This document shows, in pieces, positions 1 through 64,000 of a stretch of DNA of 64,000 nt (position 1 is its first letter; each line of letters starts with the position of its first letter). Source of the stretch: Terriglobia bacterium (GTDB lineage: Bacteria > Acidobacteriota > Terriglobia > JAIQFV01); NCBI GenBank assembly GCA_028716525.1, contig JAQUPQ010000008.1, positions 1-64,000 of the forward strand. The letters are read 5' to 3'. The translations under genes and the position numbers were made by a program. The notes under the pieces are model-generated. The model was not told where the DNA came from. It did no database searches and saw nothing but the letters and a program-made list of their open reading frames with translations.

Positions 1-656
1 TTGAATCCAAATCCCACCAGCATCAACGAAGCTCCCACCAAAACCAATCGCACGTCGACGCGGTCCGTCAGTACGGCACTCGCAATCTGCGGCAGGTGGG
101 TGCTCTGAGTGGCTCCGAAAATCAAAGCGATCCCGTACAGCAAAAACGCCGTGGCAAAGGAACCCAACAGGAAATACTTGAGGGCGGCTTCGTTCGACTT
201 GAGGTCCGTGCGGCGAAACCCTGCCAGGATGTAGGTCGAGATGGAGCTGATTTCCAGGCCGATGAAAATCATGATCAGCTCGTTGGCCCCGGACATGAAG
301 CACATGCCTACGGTCGCAAACAGCAGCAAGCTGAAGTACTCGCCAAAGTTGATCCCTTCGCGCACCAGGTATTCCCGCGAAGCCAGGATCGACAACGCCG
401 CGATGATCAAGAAAAGGAAATTGAAAAAGACCGCAAAAGAATCGACCACCACAATGCCGCCGAAGTATTCGCCTTCCGCACCGAGCAGCAGTACGTTTCC
501 CAATCCCGCCGCCAGCACGCCCACCAGCGCCAGGCTGGAGAGGCGGAGTTTGTGCTCCCGGGCGGTGAAGGGCTCAAAGATCATCACGGCAATTCCGAAG
601 AGCGCCAGAATCAACTCCGGAAGAATCGGCAAAATTTCAACGTGTGGCAGATTCAT
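1..656 (-). CDS. nuoN: NADH-quinone oxidoreductase subunit N (partial, 3' end beyond window)
   Basis: Membrane-arm antiporter-like subunit of complex I, which helps couple quinone reduction to proton pumping in the inner membrane. The ORF track misses it because the stop lies outside the window. I translated the minus strand from the ATG at 656 and found about 218 codons with no stop. The start MNLPHVEILPILPELILALF is followed by hydrophobic segments and the NuoN-type stretch GLEISSISTYILAGFRRTD, then SNEAALKYFLLGSF. It lies 32 bp after nuoM as the last visible gene of the operon, in the canonical order L-M-N. Family assignment is firm; only the first ~45% of a usual ~480-residue protein is visible. 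Confidence 0.93.
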   Translation of the reverse strand, partial: MNLPHVEILPILPELILALFGIAVMIFEPFTAREHKLRLSSLALVGVLAAGLGNVLLLGAEGEYFGGIVVVDSFAVFFNFLFLIIAALSILASREYLVREGINFGEYFSLLLFATVGMCFMSGANELIMIFIGLEISSISTYILAGFRRTDLKSNEAALKYFLLGSFATAFLLYGIALIFGATQSTHLPQIASAVLTDRVDVRLVLVGASLMLVGFGF

Positions 657-688
657 AAATTAGAATTCAAGCACTTCAAAAGCGACTC

Positions 689-2224
689 TCACTTTTGGAC
701 CATCATCACGATGGGGGGATTCAGAAGCCGCGAAACGCTGGCGTCCATTTTCCGCAGGAAAAACTGGGGGTAAATCCCCATCCACAGCGCCAACAAAATC
801 AGGGGGACGAGCACCCATTTCTCCCGGCCCGACAGATCGGGCAGCGATTTATTGGCCTCGTGTGTCACCTCACCCAACATGACGCGTTGGTACATCCACA
901 ACATGTAAACCGCACCCCACACCACTCCGGTCGCCGCCAGGGAGGTGTACAGTTTGGCCCTGGCGATCGAGGCGCCAAAGCCGCCGACCAGGATCAAAAA
1001 CTCTCCCACGAACCCATTGAGCAAGGGCAAGCCGATCGACGACAGCGTGATGATCATGAAACAGGTCGCCAGCCGCGGCATGGGCGTAGCCAGACCTCCG
1101 AATTCGGCAATCTCGCGCGTATGCCGGCGCTCATAAATCATCCCCACGATCAAAAACAACCCGCCCGTGGAGATGCCGTGATTCAACATTTGATAAATGG
1201 CGCCTTCCACGCCCTGCATGTTGAAAACGAAAATTCCCAGCACCACAAAACCCAGGTGACTGACAGAGGAATACGCCACCATACGTTTCAAATCGGGTTG
1301 CACCATGGCGACTAGGGCGCCGTATATAATTCCGATAATCGCCAACGTGATGATGAAGGGCGTGAAGGTCCGCGTGGCTTCAGGAAACAACTGCACGTTG
1401 AAACGCAGCAAACCATAGGTTCCCATTTTCAACAAAACACCGGCCAGCAAAACGGATCCGGCGGTGGGCGCTTCGGTGTGAGCGTCGGGCAACCAGGTGT
1501 GCAGCGGGAAGATAGGAACTTTGATGGCAAAGGAAGCGAAGAACGCCAGGAACAGCCAGTTTTGAATGTGAGGATCGATCCACAGCCGGTTGCTGGCGAT
1601 GTTGTTGAGCCATATCGGGAAATCGAAGGTGTAGACGCCGGTGGCGCGAGCATTGAGAAAATAGAGCGACAAGATGGCCACCAACATCAAGGCGGAACCC
1701 ACCGCGGTGTAAATAATAAACTTCACAGCGGCATAAATGCGGCGTCCGTGTCCCCAAATGCCGATCAGGAAGTACATCGGAACGAGCATGACTTCCCAGA
1801 ACACGTAAAAAAGAAACAGATCCAGCGACAGGAACACACCGATCATCCCGGCTTCCAGGAGCAGGATGAAAATGAAAAATTCCTTGACGCGTTTCTCGAT
1901 TCCCTTCCAGGAGGCCAGAATGGAAACCACCGTCAGGAAAGTCGCCAGGATGACCAGCCATAAGCTGATGCCGTCGACTCCCACGTGATATCGAATTCCG
2001 TAAGCGGGAATCCAGGCATGGTTTTCGGCAAACTGAAATCCCGACTGGCCGGAGGAAAAGCGGGCCACCAGATGGAGCGAGAAAACAAAAGTCAGCAGCC
2101 CGAACCCGAAAGCCGTGCGGCGCAGCGTCTCAGCCTTTTCCTTGTTGAGCAACGCCAGGACCAGCGCTCCCACCACGGGCGTCAGAATCAAGAGCGTCAA
2201 GATATATGAATTGAAAAATTCCAT
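689..2224 (-). CDS. nuoM: NADH-quinone oxidoreductase subunit M
   Basis: Proton-pumping antiporter-like subunit in the membrane arm of complex I. The 511 residues match the usual NuoM length and contain about 14 hydrophobic segments. Family stretches visible are FFIFILLLEAGMIGVFLSLD, the conserved FYVFWEVMLVPMYFLIGIWG (the Glu of the antiporter fold), KVPIFPLHTWLPDAHTEAPT and the lysine-bearing VQPDLKRMVAYSSVSHLGF. It sits 6 bp after nuoL and before nuoN, so it is translated as part of the operon. Nothing appears truncated. The start ATG gives the expected N-terminus (MEFFNSYILTLLILTPVVGA). Confidence 0.97.
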   Translation of the reverse strand: MEFFNSYILTLLILTPVVGALVLALLNKEKAETLRRTAFGFGLLTFVFSLHLVARFSSGQSGFQFAENHAWIPAYGIRYHVGVDGISLWLVILATFLTVVSILASWKGIEKRVKEFFIFILLLEAGMIGVFLSLDLFLFYVFWEVMLVPMYFLIGIWGHGRRIYAAVKFIIYTAVGSALMLVAILSLYFLNARATGVYTFDFPIWLNNIASNRLWIDPHIQNWLFLAFFASFAIKVPIFPLHTWLPDAHTEAPTAGSVLLAGVLLKMGTYGLLRFNVQLFPEATRTFTPFIITLAIIGIIYGALVAMVQPDLKRMVAYSSVSHLGFVVLGIFVFNMQGVEGAIYQMLNHGISTGGLFLIVGMIYERRHTREIAEFGGLATPMPRLATCFMIITLSSIGLPLLNGFVGEFLILVGGFGASIARAKLYTSLAATGVVWGAVYMLWMYQRVMLGEVTHEANKSLPDLSGREKWVLVPLILLALWMGIYPQFFLRKMDASVSRLLNPPIVMMVQK

Positions 2225-2230
2225 GGCACC

Positions 2231-4192
<1,962 letters not shown>

Positions 4193-4207
4193 GAGTAATC
4201 TTCGTTC

Positions 4208-4510
4208 CTATAATTTCATTCGATCCGCTTCGTCCACATTCAGGGACTCGCGATTGCGGTACAACGCGACGATAATGGCCAGTCCCACGGCCGCCTCCGC
4301 GGCGGCGATGACCATCACAAAAAATACAAAAATCTGTCCGCTCAGGTTCTGAATGTACCGTGAGAAGGCCACGAACGTGAGGTTCACGGAATTCAGCATC
4401 AATTCAATGGACATGAACATGGTGATGACATTCCGCTTCATTACAAAGCCGATCACGCCGATGCTGAAGAGGATAGCGGCCAGAATCAAAAAATAATTCA
4501 ACGGGACCAT
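4208..4510 (-). CDS. nuoK: NADH-quinone oxidoreductase subunit K
   Basis: Small three-helix membrane subunit of complex I that carries conserved glutamates of the proton path. The 100 residues match the family exactly. Diagnostic segments are [20 protein letters not shown], where the Glu lies in the second helix, followed by [10 protein letters not shown], then the third helix [20 protein letters not shown]. It starts 2 bp after the nuoJ stop and ends 15 bp before nuoL, so it is co-transcribed and probably translationally coupled. Confidence 0.97.
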
Positions 4511-4512
4511 GT

Positions 4513-5004
4513 TTATAATTCACGCTTCGTCAACACCACGGCGCCCAAAATGGCCACCAGGATGACGACGGAAATAAATTCAAAGGGAATCAAATACTCC
4601 GTAAACAGGAGGCGACCCACGGCTTCGGTGGTCCCCGCCAACGCCGAGGCCGGCCTCGCCGCCCCAACGCTGCGCTGCACCACCACCACAATCTCGGCCA
4701 ACAGAAGCAGGCCCAGGGGAACACCGCCGAACTTCAGGATCGTGCCGTAACGCGTCGTGTGTTCGGCCGCGTGCGGATTCAGCAACATAATGACAAACAC
4801 AAACAGCACCATGATGGCGCCGGCGTACACGATCACCTGGACGACCGCCAGGAACTCCGCGTGCAACATCACGTAAAACAACGACAGTGTCCCCATCACG
4901 ACAATCAGCGAAAGAGCGCTGTGAATGGGGTGCTTCTGCACCACCATGTTGATGGCTGCGCCCACCGCAATGATCGCCAGGATGAAAAACAAAACCAGTT
5001 CCAT
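4513..5004 (-). CDS. nuoJ: NADH-quinone oxidoreductase subunit J
   Basis: Membrane subunit of complex I with five predicted helices; the third carries the pi-bulge region in characterised homologues. 163 residues, normal for NuoJ. The family stretch [20 protein letters not shown] is clear, followed by [10 protein letters not shown]. Immediately upstream (positions 5005-5046) there are only 42 bp before nuoH. The nuoI gene, which in most bacteria lies between H and J, is therefore absent here. Confidence 0.96.
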
Positions 5005-5046
5005 ACGGTTTAGAAAACCTCGAAGCTTATTCCGACCCGGGCGCTT

Positions 5047-6090
5047 TTAACCCTTCCAAGCCACCACGAAGCTTGTGAGAATGACATTGGCGATCGCCAG
5101 AGGCATCAGGAATTTCCAGCCGAACGCCATCAATTGGTCATACCGGAAACGCGGCAAGGTTCCACGGGTCCAAATATAAAAAAACATGAAGGCAAACACC
5201 TTCGCCAAAAACCAAAACAGCGGCAGCAATCCCTGCAGCCACAGCGGCCCAAACGCGGGCCCATGCCAGCCGCCGAAAAACAATGTCGTGGCCAACGCCG
5301 ACACGGTGAGCATATTGGCGTACTCGGCCAGGAAGAACAATGCGAACTTCATGGAGCTGTATTCAGTGTGAAATCCCGCCACCAGCTCCGACTCCGCCTC
5401 CGGCAGGTCGAACGGCACGCGGTTGGTCTCGGCAATGGCGCTGACGAAATATGTGAAGAAGCTGATGAACAACGGCAGCACAAAAATATTCCACTTGGGT
5501 ATAAAACCGAACCACGTCCCGGATTGCAACTCCACAATCTTCTCCAGACTTAACGTTCCGGCAACGAGCAGGACACTGACCACCGACAACCCCAGCGAAA
5601 GCTCATAGCTGATCATCTGCGCCGACGAGCGCAGGGCGCCCATCAAGGAATATTTATTGTTCGACGCCCACCCTCCCAGCGCCACTCCGTATACCCCCAA
5701 CGAAGTAACGGCAAAAATAAAAAGAAGTCCGATATTCAAATCCGTAATCTGAAAACGTACGGCGTGCGAGCCAAAAAATCCCAGGCTGCCAAACGGAATG
5801 ACCGAAATCGACAACAGGGCGGGAATGAAGGCAATCGTCGGCGCCAGGATATAAATGAATTTCGACGCCTCGGTGGGGATAATATCTTCCTTGAAGATGA
5901 ACTTCAGGCCGTCCGCAATGGGTTGCAATAGCCCGTGCCAGCCGACGCGATGCGGCCCCCAGCGCACCTGCAGATGAGCCACCAACTTGCGTTCCAGCCA
6001 GGTGGAGTACGCCACGGCCCCCAGCATGGCCCCAATCACGACAATGCTCTTGATGGTGGTATTAATCAGGAAGACAGTCAAATCGCTCAT
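5047..6090 (-). CDS. nuoH: NADH-quinone oxidoreductase subunit H
   Basis: Membrane subunit at the junction of the hydrophilic and membrane arms, lining the quinone chamber. 347 residues with about eight hydrophobic segments. Family signatures visible: AYSTWLERKLVAHLQVRWGP followed by HRVGWHGLLQPIADGLK, and the loop FAIAETNRVPFDLPEAESEL (here read as SAIAETNRVPFDLPEAESEL) followed by VAGFHTEYSSMKFALFFLAEY. It sits between nuoG (60 bp upstream) and nuoJ. No sign of truncation. Confidence 0.97.
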   Translation of the reverse strand: MSDLTVFLINTTIKSIVVIGAMLGAVAYSTWLERKLVAHLQVRWGPHRVGWHGLLQPIADGLKFIFKEDIIPTEASKFIYILAPTIAFIPALLSISVIPFGSLGFFGSHAVRFQITDLNIGLLFIFAVTSLGVYGVALGGWASNNKYSLMGALRSSAQMISYELSLGLSVVSVLLVAGTLSLEKIVELQSGTWFGFIPKWNIFVLPLFISFFTYFVSAIAETNRVPFDLPEAESELVAGFHTEYSSMKFALFFLAEYANMLTVSALATTLFFGGWHGPAFGPLWLQGLLPLFWFLAKVFAFMFFYIWTRGTLPRFRYDQLMAFGWKFLMPLAIANVILTSFVVAWKG

Positions 6091-6150
6091 GAATGATATT
6101 GATCGAATCTAAGACCAGCCTCAGAGGGACCGTGGTGCTTCGTCCCGGTC

Positions 6151-8463
6151 TTACATTTGATATTTCTCTACAAACGCTTCCTGCACCGCGGCCCGGGGCT
6201 GCAACTGCACCAAGGTTGGACTGTGCGAGGCCAGCGATCCCGACGCATACAGCGACCGGCTGGTGTTGGGGCGCATTGAAGCGGCCAGACGATGGAGTTC
6301 ACCGGCGTCGGGCCAAGCCTCCTTCCGGGCCGATAGCACTGTGCACGGAATCTCTCCTCGCATCAAGGAGCTCACCGACACTCCAGCATATCCGGGATGA
6401 AGCCGCGCAATCTCTTTGAGAACCTCCGTCCACGGAACATGCAACCAATCGAGAGCTCCACAGGCCCGCGCCAATTCGGTGAGGATGGCGAGATCCGGCC
6501 TGGCATCAAACAAGGGCAGCAGGGCGCGCTGGAGCCGTTGCACTTGGCCGCCGCAGTTGGTCATGGTTCCGGCTTTTTCGGCAAACGAAGCCGCCGGGAA
6601 AACGACATCGGCGAGCTTCGCGGTCTCCGTCAGGAACAAATCCGATACCACCAAAAGTTCCAGTTTCTTGAGCGCCGCCACCGCGTCGTTATCGACAGAT
6701 CGATCCGCAGGATTTGCCGACGGCTCGGCCGGATTGGCACCGAAAATCAACATGCCCTTCAATGTTCCCTCACCCATAGCTTTGAACATTTCCGGTTGGG
6801 AAAGTCCCTTGCGATTGGGCAACGTCCCATTCCAAGCCCGACCCAGCTGCTCCAGGGTGTGGGCATCGTGAACCGGCGCATAACCCGGCAACCAGAGTGG
6901 CGAAACTCCCATGTCCATGGCGCCTCGAGAGTTTGCAAAATCCGAAAGCGCCATCAAGCGCGGCGCGCCGGGAAGTGTCGTCGCCCATTCCACCAAATCA
7001 TTTACTGCGTTCCCGCGGATTTCGGCGCCAAAGAGAATGGCCAAATCCTCAGCGCCCCGCAGTTCCATTTCGAAATTCTTGAGAGCTTCGGGCGTCTCTC
7101 CTATTTCCGCGGCCGCTTGCTCCAGACTCTTCTCATGATGTGCCAGGAACGCAACCAGCTCAGCTTCCTTGCCCGCGGTCAAAAGAAGTGAACCCGCGGC
7201 CTTGCGAAGCAGCTTGATGCGTTTGGAATTGATGATAAAGACGCGAGCTCCCCGGCGTCGAACGGCAAATCGAATATTGAAAGCGACCAGGGGTTGCTGC
7301 GTGGTGGGGTCGTCGCCAATCACCAGAATATTCCTGGCCTCCTTGATCTGATCCACATTCAACAAGGCCTCGCGCCGGTCCCGCCGGGCCAGGGCCGCTT
7401 CCAAAGATGCATAATCACCGGTGCGGTGATGATCGATGTTGTTCGTTCCCACGATCAACCGCATGAATTTCTGGAGCAGATAATTCTCTTCGTTGGTCAA
7501 GCGCGGCGAGCCGAGAGCCCCGATGGAATCCGGGCCGCCGGCCTTTCGAATTTCGCCCAGCCGGTCGGCGACGAATTGAACGGCTTCACTCCAGGTGGCC
7601 GGTTCCAAGCGCTCCTGGCGGCGAACGAGCGGGGTCTTCAGGCGGTCCGAGCTCCCGACATAATCGAATCCGAAGCGGCCTTTGACGCACAAAAAATCTT
7701 CGTTCATGCCGGTGCGGTCACGGTTATTGGCCCGGATGATCGTGTTGTTGCGGACCGAAAGGGTGGTCTTACACCCGTTGGAACAATGGGTGCACACGGT
7801 GCCGTAGTATTTCAATTCCCAAGGCCGCGTCTTGTAGCGATACTCCTCGGAAGTGATGGCGCCGACCGGGCAGATGTCAATGCAATTGCCGCAATCCTCG
7901 CAATCGAGCGTATCGTGGCCGGTGCCGATAATGGTTTTTACTCCCCGGCCGATGGGCTCCAGGGCTTTGACATCCATGCCTTCGTCGCAGATGCGGACGC
8001 AGCGATAGCACAAAATGCAGCGCGGGGCGTCAAAGAAAATGATCGGAGAAACCTGTTCTTCCGGCTGATGCTCTTTTTCCTCGATGAAGCGGCTGGTGCC
8101 GGGGCCGTACTTGAAGGTCATGTCCTGCAGTTCACATTCGCCGCCTTTGTCGCACACCGGACAATCCAGCGGATGGTTCGTCAAAAGGAATTCCAACACC
8201 GCCCGGCGCGCTTCAATCACCGGCTTCGATTCCGTGCGAGCCACCATGCCGTGGGTGCACACCGTGGTGCAGGCCACTTGCAGTTTGGGGGTCTTTTCCA
8301 CTTCCACCAAACACATGCGGCAGGCCGCTTGCAGCGAGAGATCTTTGACGTAGCAGAAGGATGGGATGTGAATGCCGTTCTGCCGCGCCGCTTCAATCAA
8401 CAGCGTTCCGGCGGGAACCGTGATGACTTTATCATTGATGGTCAGTGTGACTGTTTCTGCCAT
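6151..8463 (-). CDS. nuoG: NADH-quinone oxidoreductase subunit G (iron-sulfur, molybdopterin-like fold)
   Basis: Large peripheral-arm subunit that relays electrons from NuoF through several Fe-S clusters. In 770 residues I read the 2Fe-2S ligands C37, C48, C51 and C65. His97 with C101, C104 and C110 forms the His-ligated 4Fe-4S site. Two ferredoxin-like sets follow, around C149-C159 and C188-C198. A further CxxCxxxC-x27-C set (C224, C227, C231, C259) matches the N7 cluster, which is present only in some bacteria. The rest is the degenerate formate-dehydrogenase-like domain. A REP-like hairpin doublet separates it from the upstream nuoEF gene. Confidence 0.96.
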   Translation of the reverse strand: MAETVTLTINDKVITVPAGTLLIEAARQNGIHIPSFCYVKDLSLQAACRMCLVEVEKTPKLQVACTTVCTHGMVARTESKPVIEARRAVLEFLLTNHPLDCPVCDKGGECELQDMTFKYGPGTSRFIEEKEHQPEEQVSPIIFFDAPRCILCYRCVRICDEGMDVKALEPIGRGVKTIIGTGHDTLDCEDCGNCIDICPVGAITSEEYRYKTRPWELKYYGTVCTHCSNGCKTTLSVRNNTIIRANNRDRTGMNEDFLCVKGRFGFDYVGSSDRLKTPLVRRQERLEPATWSEAVQFVADRLGEIRKAGGPDSIGALGSPRLTNEENYLLQKFMRLIVGTNNIDHHRTGDYASLEAALARRDRREALLNVDQIKEARNILVIGDDPTTQQPLVAFNIRFAVRRRGARVFIINSKRIKLLRKAAGSLLLTAGKEAELVAFLAHHEKSLEQAAAEIGETPEALKNFEMELRGAEDLAILFGAEIRGNAVNDLVEWATTLPGAPRLMALSDFANSRGAMDMGVSPLWLPGYAPVHDAHTLEQLGRAWNGTLPNRKGLSQPEMFKAMGEGTLKGMLIFGANPAEPSANPADRSVDNDAVAALKKLELLVVSDLFLTETAKLADVVFPAASFAEKAGTMTNCGGQVQRLQRALLPLFDARPDLAILTELARACGALDWLHVPWTEVLKEIARLHPGYAGVSVSSLMRGEIPCTVLSARKEAWPDAGELHRLAASMRPNTSRSLYASGSLASHSPTLVQLQPRAAVQEAFVEKYQM

Positions 8464-8482
8464 AGTTTAAATTTATTGCCCC

Positions 8483-8578
8483 GGTAGCCGGGATGCCCCG
8501 AGGGGTCCGGGGCATCCCGGAATCTCGGTATCTCTTCCCGTTTCCCGTGATGAGCGCTTTCGGCTCATCACGGCTACC
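8483..8578. repeat. REP doublet (two GTAG-headed hairpins in inverted orientation)
   Basis: The 119-bp gap between nuoEF and nuoG contains two strong hairpins. The left is 12 bp, 8488-8499 pairing with 8509-8520. The right is 11 bp, 8545-8555 pairing with 8563-8573. The outer ends are themselves inverted repeats, GGTAGCCGGGATG at the left and CATCACGGCTACC at the right (12 of 13 pair). A GTAG head before a hairpin is the known layout of REP sequences mobilised by RAYT transposases. The element could also stabilise or attenuate the nuo transcript at this point. Structure is seen directly; the REP label is inference. Confidence 0.75.
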
Positions 8579-8582
8579 CAAG

Positions 8583-10418
8583 CTAGACAGCTACCAAATT
8601 CTTTTCCAGCGGGCAGGCGCCGAGTTTCAAGTGTTCCTCAAACTCTGAACGGAAATTTTTAATGGCGCTGATCACCGGCATGGCGGAGGCGTCGCCCAGT
8701 GGACAATGGGTGTGCCCCAAAATCTTCTTGGCGACGCTGTCGAGCAGATCGATATCTTCTTTCCGCCCGAAACCGTCGTGGTAGCGATTAAAAATCTTCC
8801 TCATCCACACCGTACCTTCGCGGCAGGGCACGCACCATCCGCAGGATTCATGGGCATAAAACCTGGTCAGCACCCTGGCCACGTTGACGATGCAGGTGGT
8901 TTCGTCCATCACGATCACGGCGCCCGAACCCAGCATCGATCCGGCTTTGGCGATGTCTTCGAACGTGAGCGGCGTGTCGATCTTGTCGGCCGTTAAAATG
9001 GGAGTGGACGAGCCGCCCGGGATAATGGCCTTCAACTGATGACCTTGGCGGACTCCGCCGGCAAAATCTTCGATCAGCGTCCGCAGCGTGGTGCCCATGG
9101 GAACCTCGTAGTTGCCGGGCCGTTCGACATGCCCGCTCACGGAAAAGAGGCGCGTGCCGCCGTTCTTTTCCGGCCCAAACTTGGCGTACCACTCGCCCCC
9201 GTTCTTAAGGATATGCGGGATGGCGGAAAGCGTTTCCACATTGTTCACCACCGTGGGGCAACCATAGAGGCCGACCACGGCCGGAAAGGGCGGTTTGATG
9301 CGGGGATATCCCCGCTTGCCTTCCAAAGATTCCAGCAAAGCGGTTTCTTCACCGCAGATGTAGGCGCCTGCGCCCGTATGCGTCGCCAACTCCAAATTCC
9401 AACCGCTGCCAAAAATATTCTTGCCCAAGAAACCCCGCGCATAAGCTTCCTCTACGGCTCGTGAAACGATGTTGAAGAGATAGCGATACTCGCCGCGGAT
9501 GTAGATATAAGCCTGATGGCACTCCAAGGCGCGTGCGGCGATGATCATACCTTCGATCAACTGATGCGGATCGTACTCCAGCAGCGGACGATCCTTGCAG
9601 GTTCCCGGCTCGCTTTCGTCGGCATTGCAGACCAGATACTTGGGTTTGGGCGATTGCCGCGGCACAAAGCCCCATTTCATGCCGGTGGAAAATCCCGCGC
9701 CGCCGCGCCCGCGCAGTCCCGATTTCTTGACTTCCTCGATGATCTGATCCGCGTTCATCGACTTCAGAACTTTTTCGGCGGTTTGATACCCTTCGCGGGC
9801 GAGAAAATTTTCAAGGGAGCGGGAATCCTTGGCCGCCATGCCGGCCGTCAAAAGGCGTGTGGCTCGTGGATGCTCTGCATCGTGGCGGCGACGCGGCGAA
9901 GATTCCATCTGTTCGCTGTCGGGGCTGGTGTCGGGCCCCTTGCGCCGGCCCAAATCCTCCAGAAGTTGATCGACCCGCTCCACCGTCAGGTTCTCATAGA
10001 AGTCGTAATTGACTTGCAGGGCCGGTGCGGTCGTGCAGGCACCCATGCATTCGACTTCTTCTATCGAAACAACTCCGTCGGCGCTGACTTGGCCGGGCTT
10101 CAAGCCGGTCTTCTCCTTGACCCGCTCCCAGATCTTGTCGGCGCCCCGCAGCATGCAGGAAATGTTGGTGCACACCTGAAGATGAAACTTACCGCGCGGT
10201 TTCTTGGTCAGCATGGAGTAGAACGAAATGACCTCTTCCACTTCCAGCGGGGTCAGATGCAAATACCGCGCCACGTAGTCGACGATTTCGCCGGTGAGCG
10301 GACCCTTTTCATCCTGCGCAAACAGAAGCATGGGGATAAGCGCGCTGCGCTTGGACGGATAGCGGCTCACCAACTTCGAAAATTTTTCTTCCGTTTGAGG
10401 CGAAAACATGAAACTCAA
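8583..10418 (-). CDS. nuoF: Fused NADH-quinone oxidoreductase subunits E and F
   Basis: NADH-oxidising module of complex I. Residues 1-160 are a complete NuoE (24-kDa) domain with the 2Fe-2S ligands C83, C88, C124 and C128. Residues ~160-185 form a polar Ser/Arg-rich linker. Residues ~185-611 are a complete NuoF (51-kDa) domain with the nucleotide/FMN motif GRGGAGF (237-243) and the 4Fe-4S ligands C526, C529, C532 and C572. The frame is open throughout. Two internal methionines in the linker lack a convincing Shine-Dalgarno sequence, so separate translation of NuoF is not supported. E-F fusions are known in HoxF-type hydrogenase diaphorases, but here the neighbours are ordinary complex I genes. 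Confidence 0.93.
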   Translation of the reverse strand: MSFMFSPQTEEKFSKLVSRYPSKRSALIPMLLFAQDEKGPLTGEIVDYVARYLHLTPLEVEEVISFYSMLTKKPRGKFHLQVCTNISCMLRGADKIWERVKEKTGLKPGQVSADGVVSIEEVECMGACTTAPALQVNYDFYENLTVERVDQLLEDLGRRKGPDTSPDSEQMESSPRRRHDAEHPRATRLLTAGMAAKDSRSLENFLAREGYQTAEKVLKSMNADQIIEEVKKSGLRGRGGAGFSTGMKWGFVPRQSPKPKYLVCNADESEPGTCKDRPLLEYDPHQLIEGMIIAARALECHQAYIYIRGEYRYLFNIVSRAVEEAYARGFLGKNIFGSGWNLELATHTGAGAYICGEETALLESLEGKRGYPRIKPPFPAVVGLYGCPTVVNNVETLSAIPHILKNGGEWYAKFGPEKNGGTRLFSVSGHVERPGNYEVPMGTTLRTLIEDFAGGVRQGHQLKAIIPGGSSTPILTADKIDTPLTFEDIAKAGSMLGSGAVIVMDETTCIVNVARVLTRFYAHESCGWCVPCREGTVWMRKIFNRYHDGFGRKEDIDLLDSVAKKILGHTHCPLGDASAMPVISAIKNFRSEFEEHLKLGACPLEKNLVAV

Positions 10419-10435
10419 ATTTTTCTTCTCTCCAC

Positions 10436-11662
10436 TTAACGATCCACTTCTCCCAGGACGATGTCGATCGATCCGATGGCGGCCACCACATCCGCCACCA
10501 GCCGTCCCTCACACATTTTTGCAAGAGCCTGAAGGTTCACGAACGAGGGGCCGCGGATGTGAAAGCGGAAGGGTTTGGGCCCGCCGTCGCTGACCAGGTA
10601 GTAACCCAACTCCCCCTTGGGATTCTCAATGGCAAAATACACTTCCCCGACCGGCGGATGGATACCCTCGGTGATGATCTTGTAGTGATGAATGAGCGTT
10701 TCCATTTCGGTCTTCATCTTGTTTCGATCGGGCAAAACATACTTCGGGCAATCCGCACGGATTGGACCTTCCGGCATGCCGTCAATGGCCTGCTGAACAA
10801 TCCTGGTGGACTCCCGTAATTCCTGAACGCGGCACAGGTAACGCGCGTAGACGTCGCCCTCCGTTCGCACCGGAACCTGAAAGTCGAATTTCTCGTAGCC
10901 GCAATAGGGCTCTCTCTTCCGAATGTCGTAATCCACACCGCTCGCGCGCAGCGATGGGCCGCTCAATCCGATCCCGATGGCATCCTCGGCGCTGATTTGA
11001 GCCACGCCCTTGGTGCGCCCTTTCCAGATGGGGTTCTTGGTGAGCAGGCCTTCGTATTCATTCACACGGTCCGGAAATTCCTGTATGAATTTTTGAACGC
11101 GCGGGATGAAATCTTTGGGCACTTCGTTGGGCAATCCTCCCACCCGAAAGTAACTGGTCGTCAAACGGCCGCCGCACACCATCTCAAAAAAATTGAGAAT
11201 CTGCTCGCGCTCCCGGAAGCAATACAGGAAGACCGTCATGGCGCCGAGATCCAAGGCATGAGTTCCCAACCACACCAGATGGCTGGCGATGCGATTCAAT
11301 TCCACGATCAGCACTCGCAGGAATTGCGCCCGCGGAGGAATCTCGTTTTGGAGGCCGCACAACTTTTCGACGGCCATGATGTAGCCGAGATTGTTCGACA
11401 TGGGCGCCAAGTAATCTGTGCGATCGGTGATGGGCAGGACCTGAGCATAGGTCTTCGATTCCGCCAGCTTTTCCATGCCGGTATGCAGGTAGCCGATGTC
11501 CGGACGGGCTTTCACCACCGTCTCACCGTCCAACTCCAACACCACTCGGAGCACGCCGTGGGTCGAAGGATGTTGTGGACCCATGCTTAAAACCATCGTC
11601 TCGGACTTCCCGGCGATGGATTCCACCTGCTCCGATTCCAAATTAAAGCGTGTCGATTCCAT
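10436..11662 (-). CDS. nuoD: NADH-quinone oxidoreductase subunit D
   Basis: 49-kDa subunit of the quinone-binding module, related to the large subunit of [NiFe] hydrogenases but lacking the nickel cysteines. 408 residues, normal. Family stretches: MGPQHPSTHGVLRVVLELDG near the N-terminus and DIGYLHTGMEKLAESKTY with the quinone-site His/Tyr region. Further on are ASHLVWLGTHALDLGAMTVF and the C-terminal GSIDIVLGEVDR. It lies 17 bp before nuoEF and 61 bp after nuoC. Its physical partner NuoB is not encoded in this operon. Confidence 0.97.
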   Translation of the reverse strand: MESTRFNLESEQVESIAGKSETMVLSMGPQHPSTHGVLRVVLELDGETVVKARPDIGYLHTGMEKLAESKTYAQVLPITDRTDYLAPMSNNLGYIMAVEKLCGLQNEIPPRAQFLRVLIVELNRIASHLVWLGTHALDLGAMTVFLYCFREREQILNFFEMVCGGRLTTSYFRVGGLPNEVPKDFIPRVQKFIQEFPDRVNEYEGLLTKNPIWKGRTKGVAQISAEDAIGIGLSGPSLRASGVDYDIRKREPYCGYEKFDFQVPVRTEGDVYARYLCRVQELRESTRIVQQAIDGMPEGPIRADCPKYVLPDRNKMKTEMETLIHHYKIITEGIHPPVGEVYFAIENPKGELGYYLVSDGGPKPFRFHIRGPSFVNLQALAKMCEGRLVADVVAAIGSIDIVLGEVDR

Positions 11663-11723
11663 AAAACATCAATTCACTTCTCAGGCGCGGTAAACGGCCT
11701 TCCGTGAGGCTTCCCGGCGGCTC

Positions 11724-12266
11724 TCAATCGCTCAAGGTGCTGTACCAGCCGCGCTTGGTCGGGGCCTTCGGTGACGGCACCGTTTCTTCATATCCAAACA
11801 AGGGATAGTCTTTTCGCAGAGGGTACCCATTCCAGTCTTCCGGACAAAGAATTCGCCGGAGATCCGGATGGCCCTCGAAATGGATGCCGAACAGGTCAAA
11901 CACTTCCCGCTCCAGCCAATCCGCGGTCGCCCATACGGAAGTGACGCTGGGGATTTGAGGATCCTCTTCGGGAAGCCGGCACTTCAATCGAATTCGCCGG
12001 GCCCGGGAAAGAGATAAGAGGTGATAATTCACTTCAAAGCGCGGCGTCTCCGGAAGGCGGTCCACTCCGGCCACATCGGCAAGAAAATTGAACTGAAGGG
12101 CCTCCTCCTCAACCGCGAAACGGCACACATCCAGCAGCGATTCGCGATCCACCAGCAGCGTTGTTTCACCTTGAAAATAAACAACGCCCGGGATGGCCTC
12201 ACCGAAGCGGCCTACAAACCGCAGGACATCGGCATCCTGTTCCAGCTCTTTTGGAATGCTTGTCAT
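11724..12266 (-). CDS. nuoC: NADH-quinone oxidoreductase subunit C
   Basis: 30-kDa peripheral-arm subunit of complex I. 180 residues; the C-terminal signature DWLEREVFDLFGIHFEGHPD is clear, followed by LRRILCPEDWNGYPLRKDYP. It is not fused to nuoD, unlike in enterobacteria. Upstream, only 102 bp separate it from nuoA, and this gap contains no trace of nuoB, the gene that normally stands there. Confidence 0.95.
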   Translation of the reverse strand: MTSIPKELEQDADVLRFVGRFGEAIPGVVYFQGETTLLVDRESLLDVCRFAVEEEALQFNFLADVAGVDRLPETPRFEVNYHLLSLSRARRIRLKCRLPEEDPQIPSVTSVWATADWLEREVFDLFGIHFEGHPDLRRILCPEDWNGYPLRKDYPLFGYEETVPSPKAPTKRGWYSTLSD

Positions 12267-12368
12267 GATTCAAACCCGCAAGTGTAAACCTTCACAAATG
12301 TGAAGAAATCTATTAAGGCCACATAACCAGGGAACGGTGCATTCCAACAACATGTCGCGCCGGGGCTG

Positions 12369-12731
12369 TCAGTTCTTGTTCCAATCGAGCGCTCCCTTCT
12401 TCCAGATGTAGACGTAACCGGCCAGAACCACCAGGATGAAGGTCAACATCTCGAAAAAGCCGAAAAACAAAAGCTCCCGATAGATGACCGCCCAAGGATA
12501 GAGGAATACCACTTCGACATCGAACAAAATGAACAGCATGGCGACGAGATAGAACTTGACGGGGAAACGCTCGTGGGCCCCACCCGTGGGGCGAACCCCG
12601 CACTCGTAGGGCATGAGTTTCTCGGGTGTGGGTTTGTGCTTACCCACGAGGTAGGAGAGTGCAATGATTGCAAAACCTACGAGGGAAACCAGGATGAGTT
12701 GAACCAGAATGGGCAGATAACTTCGCAGCAT
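12369..12731 (-). CDS. nuoA: NADH-quinone oxidoreductase subunit A
   Basis: Small membrane subunit near the quinone chamber, first gene of the operon. I place the start at the internal ATG (12731), giving a 120-residue protein (MLRSYLPILVQLILVSLVGF) of normal length. The longer ORF-track version would start upstream of the likely promoter. Three hydrophobic segments and the family motif KLMPYECGVRPTGGAHERFP are present, then FYLVAMLFILFDVEVVFLYP. The only atypical point is the gene that follows: nuoC rather than nuoB. Confidence 0.94.
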   Translation of the reverse strand: MLRSYLPILVQLILVSLVGFAIIALSYLVGKHKPTPEKLMPYECGVRPTGGAHERFPVKFYLVAMLFILFDVEVVFLYPWAVIYRELLFFGFFEMLTFILVVLAGYVYIWKKGALDWNKN

Positions 12732-12776
12732 ATCGGAGTCAAACGCAAAATGCGGCCAAGCGTGGCCAAAACACAG

Positions 12777-12806
12777 ACTATACGTTTGCCCTTCAAGAGG
12801 TGTCAA
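12777..12806 (-). promoter_or_regulatory. Putative sigma70-type promoter of the nuo operon
   Basis: On the minus strand, a perfect TTGACA (-35) is separated by 18 bp from TATAGT (-10), predicting a start about 40 nt before the nuoA ATG at 12731. No other strong promoter was noticed between nuoA and nuoN, so this probably drives the whole operon. It overlaps the upstream region of the divergent gene at 12889, which has its own TATAAT at 12840-12845. Confidence 0.7.
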
Positions 12807-12888
12807 GTTTTTATTGGCCGGAGGGCCCGTAAATATCGGTATAATCATGTGATTCTGGCACGCTCAAGTTTTGCGGCCTTTGAACTCC

Positions 12889-13494
12889 ATGATCACCGGC
12901 CTGAACAGCACCGTCCAATTTGGCGACAACAAATATCACGTGCAGACGGAAGACTGCGGCGTCGACAATCCCGTCCTGATCTCCACCATCTACCTGGGCG
13001 GCGAGGTTTTGGGGAAGAAGAAAAGCTCTTACCAGCTGTTTTTGAATTCCCCCACTTTCAGTCCCCAAGCCCTCCGGAAGATGATTGAAGACCAACACTA
13101 CGGCATTGTGCGGGCTATCCGCTCGGGTCGGGTCACAGAGCGTTATCAGCAACACAAGAAAACGCCCCCTCGTGAATCCGCCGCCAATCCTCATGTGGAG
13201 CTTCTGAGCGACGTCCTGGAAGGCGCCATGCCGCCGGGCGCCCATGAAATGCGGATCCGCATCGTGGAAACCGCGCAAACCTCGCCTATCGCCAACATCG
13301 AAGTTTCCGTTGAAATCTTCGGTAGCGGAATTCCGCCCCAACGGTTGCAGGGCAGAACGGACGCCGACGGCTACTTGAACTTGCGGCTGGAGATCCCCAA
13401 GTCCCACCGCATCGCCGCGGCCATGCTGTTCCGGGTCGATCACCCCCAAGCCGGCCAAGAGTTGAAGGTCTTGGTCGTCAAATCTCCTTCGTGA
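12889..13494 (+). CDS. Conserved protein of unknown function (HVQTED-type N-domain, Ig-like C-domain)
   Basis: I choose the ATG at 12889, which gives MITGLNSTVQFGDNKYHVQT; the ORF-track start adds six residues. The N-terminal ~75 residues contain YHVQTEDCGVDNP and STIYLGGEVLGKKKSSYQ. I recall that pattern from uncharacterised proteins of several phyla, but I cannot name a family. The C-terminal ~80 residues read as a beta-rich, carboxypeptidase-regulatory or Ig-like fold ending in RTDADGYLNLRLEIP. No signal peptide or membrane segment is visible, so it is probably cytoplasmic. It is divergent from nuoA and followed by thiS at 80 bp. Function unknown. Confidence 0.75.
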   Translation: MITGLNSTVQFGDNKYHVQTEDCGVDNPVLISTIYLGGEVLGKKKSSYQLFLNSPTFSPQALRKMIEDQHYGIVRAIRSGRVTERYQQHKKTPPRESAANPHVELLSDVLEGAMPPGAHEMRIRIVETAQTSPIANIEVSVEIFGSGIPPQRLQGRTDADGYLNLRLEIPKSHRIAAAMLFRVDHPQAGQELKVLVVKSPS

Positions 13495-13574
13495 GGGGAG
13501 AAAAGAGGGGCGTGCGGGGACGCCGGGCAAATTTTGATTGCCCCCTTCACCGGGTCGGTCTAAATTGAAAAGAT

Positions 13575-13778
13575 ATGATTGAAGTCACGTTGAACGGCGA
13601 AAAAACCCAAGTTCCCGAAAACCTCTCGCTCGCCGGACTCATATCCCATCTGAAACTTCCCGCCGAGCGCATCGCCATCGAACACAATCTTGAAATTGTG
13701 CGTCGCAAGAATTGGCCCTCCATCCGGGTCCAGCCCGGCGACCGCATTGAAGTCGTGCATTTTGTTGGCGGCGGTTGA
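13575..13778 (+). CDS. thiS: ThiS-like sulfur carrier protein
   Basis: 67-residue beta-grasp sulfur carrier of the ThiS/MoaD type. Such proteins are adenylated and thiocarboxylated on a C-terminal glycine to deliver sulfur, in ThiS for the thiamine thiazole. The sequence MIEVTLNGEKTQVPENLSL and the ending RIEVVHFVGGG, with the required terminal Gly-Gly, are diagnostic of the fold. Length is normal. No thiG, thiF, thiO or other thiamine gene is adjacent, so the acceptor pathway cannot be read from context. It might serve thiamine synthesis elsewhere or another sulfur-transfer route. Confidence 0.85.
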   Translation: MIEVTLNGEKTQVPENLSLAGLISHLKLPAERIAIEHNLEIVRRKNWPSIRVQPGDRIEVVHFVGGG

Positions 13779-13938
13779 TCCCATGAGATGAATCGGCACC
13801 CTCGATTCCAATCCGCAATCCTTCTTTCCACCCCCGAACGCTCCTATCAACCAATTTTAGATGGAGTGAATCTAACTCCTCAGATGAAGAAAGGTATGTT
13901 CTACCGGAATTTGAACCGGGAGAAAAAGGGTGTGTTCA

Positions 13939-14874
13939 ATGAAATTCATGAGGTCAGATGTATCCAACAGGAAAGCATGGTCTTGGATCTCGGCGGGATT
14001 GCTTGTAATCGCGCTGGCGGTGTTGCCTCTGTCCGCCAAAGTCACGAATCGCGAAGTCACGCTCAACGTCATGCTGCAGGGTGCTAAGTCTTTGCCGCCC
14101 TTGCAGGCGTCCAATTTTGTGGTAACGGATAACGGACAGCTTCAAAACGTCGAAGTGGTGGCGGGCCCGTCCAACCCAACGCCGTTGTATGTGGCCGTAG
14201 CACTCGAGAATGGCGTTGCCGCCAGCGCCAACAATCAGCTCGGCAATCTCAAACAATTCATTATGGCGTTGCCGCAAGGCACGAACGTCCTGGTGGCGAA
14301 GATTGATCGCAACCATGCCACGGTCACGGTTCCTTTTACGACGGACCGCAGTCGCACCGCCCGGGCTGTTTCAATTCTCGCCGACGTTCCGTCGGAGGTG
14401 CCTCTGAACACGTTTGTTTCAGTTTCCGAACTCCTGAATAATTTCAAGGGACTGGAAGGACGCAAAGAGCTGGTTCTGATCGGTTCCGGCTTCGATATTC
14501 TCCAGGACGAACTGACTCCTACAAACAACAGCGATCTGCAGCAAGCAGAAAACAAAGCCCGCGACTTGAATGTGGCGGTGCACACGATCTGGATTCCCTC
14601 AGCGGCGGGGCGCTCTCCGCGGCTGGACCTGAGCGGCGCATCCAACATGCAGGATGTGGCCACAGCCACCGGCGGGCTGTCGTTCTGGAACGTGGATCGC
14701 CGCGTGGTCTTGAACCTGGAGACCTGGCTCGACACCTTGCGGGCGGCATTCAATCAACAATATGTTTTGCGATTTTCGCCCGATCTCGCCCCGGGGCAGC
14801 GGCATCGCATCAAGGTTCAACTTCGGGACGTTCAGGAATCCAAGCTCATCAAGGTCAATTTCCCAAAACGGTGA
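13939..14874 (+). CDS. Secreted VWFA-related acidobacterial-type protein
   Basis: 311 residues from the ATG at 13939, preceded by AAAAAGGG; the track start at 13930 is a GTG. A hydrophobic segment near residue 15-35 (AWSWISAGLLVIALAVLPLS) looks like a signal peptide or anchor. The rest resembles the VWFA-related domain family typical of Acidobacteriota (TIGR03436-like). It has an N-terminal beta domain, VTLNVMLQGAKSLPPLQASN, then NFVVTDNGQLQNVEVVAGPS, then a Rossmann-like VWA core. The usual MIDAS DxSxS is not evident (LYVAVALENG at that point), so metal-ion adhesion may be lost. Function unknown; probably periplasmic. Confidence 0.75.
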   Translation: MKFMRSDVSNRKAWSWISAGLLVIALAVLPLSAKVTNREVTLNVMLQGAKSLPPLQASNFVVTDNGQLQNVEVVAGPSNPTPLYVAVALENGVAASANNQLGNLKQFIMALPQGTNVLVAKIDRNHATVTVPFTTDRSRTARAVSILADVPSEVPLNTFVSVSELLNNFKGLEGRKELVLIGSGFDILQDELTPTNNSDLQQAENKARDLNVAVHTIWIPSAAGRSPRLDLSGASNMQDVATATGGLSFWNVDRRVVLNLETWLDTLRAAFNQQYVLRFSPDLAPGQRHRIKVQLRDVQESKLIKVNFPKR

Positions 14875-14946
14875 AAGACAACGCCGCGGGTCAAAAACAA
14901 GTTTTTGGAGTGCTCCGCCTGGACATGCCGAAACCAAAGGAACTTC

Positions 14947-15056
14947 ATGAGGAAGCCAGGAAACGAGGAAGCAAGACATTGATCCGGCGCTTCACCCCGA
15001 GGAGCCTTTCCTTGAAACTCATGGCTTTCAACCTCATGGCTTCGTGGCTTCCTTAT
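14947..15056. repeat. Short inverted-repeat element (GGAAGCCA family, no gene inside)
   Basis: Two 25-nt arms, 14947-14971 and the reverse complement of 15032-15056, share the core AGGAAGCCA and a GAGG-type end. About 60 bp lie between them, with internal near-repeats of CTCATGGCTT. The arms resemble those that bracket the GxxExxY gene at 39790-40225. The ORF 14871-15128 across it has no recognisable protein features and I do not accept it. The surrounding gap 14875-15246 holds nothing else that I recognise. Confidence 0.6.
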
Positions 15057-15246
15057 AAGGATCCTTTCAAATTCCTTGCCAGCCTCGGCGCAAATCTCGC
15101 CGATAAGCGACTCCTTTCCGACAGCTGATTTTGCTTCGAAAGCGCAGCTTGTCGGCATTCCAAAATCGGTTGCCTCGGGTCAAAGGGCTGTGCTAGCCTT
15201 GAATAGCAACCTGAAGGACAATCCGAACCCCACCGGAGGTTCCGCC

Positions 15247-15489
15247 ATGGCTGAAGCGACTGCCACGGAAGTCATCAAAGAACGATTAATGCGGGATAGC
15301 GCGGATTTCCGCCGCTTGGCGCAAATCCATACCCGCTATTCCGAAGCTTTGGAGAAACTGGTCCACAAGGGTTATCTCACTGAACAAGAAAAAGTTGAGG
15401 AAGTGAATCTAAAGAAGATGAAGTTGCAGTTGAAGGACCAGATGGAATTATTGATTCAGAAACACCGTCAGCCCACTAATGCCAATTAG
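15247..15489 (+). CDS. DUF465/YdcH-like small helical protein
   Basis: 80 residues from the ATG at 15247, which is preceded by a good GGAGG Shine-Dalgarno; the track start 171 bp upstream lies in repeat-derived sequence. The protein is highly charged and alpha-helical (SADFRRLAQIHTRYSEALEK, then EEVNLKKMKLQLKDQMELLI), the pattern of the DUF465/YdcH family of short coiled hairpins. The cellular role of that family is poorly known. It is followed by a clear terminator and seems monocistronic. Confidence 0.75.
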   Translation: MAEATATEVIKERLMRDSADFRRLAQIHTRYSEALEKLVHKGYLTEQEKVEEVNLKKMKLQLKDQMELLIQKHRQPTNAN

Positions 15490-15578
15490 AGCACGGGGCA
15501 GGAGGGAACGCGGGGTCACCGCCGTTTCTTCATCGACGATTGGGGTCGAGTCGCACTCCTAAATTTTTGGTTTCTTCC

Positions 15579-15606
15579 TCGGGGGTCAAGCACCCCCGAT
15601 TTTTTT
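15579..15606 (+). terminator. Rho-independent terminator after the DUF465-like gene
   Basis: An 8-bp stem, TCGGGGGT with ACCCCCGA, around a five-base loop, followed by seven Ts. It lies 90 bp after the DUF465-like stop and just before psd, isolating the two transcription units. Confidence 0.85.
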
Positions 15607-15635
15607 AGCCGTTCGTTTTTCTGATCCGATTCTTC

Positions 15636-16262
15636 ATGAAAATCGCCAAAGACGCCTTCGTGTTTGTCATTCCTCTGCTCGTCGTCGTTGCGGGCCTGTG
15701 GTTTGTCGGGTTGAGGGTACCCGCGTTGGTGTTTTTGTTGATCACGCTTTTCATCCTTTATTTCTTCCGCGATCCCGAACGCCGCATCCCGGACGATCCG
15801 CTGCTCGTCGTCTCCCCCGCGGATGGAAAAGTAATGGAGGTCGAGCCGGCCCAAGTGAACGGCGTTTCCCATACCCGGGTGGGTATCTTCCTTTCGGTGT
15901 TTGATGTGCATATCAACCGTGCGCCCATTGCCGGCGTGGTGAAGTCCCGCCATTATCAAAAGGGGAAATTCGAGGCGGCTTACAGTAAATCGGCGTCGCT
16001 GAACAACGAGCAGAACCGGCTGGTCATCGCCGGGAAGGAAGCCGTCGTCGAAGTGGTTCAAATTGCCGGTTTGATTGCGCGTCGCATCGTGTGTTACAAG
16101 AAGGAAGGCGAAGCGGTCAGCCGCGGAGAGCGCATCGGATTAATCCGCTTCGGCTCCAAGACCGACTGCCTGTTTCCGACCGACGCGGAGGTGCTGGTCC
16201 GAAAGGGCGACCGCGTTCGAGGCGCGGCTTCTCCAATTGCGCGTTTGCGGCCTCACGCGTGA
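15636..16262 (+). CDS. psd: Phosphatidylserine decarboxylase (short type)
   Basis: Converts phosphatidylserine to phosphatidylethanolamine at the membrane. 208 residues, the length of the short pyruvoyl-dependent type. It has two N-terminal membrane segments (VFVIPLLVVVAGLWFVGLRV region), then ISPADGKV-like VVSPADGKVMEVEP and FLSVFDVHINRAPIAGVV. The self-cleavage region near the C-terminus is IGLIRFGSKTDCLFP, where the Gly-Ser gives the pyruvoyl group. It stands 17 bp before pssA, which makes its substrate, so the pair is an operon for PE synthesis. Confidence 0.93.
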   Translation: MKIAKDAFVFVIPLLVVVAGLWFVGLRVPALVFLLITLFILYFFRDPERRIPDDPLLVVSPADGKVMEVEPAQVNGVSHTRVGIFLSVFDVHINRAPIAGVVKSRHYQKGKFEAAYSKSASLNNEQNRLVIAGKEAVVEVVQIAGLIARRIVCYKKEGEAVSRGERIGLIRFGSKTDCLFPTDAEVLVRKGDRVRGAASPIARLRPHA

Positions 16263-16279
16263 ACGTTGAGGGTAGGCTT

Positions 16280-17134
16280 ATGGATCGAGAAAATCATGAA
16301 CACCGTTCCAACCGCAGCAAACGCCTGCGCCGCGGTATCTACGTGCTCCCCAGTCTCTTCACCACCGCCAACATTTTTTGCGGTTTCTACGCCATCATCA
16401 ATTCTATGAAGGGCGACTTCGATTTGGCCGCCCTGGCCATCGGATTCGCCATTTTGTTTGATGGACTGGATGGGCGCATTGCGCGGCTGACCCATTCCAC
16501 CAGCGCGTTCGGTTTGGAATTCGACTCCCTGGCCGACGTCATCACCTTCGGCATTGCGCCCGCGGTTCTGGCGTACATGTGGGGGATTCGTCCCGTGGCC
16601 CCGGTCGAGGGCTCGCACATCGCCAAGAACCTCCAGCAGATCGGCTGGGTCGTGGCCTTCGCCTACTTGATTTGCGGCGCGGCGCGATTAGCGCGATTCA
16701 ATATTCAAAGTCTTACACCGGTGCACCCCGCCGGCTTGCCTCAGAAAAAACACTTCGTCGGAATGCCCATTCCCGCGGCCGCAGGCTTTATCGCGGCGGT
16801 GGTGCATTTCGTTTGGGGCGCCTTCAAATTCAACACTCTCACCGAATGGCAACTGAGCGCGACCTGGATTGTCATTTTGGCGATTCTGGCGTTTTTGATG
16901 GTTTCGACGCTCCGGTATCCCAGCTTCAAAGATCTGGATCTGAGAAACCGCAAGCCTTTTGTCTCGGTGATTGGAATCGGCCTGCTCATTGCCGCCATCT
17001 ATTATTATTCCGAATACGTGCTTCTGATTCTGGCGACGATTTACGCCTTCTCAGGACTCTTCACAAAGGTGATCAATTGGATTCGGCCGCATCCCCATCT
17101 GCCCGAGCCCAGCACGCACCCGGAAACGCATTGA
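16280..17134 (+). CDS. pssA: CDP-diacylglycerol-serine O-phosphatidyltransferase
   Basis: Makes phosphatidylserine from CDP-diacylglycerol and serine. I start it at ATG 16280 (284 residues, MDRENHEHRSNRSKRLRRGI); the track ORF begins inside psd in another frame. The CDP-alcohol phosphotransferase signature DG-x2-AR-x8-G-x3-D-x3-D is present as DGRIARLTHSTSAFGLEFDS followed by LAD. About eight hydrophobic helices follow. It is directly downstream of psd. The next gene, a membrane protein, starts 19 bp later. Confidence 0.94.
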   Translation: MDRENHEHRSNRSKRLRRGIYVLPSLFTTANIFCGFYAIINSMKGDFDLAALAIGFAILFDGLDGRIARLTHSTSAFGLEFDSLADVITFGIAPAVLAYMWGIRPVAPVEGSHIAKNLQQIGWVVAFAYLICGAARLARFNIQSLTPVHPAGLPQKKHFVGMPIPAAAGFIAAVVHFVWGAFKFNTLTEWQLSATWIVILAILAFLMVSTLRYPSFKDLDLRNRKPFVSVIGIGLLIAAIYYYSEYVLLILATIYAFSGLFTKVINWIRPHPHLPEPSTHPETH

Positions 17135-17153
17135 CTTTGATCTTCGGGAGTTT

Positions 17154-18137
17154 ATGACCGCCACGGATGCCCTACGAACCGGCTTTCGGATGGCCCGGCG
17201 TTACTCACGCATTGGAGCCATCGAAACCATTTGGCGAACCGCGTACATTATTTTAATTGTTTTGTTTCTCGCGATCGCCTTTACGTTCCTGGCCAAAGAC
17301 GTCACTCTGTCCAATCTTCAAATCCAGGCCCTGCGCTCTCGCAATCCCTTCTGGATTTCCTTGACCCTTCAACATCTGCTTGACGAATACGGCACGGAAA
17401 TTCGCAACCTCAGCCTGGCGGTGGTGGCCTTTTCGCTGGCGCTATGGTGGATTTTCGCCTCGCTGTTCCGCGCCGGAATTTTCAGCCTGTTGGCGCGGGC
17501 ATTTGAAGCGGAAAAAGACACCACCCCCTCCGGGGATTGGGATCAGCACTTGGGATCCGACGTGCGTCGATTTTTCGGACGAATGGGCGGGCTGAATGCC
17601 TTATACTTGCTGTTCACGTGTCTCGTTTTCATCTTAAGCATTGCGGTCTTTGAGGCCGCGGGACAATTGGGAAGCCTGGCCGGAGAAACACTGGGGCCGC
17701 TGGTGGCCATGTTCTGCCTGGTGGTCGGGTGGACCCTGTTGTTTCTGATTTGGGCCATTCTTGATCTGGCCACCGACATGGGCCAAATCGCCATCACGTT
17801 TGAAGGCCGCGGTCTTTGGGATGCGATCCGGAGAACCGCCGCGGTCATTCAAAGCCGCCTCGGGGCTGTCATCGGCATCGGACTGGCGATCTTTTTCCTG
17901 CGGCTTATTCTGATGGTGATTTTCGGGGTCGTAAATATGATGACGAATTTTATGTTTGGAAGAATATGGGCGCCTTTGGTGATCCCCTCGACCGTCCTCC
18001 TGTGGTTTGTCCAAAGCGTGTTGCTGTACTACCTCTACATCGTTAATTCCGCCGGCTACGCCTGTTTGTTTGAATCGGAGGAGAAGACCTCAACCTCTCC
18101 TCTTCCGGTTCCGGGAAAGATCCTCTATGAACATTGA
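17154..18137 (+). CDS. Uncharacterised six-helix membrane protein
   Basis: 327 residues with about six predicted transmembrane segments (for example IILIVLFLAIAFTFLAK, LSLAVVAFSLALWWIFASLF, VIPSTVLLWFVQSVLLYYLY). The N-terminus is cytoplasmic and basic. I do not recognise a family and see no catalytic motif. It lies between pssA and an aminotransferase, and its last 11 bp overlap the aminotransferase start, so the genes are probably co-transcribed and translationally coupled. A role in envelope or lipid biology is suggested only by the neighbours psd and pssA. Confidence 0.8.
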   Translation: MTATDALRTGFRMARRYSRIGAIETIWRTAYIILIVLFLAIAFTFLAKDVTLSNLQIQALRSRNPFWISLTLQHLLDEYGTEIRNLSLAVVAFSLALWWIFASLFRAGIFSLLARAFEAEKDTTPSGDWDQHLGSDVRRFFGRMGGLNALYLLFTCLVFILSIAVFEAAGQLGSLAGETLGPLVAMFCLVVGWTLLFLIWAILDLATDMGQIAITFEGRGLWDAIRRTAAVIQSRLGAVIGIGLAIFFLRLILMVIFGVVNMMTNFMFGRIWAPLVIPSTVLLWFVQSVLLYYLYIVNSAGYACLFESEEKTSTSPLPVPGKILYEH

Positions 18138-19386
18138 TTTGCGACTGCTGTTCTCAGACGACGCGGAGGTGATGCGCGAGAATGCCATCCGCGCCATGTC
18201 CAAGTTCGCGCTGAAGAAGGGAATCATTTCCTTTTCCGGCGGCATGCCGAATCCGGAAACGTTTCCCATCGAGGCCATCTCCCGCTTCGCCCAGGAAATC
18301 CTGCAGGAGGAAGGCGCCAACGCGTTGCAATATGGCCTGACACTCGGGCACACCAAACTCATCGAAGCTTTGTGCAAATTCATGGAGCGCCGGCAGGTGT
18401 TCGGCGTGGCTCCCGAGAATATTATTATTACCAACGGCTCCGCCCAAGGCATTGATTTGGTCGGCCGGCTGTTTCTCAACCCCGGCGACGCGGTGCTGTT
18501 TGAATTGCCGAGCTATATCGGCGCCATTCTTTCTTATGCCAACTTCCGCGCCACCCTGGTGGGCGTGGCATGCGATGAACACGGTGTCTCCCTGGAAGAT
18601 TTGAAGAACAAGATCCGCGGCCTGCGCCACGAGGGAAAACCCATCAAACTGATGTACACCATCCCCAACTTCCAGAATCCCTCGGGGGTGACGTTACAGT
18701 GGGAGCGCCGACAACCGCTGCTCGATATTCTGGCCGACGAGGGGGTACTGCTCGTCGAAGACGATCCTTACGGAGAAATCTATTTTCAAGGCGTCGATCC
18801 GGCCTCGCTGATTCCCATCAAGGCGTTTGACAAGGACCATAACGTGATCTACCTGGGAACGTTTTCCAAGCTGTTGGCGGCCGGGCTGCGCGGCGCCTGG
18901 GCCGTGGCCCATCCCGACATTATCCGGAAAATGGAGCTGGCCAAACAGGTGGGAGATATTTGCGGCAGCTCGCTGGATCAACGCATCATTTATCGCTGCC
19001 TGCGCGATAATCTCATCGATCGCCATGTGCCGGTGATTCGGAAGTTTTATGAAGCCCGATGCCAGGCCATGTTGGCGGCCCTGGAAAAACATTTTCCGGA
19101 GGGAACTCGTTGGAATCGCCCCCGGGGTGGTTTGTTCGTGCTGGTGACATTGCCGGAGGGCATGGACAGCGAGGCGCTTCTCAAGATGGCCTTGGATGAG
19201 TACAATGTTTCATTCGTGAGCGGCAAACCCTTTTTCGTGGACGGCCAGGGCGCCAACACGATTCGATTGGCGTATTCTAAGGAAACTGCAGGCAATATCG
19301 AGGAAGGCATCCGCCGCCTCGGAGAGTTGATCAAGAAACATCTGTGCACACCGCATCCGCCCCTAAAACCCGCCGCCGCCCGGTAA
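18127..19386 (+). CDS. PLP-dependent aminotransferase (class I/II, 2-aminoadipate type)
   Basis: 419 residues from the ATG at 18127, whose first 11 bp overlap the previous gene; the longer track start would lie inside that gene. The fold-type I signature is clear: [20 protein letters not shown], then [20 protein letters not shown] and [20 protein letters not shown]. Further on are [11 protein letters not shown] and the PLP lysine region [17 protein letters not shown]. This pattern fits the LysN / 2-aminoadipate aminotransferase group. Members of this group have diverse specificities, so the substrate is not predicted. It overlaps or abuts guaA downstream. Confidence 0.88.
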
Positions 19387-19460
19387 AATCGGCGGCTCCA
19401 TCGACGCCGACCCCTCGCGTGTCCGGTTCCAGTCCTGCTTCCGGCTCGGCCAGGCAGGAA

Positions 19461-21047
19461 ATGATTTTGATTCTCGATTTCGGCGCGCAATACACGCAGC
19501 TGATTGCCCGGCGCATCCGGGAACTGAAGGTGTATTGCGAAATCGTTCCCTGCACCATTCCCTTTGAAAAAGCCATGGAGTTTTCTCCCCAAGGCATTGT
19601 CCTTTCCGGAGGGCCGGATTCCGTCTTGGAAGCCGATTCCCTGCGCTGCGATCCCCGCTTCTTTTCCCCGGCTTACGAATCGGCCCGCGGAAAAGCGCCT
19701 GTGCTGGGAATTTGTTACGGCTTGCAGCTCATGGCGCACGAGCTGAAAGGGGAGGTTGGAAAATCGGAGCGGCGGGAATACGGCCGCGCCACACTCGAAA
19801 TCTCTTCGTCCAGTCCCCTCTTCAAGAACGTTCAAAAACGCTCCACCGCCTGGATGAGTCATGGGGATCACATCGCCTTGCCCCCGCCGGGATTCAAGAC
19901 CACGGCCATTTCCGGAAACATTATCGCCGCGGCTGAACATCCCGATCACCATTTGTACGGCGTGCAATTCCATCCCGAGGTGGCACACACGGAGCAGGGT
20001 CGAAAAATTCTGGAGAACTTCGCCTATGGCATCTGCGGCTGCCACGGAACCTGGACGCCGGGGCGATTTATCGAAGAAACCATCGCTCGCGTTCGCGAAC
20101 GAGCCGGCTCCGCCCACGTGATTTGCGCCCTGAGCGGTGGCGTGGATTCCGCGGTCGCGGCCACTTTGGTGCACCGCGCGGTGGGAGATCGCCTCACCTG
20201 CTTTTTCGTCAACAACGGGGTGCTGCGCAAAAACGAATTTCAAAAAGTGCTCCAGCGCTTGAAACAAATTCCCACCGGAGCGCATCACGTCAAGCCCATG
20301 GAGGTGGTGGGCATCGACGCGGCGGAAACATTCCTTTCCAAACTCCAAGGCGTGGTGGACCCGGAGCAAAAACGAAAAATCATAGGCCGTGAGTTCATCG
20401 CATCGTTCGAACAGGCGGCCCGGCGATGGGCAAAAGGACATCCTGGCCAACCGGCCATCGAATACCTGGTTCAGGGCACACTTTACCCCGACGTGATTGA
20501 GTCCGTGTCGGTGAAAGGACGCTCCGCCACCATCAAGACCCATCACAATGTCGGCGGGCTTCCGGAAAAAATGCATTTGAAACTGATCGAACCGCTGCGG
20601 GAATTATTCAAGGATGAAGTTCGGAGGGTGGGGCGCGAACTGGGTTTGCCGGAAGAAATTCTGGTGAGGCAACCGTTTCCGGGACCCGGCCTGGCCGTCC
20701 GGATTCTCGGTGAAGTGTCAGCGGAGCGGGTGCGCTTGCTTCAGGAGGCCGATGAAATCGTGGTGGACGAAATCAAGCGCGCCGGATTGTACGATAAGAT
20801 TTGGCAGTCGTTTGCGGTGCTCTTGCCGGTGCAGTCGGTGGGTGTCATGGGTGACGCCCGGACCTATGAAAATGCCATCGCGGTGCGGGCGGTTCAGTCC
20901 CTCGATGGCATGACCGCCGATTGGGTGCGATTACCCTATGACTTGCTGGAACGCATCTCTTCGCGCCTCGTGAATGAAGTGAAAGGCGTCAACCGCGTCG
21001 TTTTTGACATCTCCTCAAAACCTCCTTCGACCATTGAGTGGGAATAG
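19461..21047 (+). CDS. guaA: GMP synthase (glutamine-hydrolysing)
   Basis: Aminates XMP to GMP in purine synthesis. The N-terminal class I glutamine amidotransferase domain has the nucleophile in [15 protein letters not shown] and the His/Glu in [15 protein letters not shown]. The ATP-pyrophosphatase domain has the P-loop [14 protein letters not shown], followed by the C-terminal dimerisation domain ending [12 protein letters not shown] choose ATG 19461 (528 residues) because [20 protein letters not shown] matches the family N-terminus. The track start is a GTG at 19344 that would add a Pro/Ser/Arg-rich 39-residue extension overlapping the aminotransferase. A weak AGGA lies just before the chosen ATG. 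Confidence 0.95.
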
Positions 21048-21740
21048 CTGCGCTGCGCTCTTCCATGCACGATTTCCTTTCCACCCGAAGAGATCCTCCT
21101 AAAAAATCGTTGAGAGTTTTTATCGGAATTTTGGGGGTTCGTTTCTTGTTGAACAGACGGTATTGAATTGCCCCAAAAAATTCAAGGGCTCGTCTATGTG
21201 GCGTTAGCGTTAGCTAACTGGACAAAGCGAGTCTGAATAACAAACTCAGGAATGAAACTCACGCAAATAAGGCTCTGACACTATCTTCCTGTCCAGTCTT
21301 TTCCAAAATCAGAAGAAAATTGAGGTCCGGGATATGGATTCTTGGAGAAGACGTTTCGCTCATATTACCTGACTCTTTCGTAACCCCTTGGATCAAAAGA
21401 CCAACAATCCGGGCCAAGATGGAATCGGCTGTTGGCAAGATAATTGCCTGCAATAGAGGCATAAAGCGAAGGTAGTGACCGTCGCTCAAATCGAGAACTA
21501 CACTTCGCGGGTTGCTTTAAGACTTCGGGTTGCGAAACTTTTGCTGTCAACTCGCGCACATTGAGGCTTAGGGGAAAGAAGCACTTCTCCTTCCTTTCTT
21601 TTCTTCTTTCGAACATTCCAGGACGGCGTATCAACCCAGGGTCTTAAGGGGGCACACCGGACCGCTCGGGTTTTGTTCGAACCTTCAGCTCCGGACTCAC
21701 GAAGTCCAATTCATGAAAATTCCACGGAGGTTCATCCGTT
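21048..21740. other. 693-bp intergenic region with no supported gene
   Basis: Between guaA and the first Oar-like gene. Two overlapping minus-strand ORFs (76 and 89 codons) lack family resemblance and a good Shine-Dalgarno. The 60 bp next to 21741 contain the leader of the receptor gene, with an ACGGAGG motif about 8 bp before its ATG. No strong hairpin terminator for guaA was found. Confidence 0.6.
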
Positions 21741-24700
21741 ATGCAATCTAATTCCAAGAACAATTACATGAAGTTCCTTCCGCTGTACGGGTCAATCGTT
21801 TTGGGAATGTTGATATTGGGATGGATGCTTAACCCGCTGCCAATGTCCGCCCAGACGATATACGGCTCCATCAGCGGTGTTGTTTATGATCAAGCTCACG
21901 CCGTGATTCCCGGCGCCAAGGTGGTGGTGAAAAACATCGAGACCGGAATAACGCGTGAAACCACCAGCAGCGACATTGGATTTTACATTGTGGGCTCTCT
22001 TCCCTCGGGGCACTACTCGGTGGAAGCTTCTGCTTCCAGCTTTGGATCTGTTCTCAGAGAGAACATCTCGGTGACTGTGGCACAGGCAACCACTGTCGAT
22101 TTCACCTTACAGCCATCCAAAGTAACGACCACGGTCACAGTAACCGAAGAGGGTGTTTTGATCGACACCGTCAAGAGCCAAATCAGCAAGACTGCCAATG
22201 ATCAGCAAATCCTGGAACTGCCGGGCCGGAATACCTTGAACGGATTGGCCTTGTTACAGCCAGGCGCTGCACCCAACCAGAATGGCCGGCCAGGATCGGG
22301 TTTTGTTGTCAACGGAGGGCGAAGCCGCTCCAACAACTTCACAATTGACGGGGCCAATAATAACGACGAGAGTCTTTCCACCCCGCGCCAAAACCTTCCG
22401 CCGGAGGCCATTCAGGAATTCCAATTGGTCACCAACAATTTTTCGGCGGAATATGGTCGCAATTCCGGGTCTTATGTAAATGTGATCACTCGTTCCGGAA
22501 CCAACGGCTTGCATGGCACCTTCCAGTGGACGTGGCAGGGAAATGGTCTGAATTCCCTCACGACGGCGCAGCAAAGAACCTTCAATTCCGCCAAAGCGTC
22601 GGGACTTTCGGATTATGCGGCCTTGCACCGGGCCCGCGGCGTCTACGTTGATAATCTGGGAGGCATCGCCGTCGGTGGACCTATTAAAAAAGATCATACT
22701 TTCTTCTTTACCAGCTACGACCGCGAGTGGTATCGCGCTTCTTCGGCCCCAACGTCCGTGGCCATTTCTCCCCAAGGACTCGCCAATTTGCAAGCGGCGA
22801 ACAGTTATTTCGCACCGGGGGCACTGTCCTTTCTGACCAGCACTTTCCCGGCCGCCAATGATCCGACATCCCGCGGACAGATTAATATTTCGACTCCCGG
22901 GGGCACGGTGGCCGTTCCGCTGACGCAATTCAACCGGGCCATCAATGGCGCCCTGCCTTACTACAACAGCTTCTATCGATGGCTCATGAAAATTGACACA
23001 CGTCTCAGCAGCAGGGACAATTTCTCTGGTCGTTATCTGCTGGTCAATTCCTTGGATCCGGGATCTCCCACCGGTATTCCCGGAAACGAGGTGGGACAAA
23101 CGCTCCGCGACCAATCCATTACCTTGAACGAAGTTCATCTTTTTAATACCAGCACCGTCAATGAATTTCGTTTCACCTACTCGCGGCGCAACATCCAGTT
23201 CCCGCAGAATTTGCCGCCTTATGTCTCCGTTGGGGGCTTCAATTCCGTAGGAAACATCAATTATCCACAGTTCCGGGTCGACAACGCTTATGAGTTCATG
23301 GACAACCTCTCCAAGACGCATGGTCGGCACACATTCAAAGCCGGCATTAACATCATGCGTTATCAGCTCAATTCCTTTTTTGCCCCCAATCTTTTGGGCG
23401 CTTTGTCGTACGGGTCCATGGCCGATTTTCTGTTTGACCGGAATGCCAGTTTCCAACAGTACGCGGGGGATGCTTTCGTTCCAGCCCGGACTACGGAGTT
23501 AGGTACGTTCTTCCAGGATGACTTCAGGTTCCGTCCCAATCTCGTACTCAACTTGGGAGTGCGCTATGAGTATACCGGGGCACCATTCGGGTATTTTTCC
23601 AATGCGAAGCCTGATATTAACAACTTTGCACCGCGAGTAGGATTCGCTTGGACGCCGCACTTCGAATCCGGGCCGCTGGGTTGGTTGGCTGGCAAGGATC
23701 AACTCGTGATTCGTGGCGGGTACGCCATTTCTTACGATCAGGTATTCCAGAATATCCTGCTCAACGTTGCAAGGAACTATCCTCGAGGCGTCAACATTGC
23801 AATCACCAACATTTCCGGGCAGCGACTCTATGTTCCCGCCAATCGACCGGCTCCGCCGTCTCCGTCGGACTATGTCCGTTTGGGAGGCAATCCCGATTTG
23901 CTCCCGCTCCGCCTTTTCTCGCCCAACCAGCGGATTGCCCAACCTTACGGACAACAATTCTCCTTCGGGATGGAGCGGCAGTTCGCTCATAACTTTGTGT
24001 TCAGGTCCTTCTACATCGGGTCCCGCGGGGTCAAGTTGGTCCGAGAGGCCGAAACCAATATCGGCTTCTTGGCTGCAGCGGTAACTGCCAATCCGTCTTT
24101 TTACGCCGGGATCCTGCCCAGCCTGACTTATTTCACGGACCCAGTGACGGGACAAAAGGAATACCGGATGATGCCTTCGAAGGGCTCGATTGTGGTGGGC
24201 AATCCTCTGGCTCAATCGACCTACCATTCCATGCAACTGACGGTAGAAAAGAGATTCAGCCGCGGACTTCAATTTCAAGCCAACTACACATGGAGTTCAT
24301 TCATCAACGACAGCGATGATGTCCTGGGTGGACAAACAAACTCCACGCTGCCTGCCAATCCCTTGAACTTCCATCAGGATCGGGGCCGTTCCGGATTTGA
24401 TACTCCACAGCGCTTCGTTTTGAATTACGTGTACCAGTTACCGGGCTTTGGAATCCAGAATTCAGTTCTCAGCCGGATTGTCGGTGGATGGGAAATTTCC
24501 GGAGTGACCACCTTCTCGTCGGGAACACCCTTCTCCATTTTGAATGCTTACAATGCATTGGGGATTCTCCCAGGCGCTGTGAGCACGGTCGAAGGGTCTC
24601 AACGAGCCACCATCAACCTCTCGGGGACCTACCCCAATCCGTCGACCACTGGTTCCACCAACGCATTTTATGCTGCGAATCCGGCGAACTCCGGAATTAA

Positions 24701-24962
24701 TGGGAATTCGGGTCGCAACATTGAGCGCACTGGGGGGATCAATAACTTCGACGTCGCTTTGGTCAAGAACACGAAGACCTTTGGTGAACATCAATCTGTC
24801 CAGTTCCGATGGGAACTCTTTAACCTTTTCAATCATCGGAACTTTACTATCATTCCCTCCAGCACCGTGAGCAGCGCAACCAACACACTCACATTCCTGA
24901 ATCTTGGACAAACCAATGTGAGCGGACGCTCCATGCTGTTCACTCTGCGCTATCAGTTCTAA
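21741..24962 (+). CDS. Oar-like TonB-dependent receptor with carboxypeptidase-regulatory domain
   Basis: 1073 residues. A signal peptide lies near residues 12-37 (LPLYGSIVLGMLILGWMLNP ... MSAQ). Residues ~40-125 form a carboxypeptidase-regulatory (Cna-B-like) domain (GSISGVVYDQAHAVIPGAKV). A plug-like region has NGLALLQPGAAPNQNGRPGS and VVNGGRSRSNNFTIDGANNN. A long beta-barrel follows, ending in LFTLRYQF with the terminal Phe used by the BAM machinery. These large proteins are greatly expanded in Acidobacteriota and are usually annotated as Oar-like or TonB-dependent receptors; the ligand is unknown. An S9 peptidase lies downstream, and a paralogue converges from the other side. Ends in a strong terminator. 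Confidence 0.88.
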   Translation: MQSNSKNNYMKFLPLYGSIVLGMLILGWMLNPLPMSAQTIYGSISGVVYDQAHAVIPGAKVVVKNIETGITRETTSSDIGFYIVGSLPSGHYSVEASASSFGSVLRENISVTVAQATTVDFTLQPSKVTTTVTVTEEGVLIDTVKSQISKTANDQQILELPGRNTLNGLALLQPGAAPNQNGRPGSGFVVNGGRSRSNNFTIDGANNNDESLSTPRQNLPPEAIQEFQLVTNNFSAEYGRNSGSYVNVITRSGTNGLHGTFQWTWQGNGLNSLTTAQQRTFNSAKASGLSDYAALHRARGVYVDNLGGIAVGGPIKKDHTFFFTSYDREWYRASSAPTSVAISPQGLANLQAANSYFAPGALSFLTSTFPAANDPTSRGQINISTPGGTVAVPLTQFNRAINGALPYYNSFYRWLMKIDTRLSSRDNFSGRYLLVNSLDPGSPTGIPGNEVGQTLRDQSITLNEVHLFNTSTVNEFRFTYSRRNIQFPQNLPPYVSVGGFNSVGNINYPQFRVDNAYEFMDNLSKTHGRHTFKAGINIMRYQLNSFFAPNLLGALSYGSMADFLFDRNASFQQYAGDAFVPARTTELGTFFQDDFRFRPNLVLNLGVRYEYTGAPFGYFSNAKPDINNFAPRVGFAWTPHFESGPLGWLAGKDQLVIRGGYAISYDQVFQNILLNVARNYPRGVNIAITNISGQRLYVPANRPAPPSPSDYVRLGGNPDLLPLRLFSPNQRIAQPYGQQFSFGMERQFAHNFVFRSFYIGSRGVKLVREAETNIGFLAAAVTANPSFYAGILPSLTYFTDPVTGQKEYRMMPSKGSIVVGNPLAQSTYHSMQLTVEKRFSRGLQFQANYTWSSFINDSDDVLGGQTNSTLPANPLNFHQDRGRSGFDTPQRFVLNYVYQLPGFGIQNSVLSRIVGGWEISGVTTFSSGTPFSILNAYNALGILPGAVSTVEGSQRATINLSGTYPNPSTTGSTNAFYAANPANSGINGNSGRNIERTGGINNFDVALVKNTKTFGEHQSVQFRWELFNLFNHRNFTIIPSSTVSSATNTLTFLNLGQTNVSGRSMLFTLRYQF

Positions 24963-24983
24963 ACCCCTTAGTTCAATTCTTCG

Positions 24984-25015
24984 GCCGCCATGCGATTTCG
25001 CATGGCGGCTTTTTT
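24984..25015 (+). terminator. Rho-independent terminator after the first Oar-like gene
   Basis: An 11-bp perfect stem, GCCGCCATGCG with CGCATGGCGGC, a four-base ATTT loop and six Ts. It starts 21 bp after the stop. Confidence 0.92.
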
Positions 25016-25086
25016 GTGCTCTCCCGCGGGACCCTCTTCGTTGAACACCCTTTCAGCATGAAATGTTTGTTGACCTGTCTTCAACG

Positions 25087-25404
25087 GGTAGTGACTCACT
25101 TTGTTCACCCGTATGAGCGAATGCGCCGCAGAGCGGCGCCATGAGGTAGCATGGGGTGGGGGGCTTGGACTTCATCAAGCCCCCCACCCCATGGGAAAAT
25201 CGGCAACAAATCACGCTAATCCTGCCGCCCTGATCAGGGCGGTCGGAGGCGGCTTAATAGCGTGACGGGGGCAACGCTGGTCCTTGGGTCGCGGGCTCCG
25301 ATGAAACTGGAGCCCTTGATCCCCCGCGGGGGACTATCCAATTATGCCGCTCCGCGGCAAAAGGTGGCTCTGCCGTCGAAAAAACCTCAAATTGAGTCAC
25401 TACC
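25087..25404. mobile_element. MITE-like non-autonomous element with 8-bp target duplication
   Basis: 318 bp bounded by GGTAGTGACTCA at the left and its perfect reverse complement at the right. After one mismatch the next four bases also pair, giving 16 of 17. The octamer CTTCAACG occurs immediately outside both ends (25079-25086 and 25405-25412), an exact target-site duplication. The inside has no credible gene but is packed with hairpins. These include a 17-bp perfect stem (25150-25166 with 25177-25193), the palindrome CCGCCCTGATCAGGGCGG and the palindrome CCCCCGCGGGGG. No transposase is present. The rest of the gap 24963-25612 holds the terminator above and the S9 leader. Confidence 0.82.
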
Positions 25405-25612
25405 CTTCAACGTGGACACAGGCAGGAACGGAGGAGTCTGTGCTAGAATCATAAGTTCATCGGTAGCGCAGCTTCGGAAAGACATTCACTGCGATTCCGT
25501 AAGATCCAAACCTCCGGCAAAAATCTGATCGGGCCTTTGATCCAGCATGTATTTCCTTAATCCTTGCTCTCAAACTCAAAATTCTCAGGATTTCTCAATG
25601 TGTGAGGTTTAT

Positions 25613-27739
25613 ATGAAAAGGTTACTCCTTTTAGCCGTGGTTGTTTTCCTCGCGTCTGCCGCAGCGATGCCGGCCGCGCAGCGCGCGTTTACGATTGAAG
25701 ATCTTTATCGGGTGCAAACCGTCTCGGACGTGCACATCTCACCCGACGGCCAGTGGGCGGTTTTTGTAGTGGCCACCACCGATCTTCCCAAGGCCAAACG
25801 CAATACCCACGTGTGGATGATCGGGACCGATGGTAAAAATCTGCGTCAGCTGACTCAGAGTGAAAAAAGCGAATCGGCTCCGCGCTTCTCGCCGGATGGA
25901 AAGTGGATTTCTTTCATCAGCGGCCGCGACGGAAAGGATAATCTCTATCTCCTTCCGGTGAATGGGGGTGAGGCCAAACAACTCACTCATCTCTCCACCG
26001 GCGTCGCCGATCCGCTGTGGGCCCCCGACAGCTCCGCCCTTGCTTTTTCAACGGACGTCTATCCCGAATGCGGAGCCGACGACGCCTGCAACGAGAAGAT
26101 CGCCGATACCTGGCATGAGGGTCCGCTCAAGGCCCACCTGGCGAATCATCTTCTGTACCGGCATTGGACCCAATGGAAAGACGGCACACGCACACACATT
26201 TTTCTAGCGCGGGTCGCAACCGGCGAGGTTCAGGATCTCACACCGGGAGACTTTGACTCGCCGGTGTTCCAACTGGGCGGGCCGCTGGAGTACGACTTTT
26301 CTCCCGATGGAAAAGAGTTCGTGTATCAATCCAATCACGACCCCGATCCGGAATCGTCTACCAACAGCGATCTGTGGATGATTTCTCTCTCCGACACGAC
26401 TCCTCATCCGCGTAATCTGACGGCCTCCAATCCTGCCTACGACGGCAGCCCCCAATTCTCTCCCGACGGCAAGTACATCGCCTACCGAATGCAGAAACAG
26501 CCTCGCTATGAGTCCGACCTGTTTCGATTGGCCATTTATGATCGTGCGGCGGGAACGTCTACCGTGCTGACGGAGACGTTTCGCAACTGGATCGACAGTT
26601 TCCGGTGGGCCGATGACTCCAAATCCATATACTTCTCCGCCGATGTGGAGGGTCTGGTGCCGCTCTATCGCTTGGACCTTTCGACCAAAGCCATAACGCC
26701 TGCTCTTTCCGACAAAACCATCGATGATTTTGAGTTGGTGCCGGGCGACAAGCATCTTCTGTACATCAAGCGATCCGTGGGTGAGCCGAGCGAACTTTAC
26801 AGTGCAGCTCTGGAAAACGGCAAAGCTTTCGATCTGACCCCGCTGACCCATTTCAATTCCGAGTTGCGGCAGGAAGTCGACATCCGTCCCGCGGAAACGA
26901 TGTGGGTGGAGGGCTCTGGCGGCGTAAAAATCCAAGTTTTCATCGTGAAGCCTCACGACTTCAACCCCCGAAAAAAATATCCGCTCATTCTCAACGTCCA
27001 TGGCGGACCGCAGTCGCAGTGGGAGGATTCCTTCCGCGGCGATTGGCAGGTCTATCCCGGCGCCGGATACATCGTGGCGTTTGCGAACCCACATGGATCG
27101 ACGGGATTCGGACAAGATTTCACCGCCGAGATTTCCGGGGATTACGGCGGCTTCGTTTTCTCTGATTTGATGAAAGTGACCGACGCTCTGGAAAAGCTGC
27201 CCTATGTGGATGCCAACAGTATGGGCGCCATGGGCTGGTCCTTCGGCGGATACATGATGGATTGGTTCGAAGGACACACCGACCGCTTCAAAGCCATTGC
27301 CTCCATGATGGGCTTGTTTGACTTGCCGGCGTTCTACGGCGCCACAGAAGAGTTGTGGTTCCCCGAGTGGGATTTGAAAGGGCGTCCCTGGAATTCCGAG
27401 CTGTATGAGAAATGGTCGCCGTCCAGCGCGGTGAAGAATTTCAAGACTCCGTGCCTGGTGATCTCCGGCGAGCGTGATTTTCGGGTTCCGTACACCCAAT
27501 CATTGGAATTCTTCACGGCCTTGCAAAAGATGAATGTTCCTTCCCGGCTCATCATCTACTCCAACGCCGGACACTGGCCCAGCTGGTACGAGATGGCGTT
27601 GTACTACACCGCGCACCTGGAATGGTTCCATCAGTATCTGGGCGGAGGGGTTCCGCCGTGGACCTCGGAACAATTCTTGCGCAATGCGGTGTTTGATACC
27701 AAGACCGGCAAGCGGGCCGGAGAAAAGCTTACCAAATAA
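25613..27739 (+). CDS. Secreted S9-family (prolyl oligopeptidase-type) peptidase
   Basis: 708 residues from ATG 25613, chosen because it begins a classical signal peptide (MKRLLLLAVVVFLASAAAMP) and follows a GAGG motif. Residues ~35-430 form a WD40-like/TolB-type beta-propeller (repeats such as HISPDGQWAVFVVATTDLPK and PRFSPDGKWISFISGRDGKD). The C-terminal alpha/beta hydrolase domain has the nucleophile in GWSFGGYM (Ser near 543). The acid lies in GERDFRVP (near 622) and the His in NAGHWPS (near 654). It resembles acylaminoacyl-peptidase/dipeptidyl-peptidase homologues acting on short peptides outside the cytoplasm. It is flanked by two receptor-like outer-membrane proteins. Confidence 0.92.
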   Translation: MKRLLLLAVVVFLASAAAMPAAQRAFTIEDLYRVQTVSDVHISPDGQWAVFVVATTDLPKAKRNTHVWMIGTDGKNLRQLTQSEKSESAPRFSPDGKWISFISGRDGKDNLYLLPVNGGEAKQLTHLSTGVADPLWAPDSSALAFSTDVYPECGADDACNEKIADTWHEGPLKAHLANHLLYRHWTQWKDGTRTHIFLARVATGEVQDLTPGDFDSPVFQLGGPLEYDFSPDGKEFVYQSNHDPDPESSTNSDLWMISLSDTTPHPRNLTASNPAYDGSPQFSPDGKYIAYRMQKQPRYESDLFRLAIYDRAAGTSTVLTETFRNWIDSFRWADDSKSIYFSADVEGLVPLYRLDLSTKAITPALSDKTIDDFELVPGDKHLLYIKRSVGEPSELYSAALENGKAFDLTPLTHFNSELRQEVDIRPAETMWVEGSGGVKIQVFIVKPHDFNPRKKYPLILNVHGGPQSQWEDSFRGDWQVYPGAGYIVAFANPHGSTGFGQDFTAEISGDYGGFVFSDLMKVTDALEKLPYVDANSMGAMGWSFGGYMMDWFEGHTDRFKAIASMMGLFDLPAFYGATEELWFPEWDLKGRPWNSELYEKWSPSSAVKNFKTPCLVISGERDFRVPYTQSLEFFTALQKMNVPSRLIIYSNAGHWPSWYEMALYYTAHLEWFHQYLGGGVPPWTSEQFLRNAVFDTKTGKRAGEKLTK

Positions 27740-27780
27740 GGAGCTTTGTCTCCGCGACACCGCCCCATCACCAATAAAAA

Positions 27781-27816
27781 GGGCGTCCCGATTTCGCGGG
27801 ACGCCCATGATTTTTT
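27781..27816. terminator. Bidirectional terminator between the convergent S9 and second Oar-like genes
   Basis: A perfect 10-bp stem, GGGCGTCCCG with CGGGACGCCC, around a six-base loop. It is followed by a T-run on the plus strand and preceded by AATAAAAA, which is a T-run on the minus strand. It lies 41 bp after the S9 stop and 17 bp after the end of the opposing gene. Confidence 0.85.
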
Positions 27817-27833
27817 CTGACGACCCCAAAAAA

Positions 27834-30800
27834 TCAGAAGAGGATCTTCAACTGCACGCGCATGCTGCGGGTACCACCGCTGAGGTAGTCTGAATTCAAG
27901 AAGCGCTGCGCGAATCCGGGACTAGCGACCGTGGTTCCCACCACGCTGGCGCTGGGCACGCCAGTGTACTGCGGATGGTTGAAGATGTTGAAGGTTTCCA
28001 GTCGGAACTCCAGCTTCTTGCTCTCGGTAATCTTGAACGTCTTCAGAATGTCCATGTCAAAATTGGCCACCCCTTTGGCGAACAAGGTGTTTCGTCCCAC
28101 CGTGGAAGCATTCGGGAGCCCGAGACCTTGGATAAAATGCACTTGATTGGGCGTGACGCAGGTGCTGGTATCCGGATTCTGCCATCCCGTGGCGCATGTG
28201 GAGGTGCCGACACTGATGGCGCGAGTGTTGAGTGGAGCGCCAGGATTGCTGATGTCCGGGCGATCGTTGGAGATTCCGTCGTTATTTCGGTCATACCCGT
28301 TCGATACCGTGAACGGCGCCCCGGTTTGGAACGTGCTGATTCCTGTAATGCTCCATCCACCCAGCACCTGATTCAAAATGCGCATTTTCGGACCCGGGAT
28401 ATCCCACACATACATTAAGACCAATCGCTGATTGCGGCTGTAATCGCTTAAACCTCGATCTATCTGCAAGCCCCCCAGGCTGATGGGAACAGAAGTGTAG
28501 GAGGACGGTGAATTGGACCCCGTGAACACCTCGCTGGTGCTGTCGATGGACCGCGCCCAACTATAGGCCGCGTTCAACTGAAAATTGTTCGCGAACCTTC
28601 GGTCCACACGCACCTGCAAGCCATGATAGATCATGTTCCCTTCACTCGCGCGAATGCGTCGAATGCCGAAAGCCGGGAAAACCCGAGTCCCGTCCAGCTT
28701 CCGGTAGTTCAAATCCTCGCTCGTGAATTGTTTATGGCTCGCCGTGCCCACATAGGACACATCCAGCAGGATCTTCTGAGGCAACTCGCGCTGCAAGCCA
28801 AACGACCAGCGCTCGGTGTAAGGATTGCGGATGTTGGGATCAAACACGCTGGTTTGGGAATCCAGCAGTGTTACCACTCGAGGCGTGGTCGGCAAGGTCG
28901 CAAAGAAATTGGATGATCCGCGTCCAGTGCCGGCTCCGGAGAATGTCGTGTTCACGCTGTTCGGTGCATCCGCCATGATGTTGGACAACAAGTTGTTAAA
29001 AAATCCTTCATAGGTGACCTGGTAGCCACCGCGCCATACGGTTTTCCCGTCCCCAAAGAGCTTCCTCAGGAATCCACCTTCAAACGTTGGCGACCACGCC
29101 ACACCGAAGGCCGGTGCGAAGTTGTTATTGTCCCCGTTCACCTTGTTGGGCACGAGGAACAATGACGGATCGAATCCCGCGAACGCCGGATAGGTGAAGA
29201 TATTGGCGGGGGTTCCATAATTTTCGTAGCGCACACCGAAAACGATGGACAATGACGGCCTGGCTTTCCAAGTGTCTTGGAAGAAGTACGATTGCCGGAA
29301 CTGGTTGGGATGATAAACCGAATCACCGAAGTTCCGGTTGCTGGAGCCGGACGGACCGCTGAAATCGTCCAAGAAGTTGGAAAAGGCTGAATACTGTTGG
29401 TTGGTGCCCGTGGAATTCCGGTAGCTCAACGAGCCGCGGTCGTTAAAGGGCGGACGTTGGCCGGCGAGTTGTCGCAAAAACTCCAAACCATACCGGAAGG
29501 TGTGACGACCAATCACCTTCGACTGGGTGTTTTGGAACAACCAGTTGTTCGCCCGGCGATACTGCGGGATGTTGGTCGCAATACCCGGGGCGCTCACGTT
29601 GGAAATTCCGATCGCCGGCAACGTGGTGGCATTTGGTGCCCCGCTGGTATTAATGAACCACCCAAAGCCGATGCGGCCATAAGAAAACCGAAATTCATTG
29701 GTCCAGGTGGGGCTGAAGATGTACGTGTCGGTGAACAGGAAATTCTGATCGCGCCCTTTGAAATCGTCAGTAAATCCCGGGAAATAGAAATCACTGGTCG
29801 TCGAGGTGCTGGTGTCGTAAATATACCGGAACGACAACCGGTGAGCGTCCGTCAGGATGTGATCCAATCGGAACATCCACTGCGGTGAGTTGCTCGGTGC
29901 CGCCATGGGAAAATACACGGTCCCGAAGTTGACGGATCCTCGATCAATACCCGAGACGGGATCCTTTCCCAGCGAAACCGCGAACGGTTGTGCCAACCCA
30001 CGCAAACTCCCCAGAGCATTCAAGTAAAGAGCCAGCCGTGGATTATTGGGGTAGAGGGACTGCAGTTTCGTCACCGCGTCGGCCGTAGGAAGCACATTTG
30101 AATAATTCTGGGTGGATCGGTACAGGTCGTTCTGGTAAGCGCCGAAGAAGAACGTCTTGTTCTTGATGATGGGCCCCCCAAAGGTGAAACCGTAGACGTT
30201 CTCGGTATAGACGTCCTTCTTGAGATTGTTATTCAACTTGCGGGTATTCGACAGGGAGTCAAAAACCTCCGAGAGGAAGAGCCAATGCACCGTGCCGTGA
30301 AACTGATTGGTGCCGGACTTCGTGATTACATTGAACACCCCACCCCCGGACCGCCCGAATTCGGTGCCAAAATTGCTGGTTTGCGCAGAAAACTCCTGCA
30401 CCGCATCGGTGATGTTGAAGGCCTGAGCGGGACCTCCTACGGAGATGTCGTTGTTGTCCGTGCCGTCCAGCATGTAGTTATTGCCCCGGGGACGCTGCCC
30501 GTTAACGGCAAATTGTGTCGATGATCCTCCATTGCCGAACGTGGAGCTACCCGAAGCCAAGACGACGCCGGGTAGCGTACGGGCCAGCGCAATGGGGTTG
30601 AGTGAAGAAATGGGCAGCTTCACTACATCCACGGGATTGAAACTGCCGCCGCGGATGGGAGCATCTTTAGTCAACAACTCATCCGCGCTGGCATTCACTT
30701 CAACAACGGTTTCGCCGCCGCCCGCTTGCAACGTGACGTCAATCGTCAATGTTCGGGCCGCTTCAACTCCGATGTTTTCAGTCACAAAAGTCTTAAACCC

Positions 30801-31073
30801 CTGAACCATTACTTTCAAGCTATACCGGCCCAAATCGACGGCATCAAACCGGTAGATTCCTACGTTGTTGCTCGTGCTCGTTCGAAGCACGCCCGTTTGA
30901 ATGTTCTTCAGTTCGACGTTGGCTGCGGGAATGACGGCGCCCGAAGCATCGTAGACGGTACCGGAAACAGTTCCGCGACTCGTTTGAGCGAGGATGGGTC
31001 CGGTCAGGAACAAGGCCATCACGAATAAGAGCAGCACAGCCCCTATGCGGAATGTAGAGCATCTTGGAATCAT
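27834..31073 (-). CDS. Oar-like TonB-dependent receptor with carboxypeptidase-regulatory domain (paralogue)
   Basis: 1079 residues, preceded by AAGGAG. A signal peptide lies around residues 11-30 (IGAVLLLFVMALFLTGPILA). A carboxypeptidase-regulatory domain follows (GTVSGTVYDASGAVIPAANV). The plug-like region has LARTLPGVVLASGSSTFGNG and FAVNGQRPRGNNYMLDGTDN, and the beta-barrel ends MRVQLKILF with the terminal Phe. It has the same architecture as the gene at 21741 but is clearly diverged, so it is a paralogue and not a recent duplicate. It converges on the S9 peptidase gene. The ligand cannot be predicted. Confidence 0.88.
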   Translation of the reverse strand: MIPRCSTFRIGAVLLLFVMALFLTGPILAQTSRGTVSGTVYDASGAVIPAANVELKNIQTGVLRTSTSNNVGIYRFDAVDLGRYSLKVMVQGFKTFVTENIGVEAARTLTIDVTLQAGGGETVVEVNASADELLTKDAPIRGGSFNPVDVVKLPISSLNPIALARTLPGVVLASGSSTFGNGGSSTQFAVNGQRPRGNNYMLDGTDNNDISVGGPAQAFNITDAVQEFSAQTSNFGTEFGRSGGGVFNVITKSGTNQFHGTVHWLFLSEVFDSLSNTRKLNNNLKKDVYTENVYGFTFGGPIIKNKTFFFGAYQNDLYRSTQNYSNVLPTADAVTKLQSLYPNNPRLALYLNALGSLRGLAQPFAVSLGKDPVSGIDRGSVNFGTVYFPMAAPSNSPQWMFRLDHILTDAHRLSFRYIYDTSTSTTSDFYFPGFTDDFKGRDQNFLFTDTYIFSPTWTNEFRFSYGRIGFGWFINTSGAPNATTLPAIGISNVSAPGIATNIPQYRRANNWLFQNTQSKVIGRHTFRYGLEFLRQLAGQRPPFNDRGSLSYRNSTGTNQQYSAFSNFLDDFSGPSGSSNRNFGDSVYHPNQFRQSYFFQDTWKARPSLSIVFGVRYENYGTPANIFTYPAFAGFDPSLFLVPNKVNGDNNNFAPAFGVAWSPTFEGGFLRKLFGDGKTVWRGGYQVTYEGFFNNLLSNIMADAPNSVNTTFSGAGTGRGSSNFFATLPTTPRVVTLLDSQTSVFDPNIRNPYTERWSFGLQRELPQKILLDVSYVGTASHKQFTSEDLNYRKLDGTRVFPAFGIRRIRASEGNMIYHGLQVRVDRRFANNFQLNAAYSWARSIDSTSEVFTGSNSPSSYTSVPISLGGLQIDRGLSDYSRNQRLVLMYVWDIPGPKMRILNQVLGGWSITGISTFQTGAPFTVSNGYDRNNDGISNDRPDISNPGAPLNTRAISVGTSTCATGWQNPDTSTCVTPNQVHFIQGLGLPNASTVGRNTLFAKGVANFDMDILKTFKITESKKLEFRLETFNIFNHPQYTGVPSASVVGTTVASPGFAQRFLNSDYLSGGTRSMRVQLKILF

Positions 31074-31660
31074 AGTGTTTCTCTCCTTATGAAATCTCTG
31101 TCAAATGATGATGCTTTCCCAATGAACACACTGATTTCCACACAAGGCCCGGATCAAATAAGGCTACAGAGGTTCTTTGACCCACTCTTCCAAGTGCTGC
31201 AGCCGACTTTGATCTGAACGCTAACCTCAGGAGCAGCGTCCGGCAGACTGAATGCCCGCCTGTCTTTTACGCCACACCGCGGAAAACGCTCGTTCGATTG
31301 TTCTAAGGAAAAACCAGGTAGATCAGATTATTGAAGCTTGGATTTGGCTTTGCAGCTTAAAACTCAATGAACAGAAATGCTTCCTGTTCTTGTAGGCGGT
31401 TCACTATTTGCTGAAAAACAAAGCCCCCAACAAAATGCATGCCACTGTCCCAAGCAACTCTTCTGCCATTCACAGAGAATCATTTCGCAATGACTCTTCA
31501 ATAGGTTGGAATCTCATAGCGGTAATGCGGGAGGACTGCTTTATGGAATTTCGTAGAAACTACATCTTTCGTCTACGGAAATCAATACATGAGGATTACG
31601 TTCAGGTGTGATTATGTCATCCGTTGGTATATCGGACCGGTCTGGTCCGGTTTGTTTGAT
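31074..31660. other. Intergenic region upstream of the second Oar-like gene
   Basis: No supported gene. The only plus-strand ORF (31408-31611, 67 codons) has no family resemblance. Near 31632-31651 there is a small dyad (CGGACC-x5-GGTCCG) resembling a regulator binding site, but it lies more than 500 bp from the gene start. The remainder seems plain AT-richer spacer. Confidence 0.5.
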
Positions 31661-31669
31661 TGAGCTACT

Positions 31670-31880
31670 CTTTTCTCGCAGCTGTTGCTCATGCCCCGAT
31701 GTATCGGGGCACCCAAGGGCATGAAAATAGAATCAAGCACTCGAAGCGACCGTTTTCTGGTCCCTGCAAGGGACATCTTCAATAGCCCAGTCCCCCGCGG
31801 GGGACTGGACTGACAATCTTGCGGACCGACAAGATCGCCAAGCCCCGGCAGGGGCGACAGAAACCTATTTTCGAGGCAGC
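31670..31880 (-). repeat. Dispersed ~210-bp repeat, copy A
   Basis: Read on the minus strand this matches 61851-62066 along its length with only scattered differences. It contains a series of palindromes: TCGCCCC with GGCGA, CCCCCGCGGGGG, and GCCCCGAT with ATCGGGGC. The 90-codon minus-strand ORF 31612-31884 exists only because this repeat happens to be open, and part of the same peptide (MSLAGTRKRSL) recurs in copy B. It lies just downstream of the M16 operon terminator. Confidence 0.75.
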
Positions 31881-31902
31881 TCACTCTTAGCCATCGACAT
31901 AG

Positions 31903-31928
31903 AAAAGCCCCCCGGAATTCGAGGGGCC
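31903..31928 (-). terminator. Rho-independent terminator of the M16 peptidase operon
   Basis: On the minus strand, GCCCCTC and a short AT-rich loop (GAATTCC-like) are followed by GGGGGGC and four Ts. It starts about 50 bp after the stop of the inactive M16 gene; a second small hairpin (GAAGCC-x4-GGCTTC) lies between. Confidence 0.7.
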
Positions 31929-31977
31929 TAAACTAAGGTTGGTTTATAGGATTGTCGAAGCCGATTGGCTTCCTATC

Positions 31978-33522
31978 CTATCGCTCGAACAGCCCGCTGG
32001 CGGGCACGATCTGAAGCTTCTCCGGGTTTATGTTTAGTTTCAAATTTACGAGAGTCTGATCGTCCTTCAAGACGTCGTCCGACACCGTCGCCGCATACTT
32101 GATGGGTGAAGGTTTGTTTTCCGCGATCGCTGCTTTCAACCCCTCCCCATCTTTGGCCACGATGGCGACATCAAAATTCTTGTCTTGAAGATGTTTCTTG
32201 ATGGCGCGGTTGACGTCCTCCACCGTCAAGGCCTTCAGCTCCTGTTGCACCCGGTCCGGATAGTACGGGATGCCGTAAAAATGCGAATCCAACAGGGTCC
32301 CCAAGCGGCGCGAAAGCGTCTGGTTCCAAAGCTTTGAATAGTTCACCAGAAAGGTTCGCTGCGCTTCAAACTGATCTTGGGTCAGACCGTCGCGAACCAG
32401 TTTTTGAACCTGGTAGAGGGCGGCTCTCAGTGCGAAATGGGCGTTCTGAGGTTCCACCGGCCGGATCCAAACGCTGAAGAATTGTTGACGTCGTGCAATA
32501 TTGGGAACAGGAAAAGTCGATCCGCCGTCCTGAATAAAATTCTCGATGTAGGCATAATCGCCGTAGTTCAATCCGCGCAAACCGCGGATGTAATTAAAGA
32601 GGACGCCGTTCTGCGTGCGGTGTTCGCCCAAATAAGATGCGGCCACCAAGAGGGCGTAAAAATCTTTGTCGCTGCGCGTGACATCGATGGGGCATCCGAA
32701 CGAGATCGCCGTGGCGCGGTTTTCCTTCGTGACCACATGGATTTGCAAATCCTGGATAGGCGCCGGCTTGGGCAGAACGACCGCGGGGACCTTTCCCGCG
32801 GGGAGCTTCGCGAAATCGGCCCCCATCGTTTTCACAAAGTCGGTGGTGTAACCACCGGCAATTCCCAACGTCATATTTTCCCGTGTATAGACTTTCCGGT
32901 AATAGGCCTTCACATCCTCCAGCGTGATGGACTTCAAGCCCTCCACGGTTCCTTCCACGGGATGTCCATAAGGATGATGGGCATACAACATCGCTTCCAG
33001 AGTGTGTTTGCCCAGTTCTTCGTCGTCGTTTCCGCGCAAGGAATTTTGCAGGTAATTCACCAGCACATCCTTATTCCTTTTGAAATCGCTTTCATCAAAT
33101 CGCGGTCGCAGCAGCAGGGCCGAAAAAATCCTGTAGAAGTTTTGCAGGTTATCTTTATGAATATTTGCGGAAAAGACCGTCACTTCCTTGTCAAACTGGG
33201 AATCGATGGAAGCCGCCCAGGGATACAGCGCATCGACGACCTGTTTGTAGGTCATCTCCTTAGAACCGCCCTCACCGATCATCAACGCCGTCAGGGCGTT
33301 CAAACCTTCCTTGCCTTTCGGATCGTTGATGGAGCCGGCGTGAACCAGAATGCGAAAGGAAATGATCGGAGAATTGGGACTGGACAACTCGACAATCTTC
33401 AAGGCTTTCACGGCGGGGGGCACCGATGGTGTCGTCGATTTCTTCGCGGTCGGCTGCGCTAAGGAGCGATCTCCCAGGAGGAGTAATAATAAGATTGTGA
33501 CTGCCCATAAAGGATATTTCAT
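31978..33522 (-). CDS. M16-family peptidase homologue lacking the zinc motif
   Basis: 514 residues with an N-terminal signal peptide (YPLWAVTILLLLLLGDRSLA). The M16 fold is recognisable from SFRILVHAGSINDPKGKEGL onward and the later RDGLTQDQFEAQRTFLVNYS. Where active members have HxxEH this protein reads LNALTALMIGEGG, so zinc binding and catalysis should be lost. It overlaps the active M16 gene by 4 bp (ATGA) and has its own GGAGGTG. Paired active and inactive M16 subunits are known (mitochondrial processing peptidase and bacterial two-chain M16B enzymes). I infer a heterodimer acting in the periplasm. Confidence 0.88.
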   Translation of the reverse strand: MKYPLWAVTILLLLLLGDRSLAQPTAKKSTTPSVPPAVKALKIVELSSPNSPIISFRILVHAGSINDPKGKEGLNALTALMIGEGGSKEMTYKQVVDALYPWAASIDSQFDKEVTVFSANIHKDNLQNFYRIFSALLLRPRFDESDFKRNKDVLVNYLQNSLRGNDDEELGKHTLEAMLYAHHPYGHPVEGTVEGLKSITLEDVKAYYRKVYTRENMTLGIAGGYTTDFVKTMGADFAKLPAGKVPAVVLPKPAPIQDLQIHVVTKENRATAISFGCPIDVTRSDKDFYALLVAASYLGEHRTQNGVLFNYIRGLRGLNYGDYAYIENFIQDGGSTFPVPNIARRQQFFSVWIRPVEPQNAHFALRAALYQVQKLVRDGLTQDQFEAQRTFLVNYSKLWNQTLSRRLGTLLDSHFYGIPYYPDRVQQELKALTVEDVNRAIKKHLQDKNFDVAIVAKDGEGLKAAIAENKPSPIKYAATVSDDVLKDDQTLVNLKLNINPEKLQIVPASGLFER

Positions 33523-34895
33523 CGCGCACCTCCTGTCGACAAGGTGATCTGGGTTTGGTTTTCAGGTTTGAAATAACGCTTCGCGACCTCCTGAAGTTTT
33601 TGCGGTGTCACCTGCTCATACATTGCAAAATACTGATCCATCGACGCCGGGTCGGCGGTCAGTTCGGCATAGCTCGTGAGTTGACGGGCAATTGCCGACG
33701 GCGTATTCAGCCCCATGAGAAAAGAATATTTCAAAAATGACCGCGCCCGATTCAACTGCGCTTCTGAAAACAGTTGCGTTTGCGCCGATTGCAGTGCGTC
33801 TTCGATATCTTTTTGAACCGCCGCCTGATCCGCCGGTTTCTTGATGCGCGTTTGGATGGTAAACAGGTAAGGGTCTCGGTGCTTGCCCCAACCGCCTCCC
33901 AAGAAATCAACTTGCTGGTTTTCAATCACCAACTTTTGGTACAGGGGCGAGGTCTCCGAAACAACGAGTTGAGAAAGCAGGTCCAGAGCGGGGCCATCCA
34001 AATTGTCGGTGCTGAATGCCGGCACGTGATAAGCCAGCACCAGATACGGCAACGTGCGGTTCTTCCACTCGACATGGCCCTGGCGCGGGCTGGTTTGCGG
34101 CGGCTCCACCGTCTTCTGCAATTGGTAAGTGCCACGCTTCCAGTTGCCATAATACTTTTTGACCATCGCCAAAGTGGAGTCGGACTGAACATCGCCCACA
34201 ATGATCAACACGCAATTCTCAGGACGGTACCAACGATCGAAGAACTTCAAGCTGTATTCGTATTGGTTAGGCATGTCCTGAATGTCGGCCAGAAAGCCCA
34301 TGGTGGTGTGTTTGTAAGTGTGCGTGGTGTAGGCCGTATCGCGGAGCTTCTCGAACAACGATTGAAAAGGAATGGAATTGTTCTTGTTGTACTCCCCCAA
34401 TATGGAACCCGCTTCGGTGCGAAACGCCGGTTCCGAATACTTCAGATTTTGAAATCGATCCGATTCCAAATCCATGATGGTGTCCAACGCCGAGGCGCTG
34501 GCGTTAATGTAGTAAGTGGTGAAATCATCGGTGGTCGAGGCATTGGTATCCGCTCCGATGGCCTTCAGCATGTCGTTGTATTTGTCTTCCGGATATTTCT
34601 CGGTTCCCCGGAACATCATGTGCTCGAAGAAGTGCGCAAATCCGGAATGCCCGGGTTCGACTTCATTGCGCGATCCGGTTCGCACCACGGTGTAATAAGC
34701 CACTACACCGGGGCTGTCAAAAGGGACAATTAAAACGGTCAGGCCGTTGTCCAAAACAGTTTTATGAACCGTGTAAGGAAAAACGCCTGCACCTGAAACC
34801 GAGCCGACCAGGGTCAGCAACAGCCCCAAGGCCGTAACGACGCCCAGCCATGATGAAATTTCGCTGGGGTGAGTTATGAATTTGAATGGATTCAT
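33519..34895 (-). CDS. M16-family zinc metallopeptidase, catalytic subunit
   Basis: 458 residues, start supported by GGAGG 6 bp before the ATG. A hydrophobic signal segment spans about residues 17-38. The inverted zinc motif HxxEH is at residues 88-92 (HFFEH), with the third ligand expected at Glu168, 76 residues later, matching the usual spacing. It is translated just before, and overlaps, the inactive homologue. Members cleave peptides and damaged proteins inside a closed chamber; here export is likely. The substrate is unknown, but a secreted S9 peptidase lies nearby. Confidence 0.92.
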   Translation of the reverse strand: MNPFKFITHPSEISSWLGVVTALGLLLTLVGSVSGAGVFPYTVHKTVLDNGLTVLIVPFDSPGVVAYYTVVRTGSRNEVEPGHSGFAHFFEHMMFRGTEKYPEDKYNDMLKAIGADTNASTTDDFTTYYINASASALDTIMDLESDRFQNLKYSEPAFRTEAGSILGEYNKNNSIPFQSLFEKLRDTAYTTHTYKHTTMGFLADIQDMPNQYEYSLKFFDRWYRPENCVLIIVGDVQSDSTLAMVKKYYGNWKRGTYQLQKTVEPPQTSPRQGHVEWKNRTLPYLVLAYHVPAFSTDNLDGPALDLLSQLVVSETSPLYQKLVIENQQVDFLGGGWGKHRDPYLFTIQTRIKKPADQAAVQKDIEDALQSAQTQLFSEAQLNRARSFLKYSFLMGLNTPSAIARQLTSYAELTADPASMDQYFAMYEQVTPQKLQEVAKRYFKPENQTQITLSTGGAR

Positions 34896-35232
34896 CAGAA
34901 ACCTCCGGCAATGAGTTTAAGAAGGAGAAACAGCCCGCTGGCTGCGACCAATGATTTTCAAAGTCTACCACAGAGGTTGAGCCCCGGACACATACTCCAT
35001 ACCTCTAGCCTTTCAATCGGGTTTCGTCCACTGTGTGCTCCGCGGCGGTTCCAGGCGCGCTGACCGCCACGTAGAGCCATTACTTTCGACCCTTTGGGCT
35101 TTTACGCGTGACGGGGTGATGTTAGAATCACGCGACCATCTGAGGATTCCAGGGTTTCTACCGGCATTGTTTTCAGGCCTCAGTGGGCGTGTCGGGCAGG
35201 TGGTTGAGCAGACAATTGATCCGAGGTTTGGG
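34896..35232. other. Divergent intergenic region between M16 and ABC operons
   Basis: No supported gene. It holds the leader and Shine-Dalgarno of the minus-strand M16 gene and, on the plus side, a TTAGAAT hexamer near 35125 that might be a -10 box for the ABC operon. The N-terminal 66 codons of the track ORF 35035 lie here but do not look like a permease N-terminus. Confidence 0.5.
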
Positions 35233-36381
35233 ATGTCTCGAGCACGATTTGTAATCAAGAACGGATTGCGAAACAAGCGGCGGACCCTGCTCACGATTCT
35301 GAGCATCGCTTTTTCGCTTCTCCTCCTGACATTGATGATTTCGGTTTACCGGGGTTTCTACATCGACCAGGGCACGGCCGATTCCGCCTTGCGATTGATC
35401 ACCCGGCATCGCGTCTCTCTGACCTTCTTCCTGCCTTCTTCCTACGAGCAAAAAATCCGGGCGATTCCCGGGGTCGTGGATGCCGTCCCCATGGAATGGT
35501 TCGGAGGCATTTATAAAGATGACCGCCCGGAGAATTTTTTTGCGCAAATGGCCGTCAATCCTGAAGAACTTTTCAGTGTTTATAAGGATTGGAAAATTCC
35601 TCCGGACCAGCTGCAGGCCTGGATTCGAGATCGGGCCGGCGCAGTTGTCGACCGCAAGCTCGCCGACAAACACAGATGGAAGCTCGGCGATCGTCTGACC
35701 CTCCAGGGAACCATCTTTCCGGTGAATCCCGAACTGACGATCCGGGGCATCTATGAAACACCTGTGACCGCCGACCAAGGCCTTTACTTTAACTGGACGT
35801 ACGTGGAAGAGGCCGTGCGCTGGGCCAAAGGTCAGACCGGACTGTTTGCCATACTGGTCGATTCGCCCGAGTCTGTAGCCCGCATTGCCGCGGCCATCGA
35901 CGACGAATTTCGAAATGCTCCGGAACCCACCAAGACCGAGAGCGAAAAAGCCTTTCAGCTGGATTTCGTTTCGATGCTCGGCAATGTAAAGGCTTTCATT
36001 CTGAGTATCACTCTGGCTGTGGTCTTCGCCATTCTGTTGGTGTCCGCCAATACCATGGCCATGTCCATCCGGGAACGGACCCGCGAAGTGGCGCTGCTCA
36101 AGACGTTGGGATTCACACCGACGGGAATCTTGACGCTCTTTGTAGCCGAAGCCGTGGCGCTGGCGCTGGTCGGCGGGGTCCTGGGGGTTTTGGCGGCCAA
36201 AGGCCTGGCCAAATTTGTGGCCAACTCTCCGGCGCAAATGCTGGCCGATTTGACCATCACCTTCCCCACGATCCTGGTCGCGTTGCTGGTGGCGGTTCTG
36301 GTGGGACTGCTCAGCGCCATTCTCCCGGCCTACCGCGCGTCACGACTGAACATTGTGGATGGCTTGAGGCACATTGGGTAA
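35233..36381 (+). CDS. FtsX/MacB-type ABC transporter permease 1
   Basis: 382 residues from ATG 35233, which gives the expected amphipathic start MSRARFVIKNGLRNKRRTLL before the first helix. The layout is one N-terminal helix, a ~220-residue periplasmic domain and three C-terminal helices (FILSITLAVVFAILLVSANT, ILTLFVAEAVALALVGGVLG, ILVALLVAVLVGLLSAILPA), typical of the FtsX/MacB fold. The motif RTREVALLKTLGFTPTGI lies between the last helices as in the family. It precedes a second permease, an adaptor and an ATPase, forming a tripartite-type export system. Confidence 0.92.
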   Translation: MSRARFVIKNGLRNKRRTLLTILSIAFSLLLLTLMISVYRGFYIDQGTADSALRLITRHRVSLTFFLPSSYEQKIRAIPGVVDAVPMEWFGGIYKDDRPENFFAQMAVNPEELFSVYKDWKIPPDQLQAWIRDRAGAVVDRKLADKHRWKLGDRLTLQGTIFPVNPELTIRGIYETPVTADQGLYFNWTYVEEAVRWAKGQTGLFAILVDSPESVARIAAAIDDEFRNAPEPTKTESEKAFQLDFVSMLGNVKAFILSITLAVVFAILLVSANTMAMSIRERTREVALLKTLGFTPTGILTLFVAEAVALALVGGVLGVLAAKGLAKFVANSPAQMLADLTITFPTILVALLVAVLVGLLSAILPAYRASRLNIVDGLRHIG

Positions 36382-36454
36382 AAAACCTTTTGCACATGAG
36401 ACTTGTAACCGCGCGAATTGAATCTGATTTTGGGAAACAGAGCGGAAATTGATT

Positions 36455-37615
36455 ATGGCTGTCCCCATCATTTATAACATCCGCAATCTTCGCCTGCGTC
36501 CCGGCGCGACGGTAATGACCGTTCTCGGCGTGGCCTTGACCGTCAGCATTGCCATTTTCATCATGGCGTTGTTGAGCGGTCTACAGCAGGCCTTCGTGAC
36601 CAGTGGTGATCCTCTAAACGTGCTGGTCTTGCGCAAAGGTGCGGATGCCGAGCTGTTGAGCGTTATCGGCCGGGATGCTTTCGATATTATGAAGTTTTTG
36701 CCGGGCGTCGCGCGAGACGATCAAGGCGAGCCGTTGGCTTCGGGCGAGATGTTTGTGGCCATCGTGTTGCCGCGGCTCGACGGCACGGGGGAGGTCAACG
36801 TCAGCGTCCGCGGATTGACCCTCACCGGACTGAAGCTCCATCCCAAGGTAAGACTGGCGGAAGGCCGATGGTTCTCTCCCGGACTGCGCGAAATCGTGGT
36901 CAGTCGTTCCATCCGAAAACGCTTTGCTCACGCCAATCCGGGAGACACGGTGCAGTTTGGCAAGGGGCCTTGGACGGTGGTGGGTGTTTTCGATGCCGCC
37001 GGAACAGCCCATGAATCGGAAATTTGGGCGGACGTCAATCAGATGGCGACGGACTTCGATCGCTCGATCTTCTCCTCGGTGCTGCTGCACGCCACCGACA
37101 AAATCGCCGCTGATGCTTTGACGCACCGCGTGAACGACGATCAACGCCTCAAACTTCAAGGCATGCTGGAGACTGATTATTACGCGCGGCAGACACGCTC
37201 CGGCGCGCCGCTGCAATTTGTGGGAACCCTCGTGGCCATCATCATGGCAATCGGCTCCTGCTTTGCGGCCATGAACACCATGTACGCCGCCGTGGCCTAT
37301 CGGTCCCGCGAAATTGCGACGTTACGCGTGCTGGGCTTTTCGCGTCCCAGCGTCTTGACTTCTTTTGTTCTGGAATCCCTGTTGATCGCGCTTCTCGGCG
37401 GCGCCCTCGCCGTGGCGTTGATGCTGCCGTTCCGCGATCTCACGACCGGAACGTCCAACATCGTCACGTTTACGGAGGTGGTGTTCCAAATCCGCATGAC
37501 GGCCGGAGTTATGATCGCCGCCATGGGGTTTGCAGCCGCTCTGGGTTTGTTCGGTGGATTGGCCCCCGCTTGGCACGCTGCTCGGTCAAATATTCTGAAC
37601 TCCTTGCGCGATTGA
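36455..37615 (+). CDS. FtsX/MacB-type ABC transporter permease 2
   Basis: 386 residues from the second ATG (MAVPIIYNIRNLRLRPGATV). It shows the same four-helix FtsX/MacB design as the previous gene, with YRSREIATLRVLGFSRPSVL before the penultimate helix, but only low similarity to it. The two may form a heterodimer in place of the usual homodimer. The protein follows permease 1 by about 70 bp and precedes the adaptor gene by 87 bp. The substrate is unknown. Confidence 0.92.
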   Translation: MAVPIIYNIRNLRLRPGATVMTVLGVALTVSIAIFIMALLSGLQQAFVTSGDPLNVLVLRKGADAELLSVIGRDAFDIMKFLPGVARDDQGEPLASGEMFVAIVLPRLDGTGEVNVSVRGLTLTGLKLHPKVRLAEGRWFSPGLREIVVSRSIRKRFAHANPGDTVQFGKGPWTVVGVFDAAGTAHESEIWADVNQMATDFDRSIFSSVLLHATDKIAADALTHRVNDDQRLKLQGMLETDYYARQTRSGAPLQFVGTLVAIIMAIGSCFAAMNTMYAAVAYRSREIATLRVLGFSRPSVLTSFVLESLLIALLGGALAVALMLPFRDLTTGTSNIVTFTEVVFQIRMTAGVMIAAMGFAAALGLFGGLAPAWHAARSNILNSLRD

Positions 37616-37702
37616 CCAGTTGCCCGCAAGAGATCGTGGAAGGCACTCCTAAATCAAAATGGAAACGACATTTATCCCCTACTTTCATCTTTTTGAATTC
37701 TT

Positions 37703-39064
37703 ATGACCGAATCGAATAAATTTTCCGAACTCAAAAATCTCAAGATCGACCGATCGGCGGGTTCCTCACAACCACCCCGATGGACTTCTCGATGGATTCT
37801 GACCGGAGTCATTCTCTTGGTGGTTCTGGGCCTGGCCATCACGGCGTTTCGCCTCTTCTCATCACCCGGGGCCGAGGTGGAAGTGGCGCGAGCCGTGGCC
37901 GACAGTTCTTCTTCAGAACCCGTGGTCTTGAACGCCGCCGGATACATCGTCGCGCACCATAAAATCAACGTGAACTCCAAAGTCACTGGCCGCATTGCCT
38001 GGATCGGGGTTGAAAAGGGCGACCATGTCAAGCAGGGCCAGGTCCTGGTCAAGTTGGAAGATCAGGAATTCAAAGCCCAGGTGGACCAGTCCCGCGGCGC
38101 CATGGACGCGGCGACGGCCCATCTCAAGGCATTGGAAACGGGATCGCGGCCCCAGGAGATCGATCAGGCGCGGCACAATTTGGAGCAGGCGCGCGCCAAT
38201 CTGGTCGACGCCAAACTTACTCTCGACCGCACCCGAGGGCTCGCGGGCGAAGGCATCTTTACAAAACAACAACTCGATGACGCCGTGGCGCGATACGACG
38301 CCGCCCAACAGCAGGTTCAAGCTTTGGAAAAAGCCTACGAGTTGGTGCATATCGGCCCGCGGCGCGAAGACATCGACCAGGCCCGCGGCGAGTATGTGCA
38401 GGCCAAAGGGCAATTCGATTACGCCAAAACGCTGCTGGAGGCCACGGAGATTCGCGCCCCGGTTAGCGGTACGATCTTGGAACGAACGGCGGAAAAAGGG
38501 GAATTGGTCACGGCCCAATTTGCCAGTGGCGCGGAAGGTGGACCCCGGGGATCGGTGGTGACCTTGGCCGATCTCGAGGACTTGCAGGTGGAACTCGACA
38601 TCAGCCAGGACGATTTTTCCAAACTCACTCCCAAACAGCAGGGCGTGGTTACGACCGACGCTTATCCCGATCGCAAATACGACGGCATCATCGACGAGAT
38701 TTCTCCGGAAGCCAATCGCCAGAAGGCCACGGTCCAGGTCAAAGTGAAAATACTCCGCCCCGACGATTACCTCCGGCCTGAAATGAACGCCAAGGTCGCA
38801 TTCCTGGCCGACGCTCCGACTACCAAAAATGCCGCCACTTCGGAAGTGATTGTCCCGACAGCCGCCGTGCGGGATTTTGAGGGCCGCAAAACGGTATTTA
38901 TTGCCTTTCAGGGCCGGGCAACGGCGCGCCCGGTTCGCGTTATCGGCCCGCGTTCCCGTGGAGTAGCCGTGGAAGGACTTACGGGTGGTGAAGACGTGGT
39001 TGTCAACGGACCCGCCGGCCTCAAGGACGGCGATAAAATTCAGGTGAAAGGACCCAAGAACTAA
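37703..39064 (+). CDS. HlyD/MacA-type periplasmic adaptor
   Basis: 453 residues. One N-terminal membrane helix ([20 protein letters not shown]) is followed by a biotinyl-lipoyl half ([20 protein letters not shown]). A long coiled-coil hairpin follows with many Gln/Ala/Glu heptads ([20 protein letters not shown] and similar), then the second half-lipoyl ([20 protein letters not shown]) and beta-barrel domains. Such adaptors link inner-membrane permeases to an outer-membrane channel of the TolC type, none of which is encoded here. Its stop codon overlaps the ATPase start by one base (TAATG). Confidence 0.93.
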
Positions 39065-39780
39065 TGACCGCGGTAATGGAACCTCCCCACGCCACTTCGT
39101 CCGGTAAGAACATTGTGCAAGCGCGTGAAGTCACCCGGATTTTCAAACGCGACAGTTTTGAAGTGCTGGCCCTGGATCGAGCCACCCTCGATATCGCCGA
39201 AGGAGAATTTCTGGCGTTGATGGGTCCCTCCGGTTCCGGGAAGACTACGCTGCTGAATTTGATCGCGGCCATCGACCACCCCACGTCGGGTGAATTGCTG
39301 GTGCGCGGCGAGAATGCTTTTCTACACAGCGACAAGGAAATTGCCCGCTGGCGGAATGAACATATCGGCTACGTGTTTCAGACCTTCAATCTGATTCCGG
39401 TTCTGACGGCCTTTGAAAATGTGGAATTGCCTTTGCTGCTCACCCACCTTTCCAAAGCGGAACGAAAAGAGCATGTTTTGACGGCCCTCAAATTGGTCGG
39501 CCTGGAAGATCGTGTGGATCATTTGCCCAAGCAGCTTTCGGGCGGACAGGAACAACGCGTGGCCATCGCTCGAGCCCTCGTCACAGATCCGACACTCATT
39601 CTCGCCGACGAACCGACGGGCGATCTCGACAGTCATTCTGCTTCCGAGGTGTTGGAGATCCTCAAACGCCTCAATCATGATTTCCACAAGACCATCGTCA
39701 TGGTCACACACGATCCCCATGCCGCCTCTTTTGCTCACACCATTCGACATCTGGAAAAGGGCCAACTGCTGCCGGTGTAA
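39064..39780 (+). CDS. ABC transporter ATPase (MacB/LolD family)
   Basis: 238 residues. Walker A GPSGSGKT (54-61), the Q-loop around [20 protein letters not shown], the signature [15 protein letters not shown] and Walker [18 protein letters not shown] are all intact. The H-loop His is present in [10 protein letters not shown]. The family's usual LSGGQQQR reads LSGGQEQR here. It powers the two FtsX-like permeases upstream; the one-base overlap with the adaptor implies translational coupling. Export of a lipoprotein, peptide or toxic compound is possible, but nothing decides between them. Confidence 0.95.
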
Positions 39781-39789
39781 CCAAATCTT

Positions 39790-40225
39790 ATAAGGAAGCC
39801 AGGAATACAGGAGGACTCAAAACCTTAAAGCAATGACGCGTTTGACTTCTAATGTTTTCTTGGCGAAGTTCAAGATGAGGCCATGCTTCTTCCCCAATGC
39901 CTTCAAGTACGACCGCACTATTGCAAAGTGTATGTCTTCAATCCCTTTGATAGCCTTCAGCTCCACGACGATAGTGTCGTCCACCAACAGATCGATCCGA
40001 TGGACACCCACCTCCACCATCGAATATTGAATCGCCACTTCAATTTGTCGGCCAACCCGCAAACCGCGCTTCCTGAGTTCCAAAACCAACGCATTTTCAT
40101 AAATTGATTCGATGAAACCCGGCCCCAACTCCCTGTGAACCTCAATCGCACCTGCGATGATCTTATCCGTCAATTCTTCAAACTCCAGAGTCATCTAAAG
40201 CCTCCTAGCTTCATGGGTTCCTTAT
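39790..40225. repeat. Inverted-repeat cassette enclosing the GxxExxY gene
   Basis: A 25-nt arm at 39790-39814 pairs with the reverse complement of 40201-40225 at 20 of 25 positions. The shared parts are ATAAGGAA at the outer end and AGGAGG at the inner end. The GxxExxY gene fills the interior almost completely, with only 2 bp and 6 bp to spare. A related gene-less pair lies at 14947-15056. No target duplication is obvious. Confidence 0.65.
39817..40194 (-). CDS. GxxExxY family protein (PD-(D/E)XK nuclease-like)
   Basis: 125 residues. It contains the family signature GFIESIY and a PD-(D/E)XK-like core, with Asp in HRIDLLVDD and VVELKAI, followed by a QxxxY-like VRSYLKALG. The catalytic Asp, Glu and Lys all seem present. 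These small proteins occur in multiple copies per genome in Acidobacteriota, Planctomycetes and others, and their role is not established. The gene is enclosed by inverted repeats, which suggests a mobile or formerly mobile cassette. It is inserted between the ABC operon and radC. Confidence 0.88.
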   Translation of the reverse strand: MTLEFEELTDKIIAGAIEVHRELGPGFIESIYENALVLELRKRGLRVGRQIEVAIQYSMVEVGVHRIDLLVDDTIVVELKAIKGIEDIHFAIVRSYLKALGKKHGLILNFAKKTLEVKRVIALRF

Positions 40226-40247
40226 TCCAAAGTTCTTGTTTGCATCA

Positions 40248-40946
40248 TTACATCAAATTCTTCTCCGCAAAGCTGAAGTAATCGTTGCCGCCGATGATGA
40301 TGTGATCGAGCACCACGACGTCGACGAGCTTGCAGGCCTGCTGAAGGTCTGTCGTTAACCGCTGATCCTCGCGGCTGGGCTCCGGATTTCCTGAGGGATG
40401 ATTGTGAACAGCTATAAGCGCAGAAGAAGAAAGCGCCAGAGCGCGCTTGACCACTTCGCGCGGGTAAACGGATGCCGAGTCGATGGTCCCGCTAAACAAT
40501 TCTTCGATTTTGAGGATACGATGCTTGGTGTTGAGGAAGACGATGGAAAAAACTTCGCGGTCCAGATCGCGAAATTTGGCCGCCAACAGGCCCACAACAT
40601 CGCGGGAGCATTCGATGAACGATTCGTGTTCCACCTTTTCTCGAAGCTGTCTTTGGCTGAGTTCGCCGATGGCGCGCAGCGTGGCGATCTTGGCCGGTCC
40701 GAGTCCCCTCACCTTGCGCAGCTCTTCATCGCTCGCTTTGAAGAGCCCTCGCAAACCGCCGAATTCCTGAAGCAGCTTGCGGGAAAAATCAACCACGTTC
40801 ATGCCTCGAACACCGACCCGCAGAAAGATGGCCACCAGCTCCGCATCGCTCAACGCCGCCGGGCCTTGTGCTAACAATCGCTCCCGAGGTTGCTCGCTGC
40901 TGGGCCAGTAGCGCACCCATCGTTCAGACACTCTTTGAGCAGTCAT
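40248..40946 (-). CDS. radC: RadC-family JAMM domain protein
   Basis: 232 residues. Residues ~20-105 are a helix-hairpin-helix region (RKVRGLGPAKIATLRAIGEL). Residues ~110-232 are the JAB/MPN domain with the JAMM zinc motif HNHPSGNPEPSREDQ: H181, H183, S191 and D194 fit HxH-x7-S-x2-D. The annotation as a DNA-repair protein is historical, and the actual activity of the family is uncertain. Length and start are normal. It lies between the GxxExxY cassette and alr, without evident co-transcription. Confidence 0.93.
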   Translation of the reverse strand: MTAQRVSERWVRYWPSSEQPRERLLAQGPAALSDAELVAIFLRVGVRGMNVVDFSRKLLQEFGGLRGLFKASDEELRKVRGLGPAKIATLRAIGELSQRQLREKVEHESFIECSRDVVGLLAAKFRDLDREVFSIVFLNTKHRILKIEELFSGTIDSASVYPREVVKRALALSSSALIAVHNHPSGNPEPSREDQRLTTDLQQACKLVDVVVLDHIIIGGNDYFSFAEKNLM

Positions 40947-41061
40947 GGCTCTATGCGGGGGAAGATTTACAGAGAAGACTAATTCAGGCGGGCTTGAATT
41001 TCAAGCTGAAGCTTCTAAGACAAAAGAACCGTAATTTGTTAAAACCCAGCGAGTCTTGGTC

Positions 41062-42357
41062 TTAGTGCTGCACGTACACTCGATACACGCGCGGACTGAG
41101 GGCACACAAAATCTCATAAGAGATCGTGCCCAAATATGACGCCCAATCTTCGGCGGTCATCACTTGGGAGCCGCTCCGGCCCAGCAGAACCACTTCATCG
41201 CCCACGTGCACATCGGGAATCTCGGTGACGTCCGCCAAAATGAGGTCCATCGACACGCGTCCCACCAAGGGCGCTCGTCGACCACGGATCAAAACGCACA
41301 TGGGCTCGGGCCGCGCGTTCTGACGGGAATAAGGTTTCACATTGGCAAAAGAAAGGCGGCGATTAACTCCATCCGCATAGCCGATCGGAAGTGTTGCAAT
41401 AACGCCAGGACGCCTCATCCGGTAAGTACCGTTATAACCTAACGGCGAATTCCGCGGCACACGCTTCAGGTGCAGCACCCGGGTTTTGAGCGACAAGGCG
41501 GGCGCTGTTCCCATGGGTTTAATGCCACGACTGCGGAATTCATAACCGTACAAAGCGATGCCGGCGCGCACCATGTCCCATCTCAGGGTGGAGTGGAATG
41601 AAGCTCCAGCACTGTTGGCGACGTGCCGCAATGGAACTTCCACTCCCGCGTCCTCGAAGGTGGTGAGTACCCGGAGAAAGAGATCCTCTTGCGCCCGGTT
41701 GGAAGGCGCCTCGATCTGTTCGGCCGAAGAAAGGTGCGTGAAAATGCCTTCCAGGCGAAGGTTTTTCCATCGTCGCTCGGCCCACCGGCGAGCCAGTTTC
41801 TCCGACTCCTCGCATGAGAACCCCATGCGATTCATTCCGGTATCAAATTTCAAATGGACTTTAACGGGTTTTTGAGGTGTGCCGGCCCGATTGAGCGCCT
41901 CGAGATGGGGCACGGAACTGGCTGTAATCCGCGCATTGATTTCGACGGCAGCCCGGGCTTGGGCGGGGAAAAATGTTCCCAGCACCAAAATGTTTCTCTT
42001 CAAACCGGCGTCGCGAAGCGCGGCAGCCTCCTCCAGGGTGGCCACCCCGAACCATTCCACACCGCAGGACGCCAAGAATTTCGAAACAGGGACGGCCCCG
42101 TGGCCGTAAGCATCCGCTTTGACCACCGCCATGACATGGCAACGCTTTCCGACGCGCCTTTGGATGGCCTGGAAATTCTTCCCTATCTGGGGCAGGGATA
42201 TTTCAGCCCAGGTAGGGCGAGACTCCGAAGGTCGTGGGTTCCAAGCGGACAGTTTCACAGGCCCAATGGTAACATGAAGACAACCGGCGCTTGAATGAAA
42301 GCCGGCCCTCCTGGAAGCCGCTAACTCTTGGCTCCTTCTCTCACTCCAACACTTCAA
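41062..42357 (-). CDS. alr: Alanine racemase
   Basis: Interconverts L- and D-alanine for peptidoglycan with PLP. The PLP lysine lies in AVVKADAYGHG (residue 80 of the long form), and the catalytic Tyr region is PLGYNGTYRMRRPG. The C-terminal beta domain ends GTISYEILCALSPRVYRVYV. The 431-residue form starts with a Ser/Arg-rich stretch that is unlike the family. A GTG at 42258 (VKLSAWNPRPSESRPTWAEI) would give a more usual ~398 residues, but no strong Shine-Dalgarno decides. Confidence 0.92.
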   Translation of the reverse strand: MKCWSERRSQELAASRRAGFHSSAGCLHVTIGPVKLSAWNPRPSESRPTWAEISLPQIGKNFQAIQRRVGKRCHVMAVVKADAYGHGAVPVSKFLASCGVEWFGVATLEEAAALRDAGLKRNILVLGTFFPAQARAAVEINARITASSVPHLEALNRAGTPQKPVKVHLKFDTGMNRMGFSCEESEKLARRWAERRWKNLRLEGIFTHLSSAEQIEAPSNRAQEDLFLRVLTTFEDAGVEVPLRHVANSAGASFHSTLRWDMVRAGIALYGYEFRSRGIKPMGTAPALSLKTRVLHLKRVPRNSPLGYNGTYRMRRPGVIATLPIGYADGVNRRLSFANVKPYSRQNARPEPMCVLIRGRRAPLVGRVSMDLILADVTEIPDVHVGDEVVLLGRSGSQVMTAEDWASYLGTISYEILCALSPRVYRVYVQH

Positions 42358-42530
42358 CTTCAGCGGAGTTCGCTTTTAATTCGCATCAAGGTGCCCAAAT
42401 TGACTTCGACTTATCGCTGTGTGATAATTCTGCGTTGACCCGACACCACTGGCGACACTCAAGTACGCAGGCGCATCCAACCAGAAGTCACGTGTTGGAC
42501 GAACAGGTAAAGACTGGAGAATGAGGAATC

Positions 42531-44618
42531 ATGCGTTCCAAGCACGATAGGAGTCCATGGCGCCGAATGCTTATCACGGCGCTGATGTTAACTGTAGCCG
42601 GTGGTTTGATTCTCGGCAGTGAGAAAGACAAGTCCAAAACCGCAAATTCATCGACGGTTTCTGCGTCGTCTGCAGAAGTGACACCCGACCGCGGTCAGAG
42701 CTATTACCACTACATGCTCGGGCACACGCTGGAGGAGCAGGGCAAGGTTCATGAGGCCATCGAGGAATACAAGCTGGCCATCAAATACGATCCCACTTCT
42801 TCGTTTTTGAGTTCCGAGCTGGCGGCCGCTTACGCGCGCAACAGCTCCATCAAAGACGCCGTGACGGCAGCCGAAGAGGCCGTCAAGAAAGACCCCAACA
42901 ATCTCGATGCCCATCGTTTGCTGGGAAATGTGTACCGCTCCCTCATCGGCGACACCGACGAACCGGTGGCCGGCTCGGAATCGATGCTCAACAAGGCCTT
43001 GGACCAATATTTGGCCATCACTCGCATCGAGCCGACCTCGACGGACGATCTGCTGATCCTGGGCCAACTATACCGGCGCGCCAACAAGAACACTGAAGCC
43101 CTCAACACCTTCAAACACTGTCTGGAGCTGGAGCCCGATTCTGAAGGCTGTCTCACCAATCTGGCTTTCTTGTACACCGATCTTTCCGACAACGATCAAG
43201 CCATTGCCTTGCTGGAAAAAAATCTGCCCAAGAAGGTGGATTCAGCGCAGCTCTATGTCGCCATGGGGTATGCGTATCAGCGATCGAAGAATTACAAGAG
43301 GGCCATTGAACTGTATCGTAAAGCCATTCAACTCGATCACAGCAACCTCAACGTGAATCGCAGTCTGGCCGAGTCGCTCCTGCAGGACGGACAGCTCAAG
43401 GCGTCGCTCGACGAATACAAAGCCATCGTTGAAACCGACAAAAGCGATGCCGATTCCTACCTTCGCATCGGTCAGATTTATCGGCGTATGGGGAATTATG
43501 ACGCGGCTTTGCAGAACTTCTTAAGCGCGCAGCTCCTGCGTCCGGATTCGCTCGACGTCACCTACAACCTGGCGCTGCTGTACGAAGAGCAGGAAAAATA
43601 TGATGAAGCCCTGGCCAAGCTGAACGATCTTTTGAAAATCACGGAGAAGAAAAACGGGACCTACACCGCTTCGGAGCTCAATAACCGCGGGGTTTTCGTG
43701 GAACGAGTCGGGATGGTGTATCGAAAGATGGAAAAGGTTCCCGAGGCCATCAAAGCGTTCGAACAACTTCGGGATCTCGACAAAGATCACGCCGTGGAGG
43801 CGGAAGGTTTAATCATCGACACCTATCGCGAAACCCGCGATTTCGACAAAGCCTTGGCCGAAGTGACCGTCGCCATCGAAAAGTTTCCGGATAAGCGGCG
43901 CTTCAAATTGCAACAGGCCGACGTCATGGACGACAAGGGGGATTACAACGGCGCCATGGCAGCGCTTCAAAAACTGTTGGCCAACAACAAGGACGACCGC
44001 GAGGTCTACCTGTCGATGGCTCAGATTCAGCAGAAAGAAAAACATTTTTCCGAGGCGGAGAAAAGCATCCTGGCGGCCCAGCCGTTCGCCGCCAATGATG
44101 ACCAGCGCGAAGGCGTCCTGTTCTTCCTGGGCGCCATTTATGAACGCCAGAAAAAATATGACCTGGCGGAAACCACGTTCCACCAAACCTTGAAAATGGA
44201 TCCTCAGAACGCCGCCGCTCTGAACTATCTCGGCTACATGTTGGCCGATCGGGGCGTTCGCGTGGAAGAGGGATTGAAATACATTCAGCAGGCTGTGGAT
44301 CTGGAGCCCACCAACGGAGCCTATCTCGACAGTCTGGGATGGGCCTATTACAAACTCAAGAAATACGATCAGGCGGAAACCAATTTATTGAAGGCCATTG
44401 AGAAGCTTCCCAAAGATCCCACGATTCACGATCATCTGGGAGATGTGTATCTGGCCACGGACCGCTTGAAACAGGCGGCGGCGGAATACGAGAAGTCGCT
44501 GCGCTGGTATAACAGCAGTCCGGAGCAAGCCAGCAATGTCGATCCCGCGGATATGGACAAAGTGCAGAAGAAGTTGGATGAGTTGAAGGCCCGACTGGCG
44601 CAGAATGTCAACAAGTAG
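42531..44618 (+). CDS. Tetratricopeptide-repeat protein, exported or anchored
   Basis: 695 residues. A signal or anchor segment (MLITALMLTVAGGLILGSEK) follows a basic start. Afterwards there are more than a dozen TPR units (for example HYMLGHTLEEQGKVHEAIEE, LYVAMGYAYQRSKNYKRAIE, ALNYLGYMLADRGVRVEEGL), so the protein is a long helical solenoid for protein-protein contacts. There is no catalytic domain. The start is supported by GAGGAATC before the ATG. Its last 14 bp overlap ispE, indicating co-transcription. A periplasmic scaffolding role is inferred only. Confidence 0.88.
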   Translation: MRSKHDRSPWRRMLITALMLTVAGGLILGSEKDKSKTANSSTVSASSAEVTPDRGQSYYHYMLGHTLEEQGKVHEAIEEYKLAIKYDPTSSFLSSELAAAYARNSSIKDAVTAAEEAVKKDPNNLDAHRLLGNVYRSLIGDTDEPVAGSESMLNKALDQYLAITRIEPTSTDDLLILGQLYRRANKNTEALNTFKHCLELEPDSEGCLTNLAFLYTDLSDNDQAIALLEKNLPKKVDSAQLYVAMGYAYQRSKNYKRAIELYRKAIQLDHSNLNVNRSLAESLLQDGQLKASLDEYKAIVETDKSDADSYLRIGQIYRRMGNYDAALQNFLSAQLLRPDSLDVTYNLALLYEEQEKYDEALAKLNDLLKITEKKNGTYTASELNNRGVFVERVGMVYRKMEKVPEAIKAFEQLRDLDKDHAVEAEGLIIDTYRETRDFDKALAEVTVAIEKFPDKRRFKLQQADVMDDKGDYNGAMAALQKLLANNKDDREVYLSMAQIQQKEKHFSEAEKSILAAQPFAANDDQREGVLFFLGAIYERQKKYDLAETTFHQTLKMDPQNAAALNYLGYMLADRGVRVEEGLKYIQQAVDLEPTNGAYLDSLGWAYYKLKKYDQAETNLLKAIEKLPKDPTIHDHLGDVYLATDRLKQAAAEYEKSLRWYNSSPEQASNVDPADMDKVQKKLDELKARLAQNVNK

Positions 44619-45537
44619 ACGCCCGCTTGAATCCTCAGTTCTCGCCTGCTCTTTTGCCAAAGTCAATCTGGGTTTGAAGATCGTGGGCCGTCGCCGCGAC
44701 GGTTACCACGATATTCAGACCCTCTTTCAAACCGTCACTCTCCACGACCGCCTCAGGTTTGCCCGTTTGCGGACCGGCAAGATCGACTTCACGTGCAACG
44801 ATCCTCGGGTCCCGCGAAATTCCGAGAATCTAATCGTCCGGGCCGCTCAGTTGTTTCGAAAAGAGACCGGTCTCCGGGCCGGTGTGGCCATCCATTTGGA
44901 GAAACGCATCCCCTTGGGGGCGGGGTTGGGCGGAGGAAGCAGCAACGCCGCAGTCACCCTGCTGGCGCTGGAACGGTTATTTGGCCGGAGGATGGGCGAT
45001 CTTCGGCGGCTGCGGCTGGCCCGGTCATTGGGCGCCGACGTTCCCTTCTTTCTATGTGGGGGTCGCGCCCTGGGATTCGGCCGGGGGGATGAGGTTGTAT
45101 CTTTGCCCGACGGACGTCTCGCCACGCTGCTTCTGGCCTGTCCGGACCTCCCTATTTCGACCGCCCATGCCTATCGCTGGGCAAGTTTGGGGTTGACAAA
45201 AGTCCGCCGCGCCAATAACATGGCTCGTTTTCGTTTACGGTTCTTTGAAAAAGAGAGTGTGTTCACTTTGTTTGAGAACGATTTCGAACGCGTCCTGTTT
45301 GCGCGGTACCCGTTGCTGCGACGCTTGAAACGCCGCTTGTTGTCGGCCGGGGCCACAGAGGCCCAAATGACCGGCAGCGGTTCGGCGGTGTTTGGGGTGT
45401 TTTCATCGGTCCAGGCAGCGCGGTCTGCGGAAGCCCGGTTGCGTTCGTCCCCAAGCTTGCCCGCGCTTCAGACCTTTGTGGTTCGAAGTCTTCCAAGGTC
45501 GCATTACGCGAAAAGAATATTGACCGCCTTCGAGTGA
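44605..45537 (+). CDS. ispE: 4-diphosphocytidyl-2-C-methyl-D-erythritol kinase
   Basis: GHMP-fold kinase of the MEP isoprenoid pathway. 310 residues with the family start SFAKVNLGLKIVGRRRDGYH, the ATP loop PLGAGLGGGSSNAAVTLLAL and the C-terminal motif MTGSGSAVFGVF. The start overlaps the TPR gene by 14 bp. Downstream come tRNA-Gln and prs, a neighbourhood (ispE-prs-rplY-pth) widely conserved in bacteria. Confidence 0.95.
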   Translation: MSTSRRPLESSVLACSFAKVNLGLKIVGRRRDGYHDIQTLFQTVTLHDRLRFARLRTGKIDFTCNDPRVPRNSENLIVRAAQLFRKETGLRAGVAIHLEKRIPLGAGLGGGSSNAAVTLLALERLFGRRMGDLRRLRLARSLGADVPFFLCGGRALGFGRGDEVVSLPDGRLATLLLACPDLPISTAHAYRWASLGLTKVRRANNMARFRLRFFEKESVFTLFENDFERVLFARYPLLRRLKRRLLSAGATEAQMTGSGSAVFGVFSSVQAARSAEARLRSSPSLPALQTFVVRSLPRSHYAKRILTAFE

Positions 45538-45619
45538 TCACGATTCGCTCCCGCGCGAGGCGTCACGTTGGGCGGGATCGAAGGCCGGTGGACCCGATCA
45601 TTCCCGGCGGACGGTTCAC

Positions 45620-45694
45620 TCGGGGGTCGTCTAACCGGTAGGACACCAGCCTTTGGAGCTGTGAATCGGGGTTCGATTCCCTGCCCCCGAGCCA
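45620..45694 (+). tRNA. tRNA-Gln (anticodon TTG)
   Basis: 75 nt including an encoded CCA. The acceptor stem TCGGGGG pairs with CCCCCGA, with discriminator G. The D-arm is GTCT-loop-GGAC. The anticodon loop CTTTGGA places TTG at positions 34-36. The T-arm is CGGGG-TTCGATT-CCCTG, with one G-U pair. The anticodon stem has a C-T mismatch at its outermost pair by my reading. The short minus-strand ORFs over this gene are the familiar artefact of reading tRNA antisense. It sits between ispE and prs, 25 bp before the prs ATG. Confidence 0.93.
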
Positions 45695-45719
45695 AAACTC
45701 AACGGAGTTGAAACGGCGC

Positions 45720-46664
45720 ATGTACGACGCCATCAAGATTTTCACCGGCAACGCCAATCCCAAGCTGGCGGCCGAAATTGCCAAGTATTTGAAGCATCCG
45801 CTGGGCCAGTGTTCGTTGACGCGCTTCCCGGATGGAGAAATCAATTTTCAGATTCTCGAAAATGTCCGGGGCGCCGACGTTTTCATCATCCAGCCCACCT
45901 GCCGACCGGTGGATTCCAATCTGATGGAATTGCTGATCATGCTGGATGCCTTCAAGCGATCGTCGGCGCGGCGCATTACGGCGGTGCTTCCGTATTACGG
46001 ATACGCGCGGCAGGACCGCAAAGACCGTCCGCGGGTGCCGATCTCGGCCAAGCTGGTCGCAGATCTGCTGACCTCGGCCGGCGCCGATCGCATTCTCACC
46101 ATGGATCTGCATGCCCCGCAGATTCAAGGATTCTTTCGCATTCCGGTGGATCACTTGTACGCCGGGCCGGTGATTGTGAAGTACTTCCGGAGAATGAGAA
46201 TCCCGAATCTGATGGTGGTTTCGCCGGACGCAGGCGGCGTAGAGCGGGCGCGTTCCTTCGCCAAGCGTTTGGAATGCGACCTCGCTATAGTCGACAAACG
46301 CCGCGAAAAGGGGCAGGAAGCGGAAGTCCTGAATGTGATCGGAGAGGTGGAGGGCCGCAACGCCCTGATCGTCGACGATCTCATCGACACGGCCGGCACG
46401 CTGGTGCGCGTGGCCACCGCGCTCCGCAAGAATGGGGTCCGCAAAGTTCTGGCGTGCTGCACGCACGCGGTGTTTTCGCGCGATGCCCTGGCGCGCATCG
46501 AGAGCTCGCCGATTGAGAAAGTCGTGGTGACGAATTCCGTACCCACCAACTCCATCGAGCACTCGAAGAAGATTACCTGTTTGACCATCGGCCCGCTGCT
46601 GGGCGAAGGTATTCGGTCGATCCACAAGGAAACATCGATCAGCCGGCTGTTTGACAAACGGTAG
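45720..46664 (+). CDS. prs: Ribose-phosphate pyrophosphokinase
   Basis: Makes PRPP from ribose 5-phosphate and ATP for nucleotide, His and Trp synthesis. I prefer ATG 45720 (MYDAIKIFTGNANPKLAAEI), which matches the family N-terminus; the track start is a TTG four codons earlier. Motifs: QPTCRPVDSNLMELLIMLDA, PYYGYARQDRKDRPR, LTMDLHAPQIQGFF and the PRPP loop ALIVDDLIDTAGTL. 314 residues, normal. It directly follows tRNA-Gln and probably shares its transcript. Confidence 0.96.
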   Translation: MYDAIKIFTGNANPKLAAEIAKYLKHPLGQCSLTRFPDGEINFQILENVRGADVFIIQPTCRPVDSNLMELLIMLDAFKRSSARRITAVLPYYGYARQDRKDRPRVPISAKLVADLLTSAGADRILTMDLHAPQIQGFFRIPVDHLYAGPVIVKYFRRMRIPNLMVVSPDAGGVERARSFAKRLECDLAIVDKRREKGQEAEVLNVIGEVEGRNALIVDDLIDTAGTLVRVATALRKNGVRKVLACCTHAVFSRDALARIESSPIEKVVVTNSVPTNSIEHSKKITCLTIGPLLGEGIRSIHKETSISRLFDKR

Positions 46665-46764
46665 AGCGGTAGGATTCGAGGTTCGGGTCCGCGCTATTTG
46701 AAAATTGATCTGCCCAGTTTGTAACCATGATAGTCCCGCCAGGCGGGATGAAAGTAGGTAAACC

Positions 46765-47463
46765 ATGACCGCGTCATTTAATGTCAAAGCACAAATCCGC
46801 AGCCAGAGAGGAACCCGCGCCGCGCGGCGTCTTCGCCGCGAGGGCTTGATTCCCGCCGTTTTGTACGGCGCCTCCAAAGAAACGCTGTCGCTCGTCGTCA
46901 ATCCCAAAGAAATCACCACCATCCTGAATTCCCCGACCGGTTACAACAGCATCTTTACACTGGAAGTCGAGGGGCATCCCAAGCAAAACGTCCTGATCAA
47001 GGACTGGACCTTTGAGCCGGTGCGATCGACCCTGCTGCACGCTGATTTCTTTCGCATCGCGATGGATAAACCCATCGATGTGAAAGTGCCGGTCCGCACC
47101 GTCGGCGAAGCCAAGGGCGTCAAGCTGGAAGGCGGCATTCTCGAGATCGTCTTGCGAGAGATTGAAATATCGTGTCTGCCCTCCGATATTCCGGATCACA
47201 TCCCGGTGGATGTGTCCGAGTTGACCTTTGGAAAAAATATTCGTGTCGGCGACCTGCAGGTCGACTCCAGGGTAAAAATTATTTCCGACCCGGGTTTGAC
47301 CGTGGCCCACATCACCACGGTGAAGGAAGAGAAAGTCGCCGAAGTGGTTGTAGAAGGCGCTGTACCCGAAGCTCCGGCCGAACCGGAAGTCATCAAGAAG
47401 GGCAAGACGGTGGAGGAAGGCGAAGAAGCCGAGGCCGCGCCGGAGAAGGCCGAGAAGAAGTAG
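46765..47463 (+). CDS. rplY: 50S ribosomal protein L25 (Ctc/TL5 type)
   Basis: 232 residues, the long form with a 5S-rRNA-binding L25 domain (QIRSQRGTRAARRLRREGLI) and a TL5 C-terminal domain. The acidic/basic tail is rich in Glu, Ala and Lys (PEKAEKK). Family stretches include NVLIKDWTFEPVRSTLLHAD and FFRIAMDKPIDVKVPV. A small CCCGCC-A-GGCGGG hairpin (46735-46747) lies about 17 bp before the ATG and could influence translation. It precedes pth. Confidence 0.95.
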   Translation: MTASFNVKAQIRSQRGTRAARRLRREGLIPAVLYGASKETLSLVVNPKEITTILNSPTGYNSIFTLEVEGHPKQNVLIKDWTFEPVRSTLLHADFFRIAMDKPIDVKVPVRTVGEAKGVKLEGGILEIVLREIEISCLPSDIPDHIPVDVSELTFGKNIRVGDLQVDSRVKIISDPGLTVAHITTVKEEKVAEVVVEGAVPEAPAEPEVIKKGKTVEEGEEAEAAPEKAEKK

Positions 47464-47514
47464 CCGCGAGCTGGCGACTGGACGCCGTCGCGTCCGTCGC
47501 CGGGGACACATCGC

Positions 47515-48120
47515 ATGCGTATTGTTGTGGGTTTGGGAAATCCCGGGGAACGATTTGCCGCCACACCGCACAACCTGGGATTTCTGGTGGTGGACAAGCT
47601 GGCCGACCGATTGGGTATCGAGATTCGGCGGCCGGAATCCCAGTCGCTGGTCGGGCGGGGACGCTGCGGCGAATGGGATGTGGTTGTGGCCAAGCCGCAG
47701 ACGTTCATGAATCTGAGCGGTCAAGCGGTGCAGAAATTGTTGGCCCAGCACCAGGCTTCACCCGAGGAAGTGATCGTGGTCGTGGACGATCTGGATCTTC
47801 CCTGGGGGCGCATGCGGATTCGCGAACGCGGCAACGCGGGAACTCACAACGGAATGCGCTCCGTCGTCGGCGCTGTGGGAACCGATTTCGCGCGCCTGCG
47901 GATGGGCATCGCTCCGGAGCACGCGGTTTCAGACCCGGCAGCCTTTGTGCTGGCGCCGTTTGAAAAAATGCAGCGGCAGGGTTTGGAGGAGTTTGTGGAC
48001 CGGGGCGCTCAGGCCCTTTTCGTTGTGCTGTCGGAGGGCACCCGGGCCGCCATGAATCAGTTCAACGCCGCCCCCGAAGCGGAATCGGAAATCGATTCGC
48101 GGGACGGAACGACGCAGTAA
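47515..48120 (+). CDS. pth: Peptidyl-tRNA hydrolase
   Basis: Releases tRNA from stalled peptidyl-tRNA. 201 residues with the start MRIVVGLGNPGERFAATPHN carrying the catalytic His and Asn. KPQTFMNLSGQAVQKLL, VVVDDLDLPWGRMRIRERGN and AGTHNGMRSVVGAVGT follow. It lies between rplY and rpsF in the conserved order. Confidence 0.96.
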   Translation: MRIVVGLGNPGERFAATPHNLGFLVVDKLADRLGIEIRRPESQSLVGRGRCGEWDVVVAKPQTFMNLSGQAVQKLLAQHQASPEEVIVVVDDLDLPWGRMRIRERGNAGTHNGMRSVVGAVGTDFARLRMGIAPEHAVSDPAAFVLAPFEKMQRQGLEEFVDRGAQALFVVLSEGTRAAMNQFNAAPEAESEIDSRDGTTQ

Positions 48121-48160
48121 GAAGGATTTTGAGTGTAGTTTTGCAACAAGGAGAGCATTT

Positions 48161-48607
48161 GTGGACCGACTCTATGAAATCATGTTCATCGTCAACCCGA
48201 CCGTATCTGAAGAAGAGGTCGACAAGTTGATCACCCAGTTTGAAACCACCGTCACTTCCACCCACGGAGAAGTCCAGAAAGTCGACAAGATGGGCAAACG
48301 GCGCCTGGCGTATCGTGTGGGCAAGTTTTCGGAAGGCTTCTACGTCCTCTTCACGGTCAAAAGCGGCGGTGAAACCATCAAGGAATTTGAGCGCCGTCTG
48401 CGCGTCACCGATGCGGTCATCAAGTATCTGACCGTCCGGGTGGACGAAGATCTAAAGCGGCTGGAGAAGATGAAGGCCAAGCGAGCGGCGCGCGCTGCCC
48501 GCAAACCCAAACCGGCGCCCAAGGTCGAAGAGGCTGCCGCACCTGAAACGGCTCCGGAGACGCCGCCCCAAACGCCGCCTGAGGGTGCACCGCCCAACGC
48601 CGGGTGA
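48161..48607 (+). CDS. rpsF: 30S ribosomal protein S6
   Basis: 148 residues starting at a GTG preceded by AAGGAGAG. The S6 core is YEIMFIVNPTVSEEEVDKLI, then VQKVDKMGKRRLAYRVGKFS and IKYLTVRVDED. The C-terminus is extended by ~35 residues rich in Ala, Pro and Glu (EEAAAPETAPETPPQTPPEG), longer than the ~100-residue minimum, as often seen in this family. It heads the rpsF-rpsR-rplI-dnaB run. Confidence 0.96.
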   Translation: MDRLYEIMFIVNPTVSEEEVDKLITQFETTVTSTHGEVQKVDKMGKRRLAYRVGKFSEGFYVLFTVKSGGETIKEFERRLRVTDAVIKYLTVRVDEDLKRLEKMKAKRAARAARKPKPAPKVEEAAAPETAPETPPQTPPEGAPPNAG

Positions 48608-48668
48608 GAAGGATTTTGTTTGACGCCGGCCGAGACAGAGTGCCGGCCAAATCGGGAAGGAGTTCAGC

Positions 48669-48971
48669 ATGGAAGTACGAAAATCAAGTGGACCGCCACG
48701 ATCGGGACCGCGTCCCGGTGGCCGGCCGTCTGGCCCAGGGCGGGGACCCCGCCGGGATTTTGTGCGACGTCGCCGCGTCTGCAAGTTTTGCGTCGAGAAG
48801 ATCGACTACATCGATTACAAAGACGCGCGCATCCTGATGCAGTTCATCCCGGAGCGGGGCAAAGTCATGCCGAGACGGCTCTCGGGCGTGTGCTCACGGC
48901 ATCAACGACGCCTCATGGAAGCGGTCAAACGGGCGCGCAACATCGCCTTGATTCCGTTTACCACGGAATGA
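48669..48971 (+). CDS. rpsR: 30S ribosomal protein S18
   Basis: 100 residues, ATG preceded by GAAGGAG. It has a Gly/Pro/Arg-rich N-terminal tail, then [20 protein letters not shown] and [20 protein letters not shown]. The cysteines of CKFC together with GVCSRH form a possible metal-binding set, suggesting the zinc-bearing (C+) variant of S18. It partners S6, the gene just upstream. Confidence 0.95.
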
Positions 48972-49097
48972 TTGCAGCGGCGCTCGGGAGAATTGAAAGT
49001 CCGACTTTCGCCGGACCGGCCGCATGTCGAGGCGCAGCCGGTTTGAAATCCAGCGGCGCGATCGGAGCCATGCCGGCGGAACATTAAGGAGAACGTT

Positions 49098-49553
49098 ATG
49101 GAAATTATCTTGAAGGAAACCATCGAGAAGCTCGGGACTCAGGGCCAGGTCGTGCGTGTCGCCGCCGGCTACGCCCGCAACTATTTGTTTCCCCGAAAAC
49201 TGGCGATTCCAGCCACTCCCGCGAACATGAAGCTGATCGACCAGATCAAAGCGGTCGCTTTGAAGAAAGAAGCCGCCGATCGCACTCAAGCGGAGGGCTT
49301 GGCCGGATTGTTGGCGCAATTGACCGTCACCGTGGCGCGCAAGGTCGGCGAGAACGATGTGCTTTATGGCTCCGTGACGGCCATGGATATTGCCGAGGAT
49401 TTGAAACGGCAAGGTTACGAACTGGACAAACGGAAAATTCACCTGGAGGAACCTCTCAAAACCCTGGGAGAGTACTCCGTCCCCATCAAGCTCCACCACG
49501 ATGTGACCGCGCAAGTCAAAGTTCAGGTGGTCGCCGAAGCCTCGGCTTCGTAA
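49098..49553 (+). CDS. rplI: 50S ribosomal protein L9
   Basis: 151 residues with TAAGGAG before the ATG. N-domain MEIILKETIEKLGTQGQVVR then VAAGYARNYLFPRKLAIPAT; the connecting helix and C-domain (LYGSVTAMDIAEDLKRQGYE) are complete. It ends in a good terminator, so dnaB is a separate unit. Confidence 0.96.
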   Translation: MEIILKETIEKLGTQGQVVRVAAGYARNYLFPRKLAIPATPANMKLIDQIKAVALKKEAADRTQAEGLAGLLAQLTVTVARKVGENDVLYGSVTAMDIAEDLKRQGYELDKRKIHLEEPLKTLGEYSVPIKLHHDVTAQVKVQVVAEASAS

Positions 49554-49576
49554 CGGATTCAAAGCTTCATCCTCAG

Positions 49577-49606
49577 GGCGATTCCTCTCGGGGAATTGCC
49601 TTTTTT
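49577..49606 (+). terminator. Rho-independent terminator after rplI
   Basis: A nine-pair stem (GGCGATTCC with GGAATTGCC, one G-U) and a six-base loop, followed by six Ts. It lies 23 bp after the rplI stop. Confidence 0.88.
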
Positions 49607-49909
49607 GTTTGTGGGTTTCCCTGGCCGGACCCCGCCGGATGGAAAGCTTCATTCGGCCCGCATTCCATCGGCTTTTTCCCGGCGCCTGTGATGTTCCTGT
49701 GGATGGTTTGTGGAAGTCCAATGCGCGGACGGATTGGAATGTCAAGAGGATAGTGATTCGTGAAGGAAATTGTTTTTGTCGAATTGTGTTGAGGAAAACA
49801 TTTTTCAGAATTAACGTGATAAGGTTTCGATCCAGTTGATTTTCAACTCTGCGAAATCCTAGAATAACCCTTCAGCAGATCACGGCGCGACGTTTGGAAG
49901 CGTGGGCTC
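49607..49909. other. Leader region of dnaB, no gene seen
   Basis: About 300 bp between the rplI terminator and dnaB. The half nearest dnaB (49740-49860) is distinctly AT-rich and should hold the dnaB promoter, but no convincing -35/-10 pair could be picked. The 76-codon ORF 49609-49839 has no family resemblance. Confidence 0.5.
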
Positions 49910-51244
49910 ATGGCGACTGAAATCTCCTCCCTTAAGGGATTGCCTTATAACGAAGACGCGGAACGCTCCATCCTGGGCGCCATCCTGATCGACAATAATG
50001 CCTACAACACGGCCGTTCAGATCGTCAAGCGCGACGACTTTTACCTGGAAAGCCATCGCCGCATCTTCGATTCCATCCTGGATTTGGGTGAAGCCAATCA
50101 GTCAGTCGACCTGGTCACGCTGGCCGAGCGGCTTTCGCGCCGCGGCGATCTCGAGAGTATTGGAGGGGCGGCGTATCTCTCGGCGCTGACGGATGGGCTG
50201 CCGCGCTCCACCAACGTGGAGTATTACGCCCGCATCGTCAAAGAGAAGTCCTTGCTGCGCAAAATGATCAATGTCTCCAACGGGGTTATTCAGCAATGCA
50301 TGGAGGGAGACGGCGACGCCGAGGTGTTGCTGGATCGCGCGGAGAACAGCTTCTTCCAACTCGCTGAAGACCGTGTGCGCGTGGGTTTTTATCACATCCA
50401 GCAGGTGTTCAACGAAAGCCTGCATTCACTCAGCGAATTTCAGGAGCGGCGCCGCCAAGTCACCGGCGTCAAAAGCGGCTATGACGACCTGGATCGCTTG
50501 ATCTCCGGTCTCCAGCCCTCCGAGCTGATCATTTTGGCGGCCCGGCCTTCCATGGGAAAAACCGCGCTGGCGTTAAACATCGCCGAACATGTGGCCCTGC
50601 ATCAAAACAAGACGGTCGGTATTTTCAGTTTGGAAATGTCGCGCGAAGCCGTGCTGCTGCGCATTCTGAGTTCGGTGGCGGACGTGGATGCTTCACGCGT
50701 GCGAAGCGGCTTCTTCGACAAGACGGAGCAAAACAAACTGGCCAATGGTCTCGACCGCCTCGTGGAGGCCCCGCTGTTCATCGACGACACACCCAACCTC
50801 AGTATTCTGGAGATGCGCGCCAAGGCACGACGCTTGCAGCGCGAGCATGGCCTGGCGTTGTTGATCGTCGATTACTTGCAATTGATGAGCGGCCATGGAC
50901 GGTTCGAGAACCGCGTCCAGGAAGTGTCTTCGATTACGCGAGGGCTCAAAGCCCTGGCCAAAGAACTCAACATACCTGTTCTGGCCCTGTCTCAGCTTTC
51001 CCGCGCCCCGGAACAGGAACGTACCGATCACCGTCCCCAACTCTCGCACTTGCGCGAATCGGGATCCATCGAGCAGGACGCTGATGTGGTGATGTTTATC
51101 TTTCGGGAGAGTTACTACAAGCGCGACCAGCCGGACAACCGCCAGGCGGAGCTGATTATCGCCAAACAGCGCAACGGGCCCGTCGGAAACGTCAATCTGG
51201 TTTTCATGTGGGAGAAGACGCGCTTCGAATCGATGGAAGTGTAA
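49910..51244 (+). CDS. dnaB: Replicative DNA helicase DnaB
   Basis: Hexameric 5'-3' helicase at the replication fork. 444 residues. The N-terminal domain has LPYNEDAERSILGAILIDNN, then KSGYDDLDRLISGLQPSELI before Walker A ARPSMGKTALALNIAEHVAL. FSLEMSREAVLLRILSS and the Walker B region LLIVDYLQLMSGHG follow, and ALSQLSRAPEQERTDHRPQL is near the C-terminus. No intein is present. It is the last gene of the housekeeping run and converges with the ScdA-N gene. Confidence 0.97.
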   Translation: MATEISSLKGLPYNEDAERSILGAILIDNNAYNTAVQIVKRDDFYLESHRRIFDSILDLGEANQSVDLVTLAERLSRRGDLESIGGAAYLSALTDGLPRSTNVEYYARIVKEKSLLRKMINVSNGVIQQCMEGDGDAEVLLDRAENSFFQLAEDRVRVGFYHIQQVFNESLHSLSEFQERRRQVTGVKSGYDDLDRLISGLQPSELIILAARPSMGKTALALNIAEHVALHQNKTVGIFSLEMSREAVLLRILSSVADVDASRVRSGFFDKTEQNKLANGLDRLVEAPLFIDDTPNLSILEMRAKARRLQREHGLALLIVDYLQLMSGHGRFENRVQEVSSITRGLKALAKELNIPVLALSQLSRAPEQERTDHRPQLSHLRESGSIEQDADVVMFIFRESYYKRDQPDNRQAELIIAKQRNGPVGNVNLVFMWEKTRFESMEV

Positions 51245-51316
51245 GAAGGGGGACCGCCACCCCGCATCCGGGAAACCGGACAACTCCCATACCCGATGTC
51301 AGTCCCCAGGTGAAAT

Positions 51317-51520
51317 TTACTGTGCCGTAGCGCCCAGGCTCTGCTTCAACGCGGCAATCAGGTCGCCTGCCTGAAAGCCTTTTTGACGCGCCGTGTCCTC
51401 AATGGATTGACTCGCCCCGCAGCATACATCCACGTTGAATCGATAGAAGATCGGTAGGGAGTCCGGATGACTCCGAAGAATCTCATTGATGGTTGAGGAC
51501 CCCGTAATTTCTTCCGCCAT
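51317..51520 (-). CDS. Stand-alone ScdA-N (DUF542) domain protein
   Basis: 67 residues from the ATG at 51520, which has AGGGAGC upstream; the track start adds 14 residues. The motif RFNVDVCCGASQSIEDTARQ matches the DUF542/ScdA-N domain, found at the N-terminus of RIC/YtfE/ScdA di-iron proteins that repair Fe-S clusters after nitric oxide or oxidative damage. The CC pair of DxCCGG is kept, although the last Gly is Ala-Ser here. The hemerythrin-like di-iron domain is missing, so it is a single-domain version. It is the last gene of the nnrS-like operon. Confidence 0.8.
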   Translation of the reverse strand: MAEEITGSSTINEILRSHPDSLPIFYRFNVDVCCGASQSIEDTARQKGFQAGDLIAALKQSLGATAQ

Positions 51521-51549
51521 GGTTTGCTCCCTTTTCTCCCACTCCGCTT

Positions 51550-51888
51550 TCAGTGGGAACATGTGCCGGCGCCAGCCGGTGCCGGAATGATCGTAGCCAG
51601 AATATTGATCGATTCGTTCTCCGCAGCCCGCATGCCATGAATCTCCAGCGGCTCGAAAAACATCAAATCGTCTTTGCTGACGCTGTATTCTTCTTCTCCC
51701 TTGCGAATGAACCCGGCGCCGTCAACCACGTGCATAACGACGCAGGCATTCGCCTTGTGAGGTTCCACCGCCTGACCCGCGTTGAGATTGAACAGCACCA
51801 CACGACAAGGGGTGCAGTCGTGCAGCAATCGTGCCGTGTAGCCGTCGGGACGAAAGTCCTGTGCCGATTTCCAGTTTGTTTTGCTCAT
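51550..51888 (-). CDS. Small cupin-domain protein
   Basis: 112 residues from the internal ATG 51888 (MSKTNWKSAQDFRPDGYTAR). A single cupin barrel is indicated by LNAGQAVEPHKANACVVMHV, VVDGAGFIRKGEEEYSVSKD and DLMFFEPLEIHGMRAAE. The two His-bearing motifs could bind a metal, and the C-terminus ends GTCSH. The gene sits 33 bp after the nnrS-like gene and 29 bp before the ScdA-N gene, so co-transcription is likely. The ligand is not predictable; a sensor or metal-handling role in NO or redox stress is an inference from neighbours. Confidence 0.8.
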   Translation of the reverse strand: MSKTNWKSAQDFRPDGYTARLLHDCTPCRVVLFNLNAGQAVEPHKANACVVMHVVDGAGFIRKGEEEYSVSKDDLMFFEPLEIHGMRAAENESINILATIIPAPAGAGTCSH

Positions 51889-51921
51889 TAGCGCATCCTT
51901 CCTTTCCAAAAATCTTTTCCC

Positions 51922-53739
51922 TCATGCCGCCGATTGGCTCGCCAACATGTCGCGCACCTTGTTCAGTGTGCTCACCAACAAGCGGGCATCGAGATTCTTT
52001 ATCCGGGCCGCTTGCTCGACCGTAACGGCATGAGCCATGGTTTTTCTCAAAACCGGATTCCGAAGTTGATCGAAACCAAAATTCAAGAACACATCCAGGG
52101 TGGCGGGGTAACTGGCCAATACCTGCGCCACGGTCCAGGAAGCACTAATGGGGCCCGCCATTTTCTTTTCGACCGCCGCCCGTACATCCGCCCTGCCTTG
52201 AATCGTGGCCACCAGGTTGTACGCGAACAGGCACAGGCCGATTAATTCGAAATAGCCTGAGGTTCCCGCGACCAGGAACATCGATTTTCCAAACGGCACC
52301 GTCAGCGCTTGAAATGCGACGCGCAGCAAATTTCCTGCGGTCATGAATACGAAAGCGGCATTCAGCAACCGGGTGCTGTAGATGCGATGTCCCGTGAAGA
52401 CCGGCACGATGCGGTTGGAATAACCCATGATCATCATGGTGATGAATCCCACGGTCAGGGCGTGCCGATAGGCCCCCATCAACGCATGGGCCACCACTTG
52501 CCCCGTCATGAATTGATAAATCGAAAAACTGAAAATCATGACGGTCGCAGCCGCCAGCCAGGCATAGGATTGATAAACAAATTTCTCGTAATCGCGCGGC
52601 AGCGGAGTGCCGCTGAGATCCACTGTTGATTTCCCAAAAATGTGGAGATTGTAGATGAACCCGACAATGGCCAGAAGTTCCACGCTTGCCGAAGCCAGCA
52701 GCAAGCCCCGTGCCCAGGGAGTCGCCGCCTGGTGCATCATCAAATCGGCCGCCATGCGAGCCATCAAAGCCGCGTTCCATGAGCCAAACACCCAACGATC
52801 CAGGGTGTTATTGGGGGATTTCTTTCCCATGAACACGCCCACGGTCCTGCGGCCGATCCCGAAAATGAACATTGTGATGAATCCATCGAGCTGAAGGTGG
52901 CGCAACGACCAGTTCAAGGCCTCTGGAATGGAGTTGGAATTCTGCGCCGCCATCGTCATCACAATTCCGACATTGGCCAGTCCCATGAGAAGGAACCAGG
53001 TCGATCCGGCCATCAAGTATTTTTCGAAACCCTCGTTGGATTGGGGCGAGGACTGCAGTGTTTTGAGGATAATCAAAACGAATAGACCGATGGCCACCAA
53101 CTCCAACAGCGCGGAGGTGATCACGATTCCCGCAATGTGAGTGTTCCCCGCCATCAGGGGTTGAAAAATTCCCCGCAGCAGCACCCCGGCAGCCATTAGA
53201 ACAAACGACGTTTCCGCAAAAAATTCATTCCACAGTTTTGTGGCTTTCATCCGCGGAACCACGTGATAGGCCACGCCCATGATAAATAACGAAACCCAGC
53301 CGAAAATCTGCACGTGTCCGTGGGCTTGGTTGGAGGGATCCAGCCACTTGGGAAAATCGCGGTGAATGGCAATGAGGGTGAGATTGATGACGCCCCACAC
53401 CACGCCGCCGGTCAAGGTGAAGGCCAGGGCGGCAAAGATGAATCGTTTATACAGCGGTATTTCTTGAGGCCCTTGCGCTGAAGCTTCCTTTTGCAGCGGT
53501 TCAGTCCGGATGAACTCCTTGACTTCCGAAATCAAGGTTTGGGGATTGATGTTGTGAACCACGGCAAACCATTGCAGCGGCTCGTCGGGCCCGCGCTCTC
53601 CGCCGCAGCCCATAAGCCCGTAACGAGTGAACAGCTCCACGGTTTGAGGAAAGGCGGCAATAATGGCGCGAATGTTGGTGTTCGAGCCGATCGCATCCAC
53701 CGTCAAAACTTCATTTTCTTTCGCGAGCGATGTGCTCAT
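51922..53739 (-). CDS. NnrS-like membrane protein flanked by two redox-disulfide/DUF1858-type domains
   Basis: 605 residues. Residues ~18-78 form a small domain like the ScdA-N/hybrid-cluster-associated type (FTRYGLMGCGGERGPDEPLQ). Residues ~98-515 form about 12 membrane helices of the NnrS type. His residues sit in recurring H-x4-5-G-[FW] blocks: AHGHVQIFGWVSLFIMGVAY, RHLQLDGFITMFIFGIG and RHALTVGFITMMIMGYSNRI. Residues ~533-597 form a DUF1858-like domain (TVAQVLASYPATLDVFLNFG). NnrS proteins are haem/copper membrane proteins linked to NO stress. A TGAC-N4-GTCA dyad and a -10-like hexamer lie upstream. Confidence 0.82.
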   Translation of the reverse strand: MSTSLAKENEVLTVDAIGSNTNIRAIIAAFPQTVELFTRYGLMGCGGERGPDEPLQWFAVVHNINPQTLISEVKEFIRTEPLQKEASAQGPQEIPLYKRFIFAALAFTLTGGVVWGVINLTLIAIHRDFPKWLDPSNQAHGHVQIFGWVSLFIMGVAYHVVPRMKATKLWNEFFAETSFVLMAAGVLLRGIFQPLMAGNTHIAGIVITSALLELVAIGLFVLIILKTLQSSPQSNEGFEKYLMAGSTWFLLMGLANVGIVMTMAAQNSNSIPEALNWSLRHLQLDGFITMFIFGIGRRTVGVFMGKKSPNNTLDRWVFGSWNAALMARMAADLMMHQAATPWARGLLLASASVELLAIVGFIYNLHIFGKSTVDLSGTPLPRDYEKFVYQSYAWLAAATVMIFSFSIYQFMTGQVVAHALMGAYRHALTVGFITMMIMGYSNRIVPVFTGHRIYSTRLLNAAFVFMTAGNLLRVAFQALTVPFGKSMFLVAGTSGYFELIGLCLFAYNLVATIQGRADVRAAVEKKMAGPISASWTVAQVLASYPATLDVFLNFGFDQLRNPVLRKTMAHAVTVEQAARIKNLDARLLVSTLNKVRDMLASQSAA

Positions 53740-53775
53740 ATCCTTCTCCTGAGAAGATCCTCAATTCACAGGAAA

Positions 53776-53816
53776 AGGATATCCCTGGACCTTTTTGGGG
53801 GCCATGACTTATGTCA
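53776..53816 (-). promoter_or_regulatory. FNR/Dnr-type operator and -10 box before the nnrS-like gene
   Basis: On the minus strand the perfect dyad TGACATAAGTCA (plus 53805-53816) is centred 32 bp before a -10-like TATCCT (plus 53776-53781). This predicts a class II activator position near -41.5. The transcript would begin about 30 bp before the ATG at 53739. The binding protein is probably the Crp/Fnr regulator encoded at 54350. Confidence 0.65.
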
Positions 53817-53823
53817 CGAGAAG

Positions 53824-53896
53824 AAGTTGGGGACAGACACCTTCAGTCCAAGAATCCCTCGATTCTTTCAAAAACTGGTGTCTGTCCCCGGAGTGG
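53824..53896. repeat. 73-bp hairpin repeat, copy 1
   Basis: The outer 13-bp stem GGGGACAGACACC/GGTGTCTGTCCCC encloses a smaller stem AGAATC-CCTC-GATTCT. It is 70 of 73 identical to copy 2 (54111-54183), in the same orientation. It begins 8 bp from the nnrS operator and supplies the C-terminal codons and stop of the RelE-like ORF. The motif GGGGACAGACACC is familiar from intergenic repeats in many bacteria, often thought to be linked to REP-type transposases; that link is recall, not evidence here. Confidence 0.88.
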
Positions 53897-54158
53897 CATC
53901 GCGCTCTCGGCGGTGGCCTATCCGAAGGATCACAACATCATGGCCCAAGAGCGCGAAGATGACTCGGTAGTCCCCCACCCGAAATTTCCTCAGCCCGGCA
54001 AACGGCCCTCTCAGAAGCGGATACTTCTCGGCGTTCTTTGACAATTCTGCTTCAATGCGATCCAGCACGCGACGGGCTTCGCCCCTGGACAGCTTCTTAA
54101 GGTCGCGGAAAAGTTGGGGACAGACACCTTCAGTCCAAGAATCCCTCGATTCTTTCAT
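53868..54158 (-). pseudogene. RelE/ParE-type toxin fragment between two repeat copies
   Basis: The unique 214 bp between the repeats encode FRDLKKLSRGEARRVLDRIE, a central region, and KFRVGDYRVIFALLGHDVVI then LRIGHRRE. This is the body of a RelE/ParE toxin from its first helix to the end of the last strand. About ten N-terminal residues, the first beta-strand of the fold, are absent. The 96-codon ORF exists only because the right-hand repeat supplies an ATG and 16 codons, and the left one supplies the end. No antitoxin gene is adjacent. I read it as a remnant, although translation of the chimera cannot be excluded. Confidence 0.72.
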
Positions 54159-54183
54159 AGATTGGTGTCTGTCCCCGGAGTGG
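54111..54183. repeat. 73-bp hairpin repeat, copy 2
   Basis: Same 13-bp outer stem and inner AGAATC/GATTCT stem as copy 1, with three differences near the loop. On the minus strand it provides the start codon and first 16 codons of the RelE-like ORF. The 166 bp beyond it up to the regulator gene contain a small CCCCCA/TGGGGG hairpin and no gene. Confidence 0.88.
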
Positions 54184-54349
54184 TAGGTCGGAACTGAATC
54201 ATCCCCCAGCTTCCGTTGGGGGAATTAGCGCCGCTCACCCTTTAGCGTCAATTTCTCTTCGGTTGATGCGTATGCGCAAGGCGGGATCCGAGCTACCAGA
54301 AATCAGCGCAATAGAAGTCGGTGGAAATGAGAGCAACGGCGTGATGAGC

Positions 54350-55042
54350 CTATTTCTTGAGCCCGGAGGCGATTTCTTTGAGTTCAGGGAGAGAATGAAC
54401 GGTGATGTGTCGGCCGTCGGTGGAAATTAGTTTTTCATCCTGAAAACGGCCGAGCGTGCGCGACACCAGTTCACGGACTGTACCCAACTGGGCGGCAATC
54501 TCCTGCTGAGAATACGCCAGTTCAAACTCGACCCCGGCGCCGGTTTTACGACCTTTGCCTTCCGCCAACGTGACCAGCCGCCGAGCCAAGCGTTGACTGA
54601 CTTCTTTCAATGATAATTCCTCCACCAACATGACCATTCTCCGCAAACGCATGCTGAGGGAGCGGATGACCGCCATGGCGATTTCGGGATGTTGTCGCAG
54701 GGTGGCATCGAAATCGCGCCGTGAAATGAAGAGCAGCTCCGCCTCGTCGACGCATTGCGCGGCCGCCGGATACTTTCCTCCGTCAAACAGCGGCAGCTCC
54801 GCGACCGGCGTTCCCGGCAATTGCATGTCCAGGGATTGTTCGCGTCCGCTCGCAGAGCACTTCAAAATCCTCACGGCGCCCCGCACCACCACAAACAAAC
54901 CTTTGCATTCGTCGCCCTCTGCAAACAGGAATTCGCCTTTGCCGTAGGTTTTCTCAACCGCGTGCTGAGCCAGCGCCGCAATTTCAGTCTCGCCCAGCTC
55001 GTGAAAGAAGGGAACGCGTTTTAAGAGTGCGGTTTTATCCAT
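54350..55042 (-). CDS. Crp/Fnr-family transcriptional regulator
   Basis: 230 residues from ATG 55042, preceded by AGGAAGGAG; the track start adds nine. An N-terminal cyclic-nucleotide-type beta-roll (GEFLFAEGDECKGLFVVVRG) is followed by a long dimer helix. The C-terminal helix-turn-helix is YSQQEIAAQLGTVRELVSRT. The recognition helix keeps the E-x2-S-R pattern of FNR. The N-terminal cysteine cluster of FNR is absent, so it is nearer the Dnr/NnrR-like haem or ligand-sensing types. It stands between the nnrS-like and ywiC-like genes, which carry matching operators. A small dyad ACAAAT-ATG-ATTTGT lies just upstream of its own leader. Confidence 0.9.
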   Translation of the reverse strand: MDKTALLKRVPFFHELGETEIAALAQHAVEKTYGKGEFLFAEGDECKGLFVVVRGAVRILKCSASGREQSLDMQLPGTPVAELPLFDGGKYPAAAQCVDEAELLFISRRDFDATLRQHPEIAMAVIRSLSMRLRRMVMLVEELSLKEVSQRLARRLVTLAEGKGRKTGAGVEFELAYSQQEIAAQLGTVRELVSRTLGRFQDEKLISTDGRHITVHSLPELKEIASGLKK

Positions 55043-55178
55043 GGAACTCTCCTTCCTGCACACCGACAAATATGATTTGTGGAACCTTTTGTCTCGTTTA
55101 GTTTATCTAATTCAAGGGGGATGTTCAAAGGGCAGCTCTTGGCAATATGGATGGGTCCTGGTCGAAATGCCTGAAGAA

Positions 55179-55320
55179 CTCACCGCGGAGACGCCGAGAT
55201 GCGCAGAGGCCATAAAGGTCAGAGCACGAGAACGAGTTCATTCCAAAATCTGGCGGAGACTTTTTAAGTAATTATTTCATTTCAGCGCAACCTCTGCGAA
55301 CTTTGCGTCTCTGCGGTGAG
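55179..55320. repeat. Inverted-repeat element of the CACCGCAGAGAC family
   Basis: Arms at 55179-55209 and 55291-55320 pair at about 26 of 31 positions, with the cores CTCACCGC, GAGACGC and CGCAGAGG. The 81 bp between hold no gene. A single half-copy of the same motif (GCGTCTCTGCGGTGA) lies near 62840. It separates the regulator gene from the operator of the ywiC-like gene. Confidence 0.7.
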
Positions 55321-55344
55321 CATATCTTCACTCCTCCGAATTTG

Positions 55345-55384
55345 TGACAAAAGTCATCTAGCCGCTGGTTGGAGGAATTATAAT
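55345..55384 (+). promoter_or_regulatory. FNR/Dnr-type operator and -10 box before the ywiC-like gene
   Basis: The perfect dyad TGACAAAAGTCA (55345-55356) is centred 31 bp from a perfect TATAAT (55379-55384). With a start near 55391 the dyad is at about -41, the class II FNR position, and no -35 box is needed. Half-sites match those before the nnrS-like gene, which supports a common regulator. Confidence 0.72.
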
Positions 55385-55440
55385 CGCACCGCATGAGTTC
55401 GTACTGAATGAACGTTTTTGAGGAATCCGAAGAACCCCTC

Positions 55441-56247
55441 ATGACACTCAAGCACATGCTTCCGAAAGAGCACGGCACTTGGGCCATGCTGTTGGCGCCC
55501 TGGATAGTGGGTTGTGGAGTAGCCCGGCGTTTCGATCACGCCGCTCTGCTCTCGCTGGCGGCCATTCTGATGTTCTTTCTGGCGCAGAATCAGATGATGA
55601 ACTGGATGCGGCTGCATTTTGCCAACCAACCGGATTCCAACGCTCTCCGGCGAACCGAGCTTTTGCTGCTGGTGTTTGGCTTGATCGGAATTCTGATTGT
55701 TTCGCCCCTGTGGGTGGTCGACAAACTGCACGGGCTGATTTATTTCGCGCTCCTGGCGTTGCTTCTGACCGCCGCTGCCCTCTTCCTGGTTCAAAAAAAG
55801 AAGGACCGCTCGATCGCCGGGCAGATTCTGGCGGCCGCCGGGCTGTCGTTGAGCGCGCCGTTGGCTTACTACTCCACTTCACGCACTCTTGACCACAACG
55901 CGGGGATTCTGTGGCTGGTGAATTTCCTCTTCTTTTTGGGCGGGGTGTTTTACGTTCAGATGAAGATTGATGCCCTGGCACGAAGAAAATCCTTCCAACG
56001 CTTGTCCGACAGGTTCCGATTTGCCGCTGGGACGTTGGTGATGGACTCACTTCTTGTTCTGGTGGCCTTCGGATCCCTGCGATGGAGCTCTTTCTCCGGC
56101 TGGGCCACTTTGGCATTCGCGCCCACAGCCATTCAGGCGATCGCCGGAACAATCCGTCTCGACCACCCCGCTGTTTTGAAACGTGTCGGAATCATCTCCA
56201 CGATTCATTCCATCCTTTTTGTCGCCCTTTTCATCATCTTGGCTTGA
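55441..56247 (+). CDS. YwiC-like integral membrane protein
   Basis: 268 residues from ATG 55441, where the family start LKHMLPKEHGTWAMLLAPW begins; the track start at 55408 would add 11 residues and leave a leader of only ~17 nt. About eight hydrophobic segments follow, with SLSAPLAYYSTSRTLDHNAG in the middle. YwiC belongs to the anaerobic fnr/nar neighbourhood in Bacillus subtilis, and its biochemical role is unknown. The FNR-type promoter just upstream fits that link. Confidence 0.82.
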   Translation: MTLKHMLPKEHGTWAMLLAPWIVGCGVARRFDHAALLSLAAILMFFLAQNQMMNWMRLHFANQPDSNALRRTELLLLVFGLIGILIVSPLWVVDKLHGLIYFALLALLLTAAALFLVQKKKDRSIAGQILAAAGLSLSAPLAYYSTSRTLDHNAGILWLVNFLFFLGGVFYVQMKIDALARRKSFQRLSDRFRFAAGTLVMDSLLVLVAFGSLRWSSFSGWATLAFAPTAIQAIAGTIRLDHPAVLKRVGIISTIHSILFVALFIILA

Positions 56248-56350
56248 AAATCAGAAGGCCCTTCAATCCAACTCTTCCCCAAGAACACAAAGACACACTT
56301 TCAGAAAACCGCGGTGCGCTGTACTGGCTCTATTTTTCAAACCCGGCTCT

Positions 56351-56836
56351 TCAGGATCCAAAATCCAGTTGTGTGATTTTGATGAGGGGGTGTTGATGAT
56401 TCCAGTCTTCTGAAATCCGTTCAAATCCGACGGCAAAATCTCGAACTTCATTGGGTTTTAGTGAGGCTTTGTGGACATCGACCACCTGTTTGGAGTCCAC
56501 CAAGATGCGCTGGCCGTTCACATCCAGAAAAGTAAACGTGAGCGCCAGCACGGTGACCGGGCGACCGGTGTGATTGGCTACTTGCCCGTTCACATACGTC
56601 ACATGGTTCCCAATGATGTTCTTGGCGGTGTTGATATAAATATCGCTGACTTCGATTTGTGATGAAAACTCCCGGGCCTGATCTTGCATGCGGCGCTCAG
56701 CGGCCGCCCGATACCGCTCCATCACCATATGAATGACGTAGCCCACCGTACTGATCAGAATCGCGACAATGAGAATACTGGCCAGGATGCGCTTTAATCC
56801 GCCCGGTGACGGTTTCTGGACATTTTCTTCAAGCAT
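56351..56836 (-). CDS. Membrane-anchored protein with FxLYD/DUF2393-like domain
   Basis: 161 residues: a short cytoplasmic tail, one membrane helix (ILASILIVAILISTVGYVIH), then an external beta-rich domain (YVNGQVANHTGRPVTVLALT, then FTFLDVNGQRILVDSKQVVD and LKPNEVRDFAVGFERIS). That pattern resembles FxLYD or DUF2393 domains of unknown role. It is convergent with the ywiC-like gene and probably monocistronic, 117 bp from pmbA. Confidence 0.72.
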   Translation of the reverse strand: MLEENVQKPSPGGLKRILASILIVAILISTVGYVIHMVMERYRAAAERRMQDQAREFSSQIEVSDIYINTAKNIIGNHVTYVNGQVANHTGRPVTVLALTFTFLDVNGQRILVDSKQVVDVHKASLKPNEVRDFAVGFERISEDWNHQHPLIKITQLDFGS

Positions 56837-56953
56837 AGAATTTTATGGAAGCGGTTTTCGCGAAAGGTTCGTTTAAAGCCTCATCCCGTTGTTTCTACAG
56901 GCAAATTGTAATTCATTTCAATGGGAAGTGAAACGGTTGCCCGGCCGAAGGCA

Positions 56954-58333
56954 TCAACTTCCGCTGACCATCATCTTTGAAATCTTCAGGCTGGGTGAAG
57001 AGATTTCGTCGCGAAATTCCAAGTCGTTGGCCACGGCCACAATCGACCGCAATATCTCAACCAGGTTTCCCGCGATGGTCACTTCCTCAAAGGGAAACGT
57101 CAAACGTCCGTTTTCAATCCACTGTCCGGAGGCGCCGCGGGAATAATCTCCTGTGACCACGTTGACGCCGAACCCGATCAGGTCCGTCACATAGACCCCG
57201 CGTTCAACAGACTCAATCAGTTCCCCCGGAGCTTGTGTGCCGGGCTTCAAATAAAAATTGGTCGGCCCGATCCGGGGGGAGCCGGCAATCTCGCGTGTGG
57301 AATTCCCGGTGGTGCGCAGCCCCAACTTCCTTGCGGCATAACAATTCAAAAGGTAATTCCTCAACACACCCCGTTCGATAACGGGAGTCGTCTGCGACGG
57401 AACGCCTTCTCCATCAAAAGGCACCGTTCCTAATCCGCCCGGTAATCGGCCGTCGTCAACGATGGTGACGCATTCAGAAGCGACCGGGTTCCCTAATTTC
57501 CCAACCAGAAAGGAGGCCTGGCGATAAATGGCGCTTCCCGAAACCGCATCAACCAGATTTTCCAAGAGTGTTTGCGCGGTCATGGGATCGAAAATGACAG
57601 GCACTTCACAGGTGGGGATCTTGCGCGCGCCGAGACGACGCAAGGTACGCTGGGCCGCCTTGGTTCCCACTACCTGAGGCGATTCCAGCTTCCGATAGTC
57701 GATGGATTTGCTGTACCAACCGTCCCGTTGCATTAATGTCCGCCCCTGTGCGTCCTTTTCCTCCGCCACCGGAACGGTTTCCAAAGAACAGTTGGTGTTG
57801 CGATATTCCCCGGTAAAACCGTTGGAATTGGTCAGGATAACGCGCCCCACCGAGCTTCGAAACGACGAGCCGTCGGAGTTGATGATGCGCGGGTCATAAT
57901 CTAATGCAAACTTCTCCGACTCTTTGGCCCAACGGATCTTGGTTTCGGCCTCCAGGCGTGCCACGGAATCACTGAACATATGGAGGCCGTTTTCACGGAC
58001 GAGAGAACCGCTCTCTTCAGGCAAACCCGCGCAGTCATCCGCCGAAGTGACGCGGGCCATGGTCACGGTGTCCTCAACCAAGCGTTTCACGCTGGCCGCA
58101 GAAAGATCTGACGTGTGCGCCGTGGCGGTTTGAAGACCGGCTCCGTCTCGCGCCCGGAAGAGCACGCGCAGCCCCAAACCTTTGGAGCCGGAGTCCTTCA
58201 GCGTTTCGATTTCCTGCCGACGGACGGTGACCAGAAAATCATTGGCTTCGACGAGAAAACAATCGGCCGCTGCGGCGCCTTGTTGAATGGCCGCGGCGAC
58301 TATTTCCTGAGCAAGTTGTTTTAATTCGGACAT
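56954..58333 (-). CDS. pmbA: TldD/PmbA-family protein, PmbA-type subunit
   Basis: 459 residues. In the characterised E. coli pair, TldD and PmbA (TldE) form a heterodimeric metallopeptidase that acts on unfolded peptides and microcin precursors. Only TldD carries the metal site. This protein lacks HExxxH and has the PmbA-type blocks CEVPVIFDPMTAQTLLENLV, GEGVPSQTTPVIERGVLRNY and LIGFGVNVVTGDYSRGASGQ. It lies downstream of tldD, with an inverted-repeat element between the two. Confidence 0.93.
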   Translation of the reverse strand: MSELKQLAQEIVAAAIQQGAAAADCFLVEANDFLVTVRRQEIETLKDSGSKGLGLRVLFRARDGAGLQTATAHTSDLSAASVKRLVEDTVTMARVTSADDCAGLPEESGSLVRENGLHMFSDSVARLEAETKIRWAKESEKFALDYDPRIINSDGSSFRSSVGRVILTNSNGFTGEYRNTNCSLETVPVAEEKDAQGRTLMQRDGWYSKSIDYRKLESPQVVGTKAAQRTLRRLGARKIPTCEVPVIFDPMTAQTLLENLVDAVSGSAIYRQASFLVGKLGNPVASECVTIVDDGRLPGGLGTVPFDGEGVPSQTTPVIERGVLRNYLLNCYAARKLGLRTTGNSTREIAGSPRIGPTNFYLKPGTQAPGELIESVERGVYVTDLIGFGVNVVTGDYSRGASGQWIENGRLTFPFEEVTIAGNLVEILRSIVAVANDLEFRDEISSPSLKISKMMVSGS

Positions 58334-58355
58334 GGTAAGAAGAGGGGTCAGGGAA

Positions 58356-58604
58356 AGCTGTCAGTGATCAGCTCTCAGCCATCAGCTTTCAGAATACAGC
58401 TTTAAGCCCCAAGCCATAAGCTGGAAGCAATCAAGAAAGTCATTTGGAGTATCAATTCTCATTCGGGGCAAATTGACTTTCTGCGTGATTCCGTTAATGA
58501 GAGCTATTTGATTTTGTTTCTCTTTTCGATCGCTTAGGGCTTGTAGCTTAAGGCTTATGGCCGGCTCCTTTTTTCTGAAAGCTGAGAGCTGAAACCTGAC
58601 AGCT
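58356..58604. repeat. Inverted-repeat element of the CAGCTnTCAG family, with adjacent tandem decamers
   Basis: The arms at about 58356-58428 and 58535-58604 share AGCTGTCAG, TCAGCTCTCAG, CTTTCAGAA and CCATAAGC in inverted order. About 100 AT-richer bases lie between, with no ORF of note. Directly after the right arm, 58611-58648 is a tandem array of CCTGACACCTGATA-like units. It fills most of the gap between tldD and pmbA. Confidence 0.65.
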
Positions 58605-58646
58605 GATTACTTTTCCTGACACCTGATACCTGACCCCTGACACCTG

Positions 58647-60077
58647 TTACCCCTGCGTTCCCCCTACGGTAATCTCACTCACCTTAATTGTCGGCAAGCC
58701 CACGCCGACGGGAACCGACTGCCCGTCTTTTCCGCAGATGCCGATGCCTTCGTCCAATTTCAAATCATTTCCCACGGCGACCACTTTTGTCAAAACATCC
58801 GGCCCATTCCCGATCAACGAAGCGCCCCGAACCGGCGCTGTAATCTTTCCGTTCTCGATCAGATATGCTTCAGACGCGCTGAAGACGAACTTGCCATTGG
58901 TAATATCCACTTGCCCGCCCCCGAATTGCACGGCGTACAACCCGTGTTTCACAGACCGAATAATTTCATCGGGGGAAGAAGCTCCCGGCATCATAAAGGT
59001 ATTGGTCATTCGAGGAATGGGCAAATGGGTGTAATCTTCGCGGCGGCCGTTTCCCGTCGGCTCCATTTTCATCAGATCCGCGCTCAAGCGGTCCTGCATA
59101 TAGCCGCGCAAAATTCCGTTTTCGATCAGGATCGTTTGCTGTGTCGGGGTGCCTTCGTCGTCGACGTTCAGGGAGCCGCGGCGGGAAGGAATAGTGCCGT
59201 CATCGACCACGGTGCAAATATCGGAGGCCACGCGTTGCCCCAAGCGGCCGCTGAAAGCGGAAATCTTCTTGCGATTGAAGTCGGCTTCCAGGCCGTGACC
59301 AATGGCCTCATGAAGAAGGATGCCGGGCCAGCCCGGCGCCAGCACCACCTCCATCGTTCCTGCAGGGCAATCGATGGCGCCCAGTTGAACAATGGCCTGA
59401 CGTGCGGCTTCTCGGGCAAAGTAGGAGGGCGGATGCACCTGTTCGAAAAATTCCATGCCGACGCGTCCGCCGCCGCCATAGATGCCGTCGGCGCGGCGGC
59501 CGTTCTCCTGGGCGATGCAGAACACCGTCAAGCGGGAAAGCGGCTGATCGTCGGAAGCCACATGACCGCGCGAGTTGGCAATCAAAACCAATTTTTGTTC
59601 ATCGGCGTAGGCAACCACGACGTGCTGGATGCGGGAATCCCAAGCGCGGGCGCTGTGGTCGGCTTCTCGAACCAGCGCGATTTTGCGATCGATGTCGACC
59701 TCCACCGTGGGATGCACCACCGGATAGAGATTATGTCCGGCGACCGACCCTGAAATTCCCACCGAGGCGTTCTTGCCGGCTTGAGTGGCAATGTAGGCGG
59801 CGGAATGCGCGGCTTTTTCGATCTTCGATCGCGACAGGTCGTCGGAATAGGCGTATCCCGTTTTTTCTCCGGAGACCACGCGCACACCCACCCCCACGGA
59901 AATGCCGCGAGTCGCTGTCTTCACGATGGATTCTTCGAGGTGGACGGAGGAGGTCGTGCGGTATTCAAAGTAAAGATCCGCATAATCGCCCCCCCGCGCG
60001 AGTGCCACGCCCAGGAAATGAGCCAGATCCTGCTCGGTGATTCCAAATTGAGTGTTAAAAAATTGTTTGGCGTCCAT
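58647..60077 (-). CDS. tldD: TldD-type metallopeptidase subunit
   Basis: 476 residues from ATG 60077; the track start is the preceding TTG. The metal motif HEAIGH (HExxxH, near residues 256-261) lies in WPGILLHEAIGHGLEADFNR. Other family stretches are EESIVKTATRGISVGVGVRV and CTVVDDGTIPSRRGSLNVDD with the C-terminal IENGKITAPVRGASLIGNGP. It forms the catalytic half of the TldD/PmbA pair; pmbA follows 313 bp downstream beyond a repeat element. Confidence 0.95.
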   Translation of the reverse strand: MDAKQFFNTQFGITEQDLAHFLGVALARGGDYADLYFEYRTTSSVHLEESIVKTATRGISVGVGVRVVSGEKTGYAYSDDLSRSKIEKAAHSAAYIATQAGKNASVGISGSVAGHNLYPVVHPTVEVDIDRKIALVREADHSARAWDSRIQHVVVAYADEQKLVLIANSRGHVASDDQPLSRLTVFCIAQENGRRADGIYGGGGRVGMEFFEQVHPPSYFAREAARQAIVQLGAIDCPAGTMEVVLAPGWPGILLHEAIGHGLEADFNRKKISAFSGRLGQRVASDICTVVDDGTIPSRRGSLNVDDEGTPTQQTILIENGILRGYMQDRLSADLMKMEPTGNGRREDYTHLPIPRMTNTFMMPGASSPDEIIRSVKHGLYAVQFGGGQVDITNGKFVFSASEAYLIENGKITAPVRGASLIGNGPDVLTKVVAVGNDLKLDEGIGICGKDGQSVPVGVGLPTIKVSEITVGGTQG

Positions 60078-60295
60078 CAAATAAAGAAGGGTGGTGGTGC
60101 GTCAGGGGTGTTTAGGTGAAACACGTCGCCGTCTTCCCCAACGTTTCCATCCCATGGTGTTCCCACCTTGAAGATCCACATCCCGACCAAGGTTGGATGC
60201 GTCTCTCACCCGAAACGCTGCTGTGGCGCCCGTTGCACGCGCAACGGCGCGATGAAAAAAGTATCGTACCGTAAAAGGGCTGTCAGCCCGTGGGT

Positions 60296-60529
60296 TTAAG
60301 CGGCCTGAGCGGCCGTCGCTTGAACTGCTTTCAGAAATTCCTTGGTGACATCCCGGTATTCAAACTTGAAATCCGTCCGCCAGGTTGTTTTGAAACGCGT
60401 TTCGTATTCGTTCTGCAATCGCTCAATATCGACAAAAATGTTTTCAGACCGATTCATGCAAAAATAATGATCGGTGGCGTTGGTTTTTCGATCCGTCACT
60501 GTCACCAGATAAATTTCATTCACAATCAT
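60296..60529 (-). CDS. Small hypothetical protein
   Basis: 77 residues from ATG 60529, preceded by GGGGAGA. The track ORF begins seven codons earlier. The sequence MIVNEIYLVTVTDRKTNATD ... FKFEYRDVTKEFLKAVQATA reads as a compact alpha/beta protein with no signal or membrane segment and no motif I recognise. It is isolated between tldD and the DsbA-like gene. Codon composition appears ordinary, so I accept it as a probable gene of unknown function. Confidence 0.55.
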   Translation of the reverse strand: MIVNEIYLVTVTDRKTNATDHYFCMNRSENIFVDIERLQNEYETRFKTTWRTDFKFEYRDVTKEFLKAVQATAAQAA

Positions 60530-60826
60530 GGCGGTCTCCCCAAAAAACATCAGTGGTGCATATTCACAGGCCGCACCCGGCCGGCTTCCCGCTGGAGGCT
60601 ATATGAACCCACAGAAAGCACTTCAGAATAACATAAATGCCTAGCCTTGAAAACATCCCCCGGACGGTCGTTGAGACACATTCCTAGGAGTAATCCCATG
60701 GAATCCGCCTTCGATAGACCTTGAAAAGCGTTAAGCGAGCCGTTATTCTGAGCCGCGCAATCCTGACGAACCGGTTCCTCTGATGAACCTCCAGGCTTGC
60801 GAGAATTATCGAGGAGACGACATTCT

Positions 60827-61711
60827 ATGAAATTTCCACGACTGAGAAATCATCTTCTGATCGGCGTGCTGGCGGGACTGGTGCTGTTTACCACAACCTT
60901 GGCCGCCATGGATCCGGCACAAGAAGCCGCCATCAAGAGGAAGGTCGAACGCTATCTGACACGCTATTTCAATCTGGCGCCTCAGGAATCAGTGATGGTC
61001 GATCAGGTCTGGTCGGTCGAAAATCCGCCCATGTGGGGATTGGCTGTGACGCGCGTTCAAGCCGGAAAGACCACCTCCGATGTGTACATGCTTTCGAAAG
61101 ACATGAAGCAGTTGTCACTCGGTCGGGTGCTCGATTTTTCGAGAGACCTGGACGCCGAAAACCTGGCCAAGATCAACCTGAAAGATACCCCGGCGCGCGG
61201 ACCTGAAAATGCCGCCGTCACGTTGATTGAATTCTGCGACTTGCAATGCCCTGATTGCAAAGGGATGGTGGATAATCTGAATGCTGTTCTTCCCGGTTAC
61301 GAGGGCAAAGTCAGGGTGCTGTTCAAGAATTATCCCTTGATCAGCAAACATCCCTGGTCGGAACCGGCGGCCCTCGTGGCTCGATGCGCCTATCAACAAA
61401 ATCCCGCAGCCTTTTGGAACTACTATGACTTTTATTACAGCCAGCAGCAAAGCATCACTTCGGCCAACCTGCGCGAGAGGTCGCTGGAAGTGGGAAAACA
61501 GACGGGACTCGATGTGGATCAGTTGACCCGCTGTTTCGATTCCAAAGCCAGCTTGCCGGCCGTGCAATCGGATGTGTTTGAGGCGCTGAAGTTAGGCGTC
61601 AAAGGAACGCCCACGCTGCTGATCAACGGGCGGTTTGTATTTAACGAGGACATGACGCAGAAGGATTATCGAAAACTGATCGACGAAGCGTTGGCCTCAA
61701 GCAAGCAGTGA
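60827..61711 (+). CDS. DsbA-like thioredoxin-fold protein
   Basis: 294 residues from ATG 60827 (GAGGAGA upstream). A signal peptide or anchor spans about residues 6-27 (RNHLLIGVLAGLVLFTTTLA). An N-terminal ~100-residue domain is followed by a DsbA/Thioredoxin_4 domain with the redox motif CPDC (near 141-144) in TLIEFCDLQCPDCKGMVDNL. The cis-Pro loop is VKGTPTLLINGRFVF. It is probably a periplasmic disulfide oxidoreductase. An extra Cys four residues before the motif is notable. No partner such as DsbB/VKOR is nearby. Confidence 0.9.
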   Translation: MKFPRLRNHLLIGVLAGLVLFTTTLAAMDPAQEAAIKRKVERYLTRYFNLAPQESVMVDQVWSVENPPMWGLAVTRVQAGKTTSDVYMLSKDMKQLSLGRVLDFSRDLDAENLAKINLKDTPARGPENAAVTLIEFCDLQCPDCKGMVDNLNAVLPGYEGKVRVLFKNYPLISKHPWSEPAALVARCAYQQNPAAFWNYYDFYYSQQQSITSANLRERSLEVGKQTGLDVDQLTRCFDSKASLPAVQSDVFEALKLGVKGTPTLLINGRFVFNEDMTQKDYRKLIDEALASSKQ

Positions 61712-61850
61712 GGTCTCCTACTCTTTGGGCGGGATCCTGCTTCGAACAATCTTCCTTAAGTTCGAGATTATCAACGAGGAATCCGATCCCTTCACAATAC
61801 CGGTGAATCTCGAGAGTGAAAAACCGTCTTCTCTTGAACTAACTTATTCC

Positions 61851-62066
61851 CTGCTTCGAAAATGGGGGCTCTCTGTCGCCCCTGACGGGGCTGGGCGACC
61901 TTATCGATCCGCAAGATTGTCAGCCCAGTCCCCCGCGGGGGACTGGGCTATTGAAGATGTCCCTTGCAGGGACCAGAAAACGGTCACTTCAAGTGCTGGA
62001 GTTCATTTTCATGCCCTTGGGTGCCCCGATCTATCGGGGCATGAAGAACTGCCTCGAAAATAGCTT
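61851..62066 (+). repeat. Dispersed ~210-bp repeat, copy B
   Basis: Matches the minus strand of 31670-31880 along its length with few differences. A near-copy of the motif CTGCCTCGAAAATAG is found at both ends, suggesting that the unit can occur in tandem. A third, shorter copy of its right end is at 62442-62500 (TCGGGGCATGAAGAACTGC shared). Inner palindromes are GTCGCCC/GGGCGAC and CCCCCGCGGGGG. No gene is supported within. Confidence 0.75.
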
Positions 62067-62067
62067 T

Positions 62068-62544
62068 GGTAGCGCCGGCAGTTCTTTATGCCGGCGATTC
62101 TCTGTCGCTCGAGTAGCGCTCGCCCCGATGCATCGGGCAGGGCTGTTCTTCAAGTTTCTGTCGCCCGCCAAGGCGGGCTGGGCGATGAGAACCCACACCC
62201 TACCCCACCCTTGCTCTCCGCCTACGGCGGACGAGCGGCGCGTGGGGCTACCTGAGCAAAGGTCGTTTGGGTAGCTCAGCCGAGTCCCGATTCGTCGGGA
62301 CGAAGGCTGCGGTGTTTGCAAACCGAAATTCAAAATTCGTCCTGCACCGCATGATCTCCGCATCGCGATGGGAAATGCCCCGCCCTGCGGGCGGGCTACC
62401 CTCAAACCGGCCATCCGGGCCTAACCGAATCGGGCCTCATTATTTTCATGATCCCGGGTACCCCGATCCATCGGGGCATGAAGAACTGCTCCGAAAATAG
62501 TCCCGGAGGGACGGCGTTCAGTAGCCCGGGGCGTGAGCCCCGGG
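62068..62544. repeat. Cluster of GTAG-headed REP-like hairpins
   Basis: At least five units in both orientations. They are 62068-62096 (plus, GCCGGCA stem), 62203-62252 (minus, CCCCAC stem), 62271-62308 (plus, GTCCCGA stem), 62377-62400 (minus, CCCGCCC stem) and 62521-62544 (plus, CCCGGGGC stem). Each has GTAGC at the foot of the hairpin. The remainder of the convergent gap to 62881 contains more small palindromes and a half-copy of the CACCGCAGAGAC motif near 62840, but no gene. Confidence 0.72.
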
Positions 62545-62881
62545 AAAGGGCGCGTTTTAACAACGGAGCCCCAAAGGGGCGAAAGAGAAATTGGGCACAA
62601 ACATTTTACCGCTCAATCCTCTGCGGAGTCGGTATGGAGTGGTACCCGTGCCTATTTTTCGGGATGCTCCCCGGCCTAGGCGGACGGAACATCGGGTGGG
62701 GCTATCCGCCAGAAAGCCGGCGGACCGGCCTTCACAAGCCTAAGTCGCACACTTTGTGCAATTTTCATGTCCTTAGGCGCGACCACAGCGCATGATGGAT
62801 CGGCCCGAAAATTGCCGAACGATTTTCTGCACGATCTCAGCGTCTCTGCGGTGAACGGCCATCCCGGCAAACGCTACACTT

Positions 62882-64000
62882 TCACGCGCCCGCCCCAAAC
62901 TCAATTCCGCGTTTTTCTTTGCCCAACGCGATGACCACGACGCACACCAGGAAAACCACCAGGGCGGTGGTGGCCATGGCGTTGGCATAGTTCATGCGCT
63001 TGGCAAAGACCGCCTCAAGGTAGGCCACGCTGCCCGCAATCAATACGCCGCACTGGTAAGCAAAACCGGGAAGAAAACCCCGAACATTATCGGGCGACAG
63101 CTCCGTGATGTGAGCCGGAATGACCCCCCAGGCGCCTTGCACCATAAACTGAATGCTGAACGCGCCCAGCATCAGGAGCGCCGTCGTGGGCGAATAAACC
63201 CACAGGGGAATCAGCAATACCGCCAACAGGAGCGAAATGATCATTCCACGGCGCCGCCCGAAGCGATCCGAGAACAATCCCACCGTGATGCCTCCGATGA
63301 GCGCGCCTATGTTGGCAATGATGGAAATGATGGCCGTCATTTGCGGAGTAAATCCGCGCTGCACCTTCAGAAATGTCGGATACATGTCCTGCGTCCCGTG
63401 CGACACAAAATTCATCATGGCCATCAAGGCCACCAGATAGAAAAACAGCCGGCGATGTCCTTCGGCCACACGCCACGTCACGTCCGCCATAAAAAGAATG
63501 ACCAGGGCTACGACAAAGATGGCGCCCGTTCGGAGAAGGGTGAAATTAAATCCACCTGCGAGGCCTCCCAAAGCACTCATCAACGGCCGATAGAAGATCT
63601 GCACCATGACTGCCAGCGCCGCGCCGAGCAGGTAGTACTTGAGATGCTTTCGAACTCCAATTCCTAAGGCGCTCCAATCCTTGCGGCGAGAACGTTCCCA
63701 TACCTCCGACTCCTTGACCCGACGCCGGATAAACCAAGCCAGCAGGGCCGGCAACCCGCCGATGAAAAACATGGGGCGCCATCCCAAATGGGGGAATACG
63801 AAAAAGTAGGCGCACGAGGCCATGAGATACCCTACGGCGTAACCTTCTTGAAGAACTCCGGAAAGAATTCCCCGCCATCGCGGTGGCACAGCTTCCATCG
63901 CCAGCGACGCGCCCACCCCCCACTCCCCGCCCATCCCGATTCCGAAAAGCGCCCGCAGGATGATGAAGGTGGTGTAATTCGGCGCCAGTCCGGAAGCCAC
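62882..64000 (-). CDS. Major facilitator superfamily transporter (partial, 5' end beyond window)
   Basis: 372 residues visible, C-terminal part only. The apparent start is a GTG at the window edge and lies inside the protein. The first segment (IILRALFGIGMGGEWGVGAS) corresponds to the fourth helix of the MFS fold, so about 80-100 N-terminal residues are missing. The loop after it (MEAVPPRWRGILSGVLQEGY) and the central GLFSDRFGRRRGMIISLLLA, a repeat of the MFS motif A, are clear. It resembles sialate, lactate or sugar-acid permeases of the ShiA/JenA kind, but the substrate is not predictable. Confidence 0.88.
   Translation of the reverse strand: MASGLAPNYTTFIILRALFGIGMGGEWGVGASLAMEAVPPRWRGILSGVLQEGYAVGYLMASCAYFFVFPHLGWRPMFFIGGLPALLAWFIRRRVKESEVWERSRRKDWSALGIGVRKHLKYYLLGAALAVMVQIFYRPLMSALGGLAGGFNFTLLRTGAIFVVALVILFMADVTWRVAEGHRRLFFYLVALMAMMNFVSHGTQDMYPTFLKVQRGFTPQMTAIISIIANIGALIGGITVGLFSDRFGRRRGMIISLLLAVLLIPLWVYSPTTALLMLGAFSIQFMVQGAWGVIPAHITELSPDNVRGFLPGFAYQCGVLIAGSVAYLEAVFAKRMNYANAMATTALVVFLVCVVVIALGKEKRGIEFGAGA

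Follow-up and report, generated by a model that had tools for sequence, protein, structure and literature searches.

The genes nnrS and dnrN, the latter encoding the YtfE/RIC protein, are core members of NO regulons (PMC1274295). In YtfE, the dithiol of the ScdA_N domain is next to the di-iron channel and has an effect on the supply of electrons, and the physiological reductant is not known (PMC9052748). A protein with a DUF1858 domain has also been described under the control of NnrR (PMC6710368). Our literature search found no publication treating both NnrS and ScdA.

Here we analyzed a gene for a 605-amino-acid membrane protein carried on a 64,000-nucleotide stretch of Terriglobia DNA (the window). 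The ORF is on the minus strand, the plus frame being interrupted by stops. Its start codon is an ATG at 53739, preceded by the ribosome-binding site AGGAGAAGGA, and two small genes follow on the same strand, tightly packed.

51922..53739, minus strand: the 605-aa membrane protein, with an ScdA_N-like domain, a 12-TM core of the haem-copper oxidase fold and a DUF1858 domain
51550..51909, minus strand: a cupin of 119 aa, second gene of the putative operon
51317..51562, minus strand: a free ScdA_N protein of the CC type, 81 aa, or 67 aa (51317-51520) from an inner ATG at 51520; the CC motif is present
54350..55069, minus strand: a regulator of the Crp/Fnr family, upstream of the core gene

We propose, with a probability of roughly 55%, that the 605-aa protein serves the NO and Fe-S-repair response as a haem b module that is anchored in the membrane and would be coupled to ScdA_N. 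The protein is divided as follows.

53509..53694, minus strand: N-terminal domain, residues 16-77, of the type GCGGxxGPxE...H
52198..53454, minus strand: 12-TM core, residues 96-514, in which three four-helix units follow one another in register (AlphaFold2 model, Foldseek matches to CcoN and NorB, repeat analysis)
51952..52155, minus strand: C-terminal DUF1858 domain, residues 529-596, devoid of cysteine

The core is of the NnrS type, as an earlier note on this DNA had proposed: it scores 41.2 bits against PF05940, whose cut-off is 28. It also scores 40.1 bits against COX1 (PF00115; cut-off 34.8). An AlphaFold2 model computed from an alignment of 57 sequences (pLDDT 92.0, pTM 0.87) shows 12 long helices, the number of transmembrane helices that characterizes NnrS. 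Foldseek placed the cbb3 oxidase subunit CcoN (3mk7_A) at the top of the PDB matches, with an E-value of 1.4e-9, a probability of 1.00 and a TM score of 0.74 on the target; the NO reductase NorB (cNOR, 3o0r_B) came next, then other oxidases. Profile-profile alignment (hhalign) matched the core with CcoN from end to end, over 398 columns at an E-value of 3.4e-9; the profile was built from 17 sequences of the CcoN type, of which 10 exceeded the ccoN cut-off and 7 did not. The alignment with two canonical NnrS sequences was of similar strength (E 4.3e-9). Because the two alignments are nearly equal, the sequence and the model together place the core, predicted as a full 12-helix protein of the haem-copper oxidase fold, between NnrS and CcoN. 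The core thus differs from NnrS in matching COX1 equally well, and the whole protein differs from NnrS, CcoN and NorB by its added ScdA_N-like and DUF1858 domains.

Oxidase subunit I has its termini in the cytoplasm. When both ends of the 605-aa protein were assumed to be cytoplasmic, the N-in model gave 20 Lys and Arg near the inside loops against 4 near the outside loops. This bias indicates that both small domains should be located at the cytoplasmic face.

The two ends of the protein were predicted in the earlier note as ScdA-N-like and DUF1858-like, and profile searches recovered both. Residues 531-588 match DUF1858 (PF08984) with 81.4 bits (E 5e-23), far over the cut-off of 32.2, and have a solved homologue, 2fi0. 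The N-terminal domain matches TIGR03980 over residues 19-73 (E 1.3e-10, 41.2 bits, under the NCBIfam cut-off of 44.95) and ScdA_N (PF04405) over residues 20-74 (E 1e-4, 22.3 bits, under the Pfam cut-off of 32.5). It falls short of ScdA_N proper by this score and by GCGG in place of the expected CCGG, and of the TIGR03980 redox disulphide family by its score and by a single Cys where a pair is expected. Since both families are matched, each under its cut-off, the domain is by profile a divergent but real member of the ScdA_N/TIGR03980 superfamily. Profile comparison also matched it to the solved structures 2k53 and 2k5e, so that both ends carry the same small helical domains as the free TIGR03980 and DUF1858 proteins, here fused to a membrane core. 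Among the 57 aligned sequences, NnrS (at E ≤ 0.01), DUF1858 and TIGR03980 were matched by all, COX1 by 39 and ScdA_N by 35, some of the DUF1858, TIGR03980 and ScdA_N matches falling on another domain of the same chain.

A redox disulphide had been suggested for these fused domains, and the cysteine content rules it out. The only cysteines of the protein are C45 in the N-terminal domain and C503 in TM12; the C-terminal domain has none (in the alignment, position 578 is a Cys in 31 of the 57 sequences), so neither an intradomain disulphide nor the pair of the small TIGR03980 and DUF1858 proteins can form. The motif GCGGxxGPxE...FAxxH of the N-terminal domain is strongly conserved (C45 in 56/57, H62 in 57/57) and may form a metal or thiol site. 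Compared with RIC/YtfE/ScdA (TIGR03652), with which it has the ScdA_N superfamily in common, the 605-aa protein has GCGG plus an invariant His in place of CC, and gave no match to the hemerythrin di-iron domain.

The positions of the haem ligands were mapped on the alignment with CcoN. A qNOR set was dropped for this use, as its hhalign match was purely local, between TM2 of the core and the HGH motif of qNOR TM10. Three residues of the core are of particular relevance.

53320..53322, minus strand: H140 in TM2, an invariant residue that aligns with the His of CcoN TM2 which binds the low-spin haem b
52462..52464, minus strand: H426 in TM10, likewise invariant, which aligns with the His that closes the HxH motif of CcoN TM10
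52897..52899, minus strand: H281 in TM6, where CcoN has its CuB-ligand His

H140 (RPLH / QAHGH in the alignment with CcoN), H426 and R425 are present in all 57 sequences; H140 and H426 thus occupy the TM2 and TM10 positions of the low-spin bis-His pair of the COX1 superfamily, retained in CcoN and NorB, by the ligand roles of the aligned CcoN residues. The HxH of TM2 and the His of TM10 also align with the two canonical NnrS sequences. A binuclear centre uses a His in TM6, a His-His pair in TM7 and a high-spin His in TM10; the TM7 pair is absent from the core in both the CcoN alignment and the 57-sequence alignment, and the high-spin position corresponds, in ungapped helical register, to Y424 (His in 3/57). 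One aligner put H418 at that position instead of Y424, across a gap of six residues. The earlier note had spoken of a haem/copper centre. Since the low-spin ligands are kept but the TM7 His-His is gone, a single haem b with two His ligands is the more likely cofactor; the core, as far as the alignments tell, most likely holds one such haem and no catalytic binuclear centre.

The same residues bear on whether the protein could be an active NO-reducing or NO-scavenging enzyme, in which H281, or an Asp in TM6, would replace the CuB/FeB ligands together with H142 and H418. H281 does sit at the CuB-His position in the clade of the window protein and a few others (13/57), with Asp in 35/57, H142 and H418 are found in 52/57 and 55/57 sequences, and an NO reductase is among the best fold matches. 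We nevertheless regard such an enzyme as quite unlikely, given the missing TM7 pair and given that, in ungapped register, the position that normally supplies the haem b3 ligand has no conserved His; moreover, the symmetry of the repeat would make H142 face another pore.

Three His blocks in the core had been seen in the earlier note as an internal repeat. The repeat stands, whereas the middle His (H281) cannot be taken as conserved, and what the three blocks have in common throughout is the glycine in the GF/GW pair. When the core was cut into three four-helix units of 135 residues in block register, hhalign matched the units with E-values of 8e-10, 6e-17 and 8e-19. The matches were also obtained with 17 sequences only (E 5e-12 to 1.5e-23) and with the 605-aa protein alone (E 3e-4 to 1.4e-7). 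The scores lie between 59 and 108, whereas 40 sets of block-shuffled columns did not exceed 25 and reversed columns did not exceed 21. Oxidase subunit I has a threefold pseudo-symmetry known from structures, and CcoN treated in the same way also gave in-register matches, though weaker (scores 35 to 63). Judged by profile alignment, the threefold repeat of this core is real and plain at the sequence level.

A profile query of genome contigs retrieved 234 relatives, of which 80 were kept; a single-sequence query retrieved none. Their hosts include Acidobacteriota, Armatimonadota, the anammox Scalindua, Brocadiaceae, other Planctomycetota, Chloroflexi, Omnitrophota, Hydrogenedentota and more, the closest relatives (45-46% identity) being from Armatimonadota. 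One carrier of the gene, Pyrinomonas methylaliphatogenes (L118), is culturable. Denoting the CC-type ScdA_N as A, the GCGG domain as B and DUF1858 as C, the 80 relatives are B-core-C (48), B-core (16) and A-B-core-C (12), with one case each of A-A-B-core-C, core-C-A, B-core-C-C and the core alone. Some Terriglobia genomes (L003-L008 with L022-L026) have two core proteins, adjacent in several cases, one with the N-terminal GCGG domain and the other with a C-terminal DUF1858-like region, that is, the architecture of the window protein in split form. The genome of the window has a second paralogue (locus L075, G000:C19:1-14000, core gene at 1958-3163) that consists of the core only (30% identity), without the small domains and the middle His.

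The CC-type ScdA_N is fused in the same chain in 14 of the 80 relatives, stands in an adjacent small gene in 11, as in the window (most overlapping or within about 200 bp), and in a nearby larger multi-domain gene in 24. These larger genes are mostly RIC/YtfE-like by their size (about 240 aa), and one representative scored above the TIGR03652 cut-off. At the other 31 loci the domain was not seen within the flanking DNA covered, some flanks being short. On a quick tree the fusion state changed at least four times; the window protein grouped with Armatimonadota (support 99), and then with the A-B-core-C proteins of anammox bacteria (support 89). One of the fusions (L143) is C-terminal, and a natural A-B-core-C fusion (L091) is modeled well (pLDDT 87.3). 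The repeated fusions, seen in genomic sequence, strongly support the free ScdA_N protein as a partner of the membrane protein, as had been suspected from the window.

The anammox Scalindua and Brocadiaceae (L078-L087) have the full A-B-core-C protein, L084 with two ScdA_N domains in tandem; these proteins may be of interest for NO handling in anammox. A Chloroflexi relative (L147, 1889-4177) carries a SufT-like FeS_assembly_P domain at its C-terminus (E 7e-24); fusions of DUF59 with DUF1858 have been reported (PMC4982691).

The genes around the core were compared at 81 loci, the window included. The gene context is NO-related, like that of NnrS: qNOR is found at 11 loci, NarH-like genes at 10, NasC-like at 12, Rrf2 at 13, Crp/Fnr at 14 (the window and 13 relatives), hemerythrins at 9 and 8, and the cluster of the operon's cupin at 13. 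Radical SAM genes of the AhbD/TIGR04053 type occur at 15 loci. Such haem-synthase-like genes, and the qNOR neighbours, would fit a haem or copper delivery or assembly factor that serves oxidases or NO reductases and docks through its small domains. We hold this to be very improbable: the links to ScdA_N, RIC and SufT concern Fe-S clusters and not haem insertion, and no oxidase or NOR gene lies beside the core gene in the window. The links point instead to the haem b module acting with Fe-S-repair proteins. In the genome of the window (completeness 96.5%), only two ScdA_N matches were obtained, both at the core locus, hence no RIC was found; an NO reductase and a hybrid cluster protein were likewise not found there. 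The link with NO therefore rests on the relatives and on a regulatory site, of which the locus has two copies.

53805..53816: TGACTTATGTCA, a palindrome about 70 bp ahead of the start codon of the core gene, an FNR/HcpR-like site
55345..55356: another TGAC-N4-GTCA site, in the gap that separates the Crp/Fnr gene from a YwiC-like gene

The consensus of HcpR is TTGAC-N4-GTCAA (PMC1274295). TGAC-N4-GTCA occurs within 300 bp upstream of 25 of the 81 core genes (the window and 24 of the 80 relatives) against 48 of 735 other ORFs at the same loci (Fisher p 1.4e-9, the counts not being phylogenetically independent as some loci are closely related). Control motifs with other spacings or palindromes were found upstream of 0 or 1 of the 81 core genes. 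Some of the 48 other sites stand ahead of RIC-like and qNOR genes. The 64-kb window contains three such sites, including the two at the core locus. The broad FNR-like pattern TTG-N8-CAA was rejected as uninformative for the core gene, with 40 sites in the whole window against 24 expected.

The second site lies about 55 bp upstream of the divergent gene for the YwiC-like membrane protein (55408-56247), and YwiC-like genes are present at 4 of the 81 loci. Two 80-bp copies, 93% identical (53817-53896 and 54104-54183) and with inverted ends GGGGACAGACACC, bracket a ParE-like ORF (53868-54158); the arrangement has the look of a small mobile cassette placed between the Crp/Fnr gene and the operon. 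Because it is flanked by the two repeat copies, the ParE-like ORF was not counted as a member of the operon.

The recurrent Crp/Fnr gene would also suit a sensor of NO or of the haem state. The core would then bind NO, or would read the redox state of the quinones by way of its haem, and the ScdA_N/DUF1858 domains, rather than carrying out chemistry, would transmit the signal to regulators in the cytosol. Thermus DrpB, with an N-terminal DUF1858, does act on the expression of nitrate-respiration genes (PMC6282519), and the single Cys of the GCGG domain is compatible with such a role. The partners, however, are repair or di-iron proteins (RIC, the SufT-like domain) more than signalling domains, and among the 57 aligned members we found no fusion to a kinase, a response regulator or a DNA-binding domain, apart from one weak HTH_Tnp_1 match. 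A sensor thus appears unlikely, and the haem b module coupled to ScdA_N remains our preferred reading.

According to this reading, the 12-helix core would hold a single low-spin haem, bound by H140 in TM2 and H426 in TM10, with no binuclear centre for the reduction of O2 or NO. The cytoplasmic ends, of the ScdA_N/DUF1858 superfamily, would bind the CC-type ScdA_N protein, whose gene is the second one downstream; this domain would act in trans in the window, as a fused domain in relatives, and elsewhere as the N-terminal domain of RIC/YtfE. The core would be coupled to ScdA_N through electrons or thiols, and in the complex the membrane haem would exchange electrons, or NO, with the dithiol of ScdA_N or with a di-iron partner; here we infer the nature and direction of the transfer and the physiological ligand. 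Expression would probably be controlled at TGAC-N4-GTCA by a regulator of the Crp/Fnr type. By analogy with YtfE, whose ScdA_N dithiol affects electron supply (PMC9052748), a dithiol relay is a plausible step. Direct transfer to the cytosolic domains is hard to reconcile with the predicted location of the haem: its ligands are on the periplasmic side, distant from these domains, and electrons would have to travel by way of an intermediate.

More tentatively, and with more doubt than conviction, these proteins could constitute an undescribed, widespread branch of the haem-copper oxidases that has lost the catalytic site and become a membrane electron (or NO) partner of the ScdA_N/RIC Fe-S-repair proteins, keeping in its sequence a four-helix triplication that is much fainter in the cbb3 oxidase. 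The molecular role of NnrS and the cellular reductant of RIC/YtfE (PMC9052748) are standing questions on which this protein bears, and the natural fusions of an NnrS-type core with a CC-type ScdA_N, which occur in anammox bacteria and in soil bacteria, connect these questions. Such fusions, with both parts in one polypeptide, allow the coupling to be tested. The predicted site for a single bis-His haem and the triplication visible in the sequence are also relevant to the origin of oxidases and NO reductases.
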